46,853 bases of DNA. It comes from Bacteroidota bacterium (lineage in GTDB: Bacteria; Bacteroidota; Bacteroidia; NS11-12g; UBA955). How positions within the stretch are numbered: position 1 is the first letter of the stretch; every line of letters begins with the position of its first letter. Below are positions 1 through 46,853 of this stretch, in pieces. The position numbers were made by a program, and so were the translations under genes. The stretch lies in NCBI GenBank assembly GCA_016868785.1, contig VGFS01000014.1, positions 1-46,853 on the forward strand. Direction: 5' to 3'. The notes beneath the pieces are model-generated. The model was not told the DNA's origin and ran no database searches. It was given only the letters and a program-made list of their open reading frames with translations.

Positions 1-7
1 AATTGTC

Positions 8-41
8 TGCCGAAACTTTTGCAAATGCTTTGTTGTCGGCA
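8..41. repeat. Imperfect palindrome with one bulged base, cassette-boundary-like
   Basis: The arms tgccga (8-13) and tcggca (36-41) are exact reverse complements. The stem extends inward by aac/gtt (14-16 / 32-34) if g35 is left unpaired. The loop holds a smaller gca/tgc pairing. A folded stem with an extrahelical base is what integron attC sites look like, but the canonical core heptamer is not satisfied here and the left side is cut by the window edge, so this is only a resemblance. It lies downstream of the stop codon of the CDF-type gene. Confidence 0.45.
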
Positions 42-60
42 CGCATAAGTGGTAGGCGCT

Positions 61-78
61 GTTAGTACTTAGGCCGCC
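61..78 (+). repeat. Left copy of inverted repeat flanking the CDF gene
   Basis: This copy starts gttagtact and ends gccgcc. It matches the reverse complement of bases 758-774 apart from the taggcc/aagcc junction, and the resemblance continues outward (ggtaggc against ggtataggc). The two copies bracket exactly one gene, as expected for a mobile cassette or miniature element. Confidence 0.55.
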
Positions 79-91
79 ACACCCAGTTTTT

Positions 92-745
92 TTAATCGTG
101 TCCGCATGAGCAATGTTTGTTTGACTTTGCTTTTTCAAAACATTCTTGTCCCTCTCGGAAAGATAAATAAGCCAGAACCAAAGCTCCAATACTGTCTGTG
201 TAAGGAAGTTTAGCAAATTGGTAAAGAGCACTTGAAATAAGTAGAACAACTGACATATAAATGCAAACCTTTGTGCATTCGGCGTCTGCGATTATTGCGT
301 CTGAGTTTAGTGCTTTACCAACTTTTGTTTTCCATATTACAAGTCCCCACATAATTGCAATTGAAACAATTGAAATTACTACGCCCAAAAATGTTGTTGT
401 CGGCTGTTGTCCAGTTACTATGTTATAGGTACTTGTCGTAACGAGTGTTAGAACAAGAGCATAAAATGAAAAGCCAGTTATTCTCAGCGCTGACCGCTCA
501 TAGCTGTCGCGATTACTGTTTGGGTTTGTTTGTATTCTTGTCACCATATGAAGAATACCGAAGCCGGAAATTGTCTCGATAAAACTATCTGCACCAAAAC
601 CAAATAGCGTTAAACTTTCGTCTGTGAAGCCAAAGTAGGTCGAAATAAGTCCCTCGACGATGTTGTAGATAATTGTGAAAACGGAAAGTCCGAATGCAAT
701 TTTATAAAGATGTCTATTGTTATTGTCGGAGGTTACTGTTGTCAT
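92..745 (-). CDS. Cation diffusion facilitator-like membrane transporter (transmembrane domain only)
   Basis: This 217-residue polytopic membrane protein resembles the short cation transporter branch of the CDF superfamily, which exports Zn, Cd, Co or similar ions in exchange for protons. About six hydrophobic segments are visible. The metal site appears as GADSFIE (residues 51-57) in one helix and DAIIADAEC (149-157) in a later helix, the positions of the paired D/H residues in YiiP. The cytoplasmic C-terminal ferredoxin-like domain of long CDF proteins is missing; instead the protein ends in a Cys/His-rich tail (HCSCGHD) that could bind metal. The gene stands alone between inverted repeats and hairpins, has no operon partner, and looks like accessory DNA. 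The metal specificity cannot be told from the sequence. Confidence 0.75.
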   Translation of the reverse strand: MTTVTSDNNNRHLYKIAFGLSVFTIIYNIVEGLISTYFGFTDESLTLFGFGADSFIETISGFGILHMVTRIQTNPNSNRDSYERSALRITGFSFYALVLTLVTTSTYNIVTGQQPTTTFLGVVISIVSIAIMWGLVIWKTKVGKALNSDAIIADAECTKVCIYMSVVLLISSALYQFAKLPYTDSIGALVLAYLSFREGQECFEKAKSNKHCSCGHD

Positions 746-757
746 GTTTTATGTCCT

Positions 758-774
758 GGCGGCTTAGTACTAAC
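758..774 (-). repeat. Right copy of inverted repeat flanking the CDF gene
   Basis: This is the reverse-complement partner of bases 61-78. It lies 13 bases upstream of the start codon of the CDF-type gene, so the two copies enclose the whole coding region. Confidence 0.55.
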
Positions 775-785
775 TTGCCTATACC

Positions 786-842
786 CGCTACTTTATATCG
801 CCAATAACACCTTTTTGAGTGTATTGGCGCTACTCAGTAGCG
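786..842. repeat. Two-part hairpin with a bulged base upstream of the CDF gene
   Basis: The outer stem cgctact (786-792) pairs with agtagcg (836-842). After an internal loop, cgccaata (799-806) pairs with tattggcg (822-829), and after an unpaired a807, cac (808-810) pairs with gtg (819-821). The loop is ctttttgag less the paired bases. No U-tract follows on either strand, so a simple terminator is unlikely. A folded recombination site or a cassette end is possible. Confidence 0.45.
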
Positions 843-945
843 TATTATTTTCAAATATACTGAACAAATTAAGCCTTCTTTTTTTTCAAACACCATTCTC
901 TACATTTTCCCCCAAACAAAATTAATTTTTTTATATATTGCTCAC

Positions 946-2148
946 ATGAATCACGTTTTCAACTTCCTGTTTATTACCGCATTGAGTATCAATGCAATTC
1001 AAGGTCAGAATACCCGCTATTTAGACCCCGTGTTCACGGCAGTAACAAAAACTACAGTAACATACTCGGATGTATTCAATGACGATTATCACAAAATGGA
1101 TATTTATACGCCCAACGGAGATAATCACAATAAACGTCCATTGATTATGTATGTCCATGGAGGTGCATTTTTCGCTGGTGACAAAGCAAGCCAAGATTGT
1201 ATCGATTTTTGTACTGAATTTGCCAAGAAAGGTTACGTTGCTGTCTCTGTTAACTATCGCTTGGCCAATGCGTTTTTATTTCTCACCGATAAAAAAATCC
1301 AACTCAATGCTGTATTACAGTCCATCGCCGACGTGAAATCATCATTGCGTTATTTTGTGAAAGACGCATCCAACAATAACCAGTATAAAATTGATACTAC
1401 TGCTTTCTTTTTAGGAGGATACTCAGCCGGTGCAGTAGCATCCCTTCACACGGGTTGGGTTACCAACGAAACTGAACTCGATGCAAATCTCCAAGATATC
1501 CTAAAAAATGGCATCAAAACCTTGAACGGGGATGCGGGGAACAATGGTTACAGCAATCCCATAAAAGCGCTTTACAGCATGGCAGGTGCGGTTTATCAAA
1601 CGAGTTACATATCACCAAACGACCTTCCTGTTTGGATGGGTCATGCAAAAGATGATGCTACGGTGAGCTATAACTGTGCCCCAGGCCTAAATAATCCTCT
1701 GGTAGTTACCCTCTGTGGAACAGGAAAGATGATGCCAAAATTAGATTCCATGGGTGTGAAATATGACTCTATGATCTTAGAAACTGGTGGTCATTCATGG
1801 CCAGGGCTTGGCAACAAAGGCAAAGATTTCGAAAAAGCCGTTATCGAGATTGCTGAATTCTTCTACCCCATGATTCCTCAAAATGTTCAATCCATCAACA
1901 AAGTAGAAACATACCAAGCCATTTCCGTATATCCCAATCCCACCAAGGGTTTAATTGAAATTTATCAATTTGGATCGTCGGATTTAGGAAACTATCGTAT
2001 TATCAATGGATTAGGTCAGAGCGTTATGTCAGGCTTTATTGGTGATAAACGTGCTACCCTAGACCTAAGCTCATTACCAGGCGGATACTACAAACTTGTT
2101 TGGGGAGATCCTTTTTTGGGGATACAAACTATAATTTTATCGCAGTAA
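946..2148 (+). CDS. Secreted alpha/beta-hydrolase (esterase/lipase) with T9SS type A sorting domain
   Basis: This 400-residue protein has a signal peptide (about 1-20, ending NAIQG), an alpha/beta-hydrolase domain and a C-terminal T9SS sorting domain. The HGG oxyanion-hole motif is at 71-73, the nucleophile elbow GGYSAG puts Ser160 as catalytic, the acid is probably Asp236 or Asp237 in HAKDDA, and the base is His283 in GGHSWPG. The architecture is that of the carboxylesterase/BD-FAE group acting on ester bonds of carbohydrates or lipids. The sorting domain begins around VYPNPTKG (329-336) and ends GGYYKLVWG plus a short tail, so the enzyme should cross the outer membrane and be cleaved or anchored at the surface. 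The substrate is not determinable. A promoter-like TATATTG lies five bases before the ATG. Confidence 0.85.
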   Translation: MNHVFNFLFITALSINAIQGQNTRYLDPVFTAVTKTTVTYSDVFNDDYHKMDIYTPNGDNHNKRPLIMYVHGGAFFAGDKASQDCIDFCTEFAKKGYVAVSVNYRLANAFLFLTDKKIQLNAVLQSIADVKSSLRYFVKDASNNNQYKIDTTAFFLGGYSAGAVASLHTGWVTNETELDANLQDILKNGIKTLNGDAGNNGYSNPIKALYSMAGAVYQTSYISPNDLPVWMGHAKDDATVSYNCAPGLNNPLVVTLCGTGKMMPKLDSMGVKYDSMILETGGHSWPGLGNKGKDFEKAVIEIAEFFYPMIPQNVQSINKVETYQAISVYPNPTKGLIEIYQFGSSDLGNYRIINGLGQSVMSGFIGDKRATLDLSSLPGGYYKLVWGDPFLGIQTIILSQ

Positions 2149-2159
2149 TTGCTTGCCAA

Positions 2160-3659
2160 TTAGCGCGTTATTCGATACACCGCATAGTGGTTGGATACAT
2201 AAAACAGCTTTGTTTCATCCAACGCTTGTAAAAGGATATTTTTGTCAGGAAATGCGTTGAAAATTGGCTTGTTAATTACCAAATAATCAGCACCCAATTT
2301 CCCATATTTCTCAATCGAATTTGCCGATAACAATTGCTCGGGAAAAATCGTCCACCCTTTTCGATGCAATAAATACAATTCTTGCGGACTGGCGCTCGAT
2401 ACCATCACAACCTTAGCCTCCATGGGAATGACCGCCGCGATTTCTGTTTCCAACGACAGTTTATATTTTTCGGAAGGTTTAATGAAATGATCGTGAATTT
2501 GGTTTGACAATGCCTCAAAAACCAATAAAAATAACAATCCAGAACCCACAAAACTTTTCTTTCCCTTGGATGGATTCACGGTCTTGAATCGCTCCGATAA
2601 AAAATCCAATCCTAGGCCCGACAACAGGGCCATTACGGGTATAAACGGAATCGAATAATAGGTGTGTTGGGGAAATACGGCGCCCGTTTTGAGAATGAAT
2701 AAGCCAAAAACCAAAGTAATCAGCGTCAGCGCCCACGACTCTGTCCGTAGCGATTTACTTTTCAAAGAAATCAATCCAATGAAAGCCAATAGCAACGCCA
2801 AGAATGAATAATAACTGGTGAAATAGAACTTTTCCAATAACAACCGCCAAAGCGGAAGAATTTCCTTTAATCCTTCAAGCAATCCCTTGGGGAAATACAA
2901 GTGATATCCGAAAGTCGTGTTCAAGTGAGGAACCCAATAAAAATACCACCAAAGTCCGGGTGTAACTCCCAACACAACCCCCAAGAATACGAAACTCGTC
3001 TTTCGCGCGTCAACCGAAGTCATAAACGGCAAAACACCCACCATCGCCAACAAACTCATTGCAGGTATTTTGCTTAACACACCGAATGCCGCAAGCATTA
3101 TCGACAAGAAATAATACCGTAAACTTCCTGTTTGATAGTAATCGAAGGCATATCGAATCCCCACCAAAACCAAAGAAACAGAGAAAGTGTCGGGCATGAT
3201 TTTTCGGGAAAATGTGAACCATGAAGAACACAATAGCACAACCATTGCGTACAATGCCGTTTGCTCTGAAAACCTAGTTTTTACGATTAAATAATAACTT
3301 TGAGCGCCCCAAATCACAAATGCGACATTAACTGCCCTACCGTACCAATGTTGGTAGCCGAAGAGTTTACAAAAAATAAGTGAGAGAAAATTAAATAGTG
3401 GAAATTCAGAGCCTACAATGCCTGGTTTTTCACCGGCCATGTCGATGCGAGGATGAAGCCAATCCATACCCATTTCTGCATAATTTCGGGTGATCATCGC
3501 GGTGAATGATTGTCGCCAACTGTGGGCCATTTCCAGCGGAGGATCGGTGATTCCAATGAGTTGAATCAACCCAAAAACCAACAAAATTACCCACGCTGGC
3601 TGCTGCTTCAGCTTCCTCAAACCGGATAATGGATGGTTGAAGTTATGGATTGATTTCAT
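2160..3659 (-). CDS. GT-C fold integral-membrane glycosyltransferase (ArnT/PMT, GT39/GT83-like)
   Basis: This 499-residue protein has about ten or more hydrophobic helices and a soluble C-terminal part. The first extracytoplasmic loop carries the acidic and aromatic pattern of the ArnT/PMT family (WRQSFTAMITRNYAE near residue 48, then SEFPLFNF near 84), and RKIMPDTFS around 150 resembles a second conserved loop. Such enzymes transfer a sugar from a polyprenyl-phosphate carrier onto lipid or protein on the periplasmic side. The gene is convergent with the esterase (11-base gap) and divergent from the Omp28-type gene, so it appears to be monocistronic. Donor and acceptor are unknown. Confidence 0.75.
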   Translation of the reverse strand: MKSIHNFNHPLSGLRKLKQQPAWVILLVFGLIQLIGITDPPLEMAHSWRQSFTAMITRNYAEMGMDWLHPRIDMAGEKPGIVGSEFPLFNFLSLIFCKLFGYQHWYGRAVNVAFVIWGAQSYYLIVKTRFSEQTALYAMVVLLCSSWFTFSRKIMPDTFSVSLVLVGIRYAFDYYQTGSLRYYFLSIMLAAFGVLSKIPAMSLLAMVGVLPFMTSVDARKTSFVFLGVVLGVTPGLWWYFYWVPHLNTTFGYHLYFPKGLLEGLKEILPLWRLLLEKFYFTSYYSFLALLLAFIGLISLKSKSLRTESWALTLITLVFGLFILKTGAVFPQHTYYSIPFIPVMALLSGLGLDFLSERFKTVNPSKGKKSFVGSGLLFLLVFEALSNQIHDHFIKPSEKYKLSLETEIAAVIPMEAKVVMVSSASPQELYLLHRKGWTIFPEQLLSANSIEKYGKLGADYLVINKPIFNAFPDKNILLQALDETKLFYVSNHYAVYRITR

Positions 3660-3683
3660 TGGGTAAAGTCTCTACTGGGTCGG

Positions 3684-3691
3684 CAAAAATA
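3684..3691 (-). promoter_or_regulatory. Bacteroidota -7 box TATTTTTG for the GT-C glycosyltransferase
   Basis: The box is an exact match to TAnnTTTG on the minus strand, 24 bases before the ATG at 3659. No convincing -33 element was seen. Confidence 0.5.
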
Positions 3692-3721
3692 GCACAATGT
3701 TCGATTGCATGAGGTTTCAAC

Positions 3722-3729
3722 TATATTTG
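3722..3729 (+). promoter_or_regulatory. Bacteroidota -7 box TATATTTG for the Omp28-type gene
   Basis: The box is an exact match to TAnnTTTG, 16 bases before the ATG at 3746. It forms a divergent pair with the box at 3684-3691. Confidence 0.55.
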
Positions 3730-3745
3730 AAAAAACTGTGATATT

Positions 3746-5755
3746 ATGAAAAAACAATACTTATTATTTTTCTGTAGCGCGTTGATTGGCAGTTCTTTTG
3801 GACAAACCTTTAGCGACAATTTTGATTCTTACACTGCAGGTGACAATCTCGCCGCCAAAAGTGCGGTTTGGGAAACATGGAGCAGTCCGAATGGCGGCGC
3901 AGACGATGTTAAAGTCACCAACGCCAAAGCCAAAAGCGGTAGCAATTCTATCTATTTTCAATCTACCGCAGCCAACGGCGGACCGGCGGATATAGTACTT
4001 CCCTTCGGTGGGATGCTTACCAAAGGTCAATTCTCGTTGAAAATGGCGATGAATGTCGACGCCGGAAAAAATGCCTATTTCAATTTTCAAGAGCAAACCA
4101 CCGTTGGTAAGGGATACACCATTGACGTGTATTTCATGGAAGACAAAACGTTGAACATTGACAATGCCTCAGCCGGTAATTTGTTGAGCGTTAGTTATCC
4201 TCAAGGACAATGGTTCGATTTCGAGTTAAAGATTGACTTAAACACCAACACTTGGGATTTGTACATCGACGGTACAAAAGTGGGTGCATTTCAAAATGCC
4301 ACTAGAGCACTTTCATCCATGGATTTATTTCCCATTAACGGAAGTTCATTCTACGTTGATGACGTAAGTTACACATACACTGCGTACACTTCCACCACCA
4401 AAAATGCTTCCGTAACCTATATCGGCAATGTAATGGGCTACTTGGCGGGTGCCAACGTAATCCCTTCTGTGGAGATCAGAAATTTGGGTACAACAAGCAT
4501 CACTGAAGCTGAAGTATCGATCAAATACAATGGCGCCACTTTGAGCAAAAAGTTAACCGGACTATCACTGGCAGCTAACGGATTGTACAGCACCAATTTC
4601 GACAATACCCTTAACATTGTGGGCGGTAAGAGCGATGTTGTGGCTTCCATCGTTACGGTCAACGGCGGCGCGGATGACAATGCCAATGACAACAGTAAAA
4701 CCATCACCATCAACCCCATCGTACCTGCCAAAGGCAAATTGGTCATCGGGGAAGAAGCCACAGGTACTTGGTGCCAATGGTGTCCTAGAGGTGCAGTTGC
4801 ATTGAAAAACATGCACGACAAATACAGTGGGTTTTTCCAAGGAATTGCCGTTCACAATAACGACCCGATGATGAACCCTTATTACAACGCTTCAATCGCC
4901 CCAAAAATCAGTGGGTATCCTAGCGCGTTGGTAGATCGTGGAACCAAAATGGATCCTTCTGCCATGGGTGGTGATTTTATCAAAAGAATCCAATTGGCAC
5001 CCAAAGGTGTGATGGACATCGCTGCCAAATATGACGCCGCCACAGGGATTATGAACGTGAGTGTAGAAACTACCATTGAGAGCAACATCTCCGGCGATTT
5101 CCGCATTGCTTGTGCCATTGTAGAAGACGATGTAACGGGAACGGCTTCTGGTTACAACCAATCCAATGCCTACGCCGGCGGCGGTAGCGGTATCATGGGC
5201 GGTTTTGAAAAATTGCCTAACCCTGTTCCTGCCTCTCAAATGGTGTATGACCATGTGGGTCGTTTGATTGCACCCACCTTCTCAGGTTTGCCAAATGCAT
5301 TTGGCGCCAGTGCAACGGTTGGACAAAAATTCGTTCACAATTTCACATTTGCCATTGAGCCTACCTGGGATTTGACCCAAATTCATGTGGTTTCGATGTT
5401 CATTGACAACAAGGGCATGATAGACAACGGTGGAAGTATTGCTTATGCCGAAGCCATTAAAAAAGCGTACAAGAATGGTACCGCTGTATTGGCAACGCAA
5501 TCTTTGAACGGCCCAGATACCCGCATGACTTTGCAGCCCAATCCCAGCAACAACCAGTTCGACGTTGCCACATTTGGTCCGATGAGCGAAAATTCTACTT
5601 TGGAAATTTTGGATATGCAAGGCAAAGTAGTGTACAGCGCGACTTCGATTCCCGCAAAGACTACAATCTCTGTAAAGGATTGGAGCAATGGTATTTACTT
5701 GGTTCGATTGACCGATAACGGACAAGTATTCCAACAGAAATTTATCAAAAACTAA
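3746..5755 (+). CDS. Secreted Omp28-related thioredoxin-fold protein with T9SS type A sorting domain
   Basis: This 669-residue protein has a signal peptide (1-19, cut near SSFG/Q), a jelly-roll LamG-like N-terminal domain (about 20-205), a CARDB-like beta-sandwich (about 215-330), an Omp28-related thioredoxin-fold domain (about 333-600) and a T9SS sorting domain (about 595-669, LQPNPSNNQF to QQKFIKN). The thioredoxin-like site is WCQWCPRG with Cys343 and Cys346, the CxxC arrangement of a thiol redox centre. Omp28-type proteins are common in Bacteroidota, but their biochemical role is poorly defined. The cysteines suggest disulfide chemistry at the cell surface. dtd follows 24 bases downstream and may be co-transcribed. 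Confidence 0.8.
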   Translation: MKKQYLLFFCSALIGSSFGQTFSDNFDSYTAGDNLAAKSAVWETWSSPNGGADDVKVTNAKAKSGSNSIYFQSTAANGGPADIVLPFGGMLTKGQFSLKMAMNVDAGKNAYFNFQEQTTVGKGYTIDVYFMEDKTLNIDNASAGNLLSVSYPQGQWFDFELKIDLNTNTWDLYIDGTKVGAFQNATRALSSMDLFPINGSSFYVDDVSYTYTAYTSTTKNASVTYIGNVMGYLAGANVIPSVEIRNLGTTSITEAEVSIKYNGATLSKKLTGLSLAANGLYSTNFDNTLNIVGGKSDVVASIVTVNGGADDNANDNSKTITINPIVPAKGKLVIGEEATGTWCQWCPRGAVALKNMHDKYSGFFQGIAVHNNDPMMNPYYNASIAPKISGYPSALVDRGTKMDPSAMGGDFIKRIQLAPKGVMDIAAKYDAATGIMNVSVETTIESNISGDFRIACAIVEDDVTGTASGYNQSNAYAGGGSGIMGGFEKLPNPVPASQMVYDHVGRLIAPTFSGLPNAFGASATVGQKFVHNFTFAIEPTWDLTQIHVVSMFIDNKGMIDNGGSIAYAEAIKKAYKNGTAVLATQSLNGPDTRMTLQPNPSNNQFDVATFGPMSENSTLEILDMQGKVVYSATSIPAKTTISVKDWSNGIYLVRLTDNGQVFQQKFIKN

Positions 5756-5779
5756 TCACGGTAACACACCATTTACACC

Positions 5780-6232
5780 ATGAGATTGGTCATTCAGCGA
5801 GTTAAAAAAGCTTCCGTTTGCATCGAAGCTGCTGAAACTCGTTCGATTGAAAAAGGTCTCATGGTGTTGGTGGGTTTTGAGGGTACAGATACCCCAGAAG
5901 ATGCTATTTGGTTGGCACAGAAAACCGCGCAAATGCGCATTTTTTCAGATGCTGACGGTAAAATGAACTTATCGGTATTGGATATTAAAGGAGAAATTTT
6001 AACCGTTAGTCAATTCACACTTTTCGCCCAATCGGCAAAAGGAAACCGCCCATCGTTCATCCGTTCTGCAAGGCCAGAAAATGCCATTCCGTTGTATGAA
6101 AAATTCATTCAATCTTTGAGGGATGATTGGAAAATACCCGTTAAAACGGGAGAATTTGGTGCCAACATGGATGTGGAATTGGTAAATCACGGCCCCGTGA
6201 CTATTACGATAGATTCAAAAAATCGGGAGTAA
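5780..6232 (+). CDS. dtd: D-aminoacyl-tRNA deacylase
   Basis: This 150-residue protein has the normal length for bacterial DTD, which hydrolyses D-amino acids (and glycine mischarged on tRNA-Ala) from tRNA, a chiral proofreading step in the cytoplasm. The two signature motifs are present: SQFTLFA near residues 77-83 and the cross-subunit Gly-cisPro segment NHGPVTI near 136-142. It follows the Omp28-type gene by 24 bases and ends immediately against the panC stop (convergent, no gap), with no terminator hairpin between them. Confidence 0.96.
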   Translation: MRLVIQRVKKASVCIEAAETRSIEKGLMVLVGFEGTDTPEDAIWLAQKTAQMRIFSDADGKMNLSVLDIKGEILTVSQFTLFAQSAKGNRPSFIRSARPENAIPLYEKFIQSLRDDWKIPVKTGEFGANMDVELVNHGPVTITIDSKNRE

Positions 6233-7084
6233 TTAAAATACTTGGTTATCGATCAGCCTCACCCCATCCAAACTTGCCGCAACCAAAACGGCACATTTGG
6301 GTCTGGGTGAATCGTCGATTATCGACGCAAAAAAATCACACGGTACGTCATCGAGGTAGGGCAAAGAAACACAACTTAGATATTCTACATCGAAACCCAA
6401 TTGCGTCAGTCTTTCCGTTTCAGTGGCAACGGCACTACACAGGGATTTACGGTTCTCGATAATTTGTAGCAACGATTGGTACAAAGCCGGGGCTGTTTTT
6501 CTCCCTTCATCAGACAATCGAACATTGCGTGAACTCATGGCAAGTCCGGAAGATTCCCTCATCGTGGCAATTCTTCGCATTTGGATGGTTGGAAATACTT
6601 GTTGAATAAGTTGTTCAATGACCAAACATTGTTGAAGATCCTTTTCGCCAAAATAAACCACTTGGGGTTGAACATATTTGAACAGCCGATACACCACTTG
6701 TACTACACCATGAAAGTGACCGGGTCTGAATGCCCCTTCAAATTTTTCGTCCAGAGAACCCAAATCCACCACAACATTTTCCACCTGGGGGGGATACATT
6801 TCCTCAACAGTTGGGGTAAAAACTATGTCGGTTCCTACATTCGCCAATTCTTGCAAATCTGCGTCTAAGGTGCGGGGGTATTTATCAAGGTCTAGGGGGT
6901 TTTTGAATTGAAGCGGGTTAACGAAAATGCTGACTACCGTAAGACAATCCTCTTGCTGCGAAGCCCGAACCAACGACAAATGTCCTTGATGGAGAGCGCC
7001 CATGGTTGGGATGAAGGCAATTTTTTGTGTTGGGTTTTCTTGTTGGATACTTTTTAGTTCCGATGCAAGTGTAAATACCTTCAT
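6233..7084 (-). CDS. panC: Pantothenate synthetase (pantoate--beta-alanine ligase)
   Basis: This 283-residue cytoplasmic enzyme condenses pantoate with beta-alanine using ATP, through a pantoyl-adenylate, in vitamin B5/CoA synthesis. The HIGH-like nucleotide motif is PTMGALHQGH (26-35), FVNPLQF lies near 54-60, the pantoate-binding part includes GHFHGV near residue 127, and the KMSKS-equivalent is SGLAMSSRN near 184. The length is typical. It is divergent from the GT5-like gene, an arrangement I know from other Bacteroidota. A TTATTTG promoter-like box lies about 21 bases upstream. Confidence 0.96.
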   Translation of the reverse strand: MKVFTLASELKSIQQENPTQKIAFIPTMGALHQGHLSLVRASQQEDCLTVVSIFVNPLQFKNPLDLDKYPRTLDADLQELANVGTDIVFTPTVEEMYPPQVENVVVDLGSLDEKFEGAFRPGHFHGVVQVVYRLFKYVQPQVVYFGEKDLQQCLVIEQLIQQVFPTIQMRRIATMRESSGLAMSSRNVRLSDEGRKTAPALYQSLLQIIENRKSLCSAVATETERLTQLGFDVEYLSCVSLPYLDDVPCDFFASIIDDSPRPKCAVLVAASLDGVRLIDNQVF

Positions 7085-7166
7085 GTTGGGCCGAAAATAG
7101 GGAGCAAATAACGATTTTTCCTAGGTTTCTCGACGATTGTTGTTTCAATTTCCGATTTTTTTATTA

Positions 7167-7174
7167 TACTTTTG
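7167..7174 (+). promoter_or_regulatory. Bacteroidota -7 box TACTTTTG for the GT5-like/DUF4270/aroF unit
   Basis: The box is an exact match to TAnnTTTG. The implied transcript start (about 7180) lies downstream of the ATG at 7137 and upstream of the ATG at 7206, which supports 7206 as the translation start of the next gene. Confidence 0.5.
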
Positions 7175-7205
7175 TAAACTTTTTCGTAGCATAGTTTCAC
7201 ACTGT

Positions 7206-8009
7206 ATGACCCAAATCAAAAAACGTGTTCTGTTTGTAAGTTCTGAAATGTCCCCATTTTTGGAGACCTCTCCACTAGCAACAGTAGCTCGCATGCTTCC
7301 TCAAGCTTTGCAAGAGCAAGAAAATGAAATCCGAATCTTGGTTCCCCGATTTGGTGTCATCAATGAACGTCGCAACCGTTTGCACGAAGTGGTACGCCTT
7401 TCGGGTATCAACATCAGTATCGACGACAACGACAATCCTTTGATCATCAAAGTGGCTTCAATTCCCCAGACGAAGATGCAGGTATACTTTTTGGACAACG
7501 AGGATTACTTCCATCGCAAAGCATTGTTTCATGATGAAAGCGGAAAGTTGTTCGACGACAACGACGAGCGCACGATCTTTTTCTGCAAAGGGGTGATGGA
7601 AACCGTGAAAAAATTGGGTTGGGCTCCAGACATCATTCACTGCCAAGGATGGATGACCAGTTTGATTCCTATGTATTTGAAAACCCTTTACAAAGACGAG
7701 CCCGTTTTCAAGAATACCAAAATTGTATTCAGTGTTTATTGTGATGAAGACAAAATCAATTTGGGGGGAGATTTTGCGCGCAAAGCGAGCCTGAATTATT
7801 TGGACAACGATTGTATGAAGTGTTTTGGGGATGCCAGTGTTGACGCGATGAATATTGGTGCAGTGAAACATTCCGATGCCATTGTTACAAACAGTGAGGA
7901 AGCCCACAGGGTGGTAGAGGCTCATTTGAGTGATAAAATCGTCATGAGACACAGCGATGAAGATGCTGCCTCTCAATACGGTTCTTTATACGAACGCTTG
8001 TTGTCCTAA
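7206..8009 (+). CDS. Truncated glycogen/starch synthase-like protein (GT5 N-terminal domain only), possible pseudoenzyme
   Basis: The start at 7206 (MTQIKKRVLFVSSEM) is chosen because family members begin this way and the promoter box sits between this ATG and an upstream in-frame ATG at 7137. The 267-residue product corresponds to the N-terminal Rossmann half of GlgA (usually about 480 residues); the second half, which carries most donor-binding residues, is absent. The ADP-glucose-binding KxGGL motif expected after SSEMSPF is replaced by ETSPLATVARMLP. PRFGVINERRN, the IIHCQGW segment (near 154) and the terminal LL are kept. The panC-divergent position with a DUF4270 lipoprotein downstream is conserved in the phylum. 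The role is unknown; catalysis as a glycogen synthase seems unlikely. Confidence 0.8.
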   Translation: MTQIKKRVLFVSSEMSPFLETSPLATVARMLPQALQEQENEIRILVPRFGVINERRNRLHEVVRLSGINISIDDNDNPLIIKVASIPQTKMQVYFLDNEDYFHRKALFHDESGKLFDDNDERTIFFCKGVMETVKKLGWAPDIIHCQGWMTSLIPMYLKTLYKDEPVFKNTKIVFSVYCDEDKINLGGDFARKASLNYLDNDCMKCFGDASVDAMNIGAVKHSDAIVTNSEEAHRVVEAHLSDKIVMRHSDEDAASQYGSLYERLLS

Positions 8010-8018
8010 AATCTCATT

Positions 8019-9347
8019 TTGAAATCCAGGGTACTCCTAGCTATTGTTGCTATCCTTACCGGATTGGCTGCTTGTAAAAAACAAGATGGCAACATCATCA
8101 TTGATGGTCAAAGCAACAACAATCAGTTAGAAATTTTCCGTTCCGATACATTTACGGTTCGTGCCAAAACCACGCGGGAAGACTCTTTGCCTGCCAACGG
8201 GATTAGCTACACGTTATTGGGAGAAATGCACGACCCTATTTTAGGCAAAAGCAAGGCGAGTTTGTTTGCCAAGATGGTCATATTAGAGCCTGAAAACAAC
8301 TTTCCAAATACCATTGAGCCCGATTCGGCCATTTTGTATATACCGATGGTAGACGGTTTGAATTTTTATGGCAATCCTTCGACCAAGCAACGTTTACAGA
8401 TATTTCCCTTAAACGAAACCATAAACCCTTCCAGGGTATACTACCAACACGAAAGCATCGCCATCAATCAACAGATTGGCAGTAATTATTTTGGTCCGAT
8501 GTTCCAACAGAAATTAGATTCTATTGGGTACAAAAAGGAGAAAATGGGTCTCAAGCCCGGTTTGAAGATAAAGTTGAGTGCTGAATTTGCGCGGAGTTTG
8601 ATGCAGATGCCATTGGAAGCCTATCAGTCCAATGAAGGCCTGGCCAAACATTATAAGGGAATCGCCATAATTCCAGAAAACGATGAGTTGTTGCCCGGTG
8701 ACGGAGGCTATGCCGTACTCGATCTAAGCAATGTCATCTCGTTGGCTTACAGAGCAAAGATTTTGTTGTACTACAACGACACCAACACCTTCGTTTTTGG
8801 ATGCGATGACAAACGCAGTGCCATCGTGAACCTCGGAAAAGTAGGGCCTTACCCTCCAATGGTCAATGAGCAATTGGGCAATTCAAGCAATGCCTTTCCC
8901 ACAACCTACATCCAAGCTTTGGGTGGTTTGAAAACAGAGATTCAACTGCCTTATCTTCAAAACTTGATTGAAACGGGCAATGTTGGTATCAACAAAGCGG
9001 AGATCGTCTTTTATACCGATGGTTCACCCAATACACGACAATTTGCACCACCTCGGTTAAACCTTTATCAACCGCTGAATGCCCAGAGCAATCGAAATCG
9101 TTTGATTGATGATGCCACGCAAGCACCGGCCTCGTTTGGTGGGATTTATGACGAATCAAGAAAATGTTATCGATTTACCGTAACCCGTCATATTCAGAAT
9201 ATTCTGAACGATCAACATTTTAAATCATTGAATACCAATTTGGGACTGTATTTGGCTGTGCCTTCAGACAACCCAGTGATCGGAGCAAGAACAGGAATCG
9301 ACCATTCCAAAACGAAATTAATCATCACCTACACAAAACCCAATTAA
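8019..9347 (+). CDS. DUF4270-family lipoprotein
   Basis: Translation must start at a TTG codon (8019): no ATG gives the signal sequence, and the TTG yields MKSRVLLAIVAILTGLAAC with lipobox Cys19. The mature protein (about 424 residues) is a beta-rich DUF4270 protein, a Bacteroidota family of unknown function that is predicted to be anchored in the outer membrane. It begins 9 bases after the GT5-like gene and 20 bases before aroF, so the three are probably one transcript. The non-ATG start may lower its translation relative to its neighbours. Confidence 0.8.
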   Translation: MKSRVLLAIVAILTGLAACKKQDGNIIIDGQSNNNQLEIFRSDTFTVRAKTTREDSLPANGISYTLLGEMHDPILGKSKASLFAKMVILEPENNFPNTIEPDSAILYIPMVDGLNFYGNPSTKQRLQIFPLNETINPSRVYYQHESIAINQQIGSNYFGPMFQQKLDSIGYKKEKMGLKPGLKIKLSAEFARSLMQMPLEAYQSNEGLAKHYKGIAIIPENDELLPGDGGYAVLDLSNVISLAYRAKILLYYNDTNTFVFGCDDKRSAIVNLGKVGPYPPMVNEQLGNSSNAFPTTYIQALGGLKTEIQLPYLQNLIETGNVGINKAEIVFYTDGSPNTRQFAPPRLNLYQPLNAQSNRNRLIDDATQAPASFGGIYDESRKCYRFTVTRHIQNILNDQHFKSLNTNLGLYLAVPSDNPVIGARTGIDHSKTKLIITYTKPN

Positions 9348-9367
9348 CAATTCGTTGTTTCATCAGC

Positions 9368-10228
9368 ATGGGAACCCGCAAACCATATCAACTCGTTAGT
9401 CGCGAATGGAAACAAGAAGACACAACCTTCGTGGTAAATGGTGTCACCATTGGCAAGGATTTAATGATGATCGCAGGTCCTTGCGCCGTTGAAAACCGCG
9501 AACAAATTTTCACCATTTCTGAATTTTTAGCCAAGAAGAACATCAAATTCTTACGCGGCGGCGCATACAAACCAAGAACCAGTCCGTATTCATTTCAAGG
9601 ACTGAAAACGGAAGGACTTGAATTGCTCAGAGAGGCGGCAGACAAATATGGTTTGGCCGTTGTATCTGAGATTATGAGCACAGACAAAATTGAGGAATTG
9701 GTAACCTACGCCGATATACTACAGGTGGGAACGCGAAACATGCAAAATTATCCCTTGCTCAAGGCTTTGGGTAAATGTGGCAAACCTGTTTTATTGAAGC
9801 GTGGCATGGGTAGCACAATTGAAGAATGGTTGTTGGCTGCCGAGTACATTGTAAGTGGTGGTAATGAGCGTGTTATACTCTGTGAGCGAGGAATTAGAAC
9901 TTTTGAAACCGCCACCCGAAACACCATTGATATTGCAGCGATCCCACTGATTAAACACCTCAGTCACCTGCCAATCATTTCAGATCCAAGTCAAGGTACA
10001 GGTATTCGAGACATTGTATCACCTGTTTCCAACGCAGCCATTGCGGCAGGGGCAGATGGATTAATCATTGAAGTTCATAACCAGCCCAATGAAGCCTTGA
10101 GCGATGGAGACCAAAGTTTGTATTTGGACCAATTGGGTGATTTATTGCCCCAGTTATCGGCACAAGCCAAACTGCGCAACAAGCGTTTTGATTTTGAAAC
10201 GGCAATATTAATTTCTAGCCTCAGTTGA
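9368..10228 (+). CDS. aroF: 3-deoxy-7-phosphoheptulonate synthase (DAHP synthase, KDO8PS-like type Ib)
   Basis: This 286-residue TIM-barrel enzyme condenses phosphoenolpyruvate and erythrose 4-phosphate, the first step of the shikimate pathway. Motifs visible in order are AGPCAVEN (about 37-44), the substrate loop RGGAYKPRTSPYSFQG (about 64-79), KRGMGST, SDPSQGTG and the metal-binding IIEVHNQP. It has neither the N-terminal ferredoxin-like ACT domain nor a fused chorismate mutase, so feedback control is not built into this polypeptide. It is the last gene of the GT5-like/DUF4270 unit. A ctagcc/ggctag hairpin overlaps the stop codon, but there is no strong U-tract. Confidence 0.93.
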   Translation: MGTRKPYQLVSREWKQEDTTFVVNGVTIGKDLMMIAGPCAVENREQIFTISEFLAKKNIKFLRGGAYKPRTSPYSFQGLKTEGLELLREAADKYGLAVVSEIMSTDKIEELVTYADILQVGTRNMQNYPLLKALGKCGKPVLLKRGMGSTIEEWLLAAEYIVSGGNERVILCERGIRTFETATRNTIDIAAIPLIKHLSHLPIISDPSQGTGIRDIVSPVSNAAIAAGADGLIIEVHNQPNEALSDGDQSLYLDQLGDLLPQLSAQAKLRNKRFDFETAILISSLS

Positions 10229-10251
10229 GGTTGGCTAGGTTCTCCTAAAAA

Positions 10252-11787
10252 TTAATTTTTTGTCCTGAACAGGTAAAAAATGGGCCATCCCAATGCCACG
10301 ATTCCTATGCCGGTAATGGCAATATTAAACTGGCTAATCAAAATTCCAACAGCCACAAATCCCGCCAAAACTAAATACATCACAGGCAAATAGGGATATC
10401 CCCACACTTTATAAGGTCGCTCGGCATTTGGTTCCCGATTCCTCAGCACAATTACCCCAGCTACAGTGATGATGTAGAACAACAGCGAAGCAAAGGTGCA
10501 ATAGCTCAATAAATCGCCATAAGTGCCGCTCAAACACAATATACTGGCCCAAAACGCTTGCATCCAAAGTGCGTTGGCAGGCACATTTTTTTCATTCACT
10601 TTCGCGGCGTTTTTGAAGAACAATCCTTGCTCTGCCATGGCCTTGTAGAGGCGACTCCCCGCTAAAATCAATCCGTTGTTACAACCAAAAGTACTAACAA
10701 CGATGAGGCCTGCCATAAAAAACAGACCCATAAGCCCAGCATAGGCGTCTTGGGTAGATCCCATCAATACGGATGATGCCGCAACACCCACCCTGTCTTG
10801 ATCAGCATGGGCGATACCCAAATTAAAATTTTCTGCTAAGCCATCAGGCCCAATAGCAGCCATCGCATCGGACCAATTCAATCCTTTCAAAGGCAACAAA
10901 GTCATGTATGCAACATTGGCCAGACAATAAACGACGGTAACAATGAATGTGCCGTACAACAAAGCCTTAGGAATGGTTTTACTGGGTTTATCGATCTCGG
11001 CCGACATAAATGTAATCCCTTGCCAAGCATCGGAAGAAAACAAACTGCCTACCATCGCACTGGCAAAGGCCAAAAGCAACACAACGCCTGAAATCGCCTC
11101 CCAGGCACCTTTTACTGGTTCAATGGATGAGGTAATGGTAGTGTCAATCACAAATTTTGATGCGTGAAGACCGTCCGACATATTCGACCAGAAGTAATTG
11201 CGGGCTCCATTGAGGGAACCACCGAAAAGCACGAACAAACCACCAACAATCAAGGCACCTAGGGCAACCAATTTGGCCAAAGTAAAAATGCGTTGAACCC
11301 ATTTGCCTTCTTGTATTCCCCTTGAGTTAATCCAGGTCAGCAACAAGATGCTTCCGATAGCCATGCATTGGCCTGAAAGTAGAGTAAAGGATTTGCCGAG
11401 GATAGGCAGTGTTAAAACGACCTTATCGTGACCCCAAACAAAAATGCCCAAGTGTTTGGCGAAGGCCATGGCCACTGCCGCAATTACGCCCGTTTGAATC
11501 ACTGAAAATACCGCCCAACCATAGACAAAACCCATCCGCTTTCCATAAATACGGGTGATGAAATTATACTGTCCGCCTGCATTGGGCATCATCGAGGCCA
11601 ACTCACCAAAACTCAAGGCGGCCATTAGGGTGATAACACCGGTCAATATCCAAGCCAACAAGACCAAAGGTCCATTCCCCAACTGCCGGGTCATATCCCC
11701 GGTAACCAAGAAGATTCCACTGCCAATCATACTGCCCGAAACCAGCAATACAGAATCAAATAAGCCCAGTTTTTTTGTCGTTGTCAT
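10252..11787 (-). CDS. APC-superfamily amino-acid permease
   Basis: This 511-residue, roughly 12-helix membrane protein has the APC first-helix signature GSMIGSGIFLV (residues 18-28), the substrate-binding break seen in LeuT-fold permeases. FGELASMMPNAGGQY follows in helix 2 and is typical of the LAT/SteT-like branch. A long insertion after helix 5 and a variable region near 320-345 are present. It lies downstream of a second, differently related permease, with a rho-independent terminator between them, so the two are probably controlled separately. The transported amino acid cannot be deduced. Confidence 0.88.
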   Translation of the reverse strand: MTTTKKLGLFDSVLLVSGSMIGSGIFLVTGDMTRQLGNGPLVLLAWILTGVITLMAALSFGELASMMPNAGGQYNFITRIYGKRMGFVYGWAVFSVIQTGVIAAVAMAFAKHLGIFVWGHDKVVLTLPILGKSFTLLSGQCMAIGSILLLTWINSRGIQEGKWVQRIFTLAKLVALGALIVGGLFVLFGGSLNGARNYFWSNMSDGLHASKFVIDTTITSSIEPVKGAWEAISGVVLLLAFASAMVGSLFSSDAWQGITFMSAEIDKPSKTIPKALLYGTFIVTVVYCLANVAYMTLLPLKGLNWSDAMAAIGPDGLAENFNLGIAHADQDRVGVAASSVLMGSTQDAYAGLMGLFFMAGLIVVSTFGCNNGLILAGSRLYKAMAEQGLFFKNAAKVNEKNVPANALWMQAFWASILCLSGTYGDLLSYCTFASLLFYIITVAGVIVLRNREPNAERPYKVWGYPYLPVMYLVLAGFVAVGILISQFNIAITGIGIVALGWPIFYLFRTKN

Positions 11788-11812
11788 CCTCTTAATGTCG
11801 GTATATTATTAA

Positions 11813-11839
11813 AAAAGGCTTGGGATGACCAAGCCTTTT
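11813..11839 (-). terminator. Rho-independent terminator of the second permease gene
   Basis: An 11-bp perfect stem (11813-11823 with 11829-11839) has a five-base loop. On the minus strand it is followed by a run of U, 18 bases after the stop codon at 11858. Confidence 0.85.
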
Positions 11840-11857
11840 CGTTGATTGAAACTAAGA

Positions 11858-13282
11858 TTATTGTGGTTGATTTAAGTTGGAATTCTTGCGGCTATACAGA
11901 AAGTAAACCAACACACCCAAAGAACCCCAAATCACAAACGCATACCAGGTATTTTCACGAACCTGAGACATCAGGAATACGTTGAACAAAACACCCATAG
12001 GGGCTACGAAAAAAATCCACGGTGTTCTGTAGGGTCTCTCCAGATCAGGTTGTTTGATGCGTAAAATTAAAACGGCCAAACACACCATCGCAAAGGCCAG
12101 CAGGGTTCCCATCGAGCACATCTCAGAAACCTTATCAATGGGCGTTAATGCTGCCACAACAGAAACAACGAATCCCACCAAGATCGTGCTTTTCCAAGGC
12201 GTTTTAAATTTTGGGTGCAAAGAACCAAACAGATTTTTTGGCAGCAAACCATCTTTGGCCATGCCCAAGAAAATTCGGGTTTGTCCCAACATCATCACCA
12301 ACATAACAGACATCAAACCCGCGGTTGCGGCAATGGTGATTAAATACACTGCCCAATCTATACCGGCACCTGAGAACGCCGAAGCTACAGGGGCTTTCAA
12401 ATCCAATTGATTATAGGGAACCATACCGGTCAAAACCAAAGACACGGCGATGTATAACAAGGTACAGATAACCAGTGAAGCAATGATGGCAAATGGTACG
12501 TCTTTCTTGGGGTTAATGGCTTCTCCAGCTTGGGTAGAAACAGCATCAAATCCGATGTAAGCAAAGAACACAATGGTAGCCGCTGTTAAAACGCCTCCAA
12601 CACCGAAGTGCAAATGTCCATCTTCGCCCATTTTTTCGGCCGGAATGAATGGATCCCAATTATTCGTATCCACGAAGAAAGCCCCTACGAAAATCACGAA
12701 CAACACAACGGCAACTTTCAACACAACGATGATGTTGTTGGTTGACGCAGCCTCTTTGATGCCCTTAACCAAAATGGCAGTAATTACCCAAGTGATCAAA
12801 AAGGCGGGTAAGTTAAAGGCGTTGCCGCCGTAGGTTACCGGATCGTTGATTAAATATTCAGGCAAATCAATATGAAACAGGTGCAGTAATTTGGTAAAAT
12901 ATCCGCTCCATGCCACTGCAACAGTGGTTGCTCCCATCATGTATTCTAGGATCAAGTTCCATCCAATAAACCATGCAAACAATTCCCCCACTGTACCGTA
13001 AGCATAGGCATAAGCCGAACCTTCAACAGGCAAAACAGAGGCGAATTCCGCATAACACAAAGACGCAAACAGACATCCGATACCGGCGATAACAAACGCC
13101 AAAGCGAGGGCAGGACCTGCGTGATTATGCGCAGCGATACCTGTCAAGGTAAAAATACCACCACCAATGATGGCACCAATTCCCAATGAAGTCAAACCCC
13201 AACGAGTAAGTACCCGATTTAAATCATTTTTCTTCGCCTCGGCCTGATAGGCAGCAATGGGTTTCTTTCTCCAAATAGACAT
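11858..13282 (-). CDS. Cationic amino-acid transporter-like permease (APC superfamily, CAT/YfnA type)
   Basis: The start at 13282 (MSIWRKKPI) gives 474 residues. It is preferred over the ATG at 13321 because the promoter box at 13301-13308 lies between the two. Family members begin with the soluble segment seen here, followed by GIGAIIGGGIFTLTG (helix 1). Helix 2 includes CYAEFASVLPVEGSAYAY, and GAFFVDTNNWDPFIP is an extracytoplasmic loop typical of the CAT family. There are about 12 helices. The stop is followed by a strong terminator. It lies beside kbl, which suggests but does not prove a role in amino-acid uptake linked to threonine/glycine metabolism. Confidence 0.88.
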   Translation of the reverse strand: MSIWRKKPIAAYQAEAKKNDLNRVLTRWGLTSLGIGAIIGGGIFTLTGIAAHNHAGPALALAFVIAGIGCLFASLCYAEFASVLPVEGSAYAYAYGTVGELFAWFIGWNLILEYMMGATTVAVAWSGYFTKLLHLFHIDLPEYLINDPVTYGGNAFNLPAFLITWVITAILVKGIKEAASTNNIIVVLKVAVVLFVIFVGAFFVDTNNWDPFIPAEKMGEDGHLHFGVGGVLTAATIVFFAYIGFDAVSTQAGEAINPKKDVPFAIIASLVICTLLYIAVSLVLTGMVPYNQLDLKAPVASAFSGAGIDWAVYLITIAATAGLMSVMLVMMLGQTRIFLGMAKDGLLPKNLFGSLHPKFKTPWKSTILVGFVVSVVAALTPIDKVSEMCSMGTLLAFAMVCLAVLILRIKQPDLERPYRTPWIFFVAPMGVLFNVFLMSQVRENTWYAFVIWGSLGVLVYFLYSRKNSNLNQPQ

Positions 13283-13300
13283 ACAGATTTTGCTAAAAAA

Positions 13301-13308
13301 CAAATATA
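13301..13308 (-). promoter_or_regulatory. Bacteroidota -7 box TATATTTG for the CAT-like permease
   Basis: The box is an exact TAnnTTTG match on the minus strand, 18 bases before the ATG at 13282. It lies just upstream of the kbl stop codon. Confidence 0.55.
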
Positions 13309-13313
13309 GGGGT

Positions 13314-14510
13314 TTAGGCAATTACGCCCAATGCTTTGCCCACTTTGGTAAATGCAGCAACGGCTTTATCGATATGCTCAAATTCATGAGCAGCACTCAA
13401 TTGCACACGGATACGCGCTTGCTCTTTGGGTACTACTGGAAAGAAGAAACCAATGACATAAATACCTTCATTCAATAAAGCATTGGCCATGTCCTGACTC
13501 AATTTCGCATCGTACAACATCACCGGAACAATGGCACTATCGCCATCTTTGATGTCGAACCCCGCGGCTTTAATTCCCGCTTTGAAACGCTTTACATTGG
13601 CTTCCAGTTTATCGCGCAAGGCCGTGGTCTCGTTCAACATGTTCAACACCTCGATACTCGCACCAACGATGCTCGGAGCCAGTGAGTTACTAAACAAGTA
13701 TGGACGGCTTCTCTGACGCAACAATTCAATGATTTCTTTTCTTCCTGTAGTATAACCACCCATCGCACCACCCAACGCTTTGCCCAAGGTACCCGTAATG
13801 ATGTCTACCCTGCCCATCACGTCGCAATATTCTGGGGTTCCACGTCCTGTGGCACCAATAAATCCGGCGGCGTGACATTCATCCGTCATGACCATGGCAT
13901 CATATTTTTCAGCCAAATCACACACTTTATCGAGCTGAGCTAAATATCCATCCATAGAAAACACCCCATCTGTTACCACCAAAATAAAACGGGCACCTTT
14001 CTCACGGGCAGCAATCAATTGGGCTTCTAGGTCGGCCATGTTGTTGTTTTCATACCGGAATCTCATGGCTTTACACAAACGAACACCATCGATGATCGAA
14101 GCATGGTTCAAACTGTCCGATATAATGGCATCTTGCTCTCCCAACAAGGGTTCGAAAACGCCACCGTTTGCATCGAAGGCCGCCGCGTAAAGAATGGTGT
14201 CATCCGTTCCATAAAACTGAGCGATTTTCTCCTCCAATTCCTTGTGAATGTCTTGTGTTCCACAAATAAAACGGACACTACTCATACCAAAACCATGGGT
14301 GTCGATGGCGCGTTTTGCTGCTTCAACCACCCGTGGATGACTGCTCAAGCCCAAATAATTATTGGCGCAAAAGTTTACTACTTCACTACCATCTGCCAGC
14401 TTAATGACTGCGTCTTGAGGCGTGGTGATGATGCGTTCTTTTTTGAAAAGGCCGACTTCTTCAATGCTTTTCAGCTCTGCTGCCAAATGTTCTTTAATAG
14501 CTCCGTACAT
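13314..14510 (-). CDS. kbl: Glycine C-acetyltransferase (2-amino-3-ketobutyrate CoA ligase)
   Basis: This 398-residue, fold-type I PLP enzyme of the alpha-oxoamine synthase family cleaves 2-amino-3-ketobutyrate with CoA to glycine and acetyl-CoA, the second step of threonine degradation. The length equals that of E. coli Kbl (398). The PLP lysine is Lys244 in [10 protein letters not shown], the cofactor is held by Asp210 and His213 in MTDECHAAG, and NNYLGLS (50-56) and [11 protein letters not shown] (132-142) are family hallmarks. Threonine dehydrogenase (tdh) is not adjacent. The close relatives KBL, AONS and SPT share the fold; the overall sequence reads as Kbl. Confidence 0.93.
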
Positions 14511-14524
14511 AGGTGTATAAAAAA

Positions 14525-14532
14525 CAAAAATA
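14525..14532 (-). promoter_or_regulatory. Bacteroidota -7 box TATTTTTG for kbl
   Basis: The box is an exact TAnnTTTG match on the minus strand, 14 bases before the kbl ATG, between kbl and the upstream GH3-type gene. Confidence 0.5.
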
Positions 14533-14547
14533 CAATTTTGCCTTCTA

Positions 14548-16053
14548 TTACAATCCCATCATCGACCTGATTTCTTCAATGATCTTGCGGTCGTTGCACA
14601 AACGGGGCACTTTGTTTTGTCCGCCCAATTTCCCTTTCGACTTCAACCAATCGTGAAAGGTGTGGGTGGGTACCGACGTCACTTTCGGTAATTTCATCAA
14701 AATATCGGCCTTGCGTTTGGATTTATAATCGTCGTTTGTATTCTGTAACTCCTTGTCTAGCAAATGAATGAATGCATTTAAATCTGATGGAGGTTTTGAA
14801 AATTCAATCAACCATTCATGGCCTGCTTCATCGCTTTGATACAAATAAATGGGCGCTGCTGTGTAATCTGTGACAATGGCATCCATTTCCTTGCAAGCAA
14901 TCGCAATGGCTGTTTCTGCATTTTCAATCACCAGTTCTTCCCCGAAAGCATTGATAAACAATTTGGTTCTACCGGTAATTTTGAAGGTAAACGGGTTCAA
15001 ACTGTGAAATTGTATGGTATCACCAATGACATACCGCCAAAGTCCGCCCACCGATGAGATAACTACGGCGTAATTCACCCCTGTTTTAACAGCCAAAAGA
15101 GGAATTAAATTCTCTGTACTTGGTGTTTCATTTGCGGGATAAAATTCGAAGAAAATGCCCAGGTGTGTCAGCAGTACCAGCTCATTTCTATCGGCTTGGT
15201 ATTGAATGCCAAAGAATCCTTCACTGGCATTGTAGGTTTCAAGGTACTTCACATTATCGCTGGGCAACAATGTTCTGAACTGTTCACGATACGGTTCAAA
15301 ATTTACCCCGCCATGAATAAACAACTCAAAATTGGGCCAAACTTCAAGAATGTGCTTTTTGCCAGTAACCTCCAACACTCGCTGCATCACTACGGCGGTC
15401 CATGTGGGCACACCACTCACACTGGTTACATCTTCATCCTTGATAATTTGGACCATTTTTTCCAATTTATCTTCCCAACTTTCCAACATTGCAACGGATA
15501 CATCGGGGGTACTCTTCCAATTGGCCCAGGCGGGAAGATGCACCATCAGAATCCCACTTAAATCTCCAAAGTAATAAGATTGATCATCCCCACTTTGCTT
15601 TGTGGTTCCACCGATGAGAAGTCCTTTTCCATCAAAAATTTTACCTTCTGGATAAAACCCAAAAAACTGGGTTACGGCTTCTTTGGAACCCTCGAAGTGG
15701 TTGTGTTCCATGATTTCATAACTCATGGGAATAAACTTGGAAACGTTACTCGTGGTGCCGCTGCTTTTAGCAAACCATCGAATATCTCCTGGCCACAACA
15801 GAGATTGCTCTCCTTTTTGGTTTCTTTCGATGTAAGGCAAAAAATCCTCAAAAGTGACAACCGGCACTTTGGCCGCAAACTCTGCGTAAGTAGTGGTTTT
15901 TTCTATGCCAAATTTTCGTCCATATTCGGTGAGTGACAGCTTTTCCATCAACTCAACAAACAAGTTGTTTTGATTTTCTATAGACCGCTCAATGTTGGCG
16001 CGCAATTCATTGACACGCTGTTTGAAATACCAACCAATAATGGGACTGATCAT
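14548..16053 (-). CDS. GH3-family acyl-adenylate-forming enzyme
   Basis: This 501-residue member of the GH3 (auxin-responsive promoter) family belongs to the ANL superfamily, which activates a carboxylic acid with ATP and usually passes it to an amine. The three nucleotide motifs are present: SSGTTS (97-102), YNASEGFFG (near 290) and YVIGDTIQF (near 360). Plant GH3 enzymes conjugate jasmonate or auxin to amino acids; the bacterial substrates are unknown, so I make no substrate claim. Its ATG overlaps the end of the LolD-like ATPase gene by 4 bases (ATGA), making it the last gene of the DUF4199-plsC-gatC-ATPase operon. The C-terminal lid domain is complete. Confidence 0.85.
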
Positions 16054-16724
16054 GAGGCAATTAAACCGTCACGCAACCTAACGATTTTTTTCGCGTGTTT
16101 CGCAATATCTTCTTCGTGGGTAACCAATACGATGGTATTTCCAGCGGCATGAATTTCTTCAAACAGACCCATAATTTCGTGCGAAGTTTGGGTATCCAAG
16201 TTGCCCGTAGGTTCATCTGCTAACAACAAACTTGGATTGTTAATTAACGCTCTTGCCACTGCCACCCGCTGCCTTTGTCCGCCCGACAACTCATTGGGCT
16301 TATGATCAAGGCGATTTCCAAGCCCTACTTTATTCAGGGTTTCTCTGGCCCGCTCCAACCGTTCTTTTTGGGAAACACCCGCATAAACCAAAGGGAGGGC
16401 CACATTTTCCAATGAACTCAAACGGTTAAGTAGATTGAAGGTTTGAAATACAAAGCCTATTTCATCATTTCGGACCTTACTCAGTTCGATGTCTGACATT
16501 TTACTTACCTCTTTTTGGTTGAGCCAATATTGACCCGCAGAGGGTGTATCAAGGCAACCAATGATGTTCATCAAGGTGCTTTTTCCTGAACCTGATGGTC
16601 CCATTAGGGCCACATATTCCCCTTGATGAATGTTGAGATCGATTTTTTTCAGTGCATGCACAGTTTGATCTCCCAACACATAGGTTTTTCTGATGTCTTG
16701 AAGTGAAATCAGGGCATTAGCCAT
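16050..16724 (-). CDS. ABC transporter ATP-binding protein (LolD/MacB-like)
   Basis: This 224-residue stand-alone nucleotide-binding subunit has Walker A GPSGSGKS (42-49), the Q-loop in FVFQTFNLL (near 92-100), the signature LSGGQ (146-150), Walker [13 protein letters not shown] with catalytic Glu171, and the H-loop [22 protein letters not shown] is characteristic of the LolD/MacB/FtsE-like o228 group, which powers lipoprotein release or mechanotransmission complexes. No permease of that type (MacB or LolC/E-like) is encoded nearby, so its partner must be elsewhere. It overlaps gatC by 8 bases and the GH3-type gene by 4. Confidence 0.9.
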
Positions 16725-17013
16725 TGCCGTCGATCACCTTGGGCACACGGAAAAAATCACTGTCAGCCTTAGGCGCATTCCGCAAGGCCTCTTCATGAGT
16801 AATGGTTTGAATAACCACATCTTCGCGCAGTACGGTTTCCGCATCGGTGAGATAAATCAAGGGTTCCACGCCAGTGGTATCCACTTCTTTGAGCTTTTCA
16901 CACATGGCCAAAATGTCTTCCAAATCATTTTGCATTTTCTTCAAGCTTTCGCCTTCAAATTGCAACCGAGATAAATGGGCTAGCTCTTGGACTCTCTTTT
17001 CGGTGATTTTCAT
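16717..17013 (-). CDS. gatC: Aspartyl/glutamyl-tRNA amidotransferase subunit C
   Basis: This 98-residue protein has the normal length for GatC, the small belt subunit that holds GatA and GatB together when the complex converts Glu-tRNA(Gln) or Asp-tRNA(Asn) to the amidated form. [10 protein letters not shown] (10-19), the helix with [17 protein letters not shown] (48-52) and the LREDVV segment are family features. gatA and gatB are not in the window, so the complex is encoded at split loci, as is common in Bacteroidota. It overlaps plsC by 4 bases upstream and the ATPase gene by 8 bases downstream. Confidence 0.93.
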
Positions 17014-17747
17014 AGTATGCCTAATGATTTCAGTTGTGAAGATATGACATTGTATACTTTTTCTTGTAACATCGGCATGTCATCCATCGACAAACCCTTG
17101 GTTTCAATCGGTGCATGGACAAACATGCGCATCATTCCGGGAGATCCATCGAAAGTGTCGCTGTTAAATCGTTTTTGGTTATCGGCCAGGGTTACGGGCA
17201 CAATGGGAATTTGTTTTTCTATGGCCAAACGAAACGCCCCCGGTTTGAAAGGAAATTTTATTTGGGGTGCATTGTCTGGAATTCTGCCTTCAGGATAAAT
17301 GACCAAATTGGCTCCAAGCGCATCCATTTGTTTGGAAGCGTCTTCAAACGCCTTGTAGGAACCGCGCAAGCTCTCTCGGTGGACGGCAATATCCAAGGTT
17401 CTAAACCAAATCCCAAAGAGCGGAATTCTTGACAGTTCTATTTTTCCCATGAAAAAATTGAATCCCGGCAAAAAACTCCCACAAGTGAGGATATCGAGGT
17501 AGGAAATGTGGTTTGGACAAAAAATCAATTGTTGGTTTTTTGGCAACGGCTGTTCATATCGGACAACAGGAATTACGAAAGCTACCACGGCGGTAACTGA
17601 GCCCCAAATTTTACGCAAGCTATGGGCCAATCGATATGTTTTGGGCGATAACAAAAACAAATAAAGCAGCGGATACACCGGCAGAAACAGGGCGATAAAC
17701 CAAAAGCCCGCCCATGCCAACCAAATTCTACCCAATAGCTTTTTCAT
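17010..17747 (-). CDS. plsC: 1-acyl-sn-glycerol-3-phosphate acyltransferase family protein
   Basis: This 245-residue membrane-associated acyltransferase has two N-terminal hydrophobic segments (about 8-32 and 50-63) and the HX4D catalytic motif (NHISYLD, His80 and Asp85). FMGKIELSRIPLFG is motif II, and YPEGRIPD (151-158) is the glycerol-phosphate-binding EGR motif. It should transfer an acyl chain to lysophosphatidate at the inner face of the cytoplasmic membrane to form phosphatidate. Related enzymes acylate ornithine or other lipids, so the exact acceptor is less certain than the fold. It is the second gene of the operon, 12 bases after the DUF4199 gene. Confidence 0.88.
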   Translation of the reverse strand: MKKLLGRIWLAWAGFWFIALFLPVYPLLYLFLLSPKTYRLAHSLRKIWGSVTAVVAFVIPVVRYEQPLPKNQQLIFCPNHISYLDILTCGSFLPGFNFFMGKIELSRIPLFGIWFRTLDIAVHRESLRGSYKAFEDASKQMDALGANLVIYPEGRIPDNAPQIKFPFKPGAFRLAIEKQIPIVPVTLADNQKRFNSDTFDGSPGMMRMFVHAPIETKGLSMDDMPMLQEKVYNVISSQLKSLGIL

Positions 17748-17759
17748 GCTTGAGATGCG

Positions 17760-18290
17760 TTATTGTGCGCGCTTCATGTTCCAAACAAACACCATCAATG
17801 CCACAACCATGCTTGTAGACACACACATCATCAACTCAAATCCACCGAAAGACGATGGAGATATCTTTACATCGAAGTTGTCTTTCATTAAAGACTTTTG
17901 TTTGGATTTATCCGATGCTAAGATGCTGCTGTCTTTATCTACGTTTCTATCGATAGCGGCATATTGCAATTTCTTCCAATCTTGAATGATCTCTGTTTTA
18001 TTGTGGTAAATGTGTTGATACGCTGCGATGTTGGTTGCCGCCATCACCAAAGCCATCATCAATGAGAAAAACAAGGCTTTTCCCATGTTAATGGGTTTAT
18101 CGGTTTGCATGTGCATCAAACTCTTCACAAATAGATACACCCCGATACCTGGAATCACCAAATTGAAAAACATCGGAAAGAATGCCATGAAAGAGGTTGT
18201 TTTGTACAATCCATTGAGGTATTGCACCAACAGCATAGAGGCACTCAACGAGCCGAATGCCAAGCCATAAATAAAGACACGTTTGAACAC
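17760..18290 (-). CDS. DUF4199-family membrane protein
   Basis: This 176-residue protein has four hydrophobic segments (about 5-25, 35-57, 70-92 and 150-170) and a charged, Lys/Asp-rich loop between the third and fourth. DUF4199 is a Bacteroidota family without assigned function. Translation starts at a GTG (18288-18290) lying only four bases after a TATTTTTG promoter box, so the mRNA probably has no leader or almost none. It heads the operon continuing through plsC, gatC, the ABC ATPase and the GH3-type gene. Confidence 0.72.
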   Translation of the reverse strand: MFKRVFIYGLAFGSLSASMLLVQYLNGLYKTTSFMAFFPMFFNLVIPGIGVYLFVKSLMHMQTDKPINMGKALFFSLMMALVMAATNIAAYQHIYHNKTEIIQDWKKLQYAAIDRNVDKDSSILASDKSKQKSLMKDNFDVKISPSSFGGFELMMCVSTSMVVALMVFVWNMKRAQ

Positions 18291-18294
18291 GACG

Positions 18295-18302
18295 CAAAAA
18301 TA
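18295..18302 (-). promoter_or_regulatory. Bacteroidota -7 box TATTTTTG for the DUF4199-plsC-gatC operon
   Basis: The box is an exact TAnnTTTG match on the minus strand. Only four bases (cgtc) separate it from the GTG start at 18290. Confidence 0.55.
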
Positions 18303-18373
18303 GGAAAAGCCAAGGCTAATTCCGGTGATACAGAAAAAGTAAATGAGTCTTCGGGGCTGATACAGCCGAAGTG

Positions 18374-18685
18374 CTATTGATAATCGTCGTCCTGACGGTC
18401 GTATTCGTCAAAGTTGTATTCAGGCAACAAGGTAGTTTTTACGTGACCAATGGTCTCTGCCAAGCCATCGCTGAACTTGTTGAAATCCTCTTTGTACAAA
18501 TGGATTTTCATTTTTACAAAACTGCCGTCATCGAATTTGCTGCGCTTACTTTCTGTGATGGTGATGTAATAGTCGTTATTTCTTGTGGCTTTTACATCAA
18601 AAAAGTAAGTGCGCTTACCAGCACGTACACGCTTTGAATAGATTTCCTCTTGCGAATCTCTGTTGTAGTTTTCTTCCTGCATCAT
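18374..18685 (-). CDS. DUF3276 family PUR-alpha-like nucleic-acid-binding protein
   Basis: The start at 18685 (MMQEENYNRDS) gives 103 residues. An upstream in-frame ATG at 18751 would add 22 residues unlike the family and is not used. The core EEIYSKRVRAGKRTYFFDVK followed by NDYYITITESKR and IHLYKEDFNKF is the PUR repeat fold characteristic of DUF3276, related to eukaryotic Pur-alpha single-strand DNA/RNA-binding proteins. The acidic, Tyr-rich C-terminus (EYDRQDDDYQ) is also typical. In Bacteroidota it is usually found beside an ABC exporter gene, as here. The physiological role is unknown. Confidence 0.85.
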   Translation of the reverse strand: MMQEENYNRDSQEEIYSKRVRAGKRTYFFDVKATRNNDYYITITESKRSKFDDGSFVKMKIHLYKEDFNKFSDGLAETIGHVKTTLLPEYNFDEYDRQDDDYQ

Positions 18686-18805
18686 CTTCTTTTTAATTCG
18701 AGAACTCAAATCTCTTGGCAAATATGCAAAAATTATTGAGGTTCTGCACACAAATCTAAGATAAAATCAAAAACAAGTGTCAATTTAACGCTTGATGACC
18801 GCTTT

Positions 18806-20581
18806 TCATTGGAATTCAGCACTTTGGCTTTCATTCAAATTGCGATAATATTCACAGCGCTGCAACAATTCTTCATGGGTACCCACATCAATGATGGCAC
18901 CATCTTCGAGCACAACAATGCGATTCGCCATTCTCAGCGGAGCAATCCTGTGAGCCACTATAATCGCGGTAGAATTCTCGAGCCATTGCGATAAGTGATC
19001 AATAATATGTCGTTCCGTTTCCGCATCCAACGCACTCAAGCAATCATCCAACACGTACAATTCTGCTCTTTTGACAAGCGCGCGTGCCAGGGCAACCCGC
19101 TGTTTTTGTCCACCCGAAAGACTAACACCGCGTTCGCCAAGCATCGTATTCAGTCCTTCTAGCCATTGGGGAATGTCTTTTTCAAGACAAGCTGCTGAAA
19201 CCGCTTTTTGAAGTTCGTCATCGGCAATCTCTCCCGTTTCTATTCCGAATGCAATGTTATCGCGAATGGTCTCAGAAAACAGAAAAACATCCTGGGGCAC
19301 ATAAGCCAAGTGGCGACGGAAATCTTGTAAATCGATGTTTTGCATTGGCACGCCATCAACCAAAATTCGGTTTGTATCTTCTGATGCATAATACATGGCT
19401 GCCAGCAATTGTGCCAGTGTAGATTTACCCGATCCCGTTCTACCGGTAACGCCGATGATTTCACCTTGACGAATTTTCAGCGAAACTTCTCGCAACGCAG
19501 GTTGTAATTTGCCCTCATAGGTAAAAGTTACTTTGTCGAGGGTAATGTCTTGTTTCAGTTCGAATGGTTTTCCTCCTTCGGTTTGATGCTCTTCGGCTGT
19601 GAGGAATTCATTGATGCGTTTTTGACTTGCTGCCGCTTTTTGCACCAGTGCGGTTGTCCAACCGAGACTCGCCACGGGCCAAATCAACATATTCAAATAG
19701 ATGACAAATTCGGCCAAGTTACCAGGAGTAAAGGCTCCTTTTTCTACCTCTTTACCTCCCAAATAAATGACAATCAGGGTGCTAAGCCCCATCAAAAGCA
19801 GCATCATTGGGAAGAATAGGGCATTTATTTTGGCCAAGCGCATGTTTCGCAGTTTGTATTCTTCACCTTCCGCTTGAAATTTGGTGCTAAAGGTAGATTC
19901 CATTCCAAACGATTTGATAATTCGGATTCCTGCAAACGTTTCTTGGGCGCTCGCGGTGATTTGAGACAGTTGTTCTTGAATGAGTTTATTGCCCAAATTC
20001 ATCCTGCGGCTCACCTGATAAATGGAATAGGACAGCACTGGCAAGGGCAACAATACCCAAATTGTGAGTGATGCATTGGCTTGAAGCATTTGATAAATCA
20101 CCACAACGAAGGTGAAAATCATGTTGGCGAAATACATAATGGCCGGTCCGATGTACATCCGAACGTTAGATACATCTTCGCTCATTCTTGACAACAAGTC
20201 ACCCGTCATGTGCTTCCGGTAGAACGGTTCACCCAATTTTTGGTATTTGCTGTAGAGTCGATTTTTCAGGTCATATTCAACTTTCCTCGATACAACAATG
20301 AGGGTTTGGCGCATGTAGTACATGCAAACCCCTCGAACAATGGCAACCAAAAGTATTCCTAGTCCAAAGGCCAGCGCGGTTTGAAAAATGACTTTGGAAG
20401 CGAGTGAATCTGCCTGTCCAGTAATCCACAGAGATTGTTTCAATGCCTCGTCGAGCCCCAATCTCACCAAGACTGGCACCGATGCAGAGAAAACGTTGGT
20501 TAAAAAGACAAACAATATGCCCCAAACCATCATTTTGCCATATTTAACGAGGTATTGATTTAAAAAAAATAGTTCACGCAT
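18806..20581 (-). CDS. ABC exporter, fused permease and ATPase (MsbA/MdlB-like) with Asp at the catalytic Glu position
   Basis: This 591-residue type IV (MsbA-like) exporter has a six-helix membrane domain (about 1-320) and a nucleotide-binding domain (about 335-580). Walker A is GRTGSGKS (near 380), the Q-loop lies in YVPQDVFLF, the signature is LSGGQKQR and the H-loop is IIVAHR. Walker B reads LYVLDDCLSALD: Asp513 replaces the catalytic glutamate. This is the hallmark of the degenerate subunit in heterodimeric exporters such as TM287/288, so this protein may pair with a second half-transporter encoded elsewhere. The substrate is unknown. A TACCTTTG box lies eight bases before the ATG. Confidence 0.88.
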   Translation of the reverse strand: MRELFFLNQYLVKYGKMMVWGILFVFLTNVFSASVPVLVRLGLDEALKQSLWITGQADSLASKVIFQTALAFGLGILLVAIVRGVCMYYMRQTLIVVSRKVEYDLKNRLYSKYQKLGEPFYRKHMTGDLLSRMSEDVSNVRMYIGPAIMYFANMIFTFVVVIYQMLQANASLTIWVLLPLPVLSYSIYQVSRRMNLGNKLIQEQLSQITASAQETFAGIRIIKSFGMESTFSTKFQAEGEEYKLRNMRLAKINALFFPMMLLLMGLSTLIVIYLGGKEVEKGAFTPGNLAEFVIYLNMLIWPVASLGWTTALVQKAAASQKRINEFLTAEEHQTEGGKPFELKQDITLDKVTFTYEGKLQPALREVSLKIRQGEIIGVTGRTGSGKSTLAQLLAAMYYASEDTNRILVDGVPMQNIDLQDFRRHLAYVPQDVFLFSETIRDNIAFGIETGEIADDELQKAVSAACLEKDIPQWLEGLNTMLGERGVSLSGGQKQRVALARALVKRAELYVLDDCLSALDAETERHIIDHLSQWLENSTAIIVAHRIAPLRMANRIVVLEDGAIIDVGTHEELLQRCEYYRNLNESQSAEFQ

Positions 20582-20589
20582 GGATAATG

Positions 20590-20597
20590 CAAAGGTA
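20590..20597 (-). promoter_or_regulatory. Bacteroidota -7 box TACCTTTG for the ABC exporter
   Basis: The box is an exact TAnnTTTG match on the minus strand, eight bases upstream of the ATG at 20581, implying a very short leader. Confidence 0.5.
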
Positions 20598-20699
20598 GTT
20601 CAAAGCACAGATGACCTCATCGAGGTTTGTATGGCGTGATAGCGAAGCCTTTTTCAAACTTTTTCACAAGAATATCCACATTTACTCAAATTGTTTTTG

Positions 20700-20707
20700 T
20701 ATATTTG
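20700..20707 (+). promoter_or_regulatory. Bacteroidota -7 box TATATTTG for rpsO
   Basis: The box is an exact TAnnTTTG match, 19 bases before the ATG at 20727. It lies downstream of the alternative ATG at 20691, which it therefore argues against. Confidence 0.6.
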
Positions 20708-20726
20708 CCTCCCATTTGAGATAGCC

Positions 20727-20996
20727 ATGCATTTAACTGCTGAAAGAAAGAAAGAAATTTTTAACACCTTCGGAGGCGCTGCGACCAATACCGGCAGCAC
20801 TGAAGGACAGATTGCCATGTTCACTGAGAGAATCAATTTCATCAGTGCGCACTTGAAGGAATTCCGCAAAGACAAGAGCGCGGAATTGTCTTTGATTAAG
20901 TTAGTAGGTAAGCGTAGAAGCTTGTTGAACTACTTGATGAAGAAAGACATCTTCAAATACAGAGCGTTGATCAAAGAATTGGGCTTGCGTAAGTAA
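20727..20996 (+). CDS. rpsO: 30S ribosomal protein S15
   Basis: The start at 20727 (MHLTAERKKEIF) gives 89 residues, the standard length for S15. A longer frame from 20691 would begin upstream of the promoter box. S15 binds the central domain of 16S rRNA and nucleates assembly of the 30S platform. GSTEGQIAMFTERI and the C-terminal KLVGKRRSLLNYL are diagnostic. The order rpsO-pnp is the classical bacterial arrangement. Here a strong terminator-like hairpin separates the two genes and may act as an attenuator or as an RNase processing site. Confidence 0.97.
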   Translation: MHLTAERKKEIFNTFGGAATNTGSTEGQIAMFTERINFISAHLKEFRKDKSAELSLIKLVGKRRSLLNYLMKKDIFKYRALIKELGLRK

Positions 20997-21028
20997 GTCT
21001 AGTTCTTTTAACTTTTTACGATTAAAGA

Positions 21029-21065
21029 AAAGCCCCGTTCGCAACGCGAAGCGGGGCTTTTTATT
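21029..21065 (+). terminator. Terminator or attenuator hairpin between rpsO and pnp
   Basis: The outer stem aaagccccg (21029-21037) pairs with cggggcttt (21052-21060). The inner stem ttcgc/gcgaa (21038-21042 with 21046-21050) closes an aac loop with one bulged g. A T-rich tract follows. It lies 32 bases after rpsO and 18 bases before pnp, so partial readthrough would supply pnp expression. Confidence 0.85.
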
Positions 21066-21082
21066 TCAGAAATTATAAGACA

Positions 21083-23305
21083 ATGTTTAAAATACACAAA
21101 AAACAATTCGACACCGGCGATGGTAAGATCATCGAGATTGAAACCGGTAAATTGGCCCGCCAAGCCCATGGTAGCTGCGTAGTAAAAGTTGGCAAAACCA
21201 TGATTTTGGCCTCTGTTGTATCGAATTACGATGCAAAAGAAGGCGTAGACTTCTTGCCATTGAGCGTTGACTACCAAGAGAAATTTGCAGCCGTTGGTCG
21301 TATCCCCGGTAGCTTCTTACGACGTGAAGCGCGTTTGTCAGACTATGAAATCTTGATTTCTCGTTTGGTAGACCGTTGCTTGCGTCCTCTTTTCCCGGAA
21401 GATTACCATGCCGACACCCAGGTGATGTTGACATTGATTTCTTCAGACGACAACATTCTTCCAGATAGTTACGTAGGGTTGGCGGCTTCTGCTGCATTGA
21501 TGTTGACAGATATTCCTTTCTTGGGACCTATTTCTGAGGTTCGCGTAGGTAGAATCGATGGTAAATTCATCGTTAACCCTACCAAAGAAGAGTTGGAAAA
21601 GTCTGACATCGATATGCTTGTGGGTGGAACAGCCAATGACTTGAACATGGTAGAGGGTGAGTTGAAAGAGCTTTCAGAAGAGGAATTCTTAGAAGCTTTG
21701 AAATTCGGTCATGAAGCGGTGAAATTACAGTGTGCTGCCCAAATGGAATTGTTGGCTGAGATGGGTGGTCGCAAGCCCGTGCGTGAGTACAACCACGAAG
21801 ACAATGATGCTGAGTTGCGTGAGCGCGTAATCGCTGAAACGTCTGCTGATATTCGCAAAGTAGCTGAAAGCGGCGCACCCAAAAACGAGCGTACTGCTTC
21901 TTTCAAAGCCATCATCAGCGAGTACTGCAAGCAGTTCGAAGGCCACGAACAAGAATCGCGCATGGTACGCTTGGCGAAAAAATATTTCCATGAAGCGGAA
22001 TACAACCAAATGCGTGAAATGATCTTGGATAGTGGCCGTCGTTTGGATGGTCGTTCTACCACCCAAGTTCGCCCTATTTACACCGAAATTGATTACTTGC
22101 CCGCAGCACACGGTTCTGCGGTATTTACTCGTGGAGAAACTCAGTCCTTAACCACCGTTACTTTGGGTGGTAAATTGGATGAGCAATTGTTGGATGCGCC
22201 GATGTTGCACGGACATAGTCGTTTGATGTTGCACTACAACTTCCCTGGATTTTCAACCGGTGAGGTACGTCCTAATCGCGGTCCTGGACGTCGTGAAATC
22301 GGTCATGGAAACTTGGCGTTGCGTGGTTTGAAAGCCATGTTGCCAACCGACGTTCCCTATGTAATTCGTATTGTAAGTGATATTTTGGAATCAAATGGTT
22401 CATCTTCAATGGCTACTGTTTGTGCAGGTTCAATGGCATTGATGGATTCAGGTATCAAATTACAAAAGCCCGTTGGTGGTATTGCTATGGGATTGATTAC
22501 CGACGAATCAGGTCGTTACACCGTTCTGACTGATATCTTGGGAGATGAAGATCACTTGGGAGATATGGATTTCAAAGTGGTTGGAACTACTGAAGGTATT
22601 ACTGCTTGTCAGATGGATATCAAAATCAACGGATTGAAATGGGAAATGGTGGCACAAGCCTTGAAGCAAGCCAAAGATGGTCGTATGCACATTTTGGGTG
22701 AAATGGCCAAAACCATCACTTCTTACAAACCTGAATTGAAGCCTCATACCCCTCGTGTTGAGATGATTGTTATTGATAAAGAATTCATTGGTGCTGTTAT
22801 CGGCCCAGGAGGTAAAATTATCCAAGACATTCAAGCACGCACAGGTACTACCATCTCTATTGAAGAGCGCGATGGTAAGGGCTATGTAGAAATTTTGTCA
22901 AACGATGGAGATAGCATGGCTGCTGCAGTAGCGATTGTTAATGGCATTGTTGCGATTCCTGAAGTAGGTGGTACTTACACAGGAAAAGTTAAAACCATTA
23001 CTGATTTCGGTGCCTTTGTAGAATTCATGCCTGGTAAAGACGGCTTGTTGCACATCAGTGAAATTTCTTATGATCGCGTTGCGACCATGGAAGGTGTTTT
23101 CACAGAGGGACAAGAGGTTACTGTTCAATTGGTTGAAGTTGACCAACGTTCAGGTAAGTTCCGCTTGAGCATGAAATCATTGACACCGAAGCCTGAGGGT
23201 TATGTTGAGCGCGAGCGTGCTCCCCGCCCTGAAGGAGGTCGTGGTGGTCGTGATGGAGGTCGTGGCGGTCGCGACGGAGGTCGTGACAACCGCAACCGTC
23301 GTTAA
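21083..23305 (+). CDS. pnp: Polyribonucleotide nucleotidyltransferase (PNPase) with RGG-rich tail
   Basis: This 740-residue phosphorolytic 3'-5' exoribonuclease of mRNA decay forms a trimer. Domain order is first RNase PH (about 10-140), linker helices, second RNase PH (about 320-545, including DILGDEDHLGDMDF), a KH domain (about 559-606, GPGG loop) and an S1 domain (about 628-700, TDFGAFVEF). Residues about 705-740 form an unusual low-complexity tail rich in Arg and Gly (repeats of GGRGGRDGG) that probably binds RNA. A similar PRPEGG element occurs in the RicT tail in this window. The gene follows rpsO and is closed by a terminator. Confidence 0.97.
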   Translation: MFKIHKKQFDTGDGKIIEIETGKLARQAHGSCVVKVGKTMILASVVSNYDAKEGVDFLPLSVDYQEKFAAVGRIPGSFLRREARLSDYEILISRLVDRCLRPLFPEDYHADTQVMLTLISSDDNILPDSYVGLAASAALMLTDIPFLGPISEVRVGRIDGKFIVNPTKEELEKSDIDMLVGGTANDLNMVEGELKELSEEEFLEALKFGHEAVKLQCAAQMELLAEMGGRKPVREYNHEDNDAELRERVIAETSADIRKVAESGAPKNERTASFKAIISEYCKQFEGHEQESRMVRLAKKYFHEAEYNQMREMILDSGRRLDGRSTTQVRPIYTEIDYLPAAHGSAVFTRGETQSLTTVTLGGKLDEQLLDAPMLHGHSRLMLHYNFPGFSTGEVRPNRGPGRREIGHGNLALRGLKAMLPTDVPYVIRIVSDILESNGSSSMATVCAGSMALMDSGIKLQKPVGGIAMGLITDESGRYTVLTDILGDEDHLGDMDFKVVGTTEGITACQMDIKINGLKWEMVAQALKQAKDGRMHILGEMAKTITSYKPELKPHTPRVEMIVIDKEFIGAVIGPGGKIIQDIQARTGTTISIEERDGKGYVEILSNDGDSMAAAVAIVNGIVAIPEVGGTYTGKVKTITDFGAFVEFMPGKDGLLHISEISYDRVATMEGVFTEGQEVTVQLVEVDQRSGKFRLSMKSLTPKPEGYVERERAPRPEGGRGGRDGGRGGRDGGRDNRNRR

Positions 23306-23340
23306 TTTGCGTTACATACAGATTTAAATTTTGTACATAA

Positions 23341-23367
23341 AAAAGGGAGGCTTCGCCTCCCTTTTTT
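23341..23367 (+). terminator. Rho-independent terminator of pnp
   Basis: A gggaggc/gcctccc stem (23345-23351 with 23355-23361) has a ttc loop, is extended by A-T pairs and is followed by a run of T. It lies about 35 bases after the pnp stop. Confidence 0.9.
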
Positions 23368-23432
23368 GTTGAATAGGGTGCAGGAAAATCCTAATGCGTT
23401 ATACTTGCAATGAAATCACTCTACACAAACCT

Positions 23433-23888
23433 ATGAAAAACCGTTTCATCGCCCTATTCTCTGGAAGCAATGCGAATCTATACCAGCAATACACACTACA
23501 CCATCAAGAAAGAGGATTGCTCCTCATGCGCATCTTCATTTCTCTGTTAATGATTCGACATGGATTTCCGAAGATGGAAAAACTCATGGGCGCAGGGGAC
23601 ATCCAATTTTACAATTTCCTGGGACTCGGGCCTACGGTTTCCTTGGCACTATGTGTCATCGGAGAATTTGTGGCACCACTTTTCATCATTGTTGGCTACC
23701 GCACACGGCTTGCAGCCGGACTTGTGATGTTCACCATGGCTGTTGCAGCCTTTGGAGCGCACAGCGGAGATCCGATCGATGACAAAGAACTGTCGATGGT
23801 TTACATGGCCCTTTTCGCCTATGCGATGCAAGTGGGCCCAGGGAAAATCTCTTTGGATACTTGGTTGTTGAACCGAAGTCAACCTTAA
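23433..23888 (+). CDS. DoxX family membrane protein
   Basis: The start at 23433 (MKNRFIALF) gives 151 residues. A longer reading from 23394 is possible, but a promoter-like TATACTTG near 23401 lies downstream of that ATG. Four hydrophobic segments are present, with RIFISLLMIRHGFPKMEKL near the N-terminus and GEFVAPLFIIVGYRTRLAAG in the second and third helices, the pattern of DoxX/YphA-type proteins. Members are associated with redox and oxidative-stress complexes in some bacteria, but this branch has no assigned function. Its stop overlaps that of the convergent GT87-like gene by four bases. Confidence 0.83.
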   Translation: MKNRFIALFSGSNANLYQQYTLHHQERGLLLMRIFISLLMIRHGFPKMEKLMGAGDIQFYNFLGLGPTVSLALCVIGEFVAPLFIIVGYRTRLAAGLVMFTMAVAAFGAHSGDPIDDKELSMVYMALFAYAMQVGPGKISLDTWLLNRSQP

Positions 23889-25177
23889 CTTTTGGTTGAT
23901 TTTAATGAACTAACCAATTCAACCGTTGTCATAAACCAAATCAAGATGCACGGAAACGCTTTCAGTTGGGCCGTTTCAACAATCCAAAAACGGAGAGCTT
24001 TGGGGTAAACATCGGTTGGACCTAAAACGGTAAACAACAACATTGAAGTCAAGCACAACAGCCATAAAACATGGCTTTTTCGAGCATTTCTTATAAGGTG
24101 GAAGCCCGCAGAAGTTTCAAAATTTGGGGGCTGATGTTCACTAAAAAACAATTGAGTAAAAATGAGCGCGGCACCCCCCACGGCAATTACATAGGTGGCG
24201 GATTCAGCCATGTGATTGAAAATAACCATCCATATGAGCCATGAGCCAGCGTAGAGGAATTGAAATTTCCTCAATACTGAGGGACTTATATCGATCAGAG
24301 ACTTAAGGCGCCACAGCGATCGAACCGCAAAATACAACAGCGGTAAAGCTTGAATGATTAACCCCAGTATCAGCACGAGATTTTTGTTGGGTTCTAACGC
24401 AAACCATTGCTTTAACCATCCCATCACAGAATATTTAACGAAAAAACCGTGGTCATGGGCTAGTAAGTTGAACATCGCTTGATATTGTCGTAGCAAACCC
24501 GAACCGAGGATTGGCAAGGGCAATAAAAACAGCATCCCCATCACCAAAGGTATCCGCCAGATGGATTGTTTCAACGTATTTGGAAACAAGAGAAATAGCG
24601 CAAAAAACAAAATTCCAAACAGTTTAATGTAGGCTGTAAGAGCAATAAAAATGATGGCTTTGGTCGTTTCTTGGTGTTGTAATGATACGAAGGCTAACAA
24701 CAACAAACCCAACATCAATCCATTGCTTTGGCTATTTAAAGCGCTCGTAATTGCCTCCAGCAGCAGAACTACGGCAAAACCAACCTTACCCCTATTAGAA
24801 ACACCCTGCAATCGCTGAATCGCTATCAATGGCAGCAAAAGGTTAAGGGCCGTCCACAATGTATACCCAGCAAAATCTGGAAGCAATGAAAACGGTGCAA
24901 AAAGAAGTGCGAATGTGGGTGGATATTTGAAGAGATCGTATTGTTCTTGGGGGTAGTGAATGTATAGATTCTTGAGATCGAGCAGGTGAAAAAACGATTG
25001 TTTGAAGATGATATAATTGTTGTAGTGACTGTAGTACCCTCCATCGGCAAACAAATCACCCCAAGGCAGGGATAGGTTCCTGACAGAAACAACCAAAACT
25101 GCGAGGACATAAATAAACCAAACCCATTTGGGCATATTTTGGTTGTTGGGGTGTTTTGGTATTGATATACCCATCAT
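23885..25177 (-). CDS. GT87/DUF2029-like polytopic membrane glycosyltransferase
   Basis: This 430-residue protein has about ten hydrophobic helices and belongs to the GT-C superfamily (DUF2029/GT87), whose characterised members are polyprenol-phosphate-mannose-dependent alpha-mannosyltransferases. The first loop carries acidic residues (GDLFADGGYYSHYNNY), followed by the family feature FKYPPTFALLFAPF (near 88-101) and the QSNGLMLGLLLLAF helix. NHMAESATYVIA near 320 matches a conserved helix entry. It stands alone and converges on the DoxX gene. The sugar, carrier and acceptor are unknown; in this phylum such enzymes often act in cell-surface polysaccharide or glycoprotein synthesis. Confidence 0.72.
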   Translation of the reverse strand: MMGISIPKHPNNQNMPKWVWFIYVLAVLVVSVRNLSLPWGDLFADGGYYSHYNNYIIFKQSFFHLLDLKNLYIHYPQEQYDLFKYPPTFALLFAPFSLLPDFAGYTLWTALNLLLPLIAIQRLQGVSNRGKVGFAVVLLLEAITSALNSQSNGLMLGLLLLAFVSLQHQETTKAIIFIALTAYIKLFGILFFALFLLFPNTLKQSIWRIPLVMGMLFLLPLPILGSGLLRQYQAMFNLLAHDHGFFVKYSVMGWLKQWFALEPNKNLVLILGLIIQALPLLYFAVRSLWRLKSLIDISPSVLRKFQFLYAGSWLIWMVIFNHMAESATYVIAVGGAALIFTQLFFSEHQPPNFETSAGFHLIRNARKSHVLWLLCLTSMLLFTVLGPTDVYPKALRFWIVETAQLKAFPCILIWFMTTVELVSSLKSTKS

Positions 25178-25228
25178 TTACGGCTAAATTAAAGGAAATC
25201 GACGGAGAATTTATTGGGGATTACAAAA

Positions 25229-25256
25229 ACAAAGAGGGGGCTATGCCCCCTCTTTC
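25229..25256 (-). terminator. Rho-independent terminator of the adhesin-SprF-OmpA operon
   Basis: A perfect 11-bp stem (25231-25241 with 25245-25255) has a tat loop. On the minus strand it is followed by tttgttttt. It lies 21 bases after the stop codon of the OmpA-type gene. Confidence 0.88.
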
Positions 25257-25276
25257 AACAGGTTAAATTCGTTGCA

Positions 25277-28200
25277 TTATTTTACACGCACGCCATTTTG
25301 GAATCCGGCGATGAATGCATCTGCATAACCCAAAGCGCGAACGCGGGCCTTTTCGGCTGCAGCTTCTGCCTCTGAGTTAAATACTTTGGCGGTGCAGTAT
25401 TTGTAATATTCACCTTGTTTGTATTCATACACAGCACCAATACCCTTAGTTTCAAATGCTTTTTTATCCATCTGTTGCTTTGAGATAACAAATTGAATGC
25501 GGTATTCTACCTTCACCCCTTGGGTCGGTTTAACCACAGAAACCGGAGGTGCCGGGGTCGTCAACACTTTTGAAGGAGCGGGATAGATATTCGAAATGTT
25601 ATTGTTTGTATTTGTTGAAACAGGTGCATTATCCATCTTCTGACCAGGCAAACAAGCTGGAGCCTCAACTCTATCAGGCAGACCATCTTCATCGGAATCA
25701 GTATCCAAATAATCGGGTTTGCCATCTGAATCTGTATCTACAGGATTGTTGCTTTTGCCTTTTTCCATCGCATCAGGGATTGAGTCGCCATCGCTGTCCA
25801 GATCCAAGAAGTTGGGCTTTCCGTCATGGTCAATATCCAATTTACCTTCTACATTGTCATTGATTCCATCGCCATCGCTATCAAGGTCGCGATAATTGGC
25901 CACGCCATCTTTATCCAAATCATCGGCAGTTTCCAACTTATCTGCGATACCGTCATTGTCTGAGTCTGTATCCAGATAGTCTGCTTGTCCGTCTTTGTCA
26001 AAGTCTTTTACCCCTTCAATTTTGTCTTCTATACCATCGCCATCAGAATCCGTATCTAGGTAATTGGCTTTGCCATCTTTGTCAACATCGCCTGTCTTTT
26101 CGATACCATCGGCGATACCATCACCGTCAGAATCACGATCCAAAAAGTTGGGGAAGCCATCCTTATCGACATCTCCTCTACCTTCCGATGCATCGGGTAA
26201 TCCATCATTGTCTGAATCCGTATCCAAGTAATCAGGAATACCATCAGCATCGGCATCACCACAAATCATGTTCGTTTGTGATATGTCTGCCAATGCAGCA
26301 TCTGACGCCTTAACTGCAGGCGCTGCCGAATCTACAGCTGTAGGCTCGATGGTCACTGGTTTGTCGTTACAAGGCACAACAGCACGAATGATGTATTCCG
26401 TTCTTCTGTTTTGTGCATGCATGTCATCGGAACAAGTCACACCATCAGCACATTTGTTGATGAGCTTCGATTCACCAAAGCCTTTGTATCCAATACGATC
26501 TACCGCCACACCTCGATTAACGACATATTTATAAGCCGCCAAAGCACGATCTTCAGACAACTTTTGGTTGTAGACTACAGAAGCACGACTATCTGTATGC
26601 GACCCGAGTTCAACACTCAGTCCAGGGTTATCCTGCATGATTACAACCAATTTGTCCAATTCAACTTTACTTTCTTCAGTAATTTCAAATTTTGCGCTTG
26701 CGTAATAAATGGGCTTAATGTCAAATAATTTACCCAAATCATCATCAATTTTATAGGCTTTTGCTTTAAGTACAATTTTTCTACCACCGTCTGGTAAGTC
26801 TACAACACTGTCAGCAGTTGCATATCTATATCCACAAGGATGTGACGTCACCTGGAGGTTGGGATTTGATTCTTCTGCGGAAATATCGCTGAAGGTGAAC
26901 ATGCCTTTTTCATCGGTCACCCCTTTGATTCCAATCTCTGCATCATTTAAATTGTCGAGTACTACTTCGGCACCTTTTAATGGCAACCCGGTTTCTGCAT
27001 CTACAATCTCAACAATAACAGGACTTGGTTTTTCCGCTTCCATTTCTTCTTCTGTTGGACCAACCCAGCGGAAGAAGTAAAGGTTATCATCGACGCCTTT
27101 TGAGCTACGGTTAGAAGTGATGGTACCCCAAGCGTCTCTGTCATGAATTTGTGCACCGAAATCATCGTAATTCGAATTGATGGGTTTACCCGCATTGATG
27201 ATCGCACCCGTTGCGGCGTCTACAAAAAATATGTCCAATCCACCGAAACCAAGGTGGCCATCGGATGAGAAGTAGAATTGTCCAGAATCACTGTAACTGG
27301 GGAAGTTATCGCGCAGCACGGTATTGATTTCTGCACCCATATTTTTAACGTCACCAATTTTAATTCCTTTCTCGTCATTTTGAATAATGGGGGCTTCATA
27401 CAAATCTGACTTACCAAAGCCATCGGGCATATCTGAGGCAAAAACCACTTTGGTTCCGTCTGGAGAGATGATCAAATCTGCCACAGAATAGTCAGCGTTG
27501 TTGAGTTGAAAAGGAATTTCTGTCCATTTTTTGGTTACGGGGTTTTGACGCATTGCAAAAACTTGGAGCACACGTTCACGCTTTGCATTTTTCTTTTTTG
27601 CATTGCGTGTAACGTAAATAAAACCTGTATTGGGATCTACAAAACTTACGTGCTGATGGGCCACTGATTTGTTATTGGTGATTTCTTTTCCTTGACCCAA
27701 AAAACTATCTGAATATCGCGCTTTATAAATTTGGTAATAGGGTTGTTCATGCCATAGAGAGACAGACTTTTTCAATCCCTTTTCAATGTGCGTGGAGTAA
27801 TACGCATTGCCTTTTTTGTCTGGAACCAAGGCATATTCACCCAATCCAGTATTGCTATTGAATGGCTTCAACATATAAAACTCGGAGAAGTCATTTTCAG
27901 GCCAATACGTTTCGGCACCGGCATTTTGAGCTGCGAATTCAGAATTTAATTCAGGAAAAAATGGTTTATCTCCATACTCCGTTGACTTCAAAACAATTAA
28001 TAAACTATCTGATAGGAGATAATTCTCAACTTTTCTTGCAGCAAGGGCAAAACAAAGTTTATCAAACGCATCCACTTTATCACCATATTTCGAAAACAAC
28101 TCAGAATAGGCTTCAAAAGCCAATTGATTGTTTTCTACTTGAGAGTGAGAAAATGCCAATGCTCGTTGGTTGGGATAATCCGCTGTTTTTGCAATGGCCT

Positions 28201-28336
28201 TGCCGTTATTCTTATTAATGATTCCGGCGTAATTGTAGGTATAGATGTCATTTGCCAATTTCTTTTGGGCAAAAACAGGGCTAACCTGACTCAATAAACC
28301 AAAGGTCAGGATGGTTGTGTATTTTATGAGATTCAT
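25277..28336 (-). CDS. OmpA-family protein with beta-propeller, calcium-type repeats and SPOR-like C-terminus
   Basis: This 1019-residue envelope protein has a signal peptide (1-23, ending PVFA), a helical TPR-like stretch (about 50-125), WD40-like PD40 propeller blades (about 180-430, for instance LIISPDGTKVVFASD), a carboxypeptidase-regulatory-like domain (about 438-525), an OmpA peptidoglycan-binding domain (about 535-648, SHTDSRASVVYNQKLSEDRA), about eight thrombospondin type 3-like DxDxDG repeats (about 692-890), a proline-rich linker and a SPOR-like domain (about 939-1018). It resembles PorE/SprF-associated OmpA proteins that tie T9SS machinery to peptidoglycan. Having both OmpA and SPOR-like modules gives two possible wall contacts. 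It is the third gene of its operon, 20 bases after the SprF gene. Confidence 0.82.
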   Translation of the reverse strand: MNLIKYTTILTFGLLSQVSPVFAQKKLANDIYTYNYAGIINKNNGKAIAKTADYPNQRALAFSHSQVENNQLAFEAYSELFSKYGDKVDAFDKLCFALAARKVENYLLSDSLLIVLKSTEYGDKPFFPELNSEFAAQNAGAETYWPENDFSEFYMLKPFNSNTGLGEYALVPDKKGNAYYSTHIEKGLKKSVSLWHEQPYYQIYKARYSDSFLGQGKEITNNKSVAHQHVSFVDPNTGFIYVTRNAKKKNAKRERVLQVFAMRQNPVTKKWTEIPFQLNNADYSVADLIISPDGTKVVFASDMPDGFGKSDLYEAPIIQNDEKGIKIGDVKNMGAEINTVLRDNFPSYSDSGQFYFSSDGHLGFGGLDIFFVDAATGAIINAGKPINSNYDDFGAQIHDRDAWGTITSNRSSKGVDDNLYFFRWVGPTEEEMEAEKPSPVIVEIVDAETGLPLKGAEVVLDNLNDAEIGIKGVTDEKGMFTFSDISAEESNPNLQVTSHPCGYRYATADSVVDLPDGGRKIVLKAKAYKIDDDLGKLFDIKPIYYASAKFEITEESKVELDKLVVIMQDNPGLSVELGSHTDSRASVVYNQKLSEDRALAAYKYVVNRGVAVDRIGYKGFGESKLINKCADGVTCSDDMHAQNRRTEYIIRAVVPCNDKPVTIEPTAVDSAAPAVKASDAALADISQTNMICGDADADGIPDYLDTDSDNDGLPDASEGRGDVDKDGFPNFLDRDSDGDGIADGIEKTGDVDKDGKANYLDTDSDGDGIEDKIEGVKDFDKDGQADYLDTDSDNDGIADKLETADDLDKDGVANYRDLDSDGDGINDNVEGKLDIDHDGKPNFLDLDSDGDSIPDAMEKGKSNNPVDTDSDGKPDYLDTDSDEDGLPDRVEAPACLPGQKMDNAPVSTNTNNNISNIYPAPSKVLTTPAPPVSVVKPTQGVKVEYRIQFVISKQQMDKKAFETKGIGAVYEYKQGEYYKYCTAKVFNSEAEAAAEKARVRALGYADAFIAGFQNGVRVK
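25680..26265 (-). repeat. Calcium-type (TSP3) repeat block inside the OmpA-family gene
   Basis: About eight in-frame units alternate DxDxDG loops and short linkers (typical pieces are LDTDSDGDGI and DKDGKANYLD). They resemble, less regularly, the longer array in the adhesin gene of the same operon. Each aspartate-rich loop is predicted to bind calcium. Confidence 0.8.
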
Positions 28337-28356
28337 CGTTGTGCGACTAGAATTTT

Positions 28357-29328
28357 TTAGAAATAGCGTGGAACTTTTACCCTACTATTTTCTTTGGGTG
28401 TGATCATGTATTGCAAACCGATTTCATGTGAACCTCTCACGTATTCATTTAGTGGAGAGGTTTTGCTATCGAACGAGTACAACAGGTTGAAGTTAGGATT
28501 CAGTTGTGCCATTACCATAAATCCGATATCGCCACCGGTTCTATAAAATCCACCAATTGAACCAAAGTCGTTGTAGATCAGGTGCAAATTCACATCTGCT
28601 TGCATTGCTGCGCCATTTACGAACTTCACTTGGGTTGTAGGTTTTAATTTTAAGTCCATTGACAAATCAAAAACGGCACCCGCTATGGCATAGTAGTGCA
28701 TTTGACTTACATAATCCAGATTTACACCGCTGGGCGCTGTTCTCTCGTTGATAAACACCATACGTGGTGAGCTAACACCCGCAAAATACTTGTCGCTGTA
28801 GAGGTAAACACCGAAACCGGTCATGGGCGCTGTGATGGCGTAGTCATTGTTATTAAAGGTAACATCACCGGGGTTTTGCACTTTCAGTTTAGACAATTCG
28901 GCAGAATAATTAAAGGCCCCCAATCTCAATCCAACAGCCAATCTCAAATCTCTTGCTATTTCTTTGTTATAAGCAATATTAGCCGCAAACTCAGTTTCAG
29001 AGAAAGGAGAAGCCACTTCAAATTTTCCAATCTTGCCCGTTTGAAAATTCAATCCAACGGCAAAGTCTCTGAATGCTGGTGCTTGAGAAACTGGAGAGTG
29101 AAGTGCTAGACTCTGATAATTCGGCGCCCCAGGATAGGTAGCCCACTGAGTACGGTTCAATGCACTCGCCACTAGGGTGCGCTTCGAACCTGCATAGGCT
29201 GGGTTCATCGCAAGCGAATTGAAATCGTAATGGGTGTACATTTGCTCTTGTTGAGCGAACACGGGCACCACGGTGGCCAAAGCCACTAACATCACCCATT
29301 TCAACTTATTTTTTATCATGAATTTCAT
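28357..29328 (-). CDS. PorP/SprF family type IX secretion outer-membrane protein
   Basis: This 323-residue protein has a signal peptide (about 1-25, ending PVFAQ) and a predicted beta-barrel. The N-terminal sequence YTHYDFNSLAMNPAYAGS (near 31-48) is the PorP/SprF signature, and the protein keeps the LNFQTGKIG and GVYLYSDKYFAGVSSPR segments expected of barrel strands. SprF-type proteins are dedicated partners that export an adjacent adhesin carrying a type-B C-terminal domain, and in PorP the barrel belongs to the core translocon. The position directly after the SprB-like adhesin (14-base gap) points to the SprF role. An in-frame ATG nine bases further in is an alternative start. Confidence 0.9.
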   Translation of the reverse strand: MKFMIKNKLKWVMLVALATVVPVFAQQEQMYTHYDFNSLAMNPAYAGSKRTLVASALNRTQWATYPGAPNYQSLALHSPVSQAPAFRDFAVGLNFQTGKIGKFEVASPFSETEFAANIAYNKEIARDLRLAVGLRLGAFNYSAELSKLKVQNPGDVTFNNNDYAITAPMTGFGVYLYSDKYFAGVSSPRMVFINERTAPSGVNLDYVSQMHYYAIAGAVFDLSMDLKLKPTTQVKFVNGAAMQADVNLHLIYNDFGSIGGFYRTGGDIGFMVMAQLNPNFNLLYSFDSKTSPLNEYVRGSHEIGLQYMITPKENSRVKVPRYF

Positions 29329-29342
29329 GGTTGTTCGTTCGT

Positions 29343-32300
29343 TTAGTTTTTGATGTAAATGTTTCTATCAACTGTGGTTGATCCATATTTAAATACGATG
29401 TAATAGATGCCTTCGGGCAGTGTATCACCATTTGTACCTACGCCATTCCAATCGTTTTTGTAGGTTCCGTTAGATTCATACACAACCTGACCCCAACGGT
29501 TGAATACCAACAATGTCGCTTGAGAGAACACTTTGGCTTTCAAGCCGCGGATATAAAGCACATCATTAATACCGTCACCGTTTGGTGAAATACCCTCTGG
29601 GATAAAGTAATTTGGGTCTATATAGTTGGGGATACCGTCTTTGTCACTGTCGGCCAGACCTTCTTGAATATCGCCGTCTAACAATTCGTCATTGTCAGAG
29701 TCTAGATCGCGCCAGTTGCCTACGCCATCACCATCCGTATCCGTAGATCCTTCAATTTTATCGGATATTCCATCGTTATCTGAATCGAGGTCGAGGTAAT
29801 CGGGCTGACCATCATTATCGGTATCGGTAGTTCCTTCAGTCTTGTCATCGATACCGTCGCCATCAGAATCCAAATCGCGCCAGTTACCGATACCATCACC
29901 ATCAGAATCTACAGTGCCTTCGGTTTTGTCATTGATACCATCGTTATCTGAATCGAGGTCACGCCAATCGCCCACACCATCACCATCAGTATCCGTGGTT
30001 CCTTCGATACTATCCGAAATACCATCGTTGTCTGAATCTGTGTCTAGGTAATCTGCCACACTGTCACCATCGGTATCGGTAGTTCCTTCAATTTTATCAG
30101 AAATACCATCACCATCAGAATCCAAATCCAACCAGTTACCTGCCAAATCACCATCTTTATCTCCTGTACCCTCGGTTTTGTCAACAATTCCATCGCCGTC
30201 AGAATCCAAATCGCGCCAGTTGCCAATACCATCACCATCAAAGTCGTTGGTGCCTTCAGTGCTATCTGCGATACCATCATTATCTGAATCCAAATCGCGC
30301 CAATCGCTTGTTCCATCACCATCTGTATCAACGGTTCCTTCTGTACTGTCTAGAATATTATCGCCGTCTGAATCCAAATCCCGCCAATCGCCGGTGCCAT
30401 CGCCGTCTGTATCAACAGTACCTTCAGAATTATCAGAAATACCATCGTTGTCCGAATCGAGGTCACGCCAATCGCCGATACCGTCTATGTCTGTATCCAC
30501 TGTACCTTCAATTTTGTCGGAGATTCCGTCATTGTCAGAGTCTAGGTCGCGCCAATCGCCAGTTCCATCACCATCGGTATCTACAACTCCTTCAATGTTA
30601 TCGGAAATGCCATCGCCATCTGAGTCCAAATCGAGATAATCGGGTTTGCCATCGCCATCTGAATCTACGGTTCCTTCAATTTTATCAGTGATACCGTCGT
30701 TGTCAGAGTCCAGATCGCGCCAATCACCGGTTCCATCTCCGTCAGAATCGATGTATCCTTCTTTTTTGTCGCTGATACCGTCGTTATCAGAGTCCAGATC
30801 ACGCCAATCGCCCGTTCCGTCACCGTCTGTGTCTATTGTTCCTTCGATCAAATCCGAAATACCGTCACCATCCGAATCTCCATCACGGAAATCTGAAATG
30901 CCATCGCCATCTGTATCAACTACATCTTCTATGCTGTCAAGAATTCCATCAGAATCAGAATCCAAGTCCAAATAATCGGGTTTACCATCACCGTCGGTAT
31001 CCACTGGGGTTGCAGGGTTGCTACCCGCTTCAAAGCTATCTTGAATACCATCGTCATCTGAATCAAGGTCACGCCAGTTTCCACGACCATCACCGTCGGT
31101 ATCAATTCTGCCTTCTACACTGTCTGGGATGCCATCATTGTCTGAGTCAAGATCTAATCGATCTACTGTACCATCAGAATCTGTATCAATGTTACCTTCT
31201 GTTTGATCGTTGATACCATCATTATCAGAATCTAAATCGCGCCAGTCGCGAGTTCCGTCGCCGTCCGTGTCTACAGTTCCTTCAATTTTATCACTGATTC
31301 CATCATTGTCTGCGTCTGTATCAAGGAAATCTGCAACACCGTCACCATCTGTATCAACGGCTCCTTCGATATTGTCATCGATACCATCGCCATCAGAATC
31401 TATATCTCTCCAATTGCCAATACCATCGCCATCTGGGTCAGCAACACCCTCAGTTTTATCGGCAATACCGTCACCATCTGTGTCCAGATCTTTGTAATCA
31501 GGTTTACCATCGCCGTCGGTATCAATTTCATTATAGCCTGTACCGCCGTTAGCAATGATGGGAACACCCGCTGAATTTACAGTTACAGGACTGGTTCCCG
31601 CGATTCCATCGTTATCGGAATCAGAACCGTCTACTTCATAGATATCAAAAATACCGTCATTATCACTGTCTAAGTCTTTGAAGTTGGGTATACCATCGCC
31701 ATCAAAGTCCATGGCAATGTCGCGATTTTCATTTTCGATAAAGTCCAGCAAACCGTCGTTGTCTGCATCCATATCGGCATAGTCAAATACACCATCACCA
31801 TCGGTATCTTTAGATCCTTCCACAAAATCTGGGATACCGTCGCCATCGGTGTCTTTGGCAATAACGGTTACTATTGCTGTATATGGGCCGGTTTTATTCC
31901 CGGAAGCGTCTTGGGTCCATACCAACACATTGTTCACGCCTGTGTCTGAAACTGTCCAATTCAACTTGCTTACATCCAGCGTATCAATGCCACAATTATC
32001 GTAAAGCAAGGCAACCACATTCAATTTTGTCATCGAACCATTTCCGGTAGTGTCAAGATAAACCGTGTGGTTTTTCACTTGGAGCGTTGGTTTGATGGTA
32101 TCATAAACGGTAACGTTGATGGTAGAACTGCTGCGATTTCTGCTGGGGTCTACTGCGGTAATTGTAATCACATTTACGCCCGTTTGAGAGCAGTCAAATG
32201 CACTGTCGCTCATATAAAGGCTGTCAATGTTACAATTATCATAACTACCATTATCGAAATCAGCGGTTGTTAAGTTGGCTTTGCCGTTTACATCAAGGTA

Positions 32301-33872
32301 TAGGGATACGTTCTTCAACACCAAGGTTGGTTTAATAGTATCAAGCACAGTGATGATCAATGTATCCGTAGCCGTGTTGCCATTGGCGTCCGTTGCGGTA
32401 AATACTACTTTATTTTGGGTGTTGTTGTAACCAGAATTCAAACAATTGAATAGGGTTTGAGAGAGCGACGTGGTTACAGTATTACACTGGTCTGCTGTGC
32501 CGAGGTCCACGCTGTCTTTTGCCAACGTTGCCAAACCACTGTTGTCGAGGTATAAAGTAAAATCTCTGGTATTTAAGTTGGGTTTGGTGGTGTCGAGGAC
32601 GTTGACGATGTAATTGACACTGTCTCGGTTGCCATTTATGTCCACTACCTTGAAATTCACCGTATTGTATCCAACATTGGTACAATTAAAACTTGTCTTG
32701 CTAATTGACCGCGATGCAATTGCACAGTTGTCGGAGGAGGCACTGTCCGACATATTCGCTGATACAAACACAGTGCCCAACGCGCCCAAATAAACGGTTA
32801 GAATTTTGTGCGGTACGGGTACTGGTTTAACCAAGTCCACGTGCTTGATGGTGACTTGAACAGTGTCTAAACAACCATTGGCATCTTTTACTTCTGCGGT
32901 ATATTTTCCTTCGTATTTGTTGTTGTAGGTAGTAGTACTTGTATAGGTCGAGGTTGGGGTTAACCAAGTTGTATCCACGCGATAAGAATAGGCCGATGTT
33001 CCACCGGTTGCTGTTAAAGCAATCACCCCTGTTTTGTCATTGTAACAAACTGGGCTTGTGATGGTAGCGGTAAGGTTAAGTACTGATGGTTCAGTGATGG
33101 TAATGCTCACAGTATTTGTACAACCATTGGCATCTTTTACACCGATGCTATAGGTACCTGAAGACAAACTCCCAAAGGTGTTTGTTGAGGCATAGCTACC
33201 ACCTCCGATGTTGTATGTGTATGGGGTTGTTCCTCCAGCTCCCGCAACAGTTACTGATCCGGTTGCGTTACCTTTACAATCAACGTTTGTTGTTGATGTA
33301 GATGAGACACTTAACGCGGTGGGCTCTGTAATTGTTGTTGTTTTTTGACCTGTACATCCATTATTATCTATTACCGTGACAGTGTATGAGCCAGCCTTCA
33401 AACCAGAAGCAACTGCAGTATTCTGTGTTGGTGTGGTATTCCAAGAATAAGAATAATTAGGGGTGCCCCCTGAAACAACCGCTTCGATAAAACCCGTACT
33501 GTTACCAAAACAATCAACATTGGAAAGTTTATTAAGTGGTGTTGAAACTGTAAGTGATACTGCAGGCTCTGAAATGATAACATGCAACGTATCCGTATTG
33601 CCCAAGGTATCAGTTACAGAAGCAATGTAGGTTGCTGCTGGTAGATTGCTAAATATGGGGGAGTATTGGAAAGGACTACCACCATAAATACTATATTTAA
33701 ATCCCGGTGATCCACCAGAAACTTGTAGTTCAAAACTACCGTTTGTGCCACCATTACAAGAGACATTTGTCTGCGAAACAAGAGATAATGTTTGGGCTGA
33801 AAGTGATTGAGAAACAGTCATTAGCGCTGTTAACAAGAACAGACTAAAACCCTTAATTCTATTATTCATCAT
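29343..33872 (-). CDS. Large SprB-like surface adhesin with type-B T9SS C-terminal domain
   Basis: The start at 33872 (MMNNRIKGFSLFLL) gives 1509 residues and a clean signal peptide (about 1-27, ending SLSAQ). An upstream in-frame ATG at 33974 lies before the promoter box. Domains in order are four SprB repeats (about 28-345, each ending in an EP-type motif), four HYR-like immunoglobulin folds each with paired cysteines (about 350-705, DTTKP/DTIKP junctions), about two dozen thrombospondin type 3-like repeats (about 705-1415) and the gliding-motility-associated C-terminal domain (about 1420-1509, FIPEGISPNGDGINDVLYI to VDRNIYIKN). That terminus directs T9SS export with a SprF partner. It should be a long, calcium-stiffened filament used in attachment or gliding. 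It heads the operon. Confidence 0.88.
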   Translation of the reverse strand: MMNNRIKGFSLFLLTALMTVSQSLSAQTLSLVSQTNVSCNGGTNGSFELQVSGGSPGFKYSIYGGSPFQYSPIFSNLPAATYIASVTDTLGNTDTLHVIISEPAVSLTVSTPLNKLSNVDCFGNSTGFIEAVVSGGTPNYSYSWNTTPTQNTAVASGLKAGSYTVTVIDNNGCTGQKTTTITEPTALSVSSTSTTNVDCKGNATGSVTVAGAGGTTPYTYNIGGGSYASTNTFGSLSSGTYSIGVKDANGCTNTVSITITEPSVLNLTATITSPVCYNDKTGVIALTATGGTSAYSYRVDTTWLTPTSTYTSTTTYNNKYEGKYTAEVKDANGCLDTVQVTIKHVDLVKPVPVPHKILTVYLGALGTVFVSANMSDSASSDNCAIASRSISKTSFNCTNVGYNTVNFKVVDINGNRDSVNYIVNVLDTTKPNLNTRDFTLYLDNSGLATLAKDSVDLGTADQCNTVTTSLSQTLFNCLNSGYNNTQNKVVFTATDANGNTATDTLIITVLDTIKPTLVLKNVSLYLDVNGKANLTTADFDNGSYDNCNIDSLYMSDSAFDCSQTGVNVITITAVDPSRNRSSSTINVTVYDTIKPTLQVKNHTVYLDTTGNGSMTKLNVVALLYDNCGIDTLDVSKLNWTVSDTGVNNVLVWTQDASGNKTGPYTAIVTVIAKDTDGDGIPDFVEGSKDTDGDGVFDYADMDADNDGLLDFIENENRDIAMDFDGDGIPNFKDLDSDNDGIFDIYEVDGSDSDNDGIAGTSPVTVNSAGVPIIANGGTGYNEIDTDGDGKPDYKDLDTDGDGIADKTEGVADPDGDGIGNWRDIDSDGDGIDDNIEGAVDTDGDGVADFLDTDADNDGISDKIEGTVDTDGDGTRDWRDLDSDNDGINDQTEGNIDTDSDGTVDRLDLDSDNDGIPDSVEGRIDTDGDGRGNWRDLDSDDDGIQDSFEAGSNPATPVDTDGDGKPDYLDLDSDSDGILDSIEDVVDTDGDGISDFRDGDSDGDGISDLIEGTIDTDGDGTGDWRDLDSDNDGISDKKEGYIDSDGDGTGDWRDLDSDNDGITDKIEGTVDSDGDGKPDYLDLDSDGDGISDNIEGVVDTDGDGTGDWRDLDSDNDGISDKIEGTVDTDIDGIGDWRDLDSDNDGISDNSEGTVDTDGDGTGDWRDLDSDGDNILDSTEGTVDTDGDGTSDWRDLDSDNDGIADSTEGTNDFDGDGIGNWRDLDSDGDGIVDKTEGTGDKDGDLAGNWLDLDSDGDGISDKIEGTTDTDGDSVADYLDTDSDNDGISDSIEGTTDTDGDGVGDWRDLDSDNDGINDKTEGTVDSDGDGIGNWRDLDSDGDGIDDKTEGTTDTDNDGQPDYLDLDSDNDGISDKIEGSTDTDGDGVGNWRDLDSDNDELLDGDIQEGLADSDKDGIPNYIDPNYFIPEGISPNGDGINDVLYIRGLKAKVFSQATLLVFNRWGQVVYESNGTYKNDWNGVGTNGDTLPEGIYYIVFKYGSTTVDRNIYIKN
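29640..31860 (-). repeat. Long 84-bp tandem repeat array (calcium-type repeats) in the adhesin gene
   Basis: About two dozen copies of a 28-residue (84-base) unit are built from DTDGDG, WRDLDSDNDG and IEG pieces. The spacing is exactly in frame through most of the array, with a few longer or shorter units at the 5' end of the coding strand (31500-31860). Neighbouring copies are close to identical in parts, so copy number can change by slippage or recombination without breaking the frame. The complementary strand shows long open frames that are only shadows of the repeat. Confidence 0.9.
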
Positions 33873-33933
33873 AGATTCTTTTTCTAATAAGTTGGAGTTG
33901 GTAATCTTTGTCAAATCACCCTTCCGCACATTA

Positions 33934-33941
33934 CAAAAGTA
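33934..33941 (-). promoter_or_regulatory. Bacteroidota -7 box TACTTTTG for the adhesin operon
   Basis: The box is an exact TAnnTTTG match on the minus strand. The implied start of transcription (near 33928) gives a leader of about 55 bases before the ATG at 33872 and excludes the ATG at 33974. Confidence 0.5.
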
Positions 33942-34086
33942 TGGAATGTTGTTGGTTTTGTTGAACTTCTTCATTTTGATAGCCTTTTTTGTATACTTTT
34001 CGCTATAATTGACAATGAACTTTAAGTGTCAGTTGCCTAAAACACCATTTTTTTTCAATTCCCCCAAAACTCGATGAAATCAATCC

Positions 34087-35697
34087 CTAAAAGAGGTAAA
34101 GACCCCCAAGCAACAATGTAAGAATGCCAGTAACCGCGTTCACAATGTCGTTAGTCATCCAATTAAAACCTTTGGCAATTGCTTCATTTTCTTTGTCGGG
34201 GACATCAGACAAAACACCATCCAACCTGGTATATTTACGCTGAAATAGATCACCCATTACACTGTCTATCAACGTGCCGAGCAGCCCAAAACCCACAATC
34301 AAAATAAAAATCTGCCACTGACCCCAGTGTTTGATTTGTCGCAGTTCTATCCAATCCGAGAGAAAACCATACATTGCAATGGCTACCGCTCCAAAAAATG
34401 CCCCCATGAAACCGGCCATTGTTACACCGCCAGAAACTCCTTTCGACAGTCGTCTACCGCTAATTATACTTCGAGGCTCACCGCCCAGCCATTGACCCAC
34501 TTCACTGCTCAAAGTATCGGCACAACTCGCCGATAGGGTGAACAATGCCAACAACTTACACTTTTCCCCGAATCCAGGACTGATGGAGAAACCGAATATT
34601 TCGGCCGCGCCCATTTTTGCCATGTACACCATCACAGCAGACCCCATATACAATCCACCATTGGCCAATACCTGCCAACGATCCCGGGGTTTTCCATCTT
34701 TTGAATCTCCTAAAATAGAACTTGCGTCCTTTTTTCTTAACCTGCCAACACAACTTGCCATACCCAAGAAAACAACCAACGGCCAAATTGACCAACCCGC
34801 CATTATCACAACAACAAACGCCAATATCCAAGCCATTACGGCACCAGTATTATCCAAAACACGCCATTTATACAACCCAACAGCCACAAAGACAGAGAAC
34901 AATAAATAAACTATCAAAAACCCCGTGCCTTGAAGAAAAAATGCATGTGATTTCCCCAACAATCCCACGAAAATGGCTCCGGAAAACAGCCAAACAGCCA
35001 ATACAACAAATAAGTTGTCCGAGCCTTTGCCACAGATCATTTCTACCATCGCCACAACAAAACCAAACACAACTAGCTGAGGCCAATCAACCGCTCCAAC
35101 CCAATATGCGTCTGGTATTACCCGTCCCAATCCCCACAACATCAACCCCCCTATCAAAACCGCAACCCACCAAAAAACAACAAATCCCAACCAAGATTTT
35201 CGCTCCGATTCTAGCGTAAAAATCCATTTAGAACGATCGCTCAAAGAAGACGACCACCATCGGCCCAACATTCCCGCCAAACCATCGGCCCAAGCCAACG
35301 TGCAGAATGCCCAACCATTCATCCATCGCAGCAAGAGGTTTTGTTGAGTGCTTAATCCTTTCAAAAAAAAGGGCAGTGAGGTCAACAAGGCAAATACCAC
35401 GGAAAAATAAACCATGCCCCAAGGTTTTCTCGATTGCTCTCCCGCCACAATCTCCTCAAACCAACCGCGCTTTATTGCAAACCACAATGCAAAAGAAGCC
35501 ACCCAAGACATCACAGGCAGCAACCATGATTCTATGTTAACAGAAGCAAACGCGGCAACGAAAATCACCACAATGTGCAAACTTTTCCTCAGGTAAAATT
35601 GCCATTGAGGACGCCTTTTCTCCAACGTTACAATCACACCAATGACCAAAACAATTGCGACGATACACCACAGCAAAATTGAATTGGGATTGTCCAT
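34087..35697 (-). CDS. Fusion of phytol/dolichol kinase-like (VTE5) and DUF92 phytyl-phosphate kinase-like (VTE6) domains
   Basis: This 536-residue polytopic membrane protein holds two complete domains. Residues 1-255 resemble CTP-dependent phytol kinase VTE5: RKSLHI (37-42), ADGLAGMLGR (137-146), ERKSWLG (165-171), and the EMICGKGSDNLFV segment (219-231). Residues about 265-536 are DUF92, the family of phytyl-phosphate kinase VTE6: SCADTLSSEVG (391-401), SGRRLSKGVSGGV (413-425), GTLIDSVMGD (474-483) and the final NDIVNAVTG (517-525). Together they would phosphorylate phytol twice to phytyl diphosphate. The divergent neighbour is a homogentisate phytyltransferase, the enzyme that uses this product. 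In plants and cyanobacteria the two kinases are separate proteins. Substrate identity is inferred from family and context, not shown. Confidence 0.82.
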   Translation of the reverse strand: MDNPNSILLWCIVAIVLVIGVIVTLEKRRPQWQFYLRKSLHIVVIFVAAFASVNIESWLLPVMSWVASFALWFAIKRGWFEEIVAGEQSRKPWGMVYFSVVFALLTSLPFFLKGLSTQQNLLLRWMNGWAFCTLAWADGLAGMLGRWWSSSLSDRSKWIFTLESERKSWLGFVVFWWVAVLIGGLMLWGLGRVIPDAYWVGAVDWPQLVVFGFVVAMVEMICGKGSDNLFVVLAVWLFSGAIFVGLLGKSHAFFLQGTGFLIVYLLFSVFVAVGLYKWRVLDNTGAVMAWILAFVVVIMAGWSIWPLVVFLGMASCVGRLRKKDASSILGDSKDGKPRDRWQVLANGGLYMGSAVMVYMAKMGAAEIFGFSISPGFGEKCKLLALFTLSASCADTLSSEVGQWLGGEPRSIISGRRLSKGVSGGVTMAGFMGAFFGAVAIAMYGFLSDWIELRQIKHWGQWQIFILIVGFGLLGTLIDSVMGDLFQRKYTRLDGVLSDVPDKENEAIAKGFNWMTNDIVNAVTGILTLLLGGLYLF

Positions 35698-35700
35698 TAA

Positions 35701-35740
35701 TCAAAGTAACACAAATTCATTTGATTCGTTGTTACTTTGA
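35701..35740. promoter_or_regulatory. Near-symmetric divergent promoter/operator between the kinase fusion and the prenyltransferase
   Basis: The arms tcaaagtaac (35701-35710) and gttactttga (35731-35740) are perfect 10-base inverted repeats. An inner caaat/atttg pair lies between them. Each arm contains TTACTTTG (one mismatch to TAnnTTTG) pointing outward, exactly four bases from the ATG of its gene (35697 on minus, 35744 on plus). The whole intergenic region is 46 bases. The arms could be paired -7 boxes giving near-leaderless transcripts, a repressor operator, or both. Confidence 0.6.
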
Positions 35741-35743
35741 CAG

Positions 35744-36718
35744 ATGCTTTCCTTGATTTGGCGATTTTCGCGACCCCACACCCTCATTGGCTCAAGCATA
35801 AGCATTACTGCCATCCTGTTTTTGCTCATTTTTTGCACCCCAGGACTACCCGTTAAAGGGATAGAAATCCTCACTCAATCGCTCATATCACACAATCTAA
35901 CCGCACGTGTCGTTGGATTTATTCCCGTTGCCAACGCGGCAATCACGGGCTTTGTATCCATTTTACTTCCAACCCTATCAGTATGTTTGGCCTGTAACAT
36001 TTTTATCACAGGGCTCAACCAAATTGTTGATGTAGAACTGGATAAAATCAACAAACCCCATCTACCCCTCGCCTCCGGGGAACTCTCACTTCACCAAGGC
36101 AAAACCATTGTCATCGTTAGCGGCCTAATGGCTATTTTTGGTTCGTGGATGATTCAGCCATTCTTGGGCATTTTAATCACAGTCATTGCCGGCATTGGTG
36201 CGATGTATTCGCTGCCGCCCATCCAATTTAAACGACATCATGTTTGGGCAGCCTCCGCAATTGCCTTGGTTCGAGGTCCGCTCATCAACGTTGGCATCTC
36301 GATCCATTTTGCTACCTTACTGTTCGATTGGCCCGTGGTTGCGCTTCCATGGTTGTTGCCGTTGACCGTTTTTATCACGGCATTCAGTCTGGGCATTGCT
36401 TGGTTCAAGGACATCCCAGATACCCAAGGCGATCAAATCCATGGGTTTAAAACTTTGGCTTTGGTTTGGAGTCGACAAAAAGCACTGTCTGCCGGGAAAT
36501 GGCTCGTGGGCTTGTCATACTTAATTCTCAGTCTATTTTGGTTTCTTATCGATGTTCATATTGCTGCGGCACTCGTTCATCTCATTCTGCTCATCCTTTT
36601 CTGGGGTAGGTCTTCTCGCGTAGATTTGCAATCGACCGATAGTATCAAACGATTTTATTTGTTCTACTGGGGGCTGTTCTTCTTGGAGTATTTAATTCTC
36701 CCATTGTTATTGGCCTAG
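35744..36718 (+). CDS. Homogentisate phytyltransferase-like UbiA-family prenyltransferase (VTE2/HPT type)
   Basis: This 324-residue, roughly nine-helix UbiA-fold protein matches cyanobacterial HPT from end to end: WRFSRPHTLIGSS (6-18), the first Mg/diphosphate motif NQIVDVELDKINKPHLPLAS (92-111), YSLPPIQFKRH (155-165), VRGPLINVGI (176-185), the second motif FKDIPDTQGD (221-230), TLAL (237-240) and FFLEYLILPLLL at the end. HPT joins phytyl diphosphate to homogentisate with decarboxylation, the committed step of tocopherol synthesis. The DGGGP synthase and MenA/UbiA families lack these combinations. It is divergent from the VTE5-VTE6-like fusion. Homogentisate would have to come from tyrosine through HPPD, which is not encoded here. 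The end product, tocopherol or a simpler prenylquinol, is unknown. Confidence 0.88.
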   Translation: MLSLIWRFSRPHTLIGSSISITAILFLLIFCTPGLPVKGIEILTQSLISHNLTARVVGFIPVANAAITGFVSILLPTLSVCLACNIFITGLNQIVDVELDKINKPHLPLASGELSLHQGKTIVIVSGLMAIFGSWMIQPFLGILITVIAGIGAMYSLPPIQFKRHHVWAASAIALVRGPLINVGISIHFATLLFDWPVVALPWLLPLTVFITAFSLGIAWFKDIPDTQGDQIHGFKTLALVWSRQKALSAGKWLVGLSYLILSLFWFLIDVHIAAALVHLILLILFWGRSSRVDLQSTDSIKRFYLFYWGLFFLEYLILPLLLA

Positions 36719-36784
36719 TCCCCTCTTTTTGCAAGATTATCGCAATTCGTGGAAAAGTAAGCGCCTTTTACCGTTTGGATGCCC

Positions 36785-36792
36785 TAAATTTG
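36785..36792 (+). promoter_or_regulatory. Bacteroidota -7 box TAAATTTG for carB
   Basis: The box is an exact TAnnTTTG match, 16 bases before the carB ATG. It lies after the prenyltransferase stop, so carB has its own promoter. Confidence 0.55.
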
Positions 36793-36808
36793 TACAATTT
36801 TTGGAATC

Positions 36809-39631
36809 ATGCCAAAGGACCCCTCAATCAAACACGTACTCATCATCGGCAGTGGACCGATTATCATTGGTCAAGCTTGTGAATTTGACTATTCTGGATC
36901 ACAAGCAGCCCGCAGTATCCGCGAAGAAGGCATCAAAGTTACGCTGATTAACAGCAATCCTGCGACCATCATGACGGACAAAATGAACGCCGATCATGTT
37001 TATCTGCAGCCATTGACCCCCGAAAGCATCGAAAAAATTCTGCAAGAGCAAGACATCGACGCTGTATTGCCGACCATGGGTGGACAAACTGCTTTGAACC
37101 TAGCAAAAGAATGCGATGAATTGGGAATATGGGAGAAATACAACTGTCGTATCATTGGGGTAAATATCGAGGCCATCGACAAGATGGAAGATCGCGAAAA
37201 GTTCCGACAATTGATGGTTGAATTGGGTGTTGGTGTAGCAAAAAGTCAAATCGCCAACAGCTTTTTGGAAGGCAAAGAAATTGCCCAACGGATTGGATTT
37301 CCTCTGGTTATCCGTCCGAGTTACACCTTGGGTGGAACAGGCGGTGCCATCGTTTACAAAAAAGAGGAGTTTGACCGTGCGCTTCAATATGGCCTGGAAT
37401 CTAGTCCAGTGCACGAAGTATTGGTAGAGCAAGCCGTTTTGGGTTGGAAGGAGTATGAGTTTGAATTGCTTCGCGACTCCAAAGACGATATCGCGGTAAT
37501 CTGTACCATAGAAAACTTCGACCCCATGGGCATACACACCGGAGATTCTATCACCGTTGCCCCTGCAATGACCTTGAGCGATACTGCTTTCCAGCGGATG
37601 CGTGACATGGCATTTAAAATGATGAGAAGTATGGGTGTTTTTGCCGGAGGTTGCAATGTGCAATTCAGTGTAAACCCAGTAGACGAAGAGATCATCGCCA
37701 TTGAGATTAACCCCCGCGTCAGTAGAAGTTCTGCCTTGGCCTCTAAAGCTACAGGCTACCCCATTGCCAAAATTGCTTCAAAATTGGCGATTGGATATTA
37801 CCTCGACGAGCTTAAAAACCCCGTTACAAAAACCACCAGTGCTTTCTTTGAACCGGCATTGGATTACGTAATTGTAAAAATTCCGCGTTTCAACTTCGAC
37901 AAATTCCATGGTGCTGAAACACGCCTTGGTTTCCAAATGAAATCGGTGGGTGAAGTCATGGCCATCGGCCGTAGTTTCCAAGAAGCCCTCCAAAAAGCCT
38001 GTCAGAGTTTGGAAATTTCTCGCCACGGTTTGGGTGCCGATGGCAACAAAGTGAGTCGCAACTTGGAAAAATTGGTTCATGGCATGGAACACGCCAGTTG
38101 GAATCGCGTTTTCCAAGTAAAAGATGCGCTTGCTTTGGGTGTACCCATCAGCAGTGTTCAAAAAATCACCCGCATCGATCGTTGGTTCCTTGAACAGATT
38201 GCCGATTTGGTGAAAACCGAAACTGAAATCCGTAGATACAATCCAGAAAATATCCCGGCGAGTTTGCTTAAAATCGCCAAAGAAAAAGGATACAGCGATG
38301 AACAAATTGCTTGGTTGATGGGTGGAAACACCACTGCAGAGCAAGTGTGTGACAAGCGACTTTCATTGGGTATCCGCCGCGTATACAAAATGGTAGATAC
38401 CTGTAGTGCGGAATTCCCTAGTCCTACCAATTACTTCTATTCAACTTTCGATGGCGAAAACGAAAGCATCGTGAGTGATAAAAAGAAGATTTTTGTGTTG
38501 GGAAGCGGTCCAAATCGCATTGGACAGGGCATAGAATTCGATTACAGCTGTGTACATGGCATCCTGGCAGCTCGCGAGGCCGGTTATGAGGCCATCATGA
38601 TTAACTGCAATCCGGAGACTGTAAGTACGGATTTTGACATGGCAGACAAACTGTATTTTGAGCCTGTTTACTGGGAACATTTGTGGGAGCTAATCCAACA
38701 TGAAAAACCTGAAGGTATAATTGTGCAATTGGGCGGTCAAACAGCCCTCAAATTGGCCGAAAAACTGCACGAAAAGGGTGTAAAAATCATTGGTACCAGT
38801 TACGATAACATGGATATTGCCGAAGACCGCGGTCGTTTCAGTGATATGTTGGCGTCTTTGGACATTCCTTATCCAAAATTTGGGGTAGCACTTGACGCCG
38901 AGGAGGCAATCAAAATTGCCAATGAGGTGGGTTACCCTGTGTTGGTTCGTCCGAGTTATGTATTGGGCGGACAGGGAATGGTTATCGTCATAAACGACGA
39001 AGATTTAGAAAAGGCTGTGGTAAAATTATTGGGTGATTTGCCGGGTAACCGTGTATTGATCGACCATTTCTTGGATCGGGCTGAAGAGGCGGAGAGCGAT
39101 AGTATTTGTGACGGTGAGGACGTTCACATTTTGGGTATGATGGAGCACATCGAACCAGCGGGTATTCACTCTGGCGATTCCAGTGCCGTGTTGCCTCCTT
39201 TCTCATTAAGCGAAAATGTTCAGCAACAGATGGTGGAGTATACTGAAAAGTTGGCCCATGCACTGAACATTCACGGATTGATGAACATTCAATTCGCCAT
39301 CAAGGACGAGAAAGTCTATGTCATTGAAGCGAATCCACGGGCATCGAGAACAGTGCCGTTCATATGTAAAGCCTATGATTACTCGTACGTGAACATGGCC
39401 ACCAAGGTGATGTTAGGTGCTGCAAAAATCAAAGATTTTACTATTCCCGCTCGCCCTTCTGGCTTCGCGATTAAGCAGCCCGTTTTCAGCTTCAACAAAT
39501 TCCGCGGTGTGAGTCGTGAATTGGGTCCTGAGATGAAGAGCACCGGTGAAAGCATCTTGTTCATCAAAGACCTCAAAGATGCCGCATTCCGCGAATTGTA
39601 CAAGCAGAAAAGCATGTATTTGAGTCACTAA
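36809..39631 (+). CDS. carB: Carbamoyl-phosphate synthase large subunit lacking the MGS allosteric domain
   Basis: This 940-residue enzyme makes carbamoyl phosphate from bicarbonate, ATP and ammonia tunnelled from CarA, for pyrimidine and arginine synthesis. The two homologous ATP-grasp halves are clear: IIGSGPIIIGQACEFDYSG (12-30) with RPSYTLGGTGG near 171, and a second GSGPNRIGQGIEFDYS near 566 with RPSYVLGGQG near 715. The E. coli protein is 1073 residues. Here the sequence stops right after KSTGES and a short helix, so the C-terminal MGS-like domain that binds UMP and ornithine/IMP is absent. This short form is common in Bacteroidota. carA is not adjacent. Confidence 0.96.
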   Translation: MPKDPSIKHVLIIGSGPIIIGQACEFDYSGSQAARSIREEGIKVTLINSNPATIMTDKMNADHVYLQPLTPESIEKILQEQDIDAVLPTMGGQTALNLAKECDELGIWEKYNCRIIGVNIEAIDKMEDREKFRQLMVELGVGVAKSQIANSFLEGKEIAQRIGFPLVIRPSYTLGGTGGAIVYKKEEFDRALQYGLESSPVHEVLVEQAVLGWKEYEFELLRDSKDDIAVICTIENFDPMGIHTGDSITVAPAMTLSDTAFQRMRDMAFKMMRSMGVFAGGCNVQFSVNPVDEEIIAIEINPRVSRSSALASKATGYPIAKIASKLAIGYYLDELKNPVTKTTSAFFEPALDYVIVKIPRFNFDKFHGAETRLGFQMKSVGEVMAIGRSFQEALQKACQSLEISRHGLGADGNKVSRNLEKLVHGMEHASWNRVFQVKDALALGVPISSVQKITRIDRWFLEQIADLVKTETEIRRYNPENIPASLLKIAKEKGYSDEQIAWLMGGNTTAEQVCDKRLSLGIRRVYKMVDTCSAEFPSPTNYFYSTFDGENESIVSDKKKIFVLGSGPNRIGQGIEFDYSCVHGILAAREAGYEAIMINCNPETVSTDFDMADKLYFEPVYWEHLWELIQHEKPEGIIVQLGGQTALKLAEKLHEKGVKIIGTSYDNMDIAEDRGRFSDMLASLDIPYPKFGVALDAEEAIKIANEVGYPVLVRPSYVLGGQGMVIVINDEDLEKAVVKLLGDLPGNRVLIDHFLDRAEEAESDSICDGEDVHILGMMEHIEPAGIHSGDSSAVLPPFSLSENVQQQMVEYTEKLAHALNIHGLMNIQFAIKDEKVYVIEANPRASRTVPFICKAYDYSYVNMATKVMLGAAKIKDFTIPARPSGFAIKQPVFSFNKFRGVSRELGPEMKSTGESILFIKDLKDAAFRELYKQKSMYLSH

Positions 39632-39656
39632 ACGCCAACATTGATTGATAAAATGC

Positions 39657-39690
39657 AAGAGGCCCACCCCTGCGGGGTGGGCCTCTTTTG
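39657..39690 (+). terminator. Strong rho-independent terminator of carB, possibly bidirectional
   Basis: A perfect 14-bp GC-rich stem (39657-39670 with 39674-39687) has a tgc loop and is followed by tttg. It lies 25 bases after the carB stop and 17 bases after the stop of the convergent RicT gene, so it could end both transcripts, though the minus-strand U-tract is weak. Confidence 0.88.
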
Positions 39691-39707
39691 TTACGTCTTC
39701 GAAAAAA

Positions 39708-41174
39708 TTACTCGGCTGTCGGTGTGCTTGCCGGTCCCTCAGGTCTTGGGCCGCGGTTTCCGCCCTCCGAACGCGGGACTCGGTTATTGGCGCCGCCCTC
39801 CGGACGAGGGCCTCGATTTCCGCCTTCCGGGCGGGGTCCGCGATTCTGTCCCTCAGGACGGGGGCCGCGATTGCCACCTTCAGGCCTTGGGCCGCGATTC
39901 TGTCCCTCCCGTCTTGGGCCGCGGTTATCCGCACGAGGACCTCGGTTATTGCCGCCGCCCTCCGGGCGGGGTCCACGACTGTCGTTTCTACGATCGTTAC
40001 CCCGTCTTCTTCGGTCATTATTGCCTCGGCCATCACGTTTCTCAGAGCCGCGCTTTATCAATGCAAACTCATCATCTTGCAACAACTCGTTGTTGCCAAT
40101 GAAATCATTATTCTGATCTTGTACGCCATTGCTCACCTTTTCCAATATCGCGCTGGCTGGAGCCAAGTCTTGCAAAGCCGCAGATTGCTTTCCGCTGCGA
40201 TTTTCCTCCATCACTTCATTGACCGTTGCCACAGGCAAAGCAACCCAAGTTTGATTGTCGTCATAAGAAAACCACATCAACTTTTTCAGGATGTCTGTCT
40301 TCCTGGCATAAGCCATTCCAGCAACGGTATCCAATTTCACCACCTTCGCTTTCGGGAAGGCATCTATCGCTTCCACGTATTGGTCCAATTCGTAGTTTAG
40401 GCAACACTTCAAGCGACCGCACTGACCGGCCAGTTTTTCCATATTGATACTCAAATTTTGAACGCGCGCGGCCCCTGTATTCACCTGTTTATAATCGGTG
40501 AGCCATGTGCTGCAACACAATTCACGTCCGCAAACACCGGTTCCTCCCAATCGAGAGGCTTCCTCACGGTAGGAAATATGGCGCATTTCAATTTTCACTT
40601 TGAACTCATCGGCATAGCGTTTGATGAGTTCGCGGAAATCCACCCGACTTTCTGCCGTATAAAAGAAAATGGCTTTTCTACCATCGCCCTGAATTTCAAT
40701 GTCCGAAATTTTCATTTGGAGATTGAGTGAAAACGCAATAGTTCGCGCGCGCTCCAGGGTTTGATCTTCTTTGCTTTTAGCTTCTGTTCTGCGTTCTAGA
40801 TCTTTTTCAGAGGCCACGCGCTGAATGCTACGCATTTCCTCGGAATCTTCACGAACGCGATATTTTTTCAACTGCAATCGAACAATTTCACCGGTGGCTG
40901 ATACAGTGCCGATATCGAAGCCAATGCTACTATCAACACATACATAGTCACCCGTGTACAACTCTGAGTTATTGGTGTTTCGGAAGAATTCCTTTCTGGA
41001 CCCTTTGAACCGAACTTCCACCACATTGAAGGGTTTGTGTCCGGTAGGCAAATCCATGTCCTTAAACCAGTCGTGTACGTTCAATGCATTGCAACCACTG
41101 GTACCACAAGTGCCATTGCTTTTACACCCACTGGGTGCGCCGCCTGACTTGGTTCCACAAGATGTACATGCCAT
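39708..41174 (-). CDS. ricT: RicT-like PSP1-domain protein with long RGP-rich tail
   Basis: This 488-residue PSP1/YaaT homologue has a Cys-rich N-terminus (Cys3, 6, 17, 23, 28), the PSP1 core (about 45-300) with the RicT cysteine clusters CGRELCC and CGRLKCC (near 218 and 255), and a charged linker followed by a low-complexity tail (about 385-488) made of repeats of NRGPRPEGG and variants. In Bacillus, RicT joins an Fe-S protein complex that steers RNase Y mRNA cleavage. Bacteroidota homologues carry the core, but their role is little studied. The tail is nearly all Arg, Gly, Pro, Glu and Asn and probably binds RNA. The gene is monocistronic and convergent with carB. Confidence 0.88.
   Translation of the reverse strand: MACTSCGTKSGGAPSGCKSNGTCGTSGCNALNVHDWFKDMDLPTGHKPFNVVEVRFKGSRKEFFRNTNNSELYTGDYVCVDSSIGFDIGTVSATGEIVRLQLKKYRVREDSEEMRSIQRVASEKDLERRTEAKSKEDQTLERARTIAFSLNLQMKISDIEIQGDGRKAIFFYTAESRVDFRELIKRYADEFKVKIEMRHISYREEASRLGGTGVCGRELCCSTWLTDYKQVNTGAARVQNLSINMEKLAGQCGRLKCCLNYELDQYVEAIDAFPKAKVVKLDTVAGMAYARKTDILKKLMWFSYDDNQTWVALPVATVNEVMEENRSGKQSAALQDLAPASAILEKVSNGVQDQNNDFIGNNELLQDDEFALIKRGSEKRDGRGNNDRRRRGNDRRNDSRGPRPEGGGNNRGPRADNRGPRREGQNRGPRPEGGNRGPRPEGQNRGPRPEGGNRGPRPEGGANNRVPRSEGGNRGPRPEGPASTPTAE
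39714..40010 (-). repeat. GC-rich repeats encoding the RGPRPEGG tail of RicT
   Basis: Irregular tandem copies of a roughly 24-27-base unit encode NRGPRPEGG, NRGPRPEGQ and NRGPRREGQ. Base composition is much richer in G and C than the surroundings, and all six frames are open across part of it, producing spurious antisense frames. Confidence 0.85.
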
Positions 41175-41202
41175 TGTAATAAAAATTAAGAATGATGAAT
41201 CA

Positions 41203-41210
41203 CAAAGTTA
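41203..41210 (-). promoter_or_regulatory. Bacteroidota -7 box TAACTTTG for ricT
   Basis: The box is an exact TAnnTTTG match on the minus strand, 28 bases before the ATG at 41174, in the gap after the gtrA stop. Confidence 0.5.
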
Positions 41211-41230
41211 ATGGTTCCGCAGGTGCTTTC

Positions 41231-41743
41231 TTAACCTTGCGATTTACTTTTCCCAAACACCCACAATTTTTGGCCAAGAAAATTGACCATCATACCCACA
41301 ATCGTTGCGACCAAAACAGCAAACAACTTATCGATTTTCACCGATATCAGTTCTTTGGTACCCATCAAAGTGCTTTTTGCCGCTGCTGCCAACGTATGAC
41401 TTGGAAAAACTACATTCAATTGCAAAACCCAGTTGGGGAGTACAAACAACATGATTTCGTTGGTTACTACGTTCACAGAACCGCTCATGGCATACAACAG
41501 CAAATAATTTCGCAATACCGATTGCTGTTTTTGATATGGGTTATCCCCTTTTTTCACACCCCACGTCCACAGGGAATTCAACTTATAGTTGACCCCCGTT
41601 GCCACAATGATACCCAGCGCTTTGGCGATATAGGTGGGCAAAAACACGGCTATGCCATAGTACACAGTCATATCCACCAAAAAACTCAATCCACCAACAA
41701 TGCCAAATTTGGTTAGGGCGATGTATGTTTTTGATGAGATCAC
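41231..41743 (-). CDS. GtrA family membrane protein
   Basis: This 170-residue protein has four predicted helices: KFGIVGGLSFLVDMTVYY near the N-terminus, then AKALGIIVATGVNYKLNSLWTW, a third in the LLYAMSGSVNV region and a last one in LVATIVGMMVNFLGQKLWVF. The helix-4 ending in a conserved N-F-x-x-x-K/R-x-x-V-F pattern is the GtrA signature. GtrA-type proteins are thought to flip or translocate polyprenyl-linked sugars for surface polysaccharides. It overlaps ldcA by four bases and is the last gene of the lipoprotein-ldcA-gtrA operon. Confidence 0.85.
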   Translation of the reverse strand: MISSKTYIALTKFGIVGGLSFLVDMTVYYGIAVFLPTYIAKALGIIVATGVNYKLNSLWTWGVKKGDNPYQKQQSVLRNYLLLYAMSGSVNVVTNEIMLFVLPNWVLQLNVVFPSHTLAAAAKSTLMGTKELISVKIDKLFAVLVATIVGMMVNFLGQKLWVFGKSKSQG

Positions 41744-42657
41744 GGTTGCTGAGAAAGGGTTAAAAGGTCAAAGGTAATATCTGCGCCCAATTTTACCGAA
41801 TGATTTCGATGGTCATGTCCGATTTCCACATCAAACAATATAGGAAAGTTCCGATCTGACAGTGCCTCTGAAATGATTTCCCTGGCTGTTTTGCCAAAGG
41901 GCACGGCATTGTCTTTCATGTCGATCATACTACCTACAAGTAGAGCCTTTAGATGATCAAATATACCGGCGTACTTGCATGATCTAACCATCCGATCGAG
42001 GTGATATAAATACTCATCTAAATCTTCAATGAGTAGCACTTTACCTGTGGTGTCGGGTTGGTTAGGTGTGCCCAATGCGGCAAATATCAGACTCAAATTT
42101 CCACCGATGAGCTCTCCCGAAAATGGGCAGGGATTGGCTATTTGATTTGCGTTCACTGCCAATAGCGTGCTTTTTCCGCACAAGGTATCCGACAACTGCT
42201 GACCGTTCTCTTTCACCCATGAATGTGTTTGTCCCCATTGGGTAGCTACTGGACCGTGAATACTCGCCCATTGATTTTTATTCAGCAATAGATGTAGGGT
42301 TGTCATGTCGCTAAATCCCACAAACCACTTTGGCGTTTGGTGAGACAACCATTGATCCACATTGTTATGGCGCTGTTCAAGGGCTTCCAGTGTACGCATG
42401 GCTCCATAACCACCCCTTGCGGTAAAAATCGCCTTTGCGGTTGGATGTGACAGTGCCCAGGCCAAGTCTTTGGCCCGCAACGCATCGTCTCCAGCAAACT
42501 GATCTTGAACATGTAACAAATTGGGCGACAGTTCCAATTTCCACCCTTGAGCGGTGGTCCAATCTTGAAACGCGCCAATATCCTGAGCAGTAACACTCCT
42601 TGCCGGTGCAATCAACACAACGGTGTCGCCAGGGTTGAGATAAGCGGGGATATTCAT
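41740..42657 (-). CDS. ldcA: LD-carboxypeptidase (peptidase S66)
   Basis: This 305-residue cytoplasmic serine peptidase removes the terminal D-alanine from murein tetrapeptides during cell-wall recycling. The nucleophile is Ser116 in FVGFSDMT, with Glu211 in LLIEDLDEY and His281 in EIGHDHRN completing the family triad. ARGGYGAMR (80-88) is the conserved segment ahead of the nucleophile. Self-immunity proteins of the MccF type share the fold, but the operon gives no sign of a microcin. Its ATG shares a base with the stop of the upstream lipoprotein gene, and its stop overlaps gtrA. Confidence 0.9.
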   Translation of the reverse strand: MNIPAYLNPGDTVVLIAPARSVTAQDIGAFQDWTTAQGWKLELSPNLLHVQDQFAGDDALRAKDLAWALSHPTAKAIFTARGGYGAMRTLEALEQRHNNVDQWLSHQTPKWFVGFSDMTTLHLLLNKNQWASIHGPVATQWGQTHSWVKENGQQLSDTLCGKSTLLAVNANQIANPCPFSGELIGGNLSLIFAALGTPNQPDTTGKVLLIEDLDEYLYHLDRMVRSCKYAGIFDHLKALLVGSMIDMKDNAVPFGKTAREIISEALSDRNFPILFDVEIGHDHRNHSVKLGADITFDLLTLSQQP

Positions 42658-43325
42658 CAGGATTTTTTCATGATTAGCACCGCTTGCGACACGGTGGTTG
42701 TCATTTCAGCATTGCGACTGTCTTGAAAATATTCAAAGTAAGGAAAGTTGTCTTTGGCATTGTCTGAAGGTTGGGAAAACCCATTTTTCTGCATCCATGC
42801 GCGAAACTTACGCCAACTGTTGAGGGTTTTACCGGGTTCTGCATTCACTGTGGCTTTGAAAAAGCTCGCCGATGGCAAATTTTCCAGAACAAACCCATCG
42901 GTTAATGTTGGCATTTTTTCGTTGGACATAGGTTTAACAGGTATACCGATAAAGACATCCACACTGCCCAAATCGGGAAATTCTTTATAAAGCACGGTTA
43001 GGCCGCCTTCCATTTTGTATTTGTCTTTTACAATGCGATTAACAATCAAGGGCGCATTGATTTGGATGGCCTGTTTGATGTCTTTCAAAGGCATTTGTTG
43101 CCAAAAACCCAATAGCTGGGTAGCATTTCTATGCATTTCTTTCACCACGATGCCAGAATCAGTGCCCAATAAACCGGCATTGGCCTGCATGGGTAAAGTA
43201 TCATTAAGGGAAGAATCTGATGTATGGGCTTTTGTGTCGTTGGTTTCAGAGCCTGACTGACAAGAAACAAAAAGGAACAGTGCACCTGTTACCAAACTCA
43301 ACATTCGCTTTTTTGCAAAAATCAT
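42657..43325 (-). CDS. Lipoprotein, possible GyrI/SRPBCC-like ligand-binding domain
   Basis: The start at 43325 (MIFAKKRML) gives 222 residues. A TATTTTG promoter-like box ends five bases upstream, and another ATG at 43304 remains possible. The signal sequence ends in a lipobox FVSC, followed by an acidic Ser/Thr/Asp-rich linker. The C-terminal 150 residues contain a pattern reminiscent of GyrI-like effector-binding folds (YKMEGGLTVLYKEFP, FFKATVNAEPGKTLNSW, FEYFQDSR), but I cannot confirm that assignment by eye. It is the first gene of an operon with ldcA and gtrA, which suggests envelope or cell-wall work. Confidence 0.68.
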   Translation of the reverse strand: MIFAKKRMLSLVTGALFLFVSCQSGSETNDTKAHTSDSSLNDTLPMQANAGLLGTDSGIVVKEMHRNATQLLGFWQQMPLKDIKQAIQINAPLIVNRIVKDKYKMEGGLTVLYKEFPDLGSVDVFIGIPVKPMSNEKMPTLTDGFVLENLPSASFFKATVNAEPGKTLNSWRKFRAWMQKNGFSQPSDNAKDNFPYFEYFQDSRNAEMTTTVSQAVLIMKKS

Positions 43326-43361
43326 CCCTGCAAAATACACGATTTTTTGGGGATTTTGATG

Positions 43362-43369
43362 TAGGTTTG
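43362..43369 (+). promoter_or_regulatory. Bacteroidota -7 box TAGGTTTG for the purS operon
   Basis: The box is an exact TAnnTTTG match ending four bases before the GTG start of purS. The 14-mer atgtaggtttgtat containing it recurs at 46566-46579 before another gene. Confidence 0.6.
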
Positions 43370-43373
43370 TATT

Positions 43374-43625
43374 GTGAAATTCGTTGCCGAGATAGAAATC
43401 TTACCCCTCAAAGGATTATTAGATCCCCAAGGAAAAGCAGTAGCCAACGGGCTACCTAAAATTGGTATTACTAGCGCTTCCAATGTTCGCATTGGCAAGT
43501 TCATCACCATGGATTTGGACGCTGATTCTGCTGAGGAGGCCCACAAAATGGCAGAAACTGCCTGCAAAAAGCTGTTGGCAAACCTCATCATGGAAGGGTT
43601 TAACATCAGAATTTCCGCCCAATAA
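43374..43625 (+). CDS. purS: Phosphoribosylformylglycinamidine synthase subunit PurS
   Basis: This 83-residue protein has the usual length for PurS, the small dimeric subunit that bridges PurQ and PurL in the fourth step of purine synthesis. KFVAEIEILPLKGLLDPQGKA is the strand-turn opening of the family, followed by IGITSASNVRIGKFI and CKKLLANLIMEGFNI. It starts with GTG, four bases from the promoter box, so its mRNA is probably almost leaderless. purQ and purL are not nearby. It heads an operon with DUF4286, mnmH and an SDR gene. Confidence 0.88.
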   Translation: MKFVAEIEILPLKGLLDPQGKAVANGLPKIGITSASNVRIGKFITMDLDADSAEEAHKMAETACKKLLANLIMEGFNIRISAQ

Positions 43626-43627
43626 CC

Positions 43628-43936
43628 ATGATTGTTTACAACGTCACTTGCAACCTGCATCCTCTCATGGCTGAGGAGTGGTTGGCATGGATGAAAGAGG
43701 AGCACATACCCGAAGTTATGCAGTCGGGCTGCTTCACTGAATGCAAAATTCTCAAATTACTCACCGAGGTTGAGGACAATGACGGTGTGAACTATGCCAT
43801 TCAATACACAGCGCCCAATATGGGCAGTTATCAGCAATACCGCGATAAATTCGCATCGGCTTTGCAAGCAAAAACCAAGGCAAAATACGGTGATGATGTA
43901 CTTGCCTATCGCAGTTTACTGGAAGTAATCATGTAA
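43628..43936 (+). CDS. DUF4286 family protein
   Basis: This 102-residue soluble protein of the DUF4286 family begins MIVYNVTCNLHPLMAEEWL and continues with the compact ferredoxin-like pattern EEHIPEVMQSGCF, YAIQYTAPNMGSYQQY and ALQAKTKAKYGDDVLAYRSLLE. Family members are widespread in Bacteroidota and have no assigned function; the fold resembles dimeric alpha/beta-barrel proteins. It begins 2 bases after purS and ends 4 bases before mnmH, so it is translated within the same transcript. Confidence 0.8.
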   Translation: MIVYNVTCNLHPLMAEEWLAWMKEEHIPEVMQSGCFTECKILKLLTEVEDNDGVNYAIQYTAPNMGSYQQYRDKFASALQAKTKAKYGDDVLAYRSLLEVIM

Positions 43937-43940
43937 AATT

Positions 43941-44984
43941 ATGAGCCAGATCAAAGCGTTATCGATTGAAGAGGCGCTATCCCACACTGGCTCCTATTGT
44001 TGGATTGATGTTCGAAGCGAAGCAGAATTCGAGCGCGCACACATTCCGGGGTCCATCAATTTGCCTTTACTCAAAAATGAAGAGCGGGCTTTGGTTGGAA
44101 CAACCTATAAAATGGAGGGCCGCGAAGCGGCTGTTCAAGTAGGCTTAAAATTGATCGGCCCTAAATTCGAGACCTATTATCAATCGCTAATAACCACGGC
44201 AAAAAACGAGAACAAAAAATTATTGCTGTATTGTTGGCGGGGTGGTTTGCGAAGCCAAATTGCCTCAACGTTGGTACAATGGAGTGGAATGCCTGCTACA
44301 ATGATTCAGGGAGGATATCGCTCATTCCGCCATTGGGTATTTTCAACGCTTGAAACCAACCGCGATTATGTGATCATTTCAGGGCACACAGGCACTGGAA
44401 AAACAGAAGTCTTGCATTTACTCAAAAATACCAATGCCAACGTTGTGGATTTAGAGGGTCTTGCCAACCACAAAGGCAGTGCGCTCGGTGGACTTGGGTT
44501 ACCGCCTCAGCCCAAAAATGAACAATTCGAAAATTTGGTGGCCACCGCTTTGCATCATTGCAAACCAAATCAACCGGTGTTTATTGAAAATGAAAGTAGA
44601 ACAATAGGCCATTGTGCTGTGCCGCAAGGATTGTGGGATGGCATGCAAAATGCCCGTTTCATTGAGCTCAATATAGATCGCGAAACCCGCATTCAACGCC
44701 TTTTGTTAGAGTATGGATCCTTTCCGGTGGCTGACCTCAAAGAGCAAACACAAAAATTGCGCAAACGCCTTGGCGGGCAGCATGAGCAAGCCGCAATATC
44801 CGCCTTAGAAAATGGAGAACTCAAGAAATGGGTAGAGCTCTTGCTGGTGTACTACGATAAATCGTATTCGCACTTTTTGGAAAGGCATCAAATCAAAGCC
44901 CAAAAAATGGACTGGGACTGGAACCAAAAAGAGTCCTCATTGTTATCCTTATTGTCATTATCAAACCATGGAATTACAAAATAA
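43941..44984 (+). CDS. mnmH: tRNA 2-selenouridine synthase (SelU/MnmH)
   Basis: This 347-residue two-domain enzyme has an N-terminal rhodanese domain (about 1-135) with active Cys98 in YCWRGGLRS, and a C-terminal P-loop domain with Walker A GHTGTGKT (148-155) and NESRTIGHCAVP as a later conserved segment. It acts at position 34 of tRNAs for Lys, Glu and Gln, geranylating 2-thiouridine and then exchanging it for selenium supplied by SelD as selenophosphate. selD is not in this window, so whether selenium is used cannot be told. It overlaps the following SDR gene by 17 bases. Confidence 0.92.
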   Translation: MSQIKALSIEEALSHTGSYCWIDVRSEAEFERAHIPGSINLPLLKNEERALVGTTYKMEGREAAVQVGLKLIGPKFETYYQSLITTAKNENKKLLLYCWRGGLRSQIASTLVQWSGMPATMIQGGYRSFRHWVFSTLETNRDYVIISGHTGTGKTEVLHLLKNTNANVVDLEGLANHKGSALGGLGLPPQPKNEQFENLVATALHHCKPNQPVFIENESRTIGHCAVPQGLWDGMQNARFIELNIDRETRIQRLLLEYGSFPVADLKEQTQKLRKRLGGQHEQAAISALENGELKKWVELLLVYYDKSYSHFLERHQIKAQKMDWDWNQKESSLLSLLSLSNHGITK

Positions 44985-45657
44985 AATTGCCGTTGTCACA
45001 GGCGCTAACAAAGGAATTGGACATGAATGCGTTCAACAATTATTGGAAAAAGGGGCCTTCGTGGTGGGCATTTGCCGCAGTGGCTGTAGCCATTCACATC
45101 CCAACTATACGTGTTTAACGGCAGACGTTAGGCATTGGGAGGGACTATCCGAAGCATTCGGCACAATCATAGAAAAACATGGTAAGATTGACATCCTGAT
45201 CAACAATGCGGGATTGGGGTACTTTGGTCATTGCGATGAACTGCCCATTGAACAGTGGCATGAGATGTTTGATACAAATGTAACCGGGTTGTTTTATGCC
45301 ACCAGATTGGCATTGCCAACCATGAAACAGCAAGGCTTGGGTCACATCATCAACATTTCTTCTATTGCCGGTTTGGAGGGATATCAGCAAGTGAGTGCTT
45401 ATTGTGCTACCAAATTTGCCGTACGTGGATTCAGTGATGCGTTATACAAGGAAGTTCGCGACTTTGGGGTAAAAGTTACGTGCGTTTATCCCGGTTCTGT
45501 AAAAACTAATTTCTTCAGACACAGCGAGAATATCAAAGCGCACGACAACATGTTAATGCCCCAAGATGTGGCTCAGCAGATCATTTATTGCTTGGAATCG
45601 CCCCCAAATTTTCACAATGTGAATTTGGAAATACGCCCACTTAAACCTCGGGGATAA
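44968..45657 (+). CDS. Short-chain dehydrogenase/reductase
   Basis: This 229-residue classical SDR has the Rossmann cofactor motif TGANKGIG (11-18), NNAG (79-82), the catalytic Ser in NISSIAG (131 or 132) and Tyr145/Lys149 in YCATK. The YPGSVKTNFF segment is the usual end of the substrate region. No acidic residue clearly marks NAD preference, and the ARxG-type Arg17 equivalent is missing, so the cofactor is open. The substrate is unknown; the family reduces or oxidises many alcohols and ketones. It is the last gene of the purS operon, with a 17-base overlap with mnmH. Confidence 0.85.
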   Translation: MELQNKIAVVTGANKGIGHECVQQLLEKGAFVVGICRSGCSHSHPNYTCLTADVRHWEGLSEAFGTIIEKHGKIDILINNAGLGYFGHCDELPIEQWHEMFDTNVTGLFYATRLALPTMKQQGLGHIINISSIAGLEGYQQVSAYCATKFAVRGFSDALYKEVRDFGVKVTCVYPGSVKTNFFRHSENIKAHDNMLMPQDVAQQIIYCLESPPNFHNVNLEIRPLKPRG

Positions 45658-45718
45658 GCCAACTTTTTGAATGGGCCATCGTTAGAGCGCATCCAATTAG
45701 GCGTTGGTTTCGATCTTT

Positions 45719-46519
45719 TTACAGGAAAGTAGCCATTTCTGAGGCCAACTTTTGGGCTTCTGCGGCAGCGGCTTCTTTGTAGTCATCTCCAGAGGAAGCG
45801 TACAAAATGCCTCTTGATGAATTGACCAACAATCCCACATCCTCGTTTGCGGCCGCTTTGGTAATATCCTGAAGGCTTCCTCCTTGAGCACCAACGCCTG
45901 GAACCAACAAAAAATGATTGGGTATCATGGCCCGAATTTCTTGCACCAACTGAGCACGTGTGGCACCTACTACAAACATGAGTTTCTCTTCATTGCCCCA
46001 TTTGCAAACGGTTTCAATCACGCGTTCGTAGAGTTTTTTACCTTCATATTCTCCAAGTTGGAAATCGGCGTGACCCGCATTGCTCGTCAATGCCAAACAA
46101 ATCACCCACTTGTTCTCAAACTCCAAAAAGGGACGCAAACTATCCTCTCCCATGTAGGGTGCCACTGTAATTGCGTCGAAAGGCAAAGTATCAAAAAACG
46201 CTTTGGCGTACATGGAACTGGTATTTCCTATGTCGCCCCGTTTGGCATCGGCAATTTTTAATGTATCATTTGGCAAATGATTTAGGGTTTCTTCCATCCA
46301 TTCCCAACCCGCTTTTCCGTACTGTTCATAGAAAGCTGTGTTTATCTTGTAGGCCACGGAGTATGGGCTTGTGGCGTCTATGATGTTGCGATTGAAATCG
46401 ACCAATCCCTGACCATTTTTGGATACTACACTTGGAAGTTTTTCTATTTGAGTATCTAATCCGGTACAGAGATAGGATTGTTTCAAACGAATTTGCTGTA
46501 TGAGTTCTTGCTTATGCAC
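45719..46519 (-). CDS. pyrF: Orotidine 5'-phosphate decarboxylase (type 2)
   Basis: The start is placed at the GTG at 46517-46519 (MHKQELIQQI), giving 266 residues, the family length and the family N-terminus. An ATG-started frame from 46612 would add 31 unrelated residues and overlap the start of the next gene. The enzyme decarboxylates OMP to UMP. YLCTGLDTQ, the catalytic DAKRGDIGNT and VPGVGAQGG motifs mark the type 2 branch. A TAATTTG-like box sits seven bases upstream of the GTG. It converges with the SDR gene across 61 bases. carB, in the same pathway, is also in the window but not linked. Confidence 0.92.
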   Translation of the reverse strand: MHKQELIQQIRLKQSYLCTGLDTQIEKLPSVVSKNGQGLVDFNRNIIDATSPYSVAYKINTAFYEQYGKAGWEWMEETLNHLPNDTLKIADAKRGDIGNTSSMYAKAFFDTLPFDAITVAPYMGEDSLRPFLEFENKWVICLALTSNAGHADFQLGEYEGKKLYERVIETVCKWGNEEKLMFVVGATRAQLVQEIRAMIPNHFLLVPGVGAQGGSLQDITKAAANEDVGLLVNSSRGILYASSGDDYKEAAAAEAQKLASEMATFL

Positions 46520-46567
46520 GGCACTGCAAATTAAGCAAAACTGCACGGCATCTTCATGAAATTCATG

Positions 46568-46575
46568 TAGGTTTG
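46568..46575 (+). promoter_or_regulatory. Bacteroidota -7 box TAGGTTTG for the last, partial gene
   Basis: The box is an exact TAnnTTTG match ending six bases before the ATG at 46582. It lies in the same 14-mer (atgtaggtttgtat) that precedes purS. Confidence 0.6.
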
Positions 46576-46581
46576 TATAAG

Positions 46582-46853
46582 ATGAAGTTGAAGCAAGCCA
46601 TATTGTGTACATTGGGGTTGATTTTACTCGTTTTTAGTTCTGAAGCCTCTGCACAATATGTAAAAATAGGCGATGGTTCTTATGCGGGTACATTGGGTGG
46701 CCCCATGGTTGCAAGCACAATCCGTGATACCCAAACTTCTCGTTTTGCTTACATCATTCCCCGTGCGGTATTGGGCAATATGGTTCACCATGACACCTTG
46801 GTTTCCATGGAATTTTATCGCGTCGCTGGATCAGCCCCAAACACCAGTACCAC
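46582..46853 (+). CDS. Exported protein, N-terminal part only (cut by the window edge)
   Basis: Ninety codons are readable from the ATG at 46582 to the edge, with no stop. The first 24 residues form a signal peptide (MKLKQAILC, hydrophobic core, ending EASAQ). The mature part (YVKIGDGSYAG, FAYIIPRAVLGN, SMEFYRVAG) resembles the start of T9SS-exported proteins of the phylum, which carry beta-sandwich domains and a C-terminal sorting domain that would lie beyond the window. Without the C-terminus the route and the function remain open. Confidence 0.7.
   Translation, partial: MKLKQAILCTLGLILLVFSSEASAQYVKIGDGSYAGTLGGPMVASTIRDTQTSRFAYIIPRAVLGNMVHHDTLVSMEFYRVAGSAPNTST

What the first reader, a model, noticed from the sequence alone, without database searches (positions are those of the whole stretch)
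34087..36718. Phytol-to-prenylquinol (tocopherol-like) module in a Bacteroidota genome
Seen: a kinase-type fusion with VTE5-like and VTE6-like motifs and a UbiA protein with all hallmark HPT motifs sit divergently 46 bases apart. Known: VTE5 and VTE6 convert phytol to phytyl diphosphate, and HPT (VTE2) attaches it to homogentisate, the committed step of vitamin E synthesis, a pathway associated with cyanobacteria and plastids. Inference: this organism salvages free phytol, perhaps from algal chlorophyll, or uses another prenol such as geranylgeraniol, to make a lipid-soluble quinol or tocopherol-like antioxidant. Homogentisate would come from tyrosine breakdown.
Basis: partly seen in the sequence, partly recalled or inferred. 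Interest (0 to 1): 0.88.

Follow-up and report, generated by a model that had tools for sequence, protein, structure and literature searches.

The report
Phytol-salvage prenylquinol genes in lake bacteria
A non-photosynthetic freshwater bacterium carries, side by side, the genes to re-activate phytol (the tail of chlorophyll) and to attach it to homogentisate, the first committed step of vitamin E synthesis normally credited to photosynthetic organisms, but it lacks the ring-closing enzyme, so the predicted product is a vitamin E precursor-type quinol rather than vitamin E.

Summary
A 536-aa fusion (34087-35697, -) and a UbiA prenyltransferase (35744-36718, +) are divergent, 46 bp apart. The UbiA protein passes NCBIfam's homogentisate phytyltransferase cut-off (274 vs 226 bits) and groups with cyanobacterial HPTs (96/98 support), outside ChlG, MenA, CtaB and UbiA. 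The fusion's C-half is DUF92 (the VTE6 family); its N-half is homologous to small cyanobacterial VTE5-type proteins (profile E down to 3e-25; hhalign 98%). The arrangement is a conserved locus: 35 of 41 Bacteroidota HPT loci with enough flank carry the fusion (or one half), against 0 of 26 cyanobacterial-type loci. Many relatives add a family-less class I methyltransferase overlapping the HPT start. The window's genome has HPPD (446 bits) and mevalonate genes, but no geranylgeranyl reductase over cut-off and no tocopherol cyclase. The five tested HPT genomes lacking the fusion have such a reductase. Best reading: salvaged phytol is double-phosphorylated and joined to homogentisate, giving a methyl-phytyl-benzoquinol-type lipid; tocopherol itself is not supported. 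Activity, donor chain and product are inferred. No report was found in the library held, though key papers are missing from it. New variant of a known kind.

The parts
34087..35697 (-). Fusion kinase gene: VTE5-type (phytol kinase) N-half, about residues 1-250, plus DUF92/VTE6-type (phytyl-phosphate kinase) C-half, about residues 262-536
34927..35697 (-). VTE5-like N-half (motifs RKSLH, WADGLAGMLGR, ERKSWLGF, GKGSDN)
   Evidence: invariant columns; one search hits standalone cyanobacterial homologues at E 2.6e-25 to 2.1e-18; hhalign probability 98.4%
34087..34900 (-). VTE6-like C-half (DUF92, PF01940)
   Evidence: 169 bits against gathering score 27.5
35744..36718 (+). Homogentisate phytyltransferase-type UbiA prenyltransferase with NQIVDVELDKINKP and KDIPDTQGD motifs
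35698..35743 (.). 46-bp divergent intergenic region with a perfect 11-bp inverted repeat (35701-35711 TCAAAGTAACA / 35730-35740 TGTTACTTTGA), largely kept in close relatives; probably two back-to-back promoters (inference)

Best explanation
The two genes form a prenol-salvage and prenylquinol-synthesis module. Free phytol, released from algal or cyanobacterial chlorophyll in lake water, is phosphorylated by the VTE5-like half of the fusion to phytyl phosphate and by the VTE6-like half to phytyl diphosphate. The neighbouring UbiA enzyme (HPT) condenses phytyl diphosphate with homogentisate, made by HPPD from tyrosine breakdown, with loss of CO2, giving 2-methyl-6-phytyl-1,4-benzoquinol or its quinone. 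The genome has no tocopherol cyclase, so the lipid probably stays an open-chain quinol/quinone acting as a membrane antioxidant or redox carrier; many relatives would add one more methyl group with a methyltransferase encoded next to HPT. Shown here: homologies, gene order and its conservation, presence of HPPD, absence of cyclase and of GG reductase over cut-off. Inferred: enzymatic activities, phytyl as donor, environmental phytol as source, product and its role.
For: HPT model above cut-off and tree placement with cyanobacterial HPTs. Fusion halves match DUF92/VTE6 and cyanobacterial VTE5-type proteins. Fusion (or one half) beside HPT or the MTase-HPT pair in 35 of 41 Bacteroidota loci with flank, 0 of 26 cyanobacterial-type loci; divergent in all 39 loci where both ORFs were called. 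HPPD at G000:C59, 446 bits, next to mevalonate-pathway genes. No GG reductase over cut-off in the window's genome, genus or the tested members of its family; the five tested HPT genomes without an adjacent fusion have one (four over cut-off, one at 153 against 158.8 bits as a fragment), against 2 of 16 with the fusion: the two look like alternative supplies of a reduced prenyl donor. Tocopherol cyclase absent, with cyanobacterial positive controls. Nearest relatives are largely lake and reservoir MAGs.
Against: No enzyme activity or lipid has been measured. Five genus members (G004, G005, G007, G010, G014) keep HPT and DUF92 but have no VTE5 domain anywhere and no GG reductase over cut-off, so their source of phytyl phosphate is unexplained. 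A divergent homogentisate dioxygenase-like gene is present, so homogentisate may also simply be degraded. The GG-reductase pattern rests on few independent lineages, and the substrates of those reductases are untested.
Confidence: 0.66

Rival explanations
1. The module works on unreduced geranylgeranyl groups: the fusion salvages geranylgeraniol and the UbiA enzyme, acting like HGGT, uses geranylgeranyl diphosphate made de novo by the mevalonate route, giving a tocotrienol-type quinol.
For: The genome has mevalonate genes and no GG reductase over cut-off. HPT can use GGPP when homogentisate is abundant (PMC10925712 abstract). Genus members without the VTE5 half still keep HPT.
Against: If GGPP is made de novo, a dedicated two-kinase fusion fixed beside HPT is hard to explain, and HPT genomes lacking the fusion carry a GG reductase, which suggests a reduced chain is wanted.
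Confidence: 0.2
2. The kinases feed a different product: salvaged phytyl or other prenyl diphosphate goes mainly to MenA, or the prenols are polyprenols for glycan carriers, and the neighbouring prenyltransferase is only loosely connected.
For: MenA is also in the genome. VTE5 and DUF92 belong to wider families that include dolichol-kinase-like proteins (prior knowledge), and standalone VTE5-like proteins occur in genomes in which no HPT was found, such as G037, G039 and G041.
Against: Fixed divergent linkage to HPT, often through a short shared intergenic region, across many Bacteroidota lineages.
Confidence: 0.1
3. The UbiA enzyme attaches the prenyl group to an aromatic acceptor other than homogentisate, giving a novel prenylated phenol.
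For: UbiA acceptors are hard to predict from sequence; the Bacteroidota sequences lie apart from the cyanobacterial HPT clade; the associated methyltransferase matches no Pfam or NCBIfam family above cut-off.
Against: Passes the curated HPT model, keeps motifs invariant across the HPT alignment, and HPPD is present in the genome.
Confidence: 0.1

Closest known systems
Cyanobacterial homogentisate phytyltransferase (HPT, VTE2/Slr1736; NF009525)
   Same: Same curated model above cut-off and same side of the UbiA tree; UbiA motifs conserved
   Different: Bacteroidota sequences form lineages separate from a monophyletic cyanobacterial group; linked to kinases and often a methyltransferase, as no cyanobacterial locus examined is
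VTE5 phytol kinase (Synechocystis and Arabidopsis VTE5; named in PMC9782597)
   Same: N-half shares the RK..H, D..A...G, KS..G and E.....G.DN pattern and profile similarity with standalone cyanobacterial proteins
   Different: Fused to a DUF92 domain; distant at single-sequence level
VTE6 phytyl-phosphate kinase (COG1836/DUF92; PMC9782597)
   Same: C-half is DUF92
   Different: Fused in one polypeptide with the preceding kinase; below the TIGR00297 cut-off
Plant and cyanobacterial tocopherol pathway
   Same: HPPD, phytol salvage kinase and HPT-type genes present
   Different: No tocopherol cyclase; no GG reductase over cut-off; HPT-linked methyltransferase not found in this genome
Euglena longa phytol and tocopherol synthesis (PMC7580956)
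   Same: A non-photosynthetic organism holding VTE5, VTE6 and the enzymes from phytyl-PP and homogentisate onwards
   Different: Plastid-bearing eukaryote with separate kinases and full tocopherol synthesis

Membership tests
Homogentisate phytyltransferase (HPT) | Score above curated NF009525 cut-off | tested here: met
   274 vs 226 bits
Homogentisate phytyltransferase (HPT) | Phylogenetic placement with HPTs and apart from ChlG, MenA, UbiA, CtaB | tested here: met
   IQ-TREE support 96/98 for the HPT set; plant HPT and HGGT were not available for the tree
Homogentisate phytyltransferase (HPT) | Two UbiA Asp-rich motifs (N...D...D and D..D...D) | tested here: met
   N92, D96, D100, D223, D226, D230 invariant in the 18 aligned sequences
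Homogentisate phytyltransferase (HPT) | Catalysis with homogentisate and phytyl-PP | not testable with these tools
   Needs enzyme assay
VTE5 phytol kinase | Sequence homology to VTE5-type proteins with the kinase motifs | tested here: met
   the identity of the cyanobacterial hits as VTE5 rests on motifs and size, not on a curated model (searches give none)
VTE5 phytol kinase | Nucleotide-dependent phytol phosphorylation | not testable with these tools
   Needs assay
VTE6 phytyl-phosphate kinase | DUF92/COG1836 domain | tested here: met
   PF01940 169 bits
VTE6 phytyl-phosphate kinase | TIGR00297 above cut-off | tested here: not met
   69.3 vs 205.85 bits; this model is a hypothetical equivalog of unstated function, so it is not a strict test of VTE6 activity
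Tocopherol (vitamin E) pathway | HPPD to make homogentisate | tested here: met
   446 bits at G000:C59:4837-5901
Tocopherol (vitamin E) pathway | Tocopherol cyclase VTE1 (PF14249) | tested here: not met
   Absent in G000 and 57 relatives; 543-550 bits in four cyanobacteria
Tocopherol (vitamin E) pathway | Ring methyltransferase (VTE3/VTE4 function) | tested here: inconclusive
   HPT-linked methyltransferase family absent from G000 but present in relatives; generic methyltransferases not screened
Tocopherol (vitamin E) pathway | De novo phytyl-PP through GG reductase | tested here: not met
   Best TIGR02032 hit in G000 34.6 bits vs cut-off 158.8

The most novel reading that the evidence does not exclude
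Several lineages of non-photosynthetic Bacteroidota, many from lakes and reservoirs, carry a phytol-salvage system (single-chain VTE5-VTE6 kinase, HPT, and in many a previously unclassified methyltransferase) that turns chlorophyll-derived phytol into a vitamin E-precursor-type benzoquinol used as their own membrane antioxidant or redox carrier, without tocopherol cyclase, and with GG reductase as an interchangeable supply route in some relatives.
Probability: 0.5. Interest if true: 0.76.

Novelty: new variant of a known kind. Interest (0 to 1): 0.64.

Why it matters
Reviews state that tocochromanols are made solely by photosynthetic organisms (for example the abstract of PMC5745509). A conserved salvage-plus-prenylation locus in heterotrophic bacteria would put the committed step of that chemistry outside photosynthesis, give a biological sink for free phytol in lakes, supply single-chain phytol-to-phytyl-PP kinases useful for engineering, and define a new candidate prenylquinol methyltransferase family. 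It also makes the question of how phytol kinase and phytyl-phosphate kinase couple directly testable in one polypeptide.

Tried and rejected
The N-half gave no Pfam hit above cut-off, so a custom profile was used. Foldseek of the fusion model (pLDDT 85.5) against the PDB gave no significant match (best E 0.38). The 237-aa gene downstream of DUF92 in some genus members was considered as a pathway partner but reads as an RsmI-type rRNA methyltransferase (by eye from its sequence; not run against a family library). A UbiA protein near HPPD at G000:C59 was considered as a second HPT, but it belongs to a different UbiA group among mevalonate genes. VTE1-like proteins in three Saprospiraceae HPT genomes (73-85 bits) are not near HPT and resemble the generic cyclase-like proteins of heterotrophic bacteria described in PMC4963081, so they were not taken as tocopherol synthesis. 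Contamination or a recent cyanobacterial transfer was rejected: the locus is syntenic with CarB in many independent MAGs and the cyanobacterial HPTs form one clade apart from all the Bacteroidota sequences. No similar DNA in the plasmid collection. The literature searches found no report of this pair in Bacteroidota, but the VTE6 discovery paper (Plant Cell 2015) is not held, so an earlier mention of such fusions cannot be excluded.

Full report
Observation. The UbiA protein matches NCBIfam NF009525, homogentisate phytyltransferase, with 274 bits against a curated cut-off of 226; no other model comes near its own cut-off. It has the UbiA motifs NQIVDVELDKINKP and KDIPDTQGD, whose key residues are invariant in 18 aligned sequences. 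The C-terminal half of the other protein is DUF92 (PF01940, 169 bits, residues 267-526), the family of phytyl-phosphate kinase VTE6. The N-terminal half has no Pfam match above cut-off.

Is the N-half a VTE5? A profile of 15 N-halves (alignment A5) was searched against four cyanobacterial genomes. It found standalone proteins in open frames of 239-300 aa with E-values from 2.6e-25 to 2.1e-18. Those read share the pattern RK..H, D..A...G, KS..G and E.....G.DN, and hhalign gives 98.4% probability. Their naming as VTE5 rests on size and motifs known from that family; no curated model matched in the libraries used. AlphaFold2 gives a confident, mostly helical two-part model (pLDDT 85.5, pTM 0.85), with no significant PDB match.

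Is the UbiA an HPT? A 90-sequence tree with UbiA paralogues from the same and other genomes (ChlG, MenA, UbiA, CtaB and further Bacteroidota groups) puts the window protein in a set with cyanobacterial HPTs at 96/98 support. The cyanobacterial HPTs form one clade and the Bacteroidota sequences form several deep branches, which speaks against a recent transfer from a cyanobacterium. In an even draw of 392 genomes of the phylum only two, the window's own included, pass the HPT cut-off, so HPT is rare in the phylum.

Conserved locus. The genus and part of the family share the order fusion / HPT / CarB. A scan of 84,980 species genomes gave 80 loci. Of 41 Bacteroidota loci with at least 1.5 kb upstream of HPT, 35 have the fusion beside it (in five of them only one half was recognised: four DUF92 only, one VTE5 half only at a contig end); orientation is divergent in all 39 loci where both ORFs were called; of 26 cyanobacterial-type loci, none have it. 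Many loci also have a ~245-aa gene just upstream of HPT, usually overlapping its start by a few bases. Its sequence matches no Pfam or NCBIfam family above cut-off, but its model (pLDDT 94.6) is clearly a class I SAM methyltransferase (Foldseek probability 1.00 to many). It is absent from the window's genome and present at another place in two genus members. On the HPT tree its linkage needs only two changes. The 46-bp gap holds a perfect 11-bp inverted repeat, largely kept in close relatives, which looks like two back-to-back promoters (inference).

Pathway context. HPPD is present (446 bits) in the window's genome next to mevalonate genes. A homogentisate dioxygenase-like protein is also present but scores far below the hmgA cut-off, as in all relatives; Pfam HgmA_N is met. 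Tocopherol cyclase is absent from the genome and 57 relatives searched with it and from all but three of 47 HPT-bearing Bacteroidota, while four cyanobacteria give 543-550 bits. The three exceptions, of Saprospiraceae type, have VTE1-like proteins of 73-85 bits away from HPT, of the generic kind reported in heterotrophic bacteria. Geranylgeranyl reductase (TIGR02032) is not met in the window's genome (34.6 vs 158.8 bits) or in its genus and tested family members, but is over cut-off in cyanobacteria and in six of the searched HPT-bearing Bacteroidota. The five tested HPT genomes without an adjacent fusion have such a reductase (G043, G045, G048, G089 over cut-off, G092 at 153 bits as a fragment); of 16 with the fusion, two do (G062, G083). 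The counts are small and not phylogenetically independent, but they fit two alternative supplies of a reduced prenyl donor.

Mechanism. Most likely: phytol to phytyl phosphate to phytyl diphosphate (fusion), then condensation with homogentisate (HPT) to 2-methyl-6-phytylbenzoquinol, perhaps further methylated in relatives. Not tocopherol. The main loose end is a sub-group of the genus (G004, G005, G007, G010, G014) that keeps HPT and DUF92 about 40 bp apart but has lost the VTE5 half, with no VTE5 domain and no GG reductase over cut-off in the genome. Either another phytol kinase exists, phytyl phosphate is imported, or these members use GGPP.

Novelty. Each enzyme is of a known kind. The single-chain kinase fixed beside HPT, the unclassified methyltransferase, and their occurrence in non-photosynthetic Bacteroidota without cyclase make this a new variant. 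No report was found in the library available, but the original VTE6 paper is not held and may mention such fusions.

Noticed in passing
L046:8437-9354, L047:10418-11374, L049:4470-5306, L050:8085-8945 (genus members G014, G004, G005, G010; also G007): The VTE5 half of the fusion is cleanly missing while DUF92 and HPT remain divergent, with no VTE5 domain elsewhere in these genomes; source of phytyl phosphate unexplained.
   Followed up: partly
L120:4196-4927, L131:4264-4995, L140:3594-4328 and others: A ~245-aa class I methyltransferase family without a Pfam or NCBIfam name, mostly translationally coupled to HPT (KELEDYxWFP...DLxSGSG...FNAFHHF).
   Followed up: yes
L231:6062-7036, L232:7037-8005, L233:9353-10330: Tocopherol cyclase-like proteins (73-85 bits to PF14249) in three HPT-bearing Saprospiraceae-type genomes, not near HPT.
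   Followed up: partly
L195:4780-5904 and L199:5119-6243: HPPD sits beside a mevalonate-pathway cluster (mevalonate kinase-like and related genes, a further UbiA protein, a PriA-like helicase, read by eye) conserved in the family.
   Followed up: partly
window 29343-33974: 1543-aa SprB-repeat, thrombospondin type 3-repeat and CHU_C type IX secretion protein with 84-bp tandem repeats, followed by PorP/SprF; a probable gliding or surface adhesin.
   Followed up: no
window 14548-16053: GH3-family (plant auxin-conjugating type) acyl-acid-amido synthetase homologue overlapping an ABC ATPase gene and beside an aminotransferase and two amino-acid permeases.
   Followed up: no
window 39708-41174: 488-aa protein with a low-complexity C-terminal tail of NRGPRPEGG repeats (27-bp tandem repeat at 39793-39923).
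   Followed up: no
L261:1501-2361 (G285): The only other HPT over cut-off in the 392-genome phylum draw lies in a near-complete genome without fusion or methyltransferase within about 7 kb; a possible route to a cultured test organism.
   Followed up: partly
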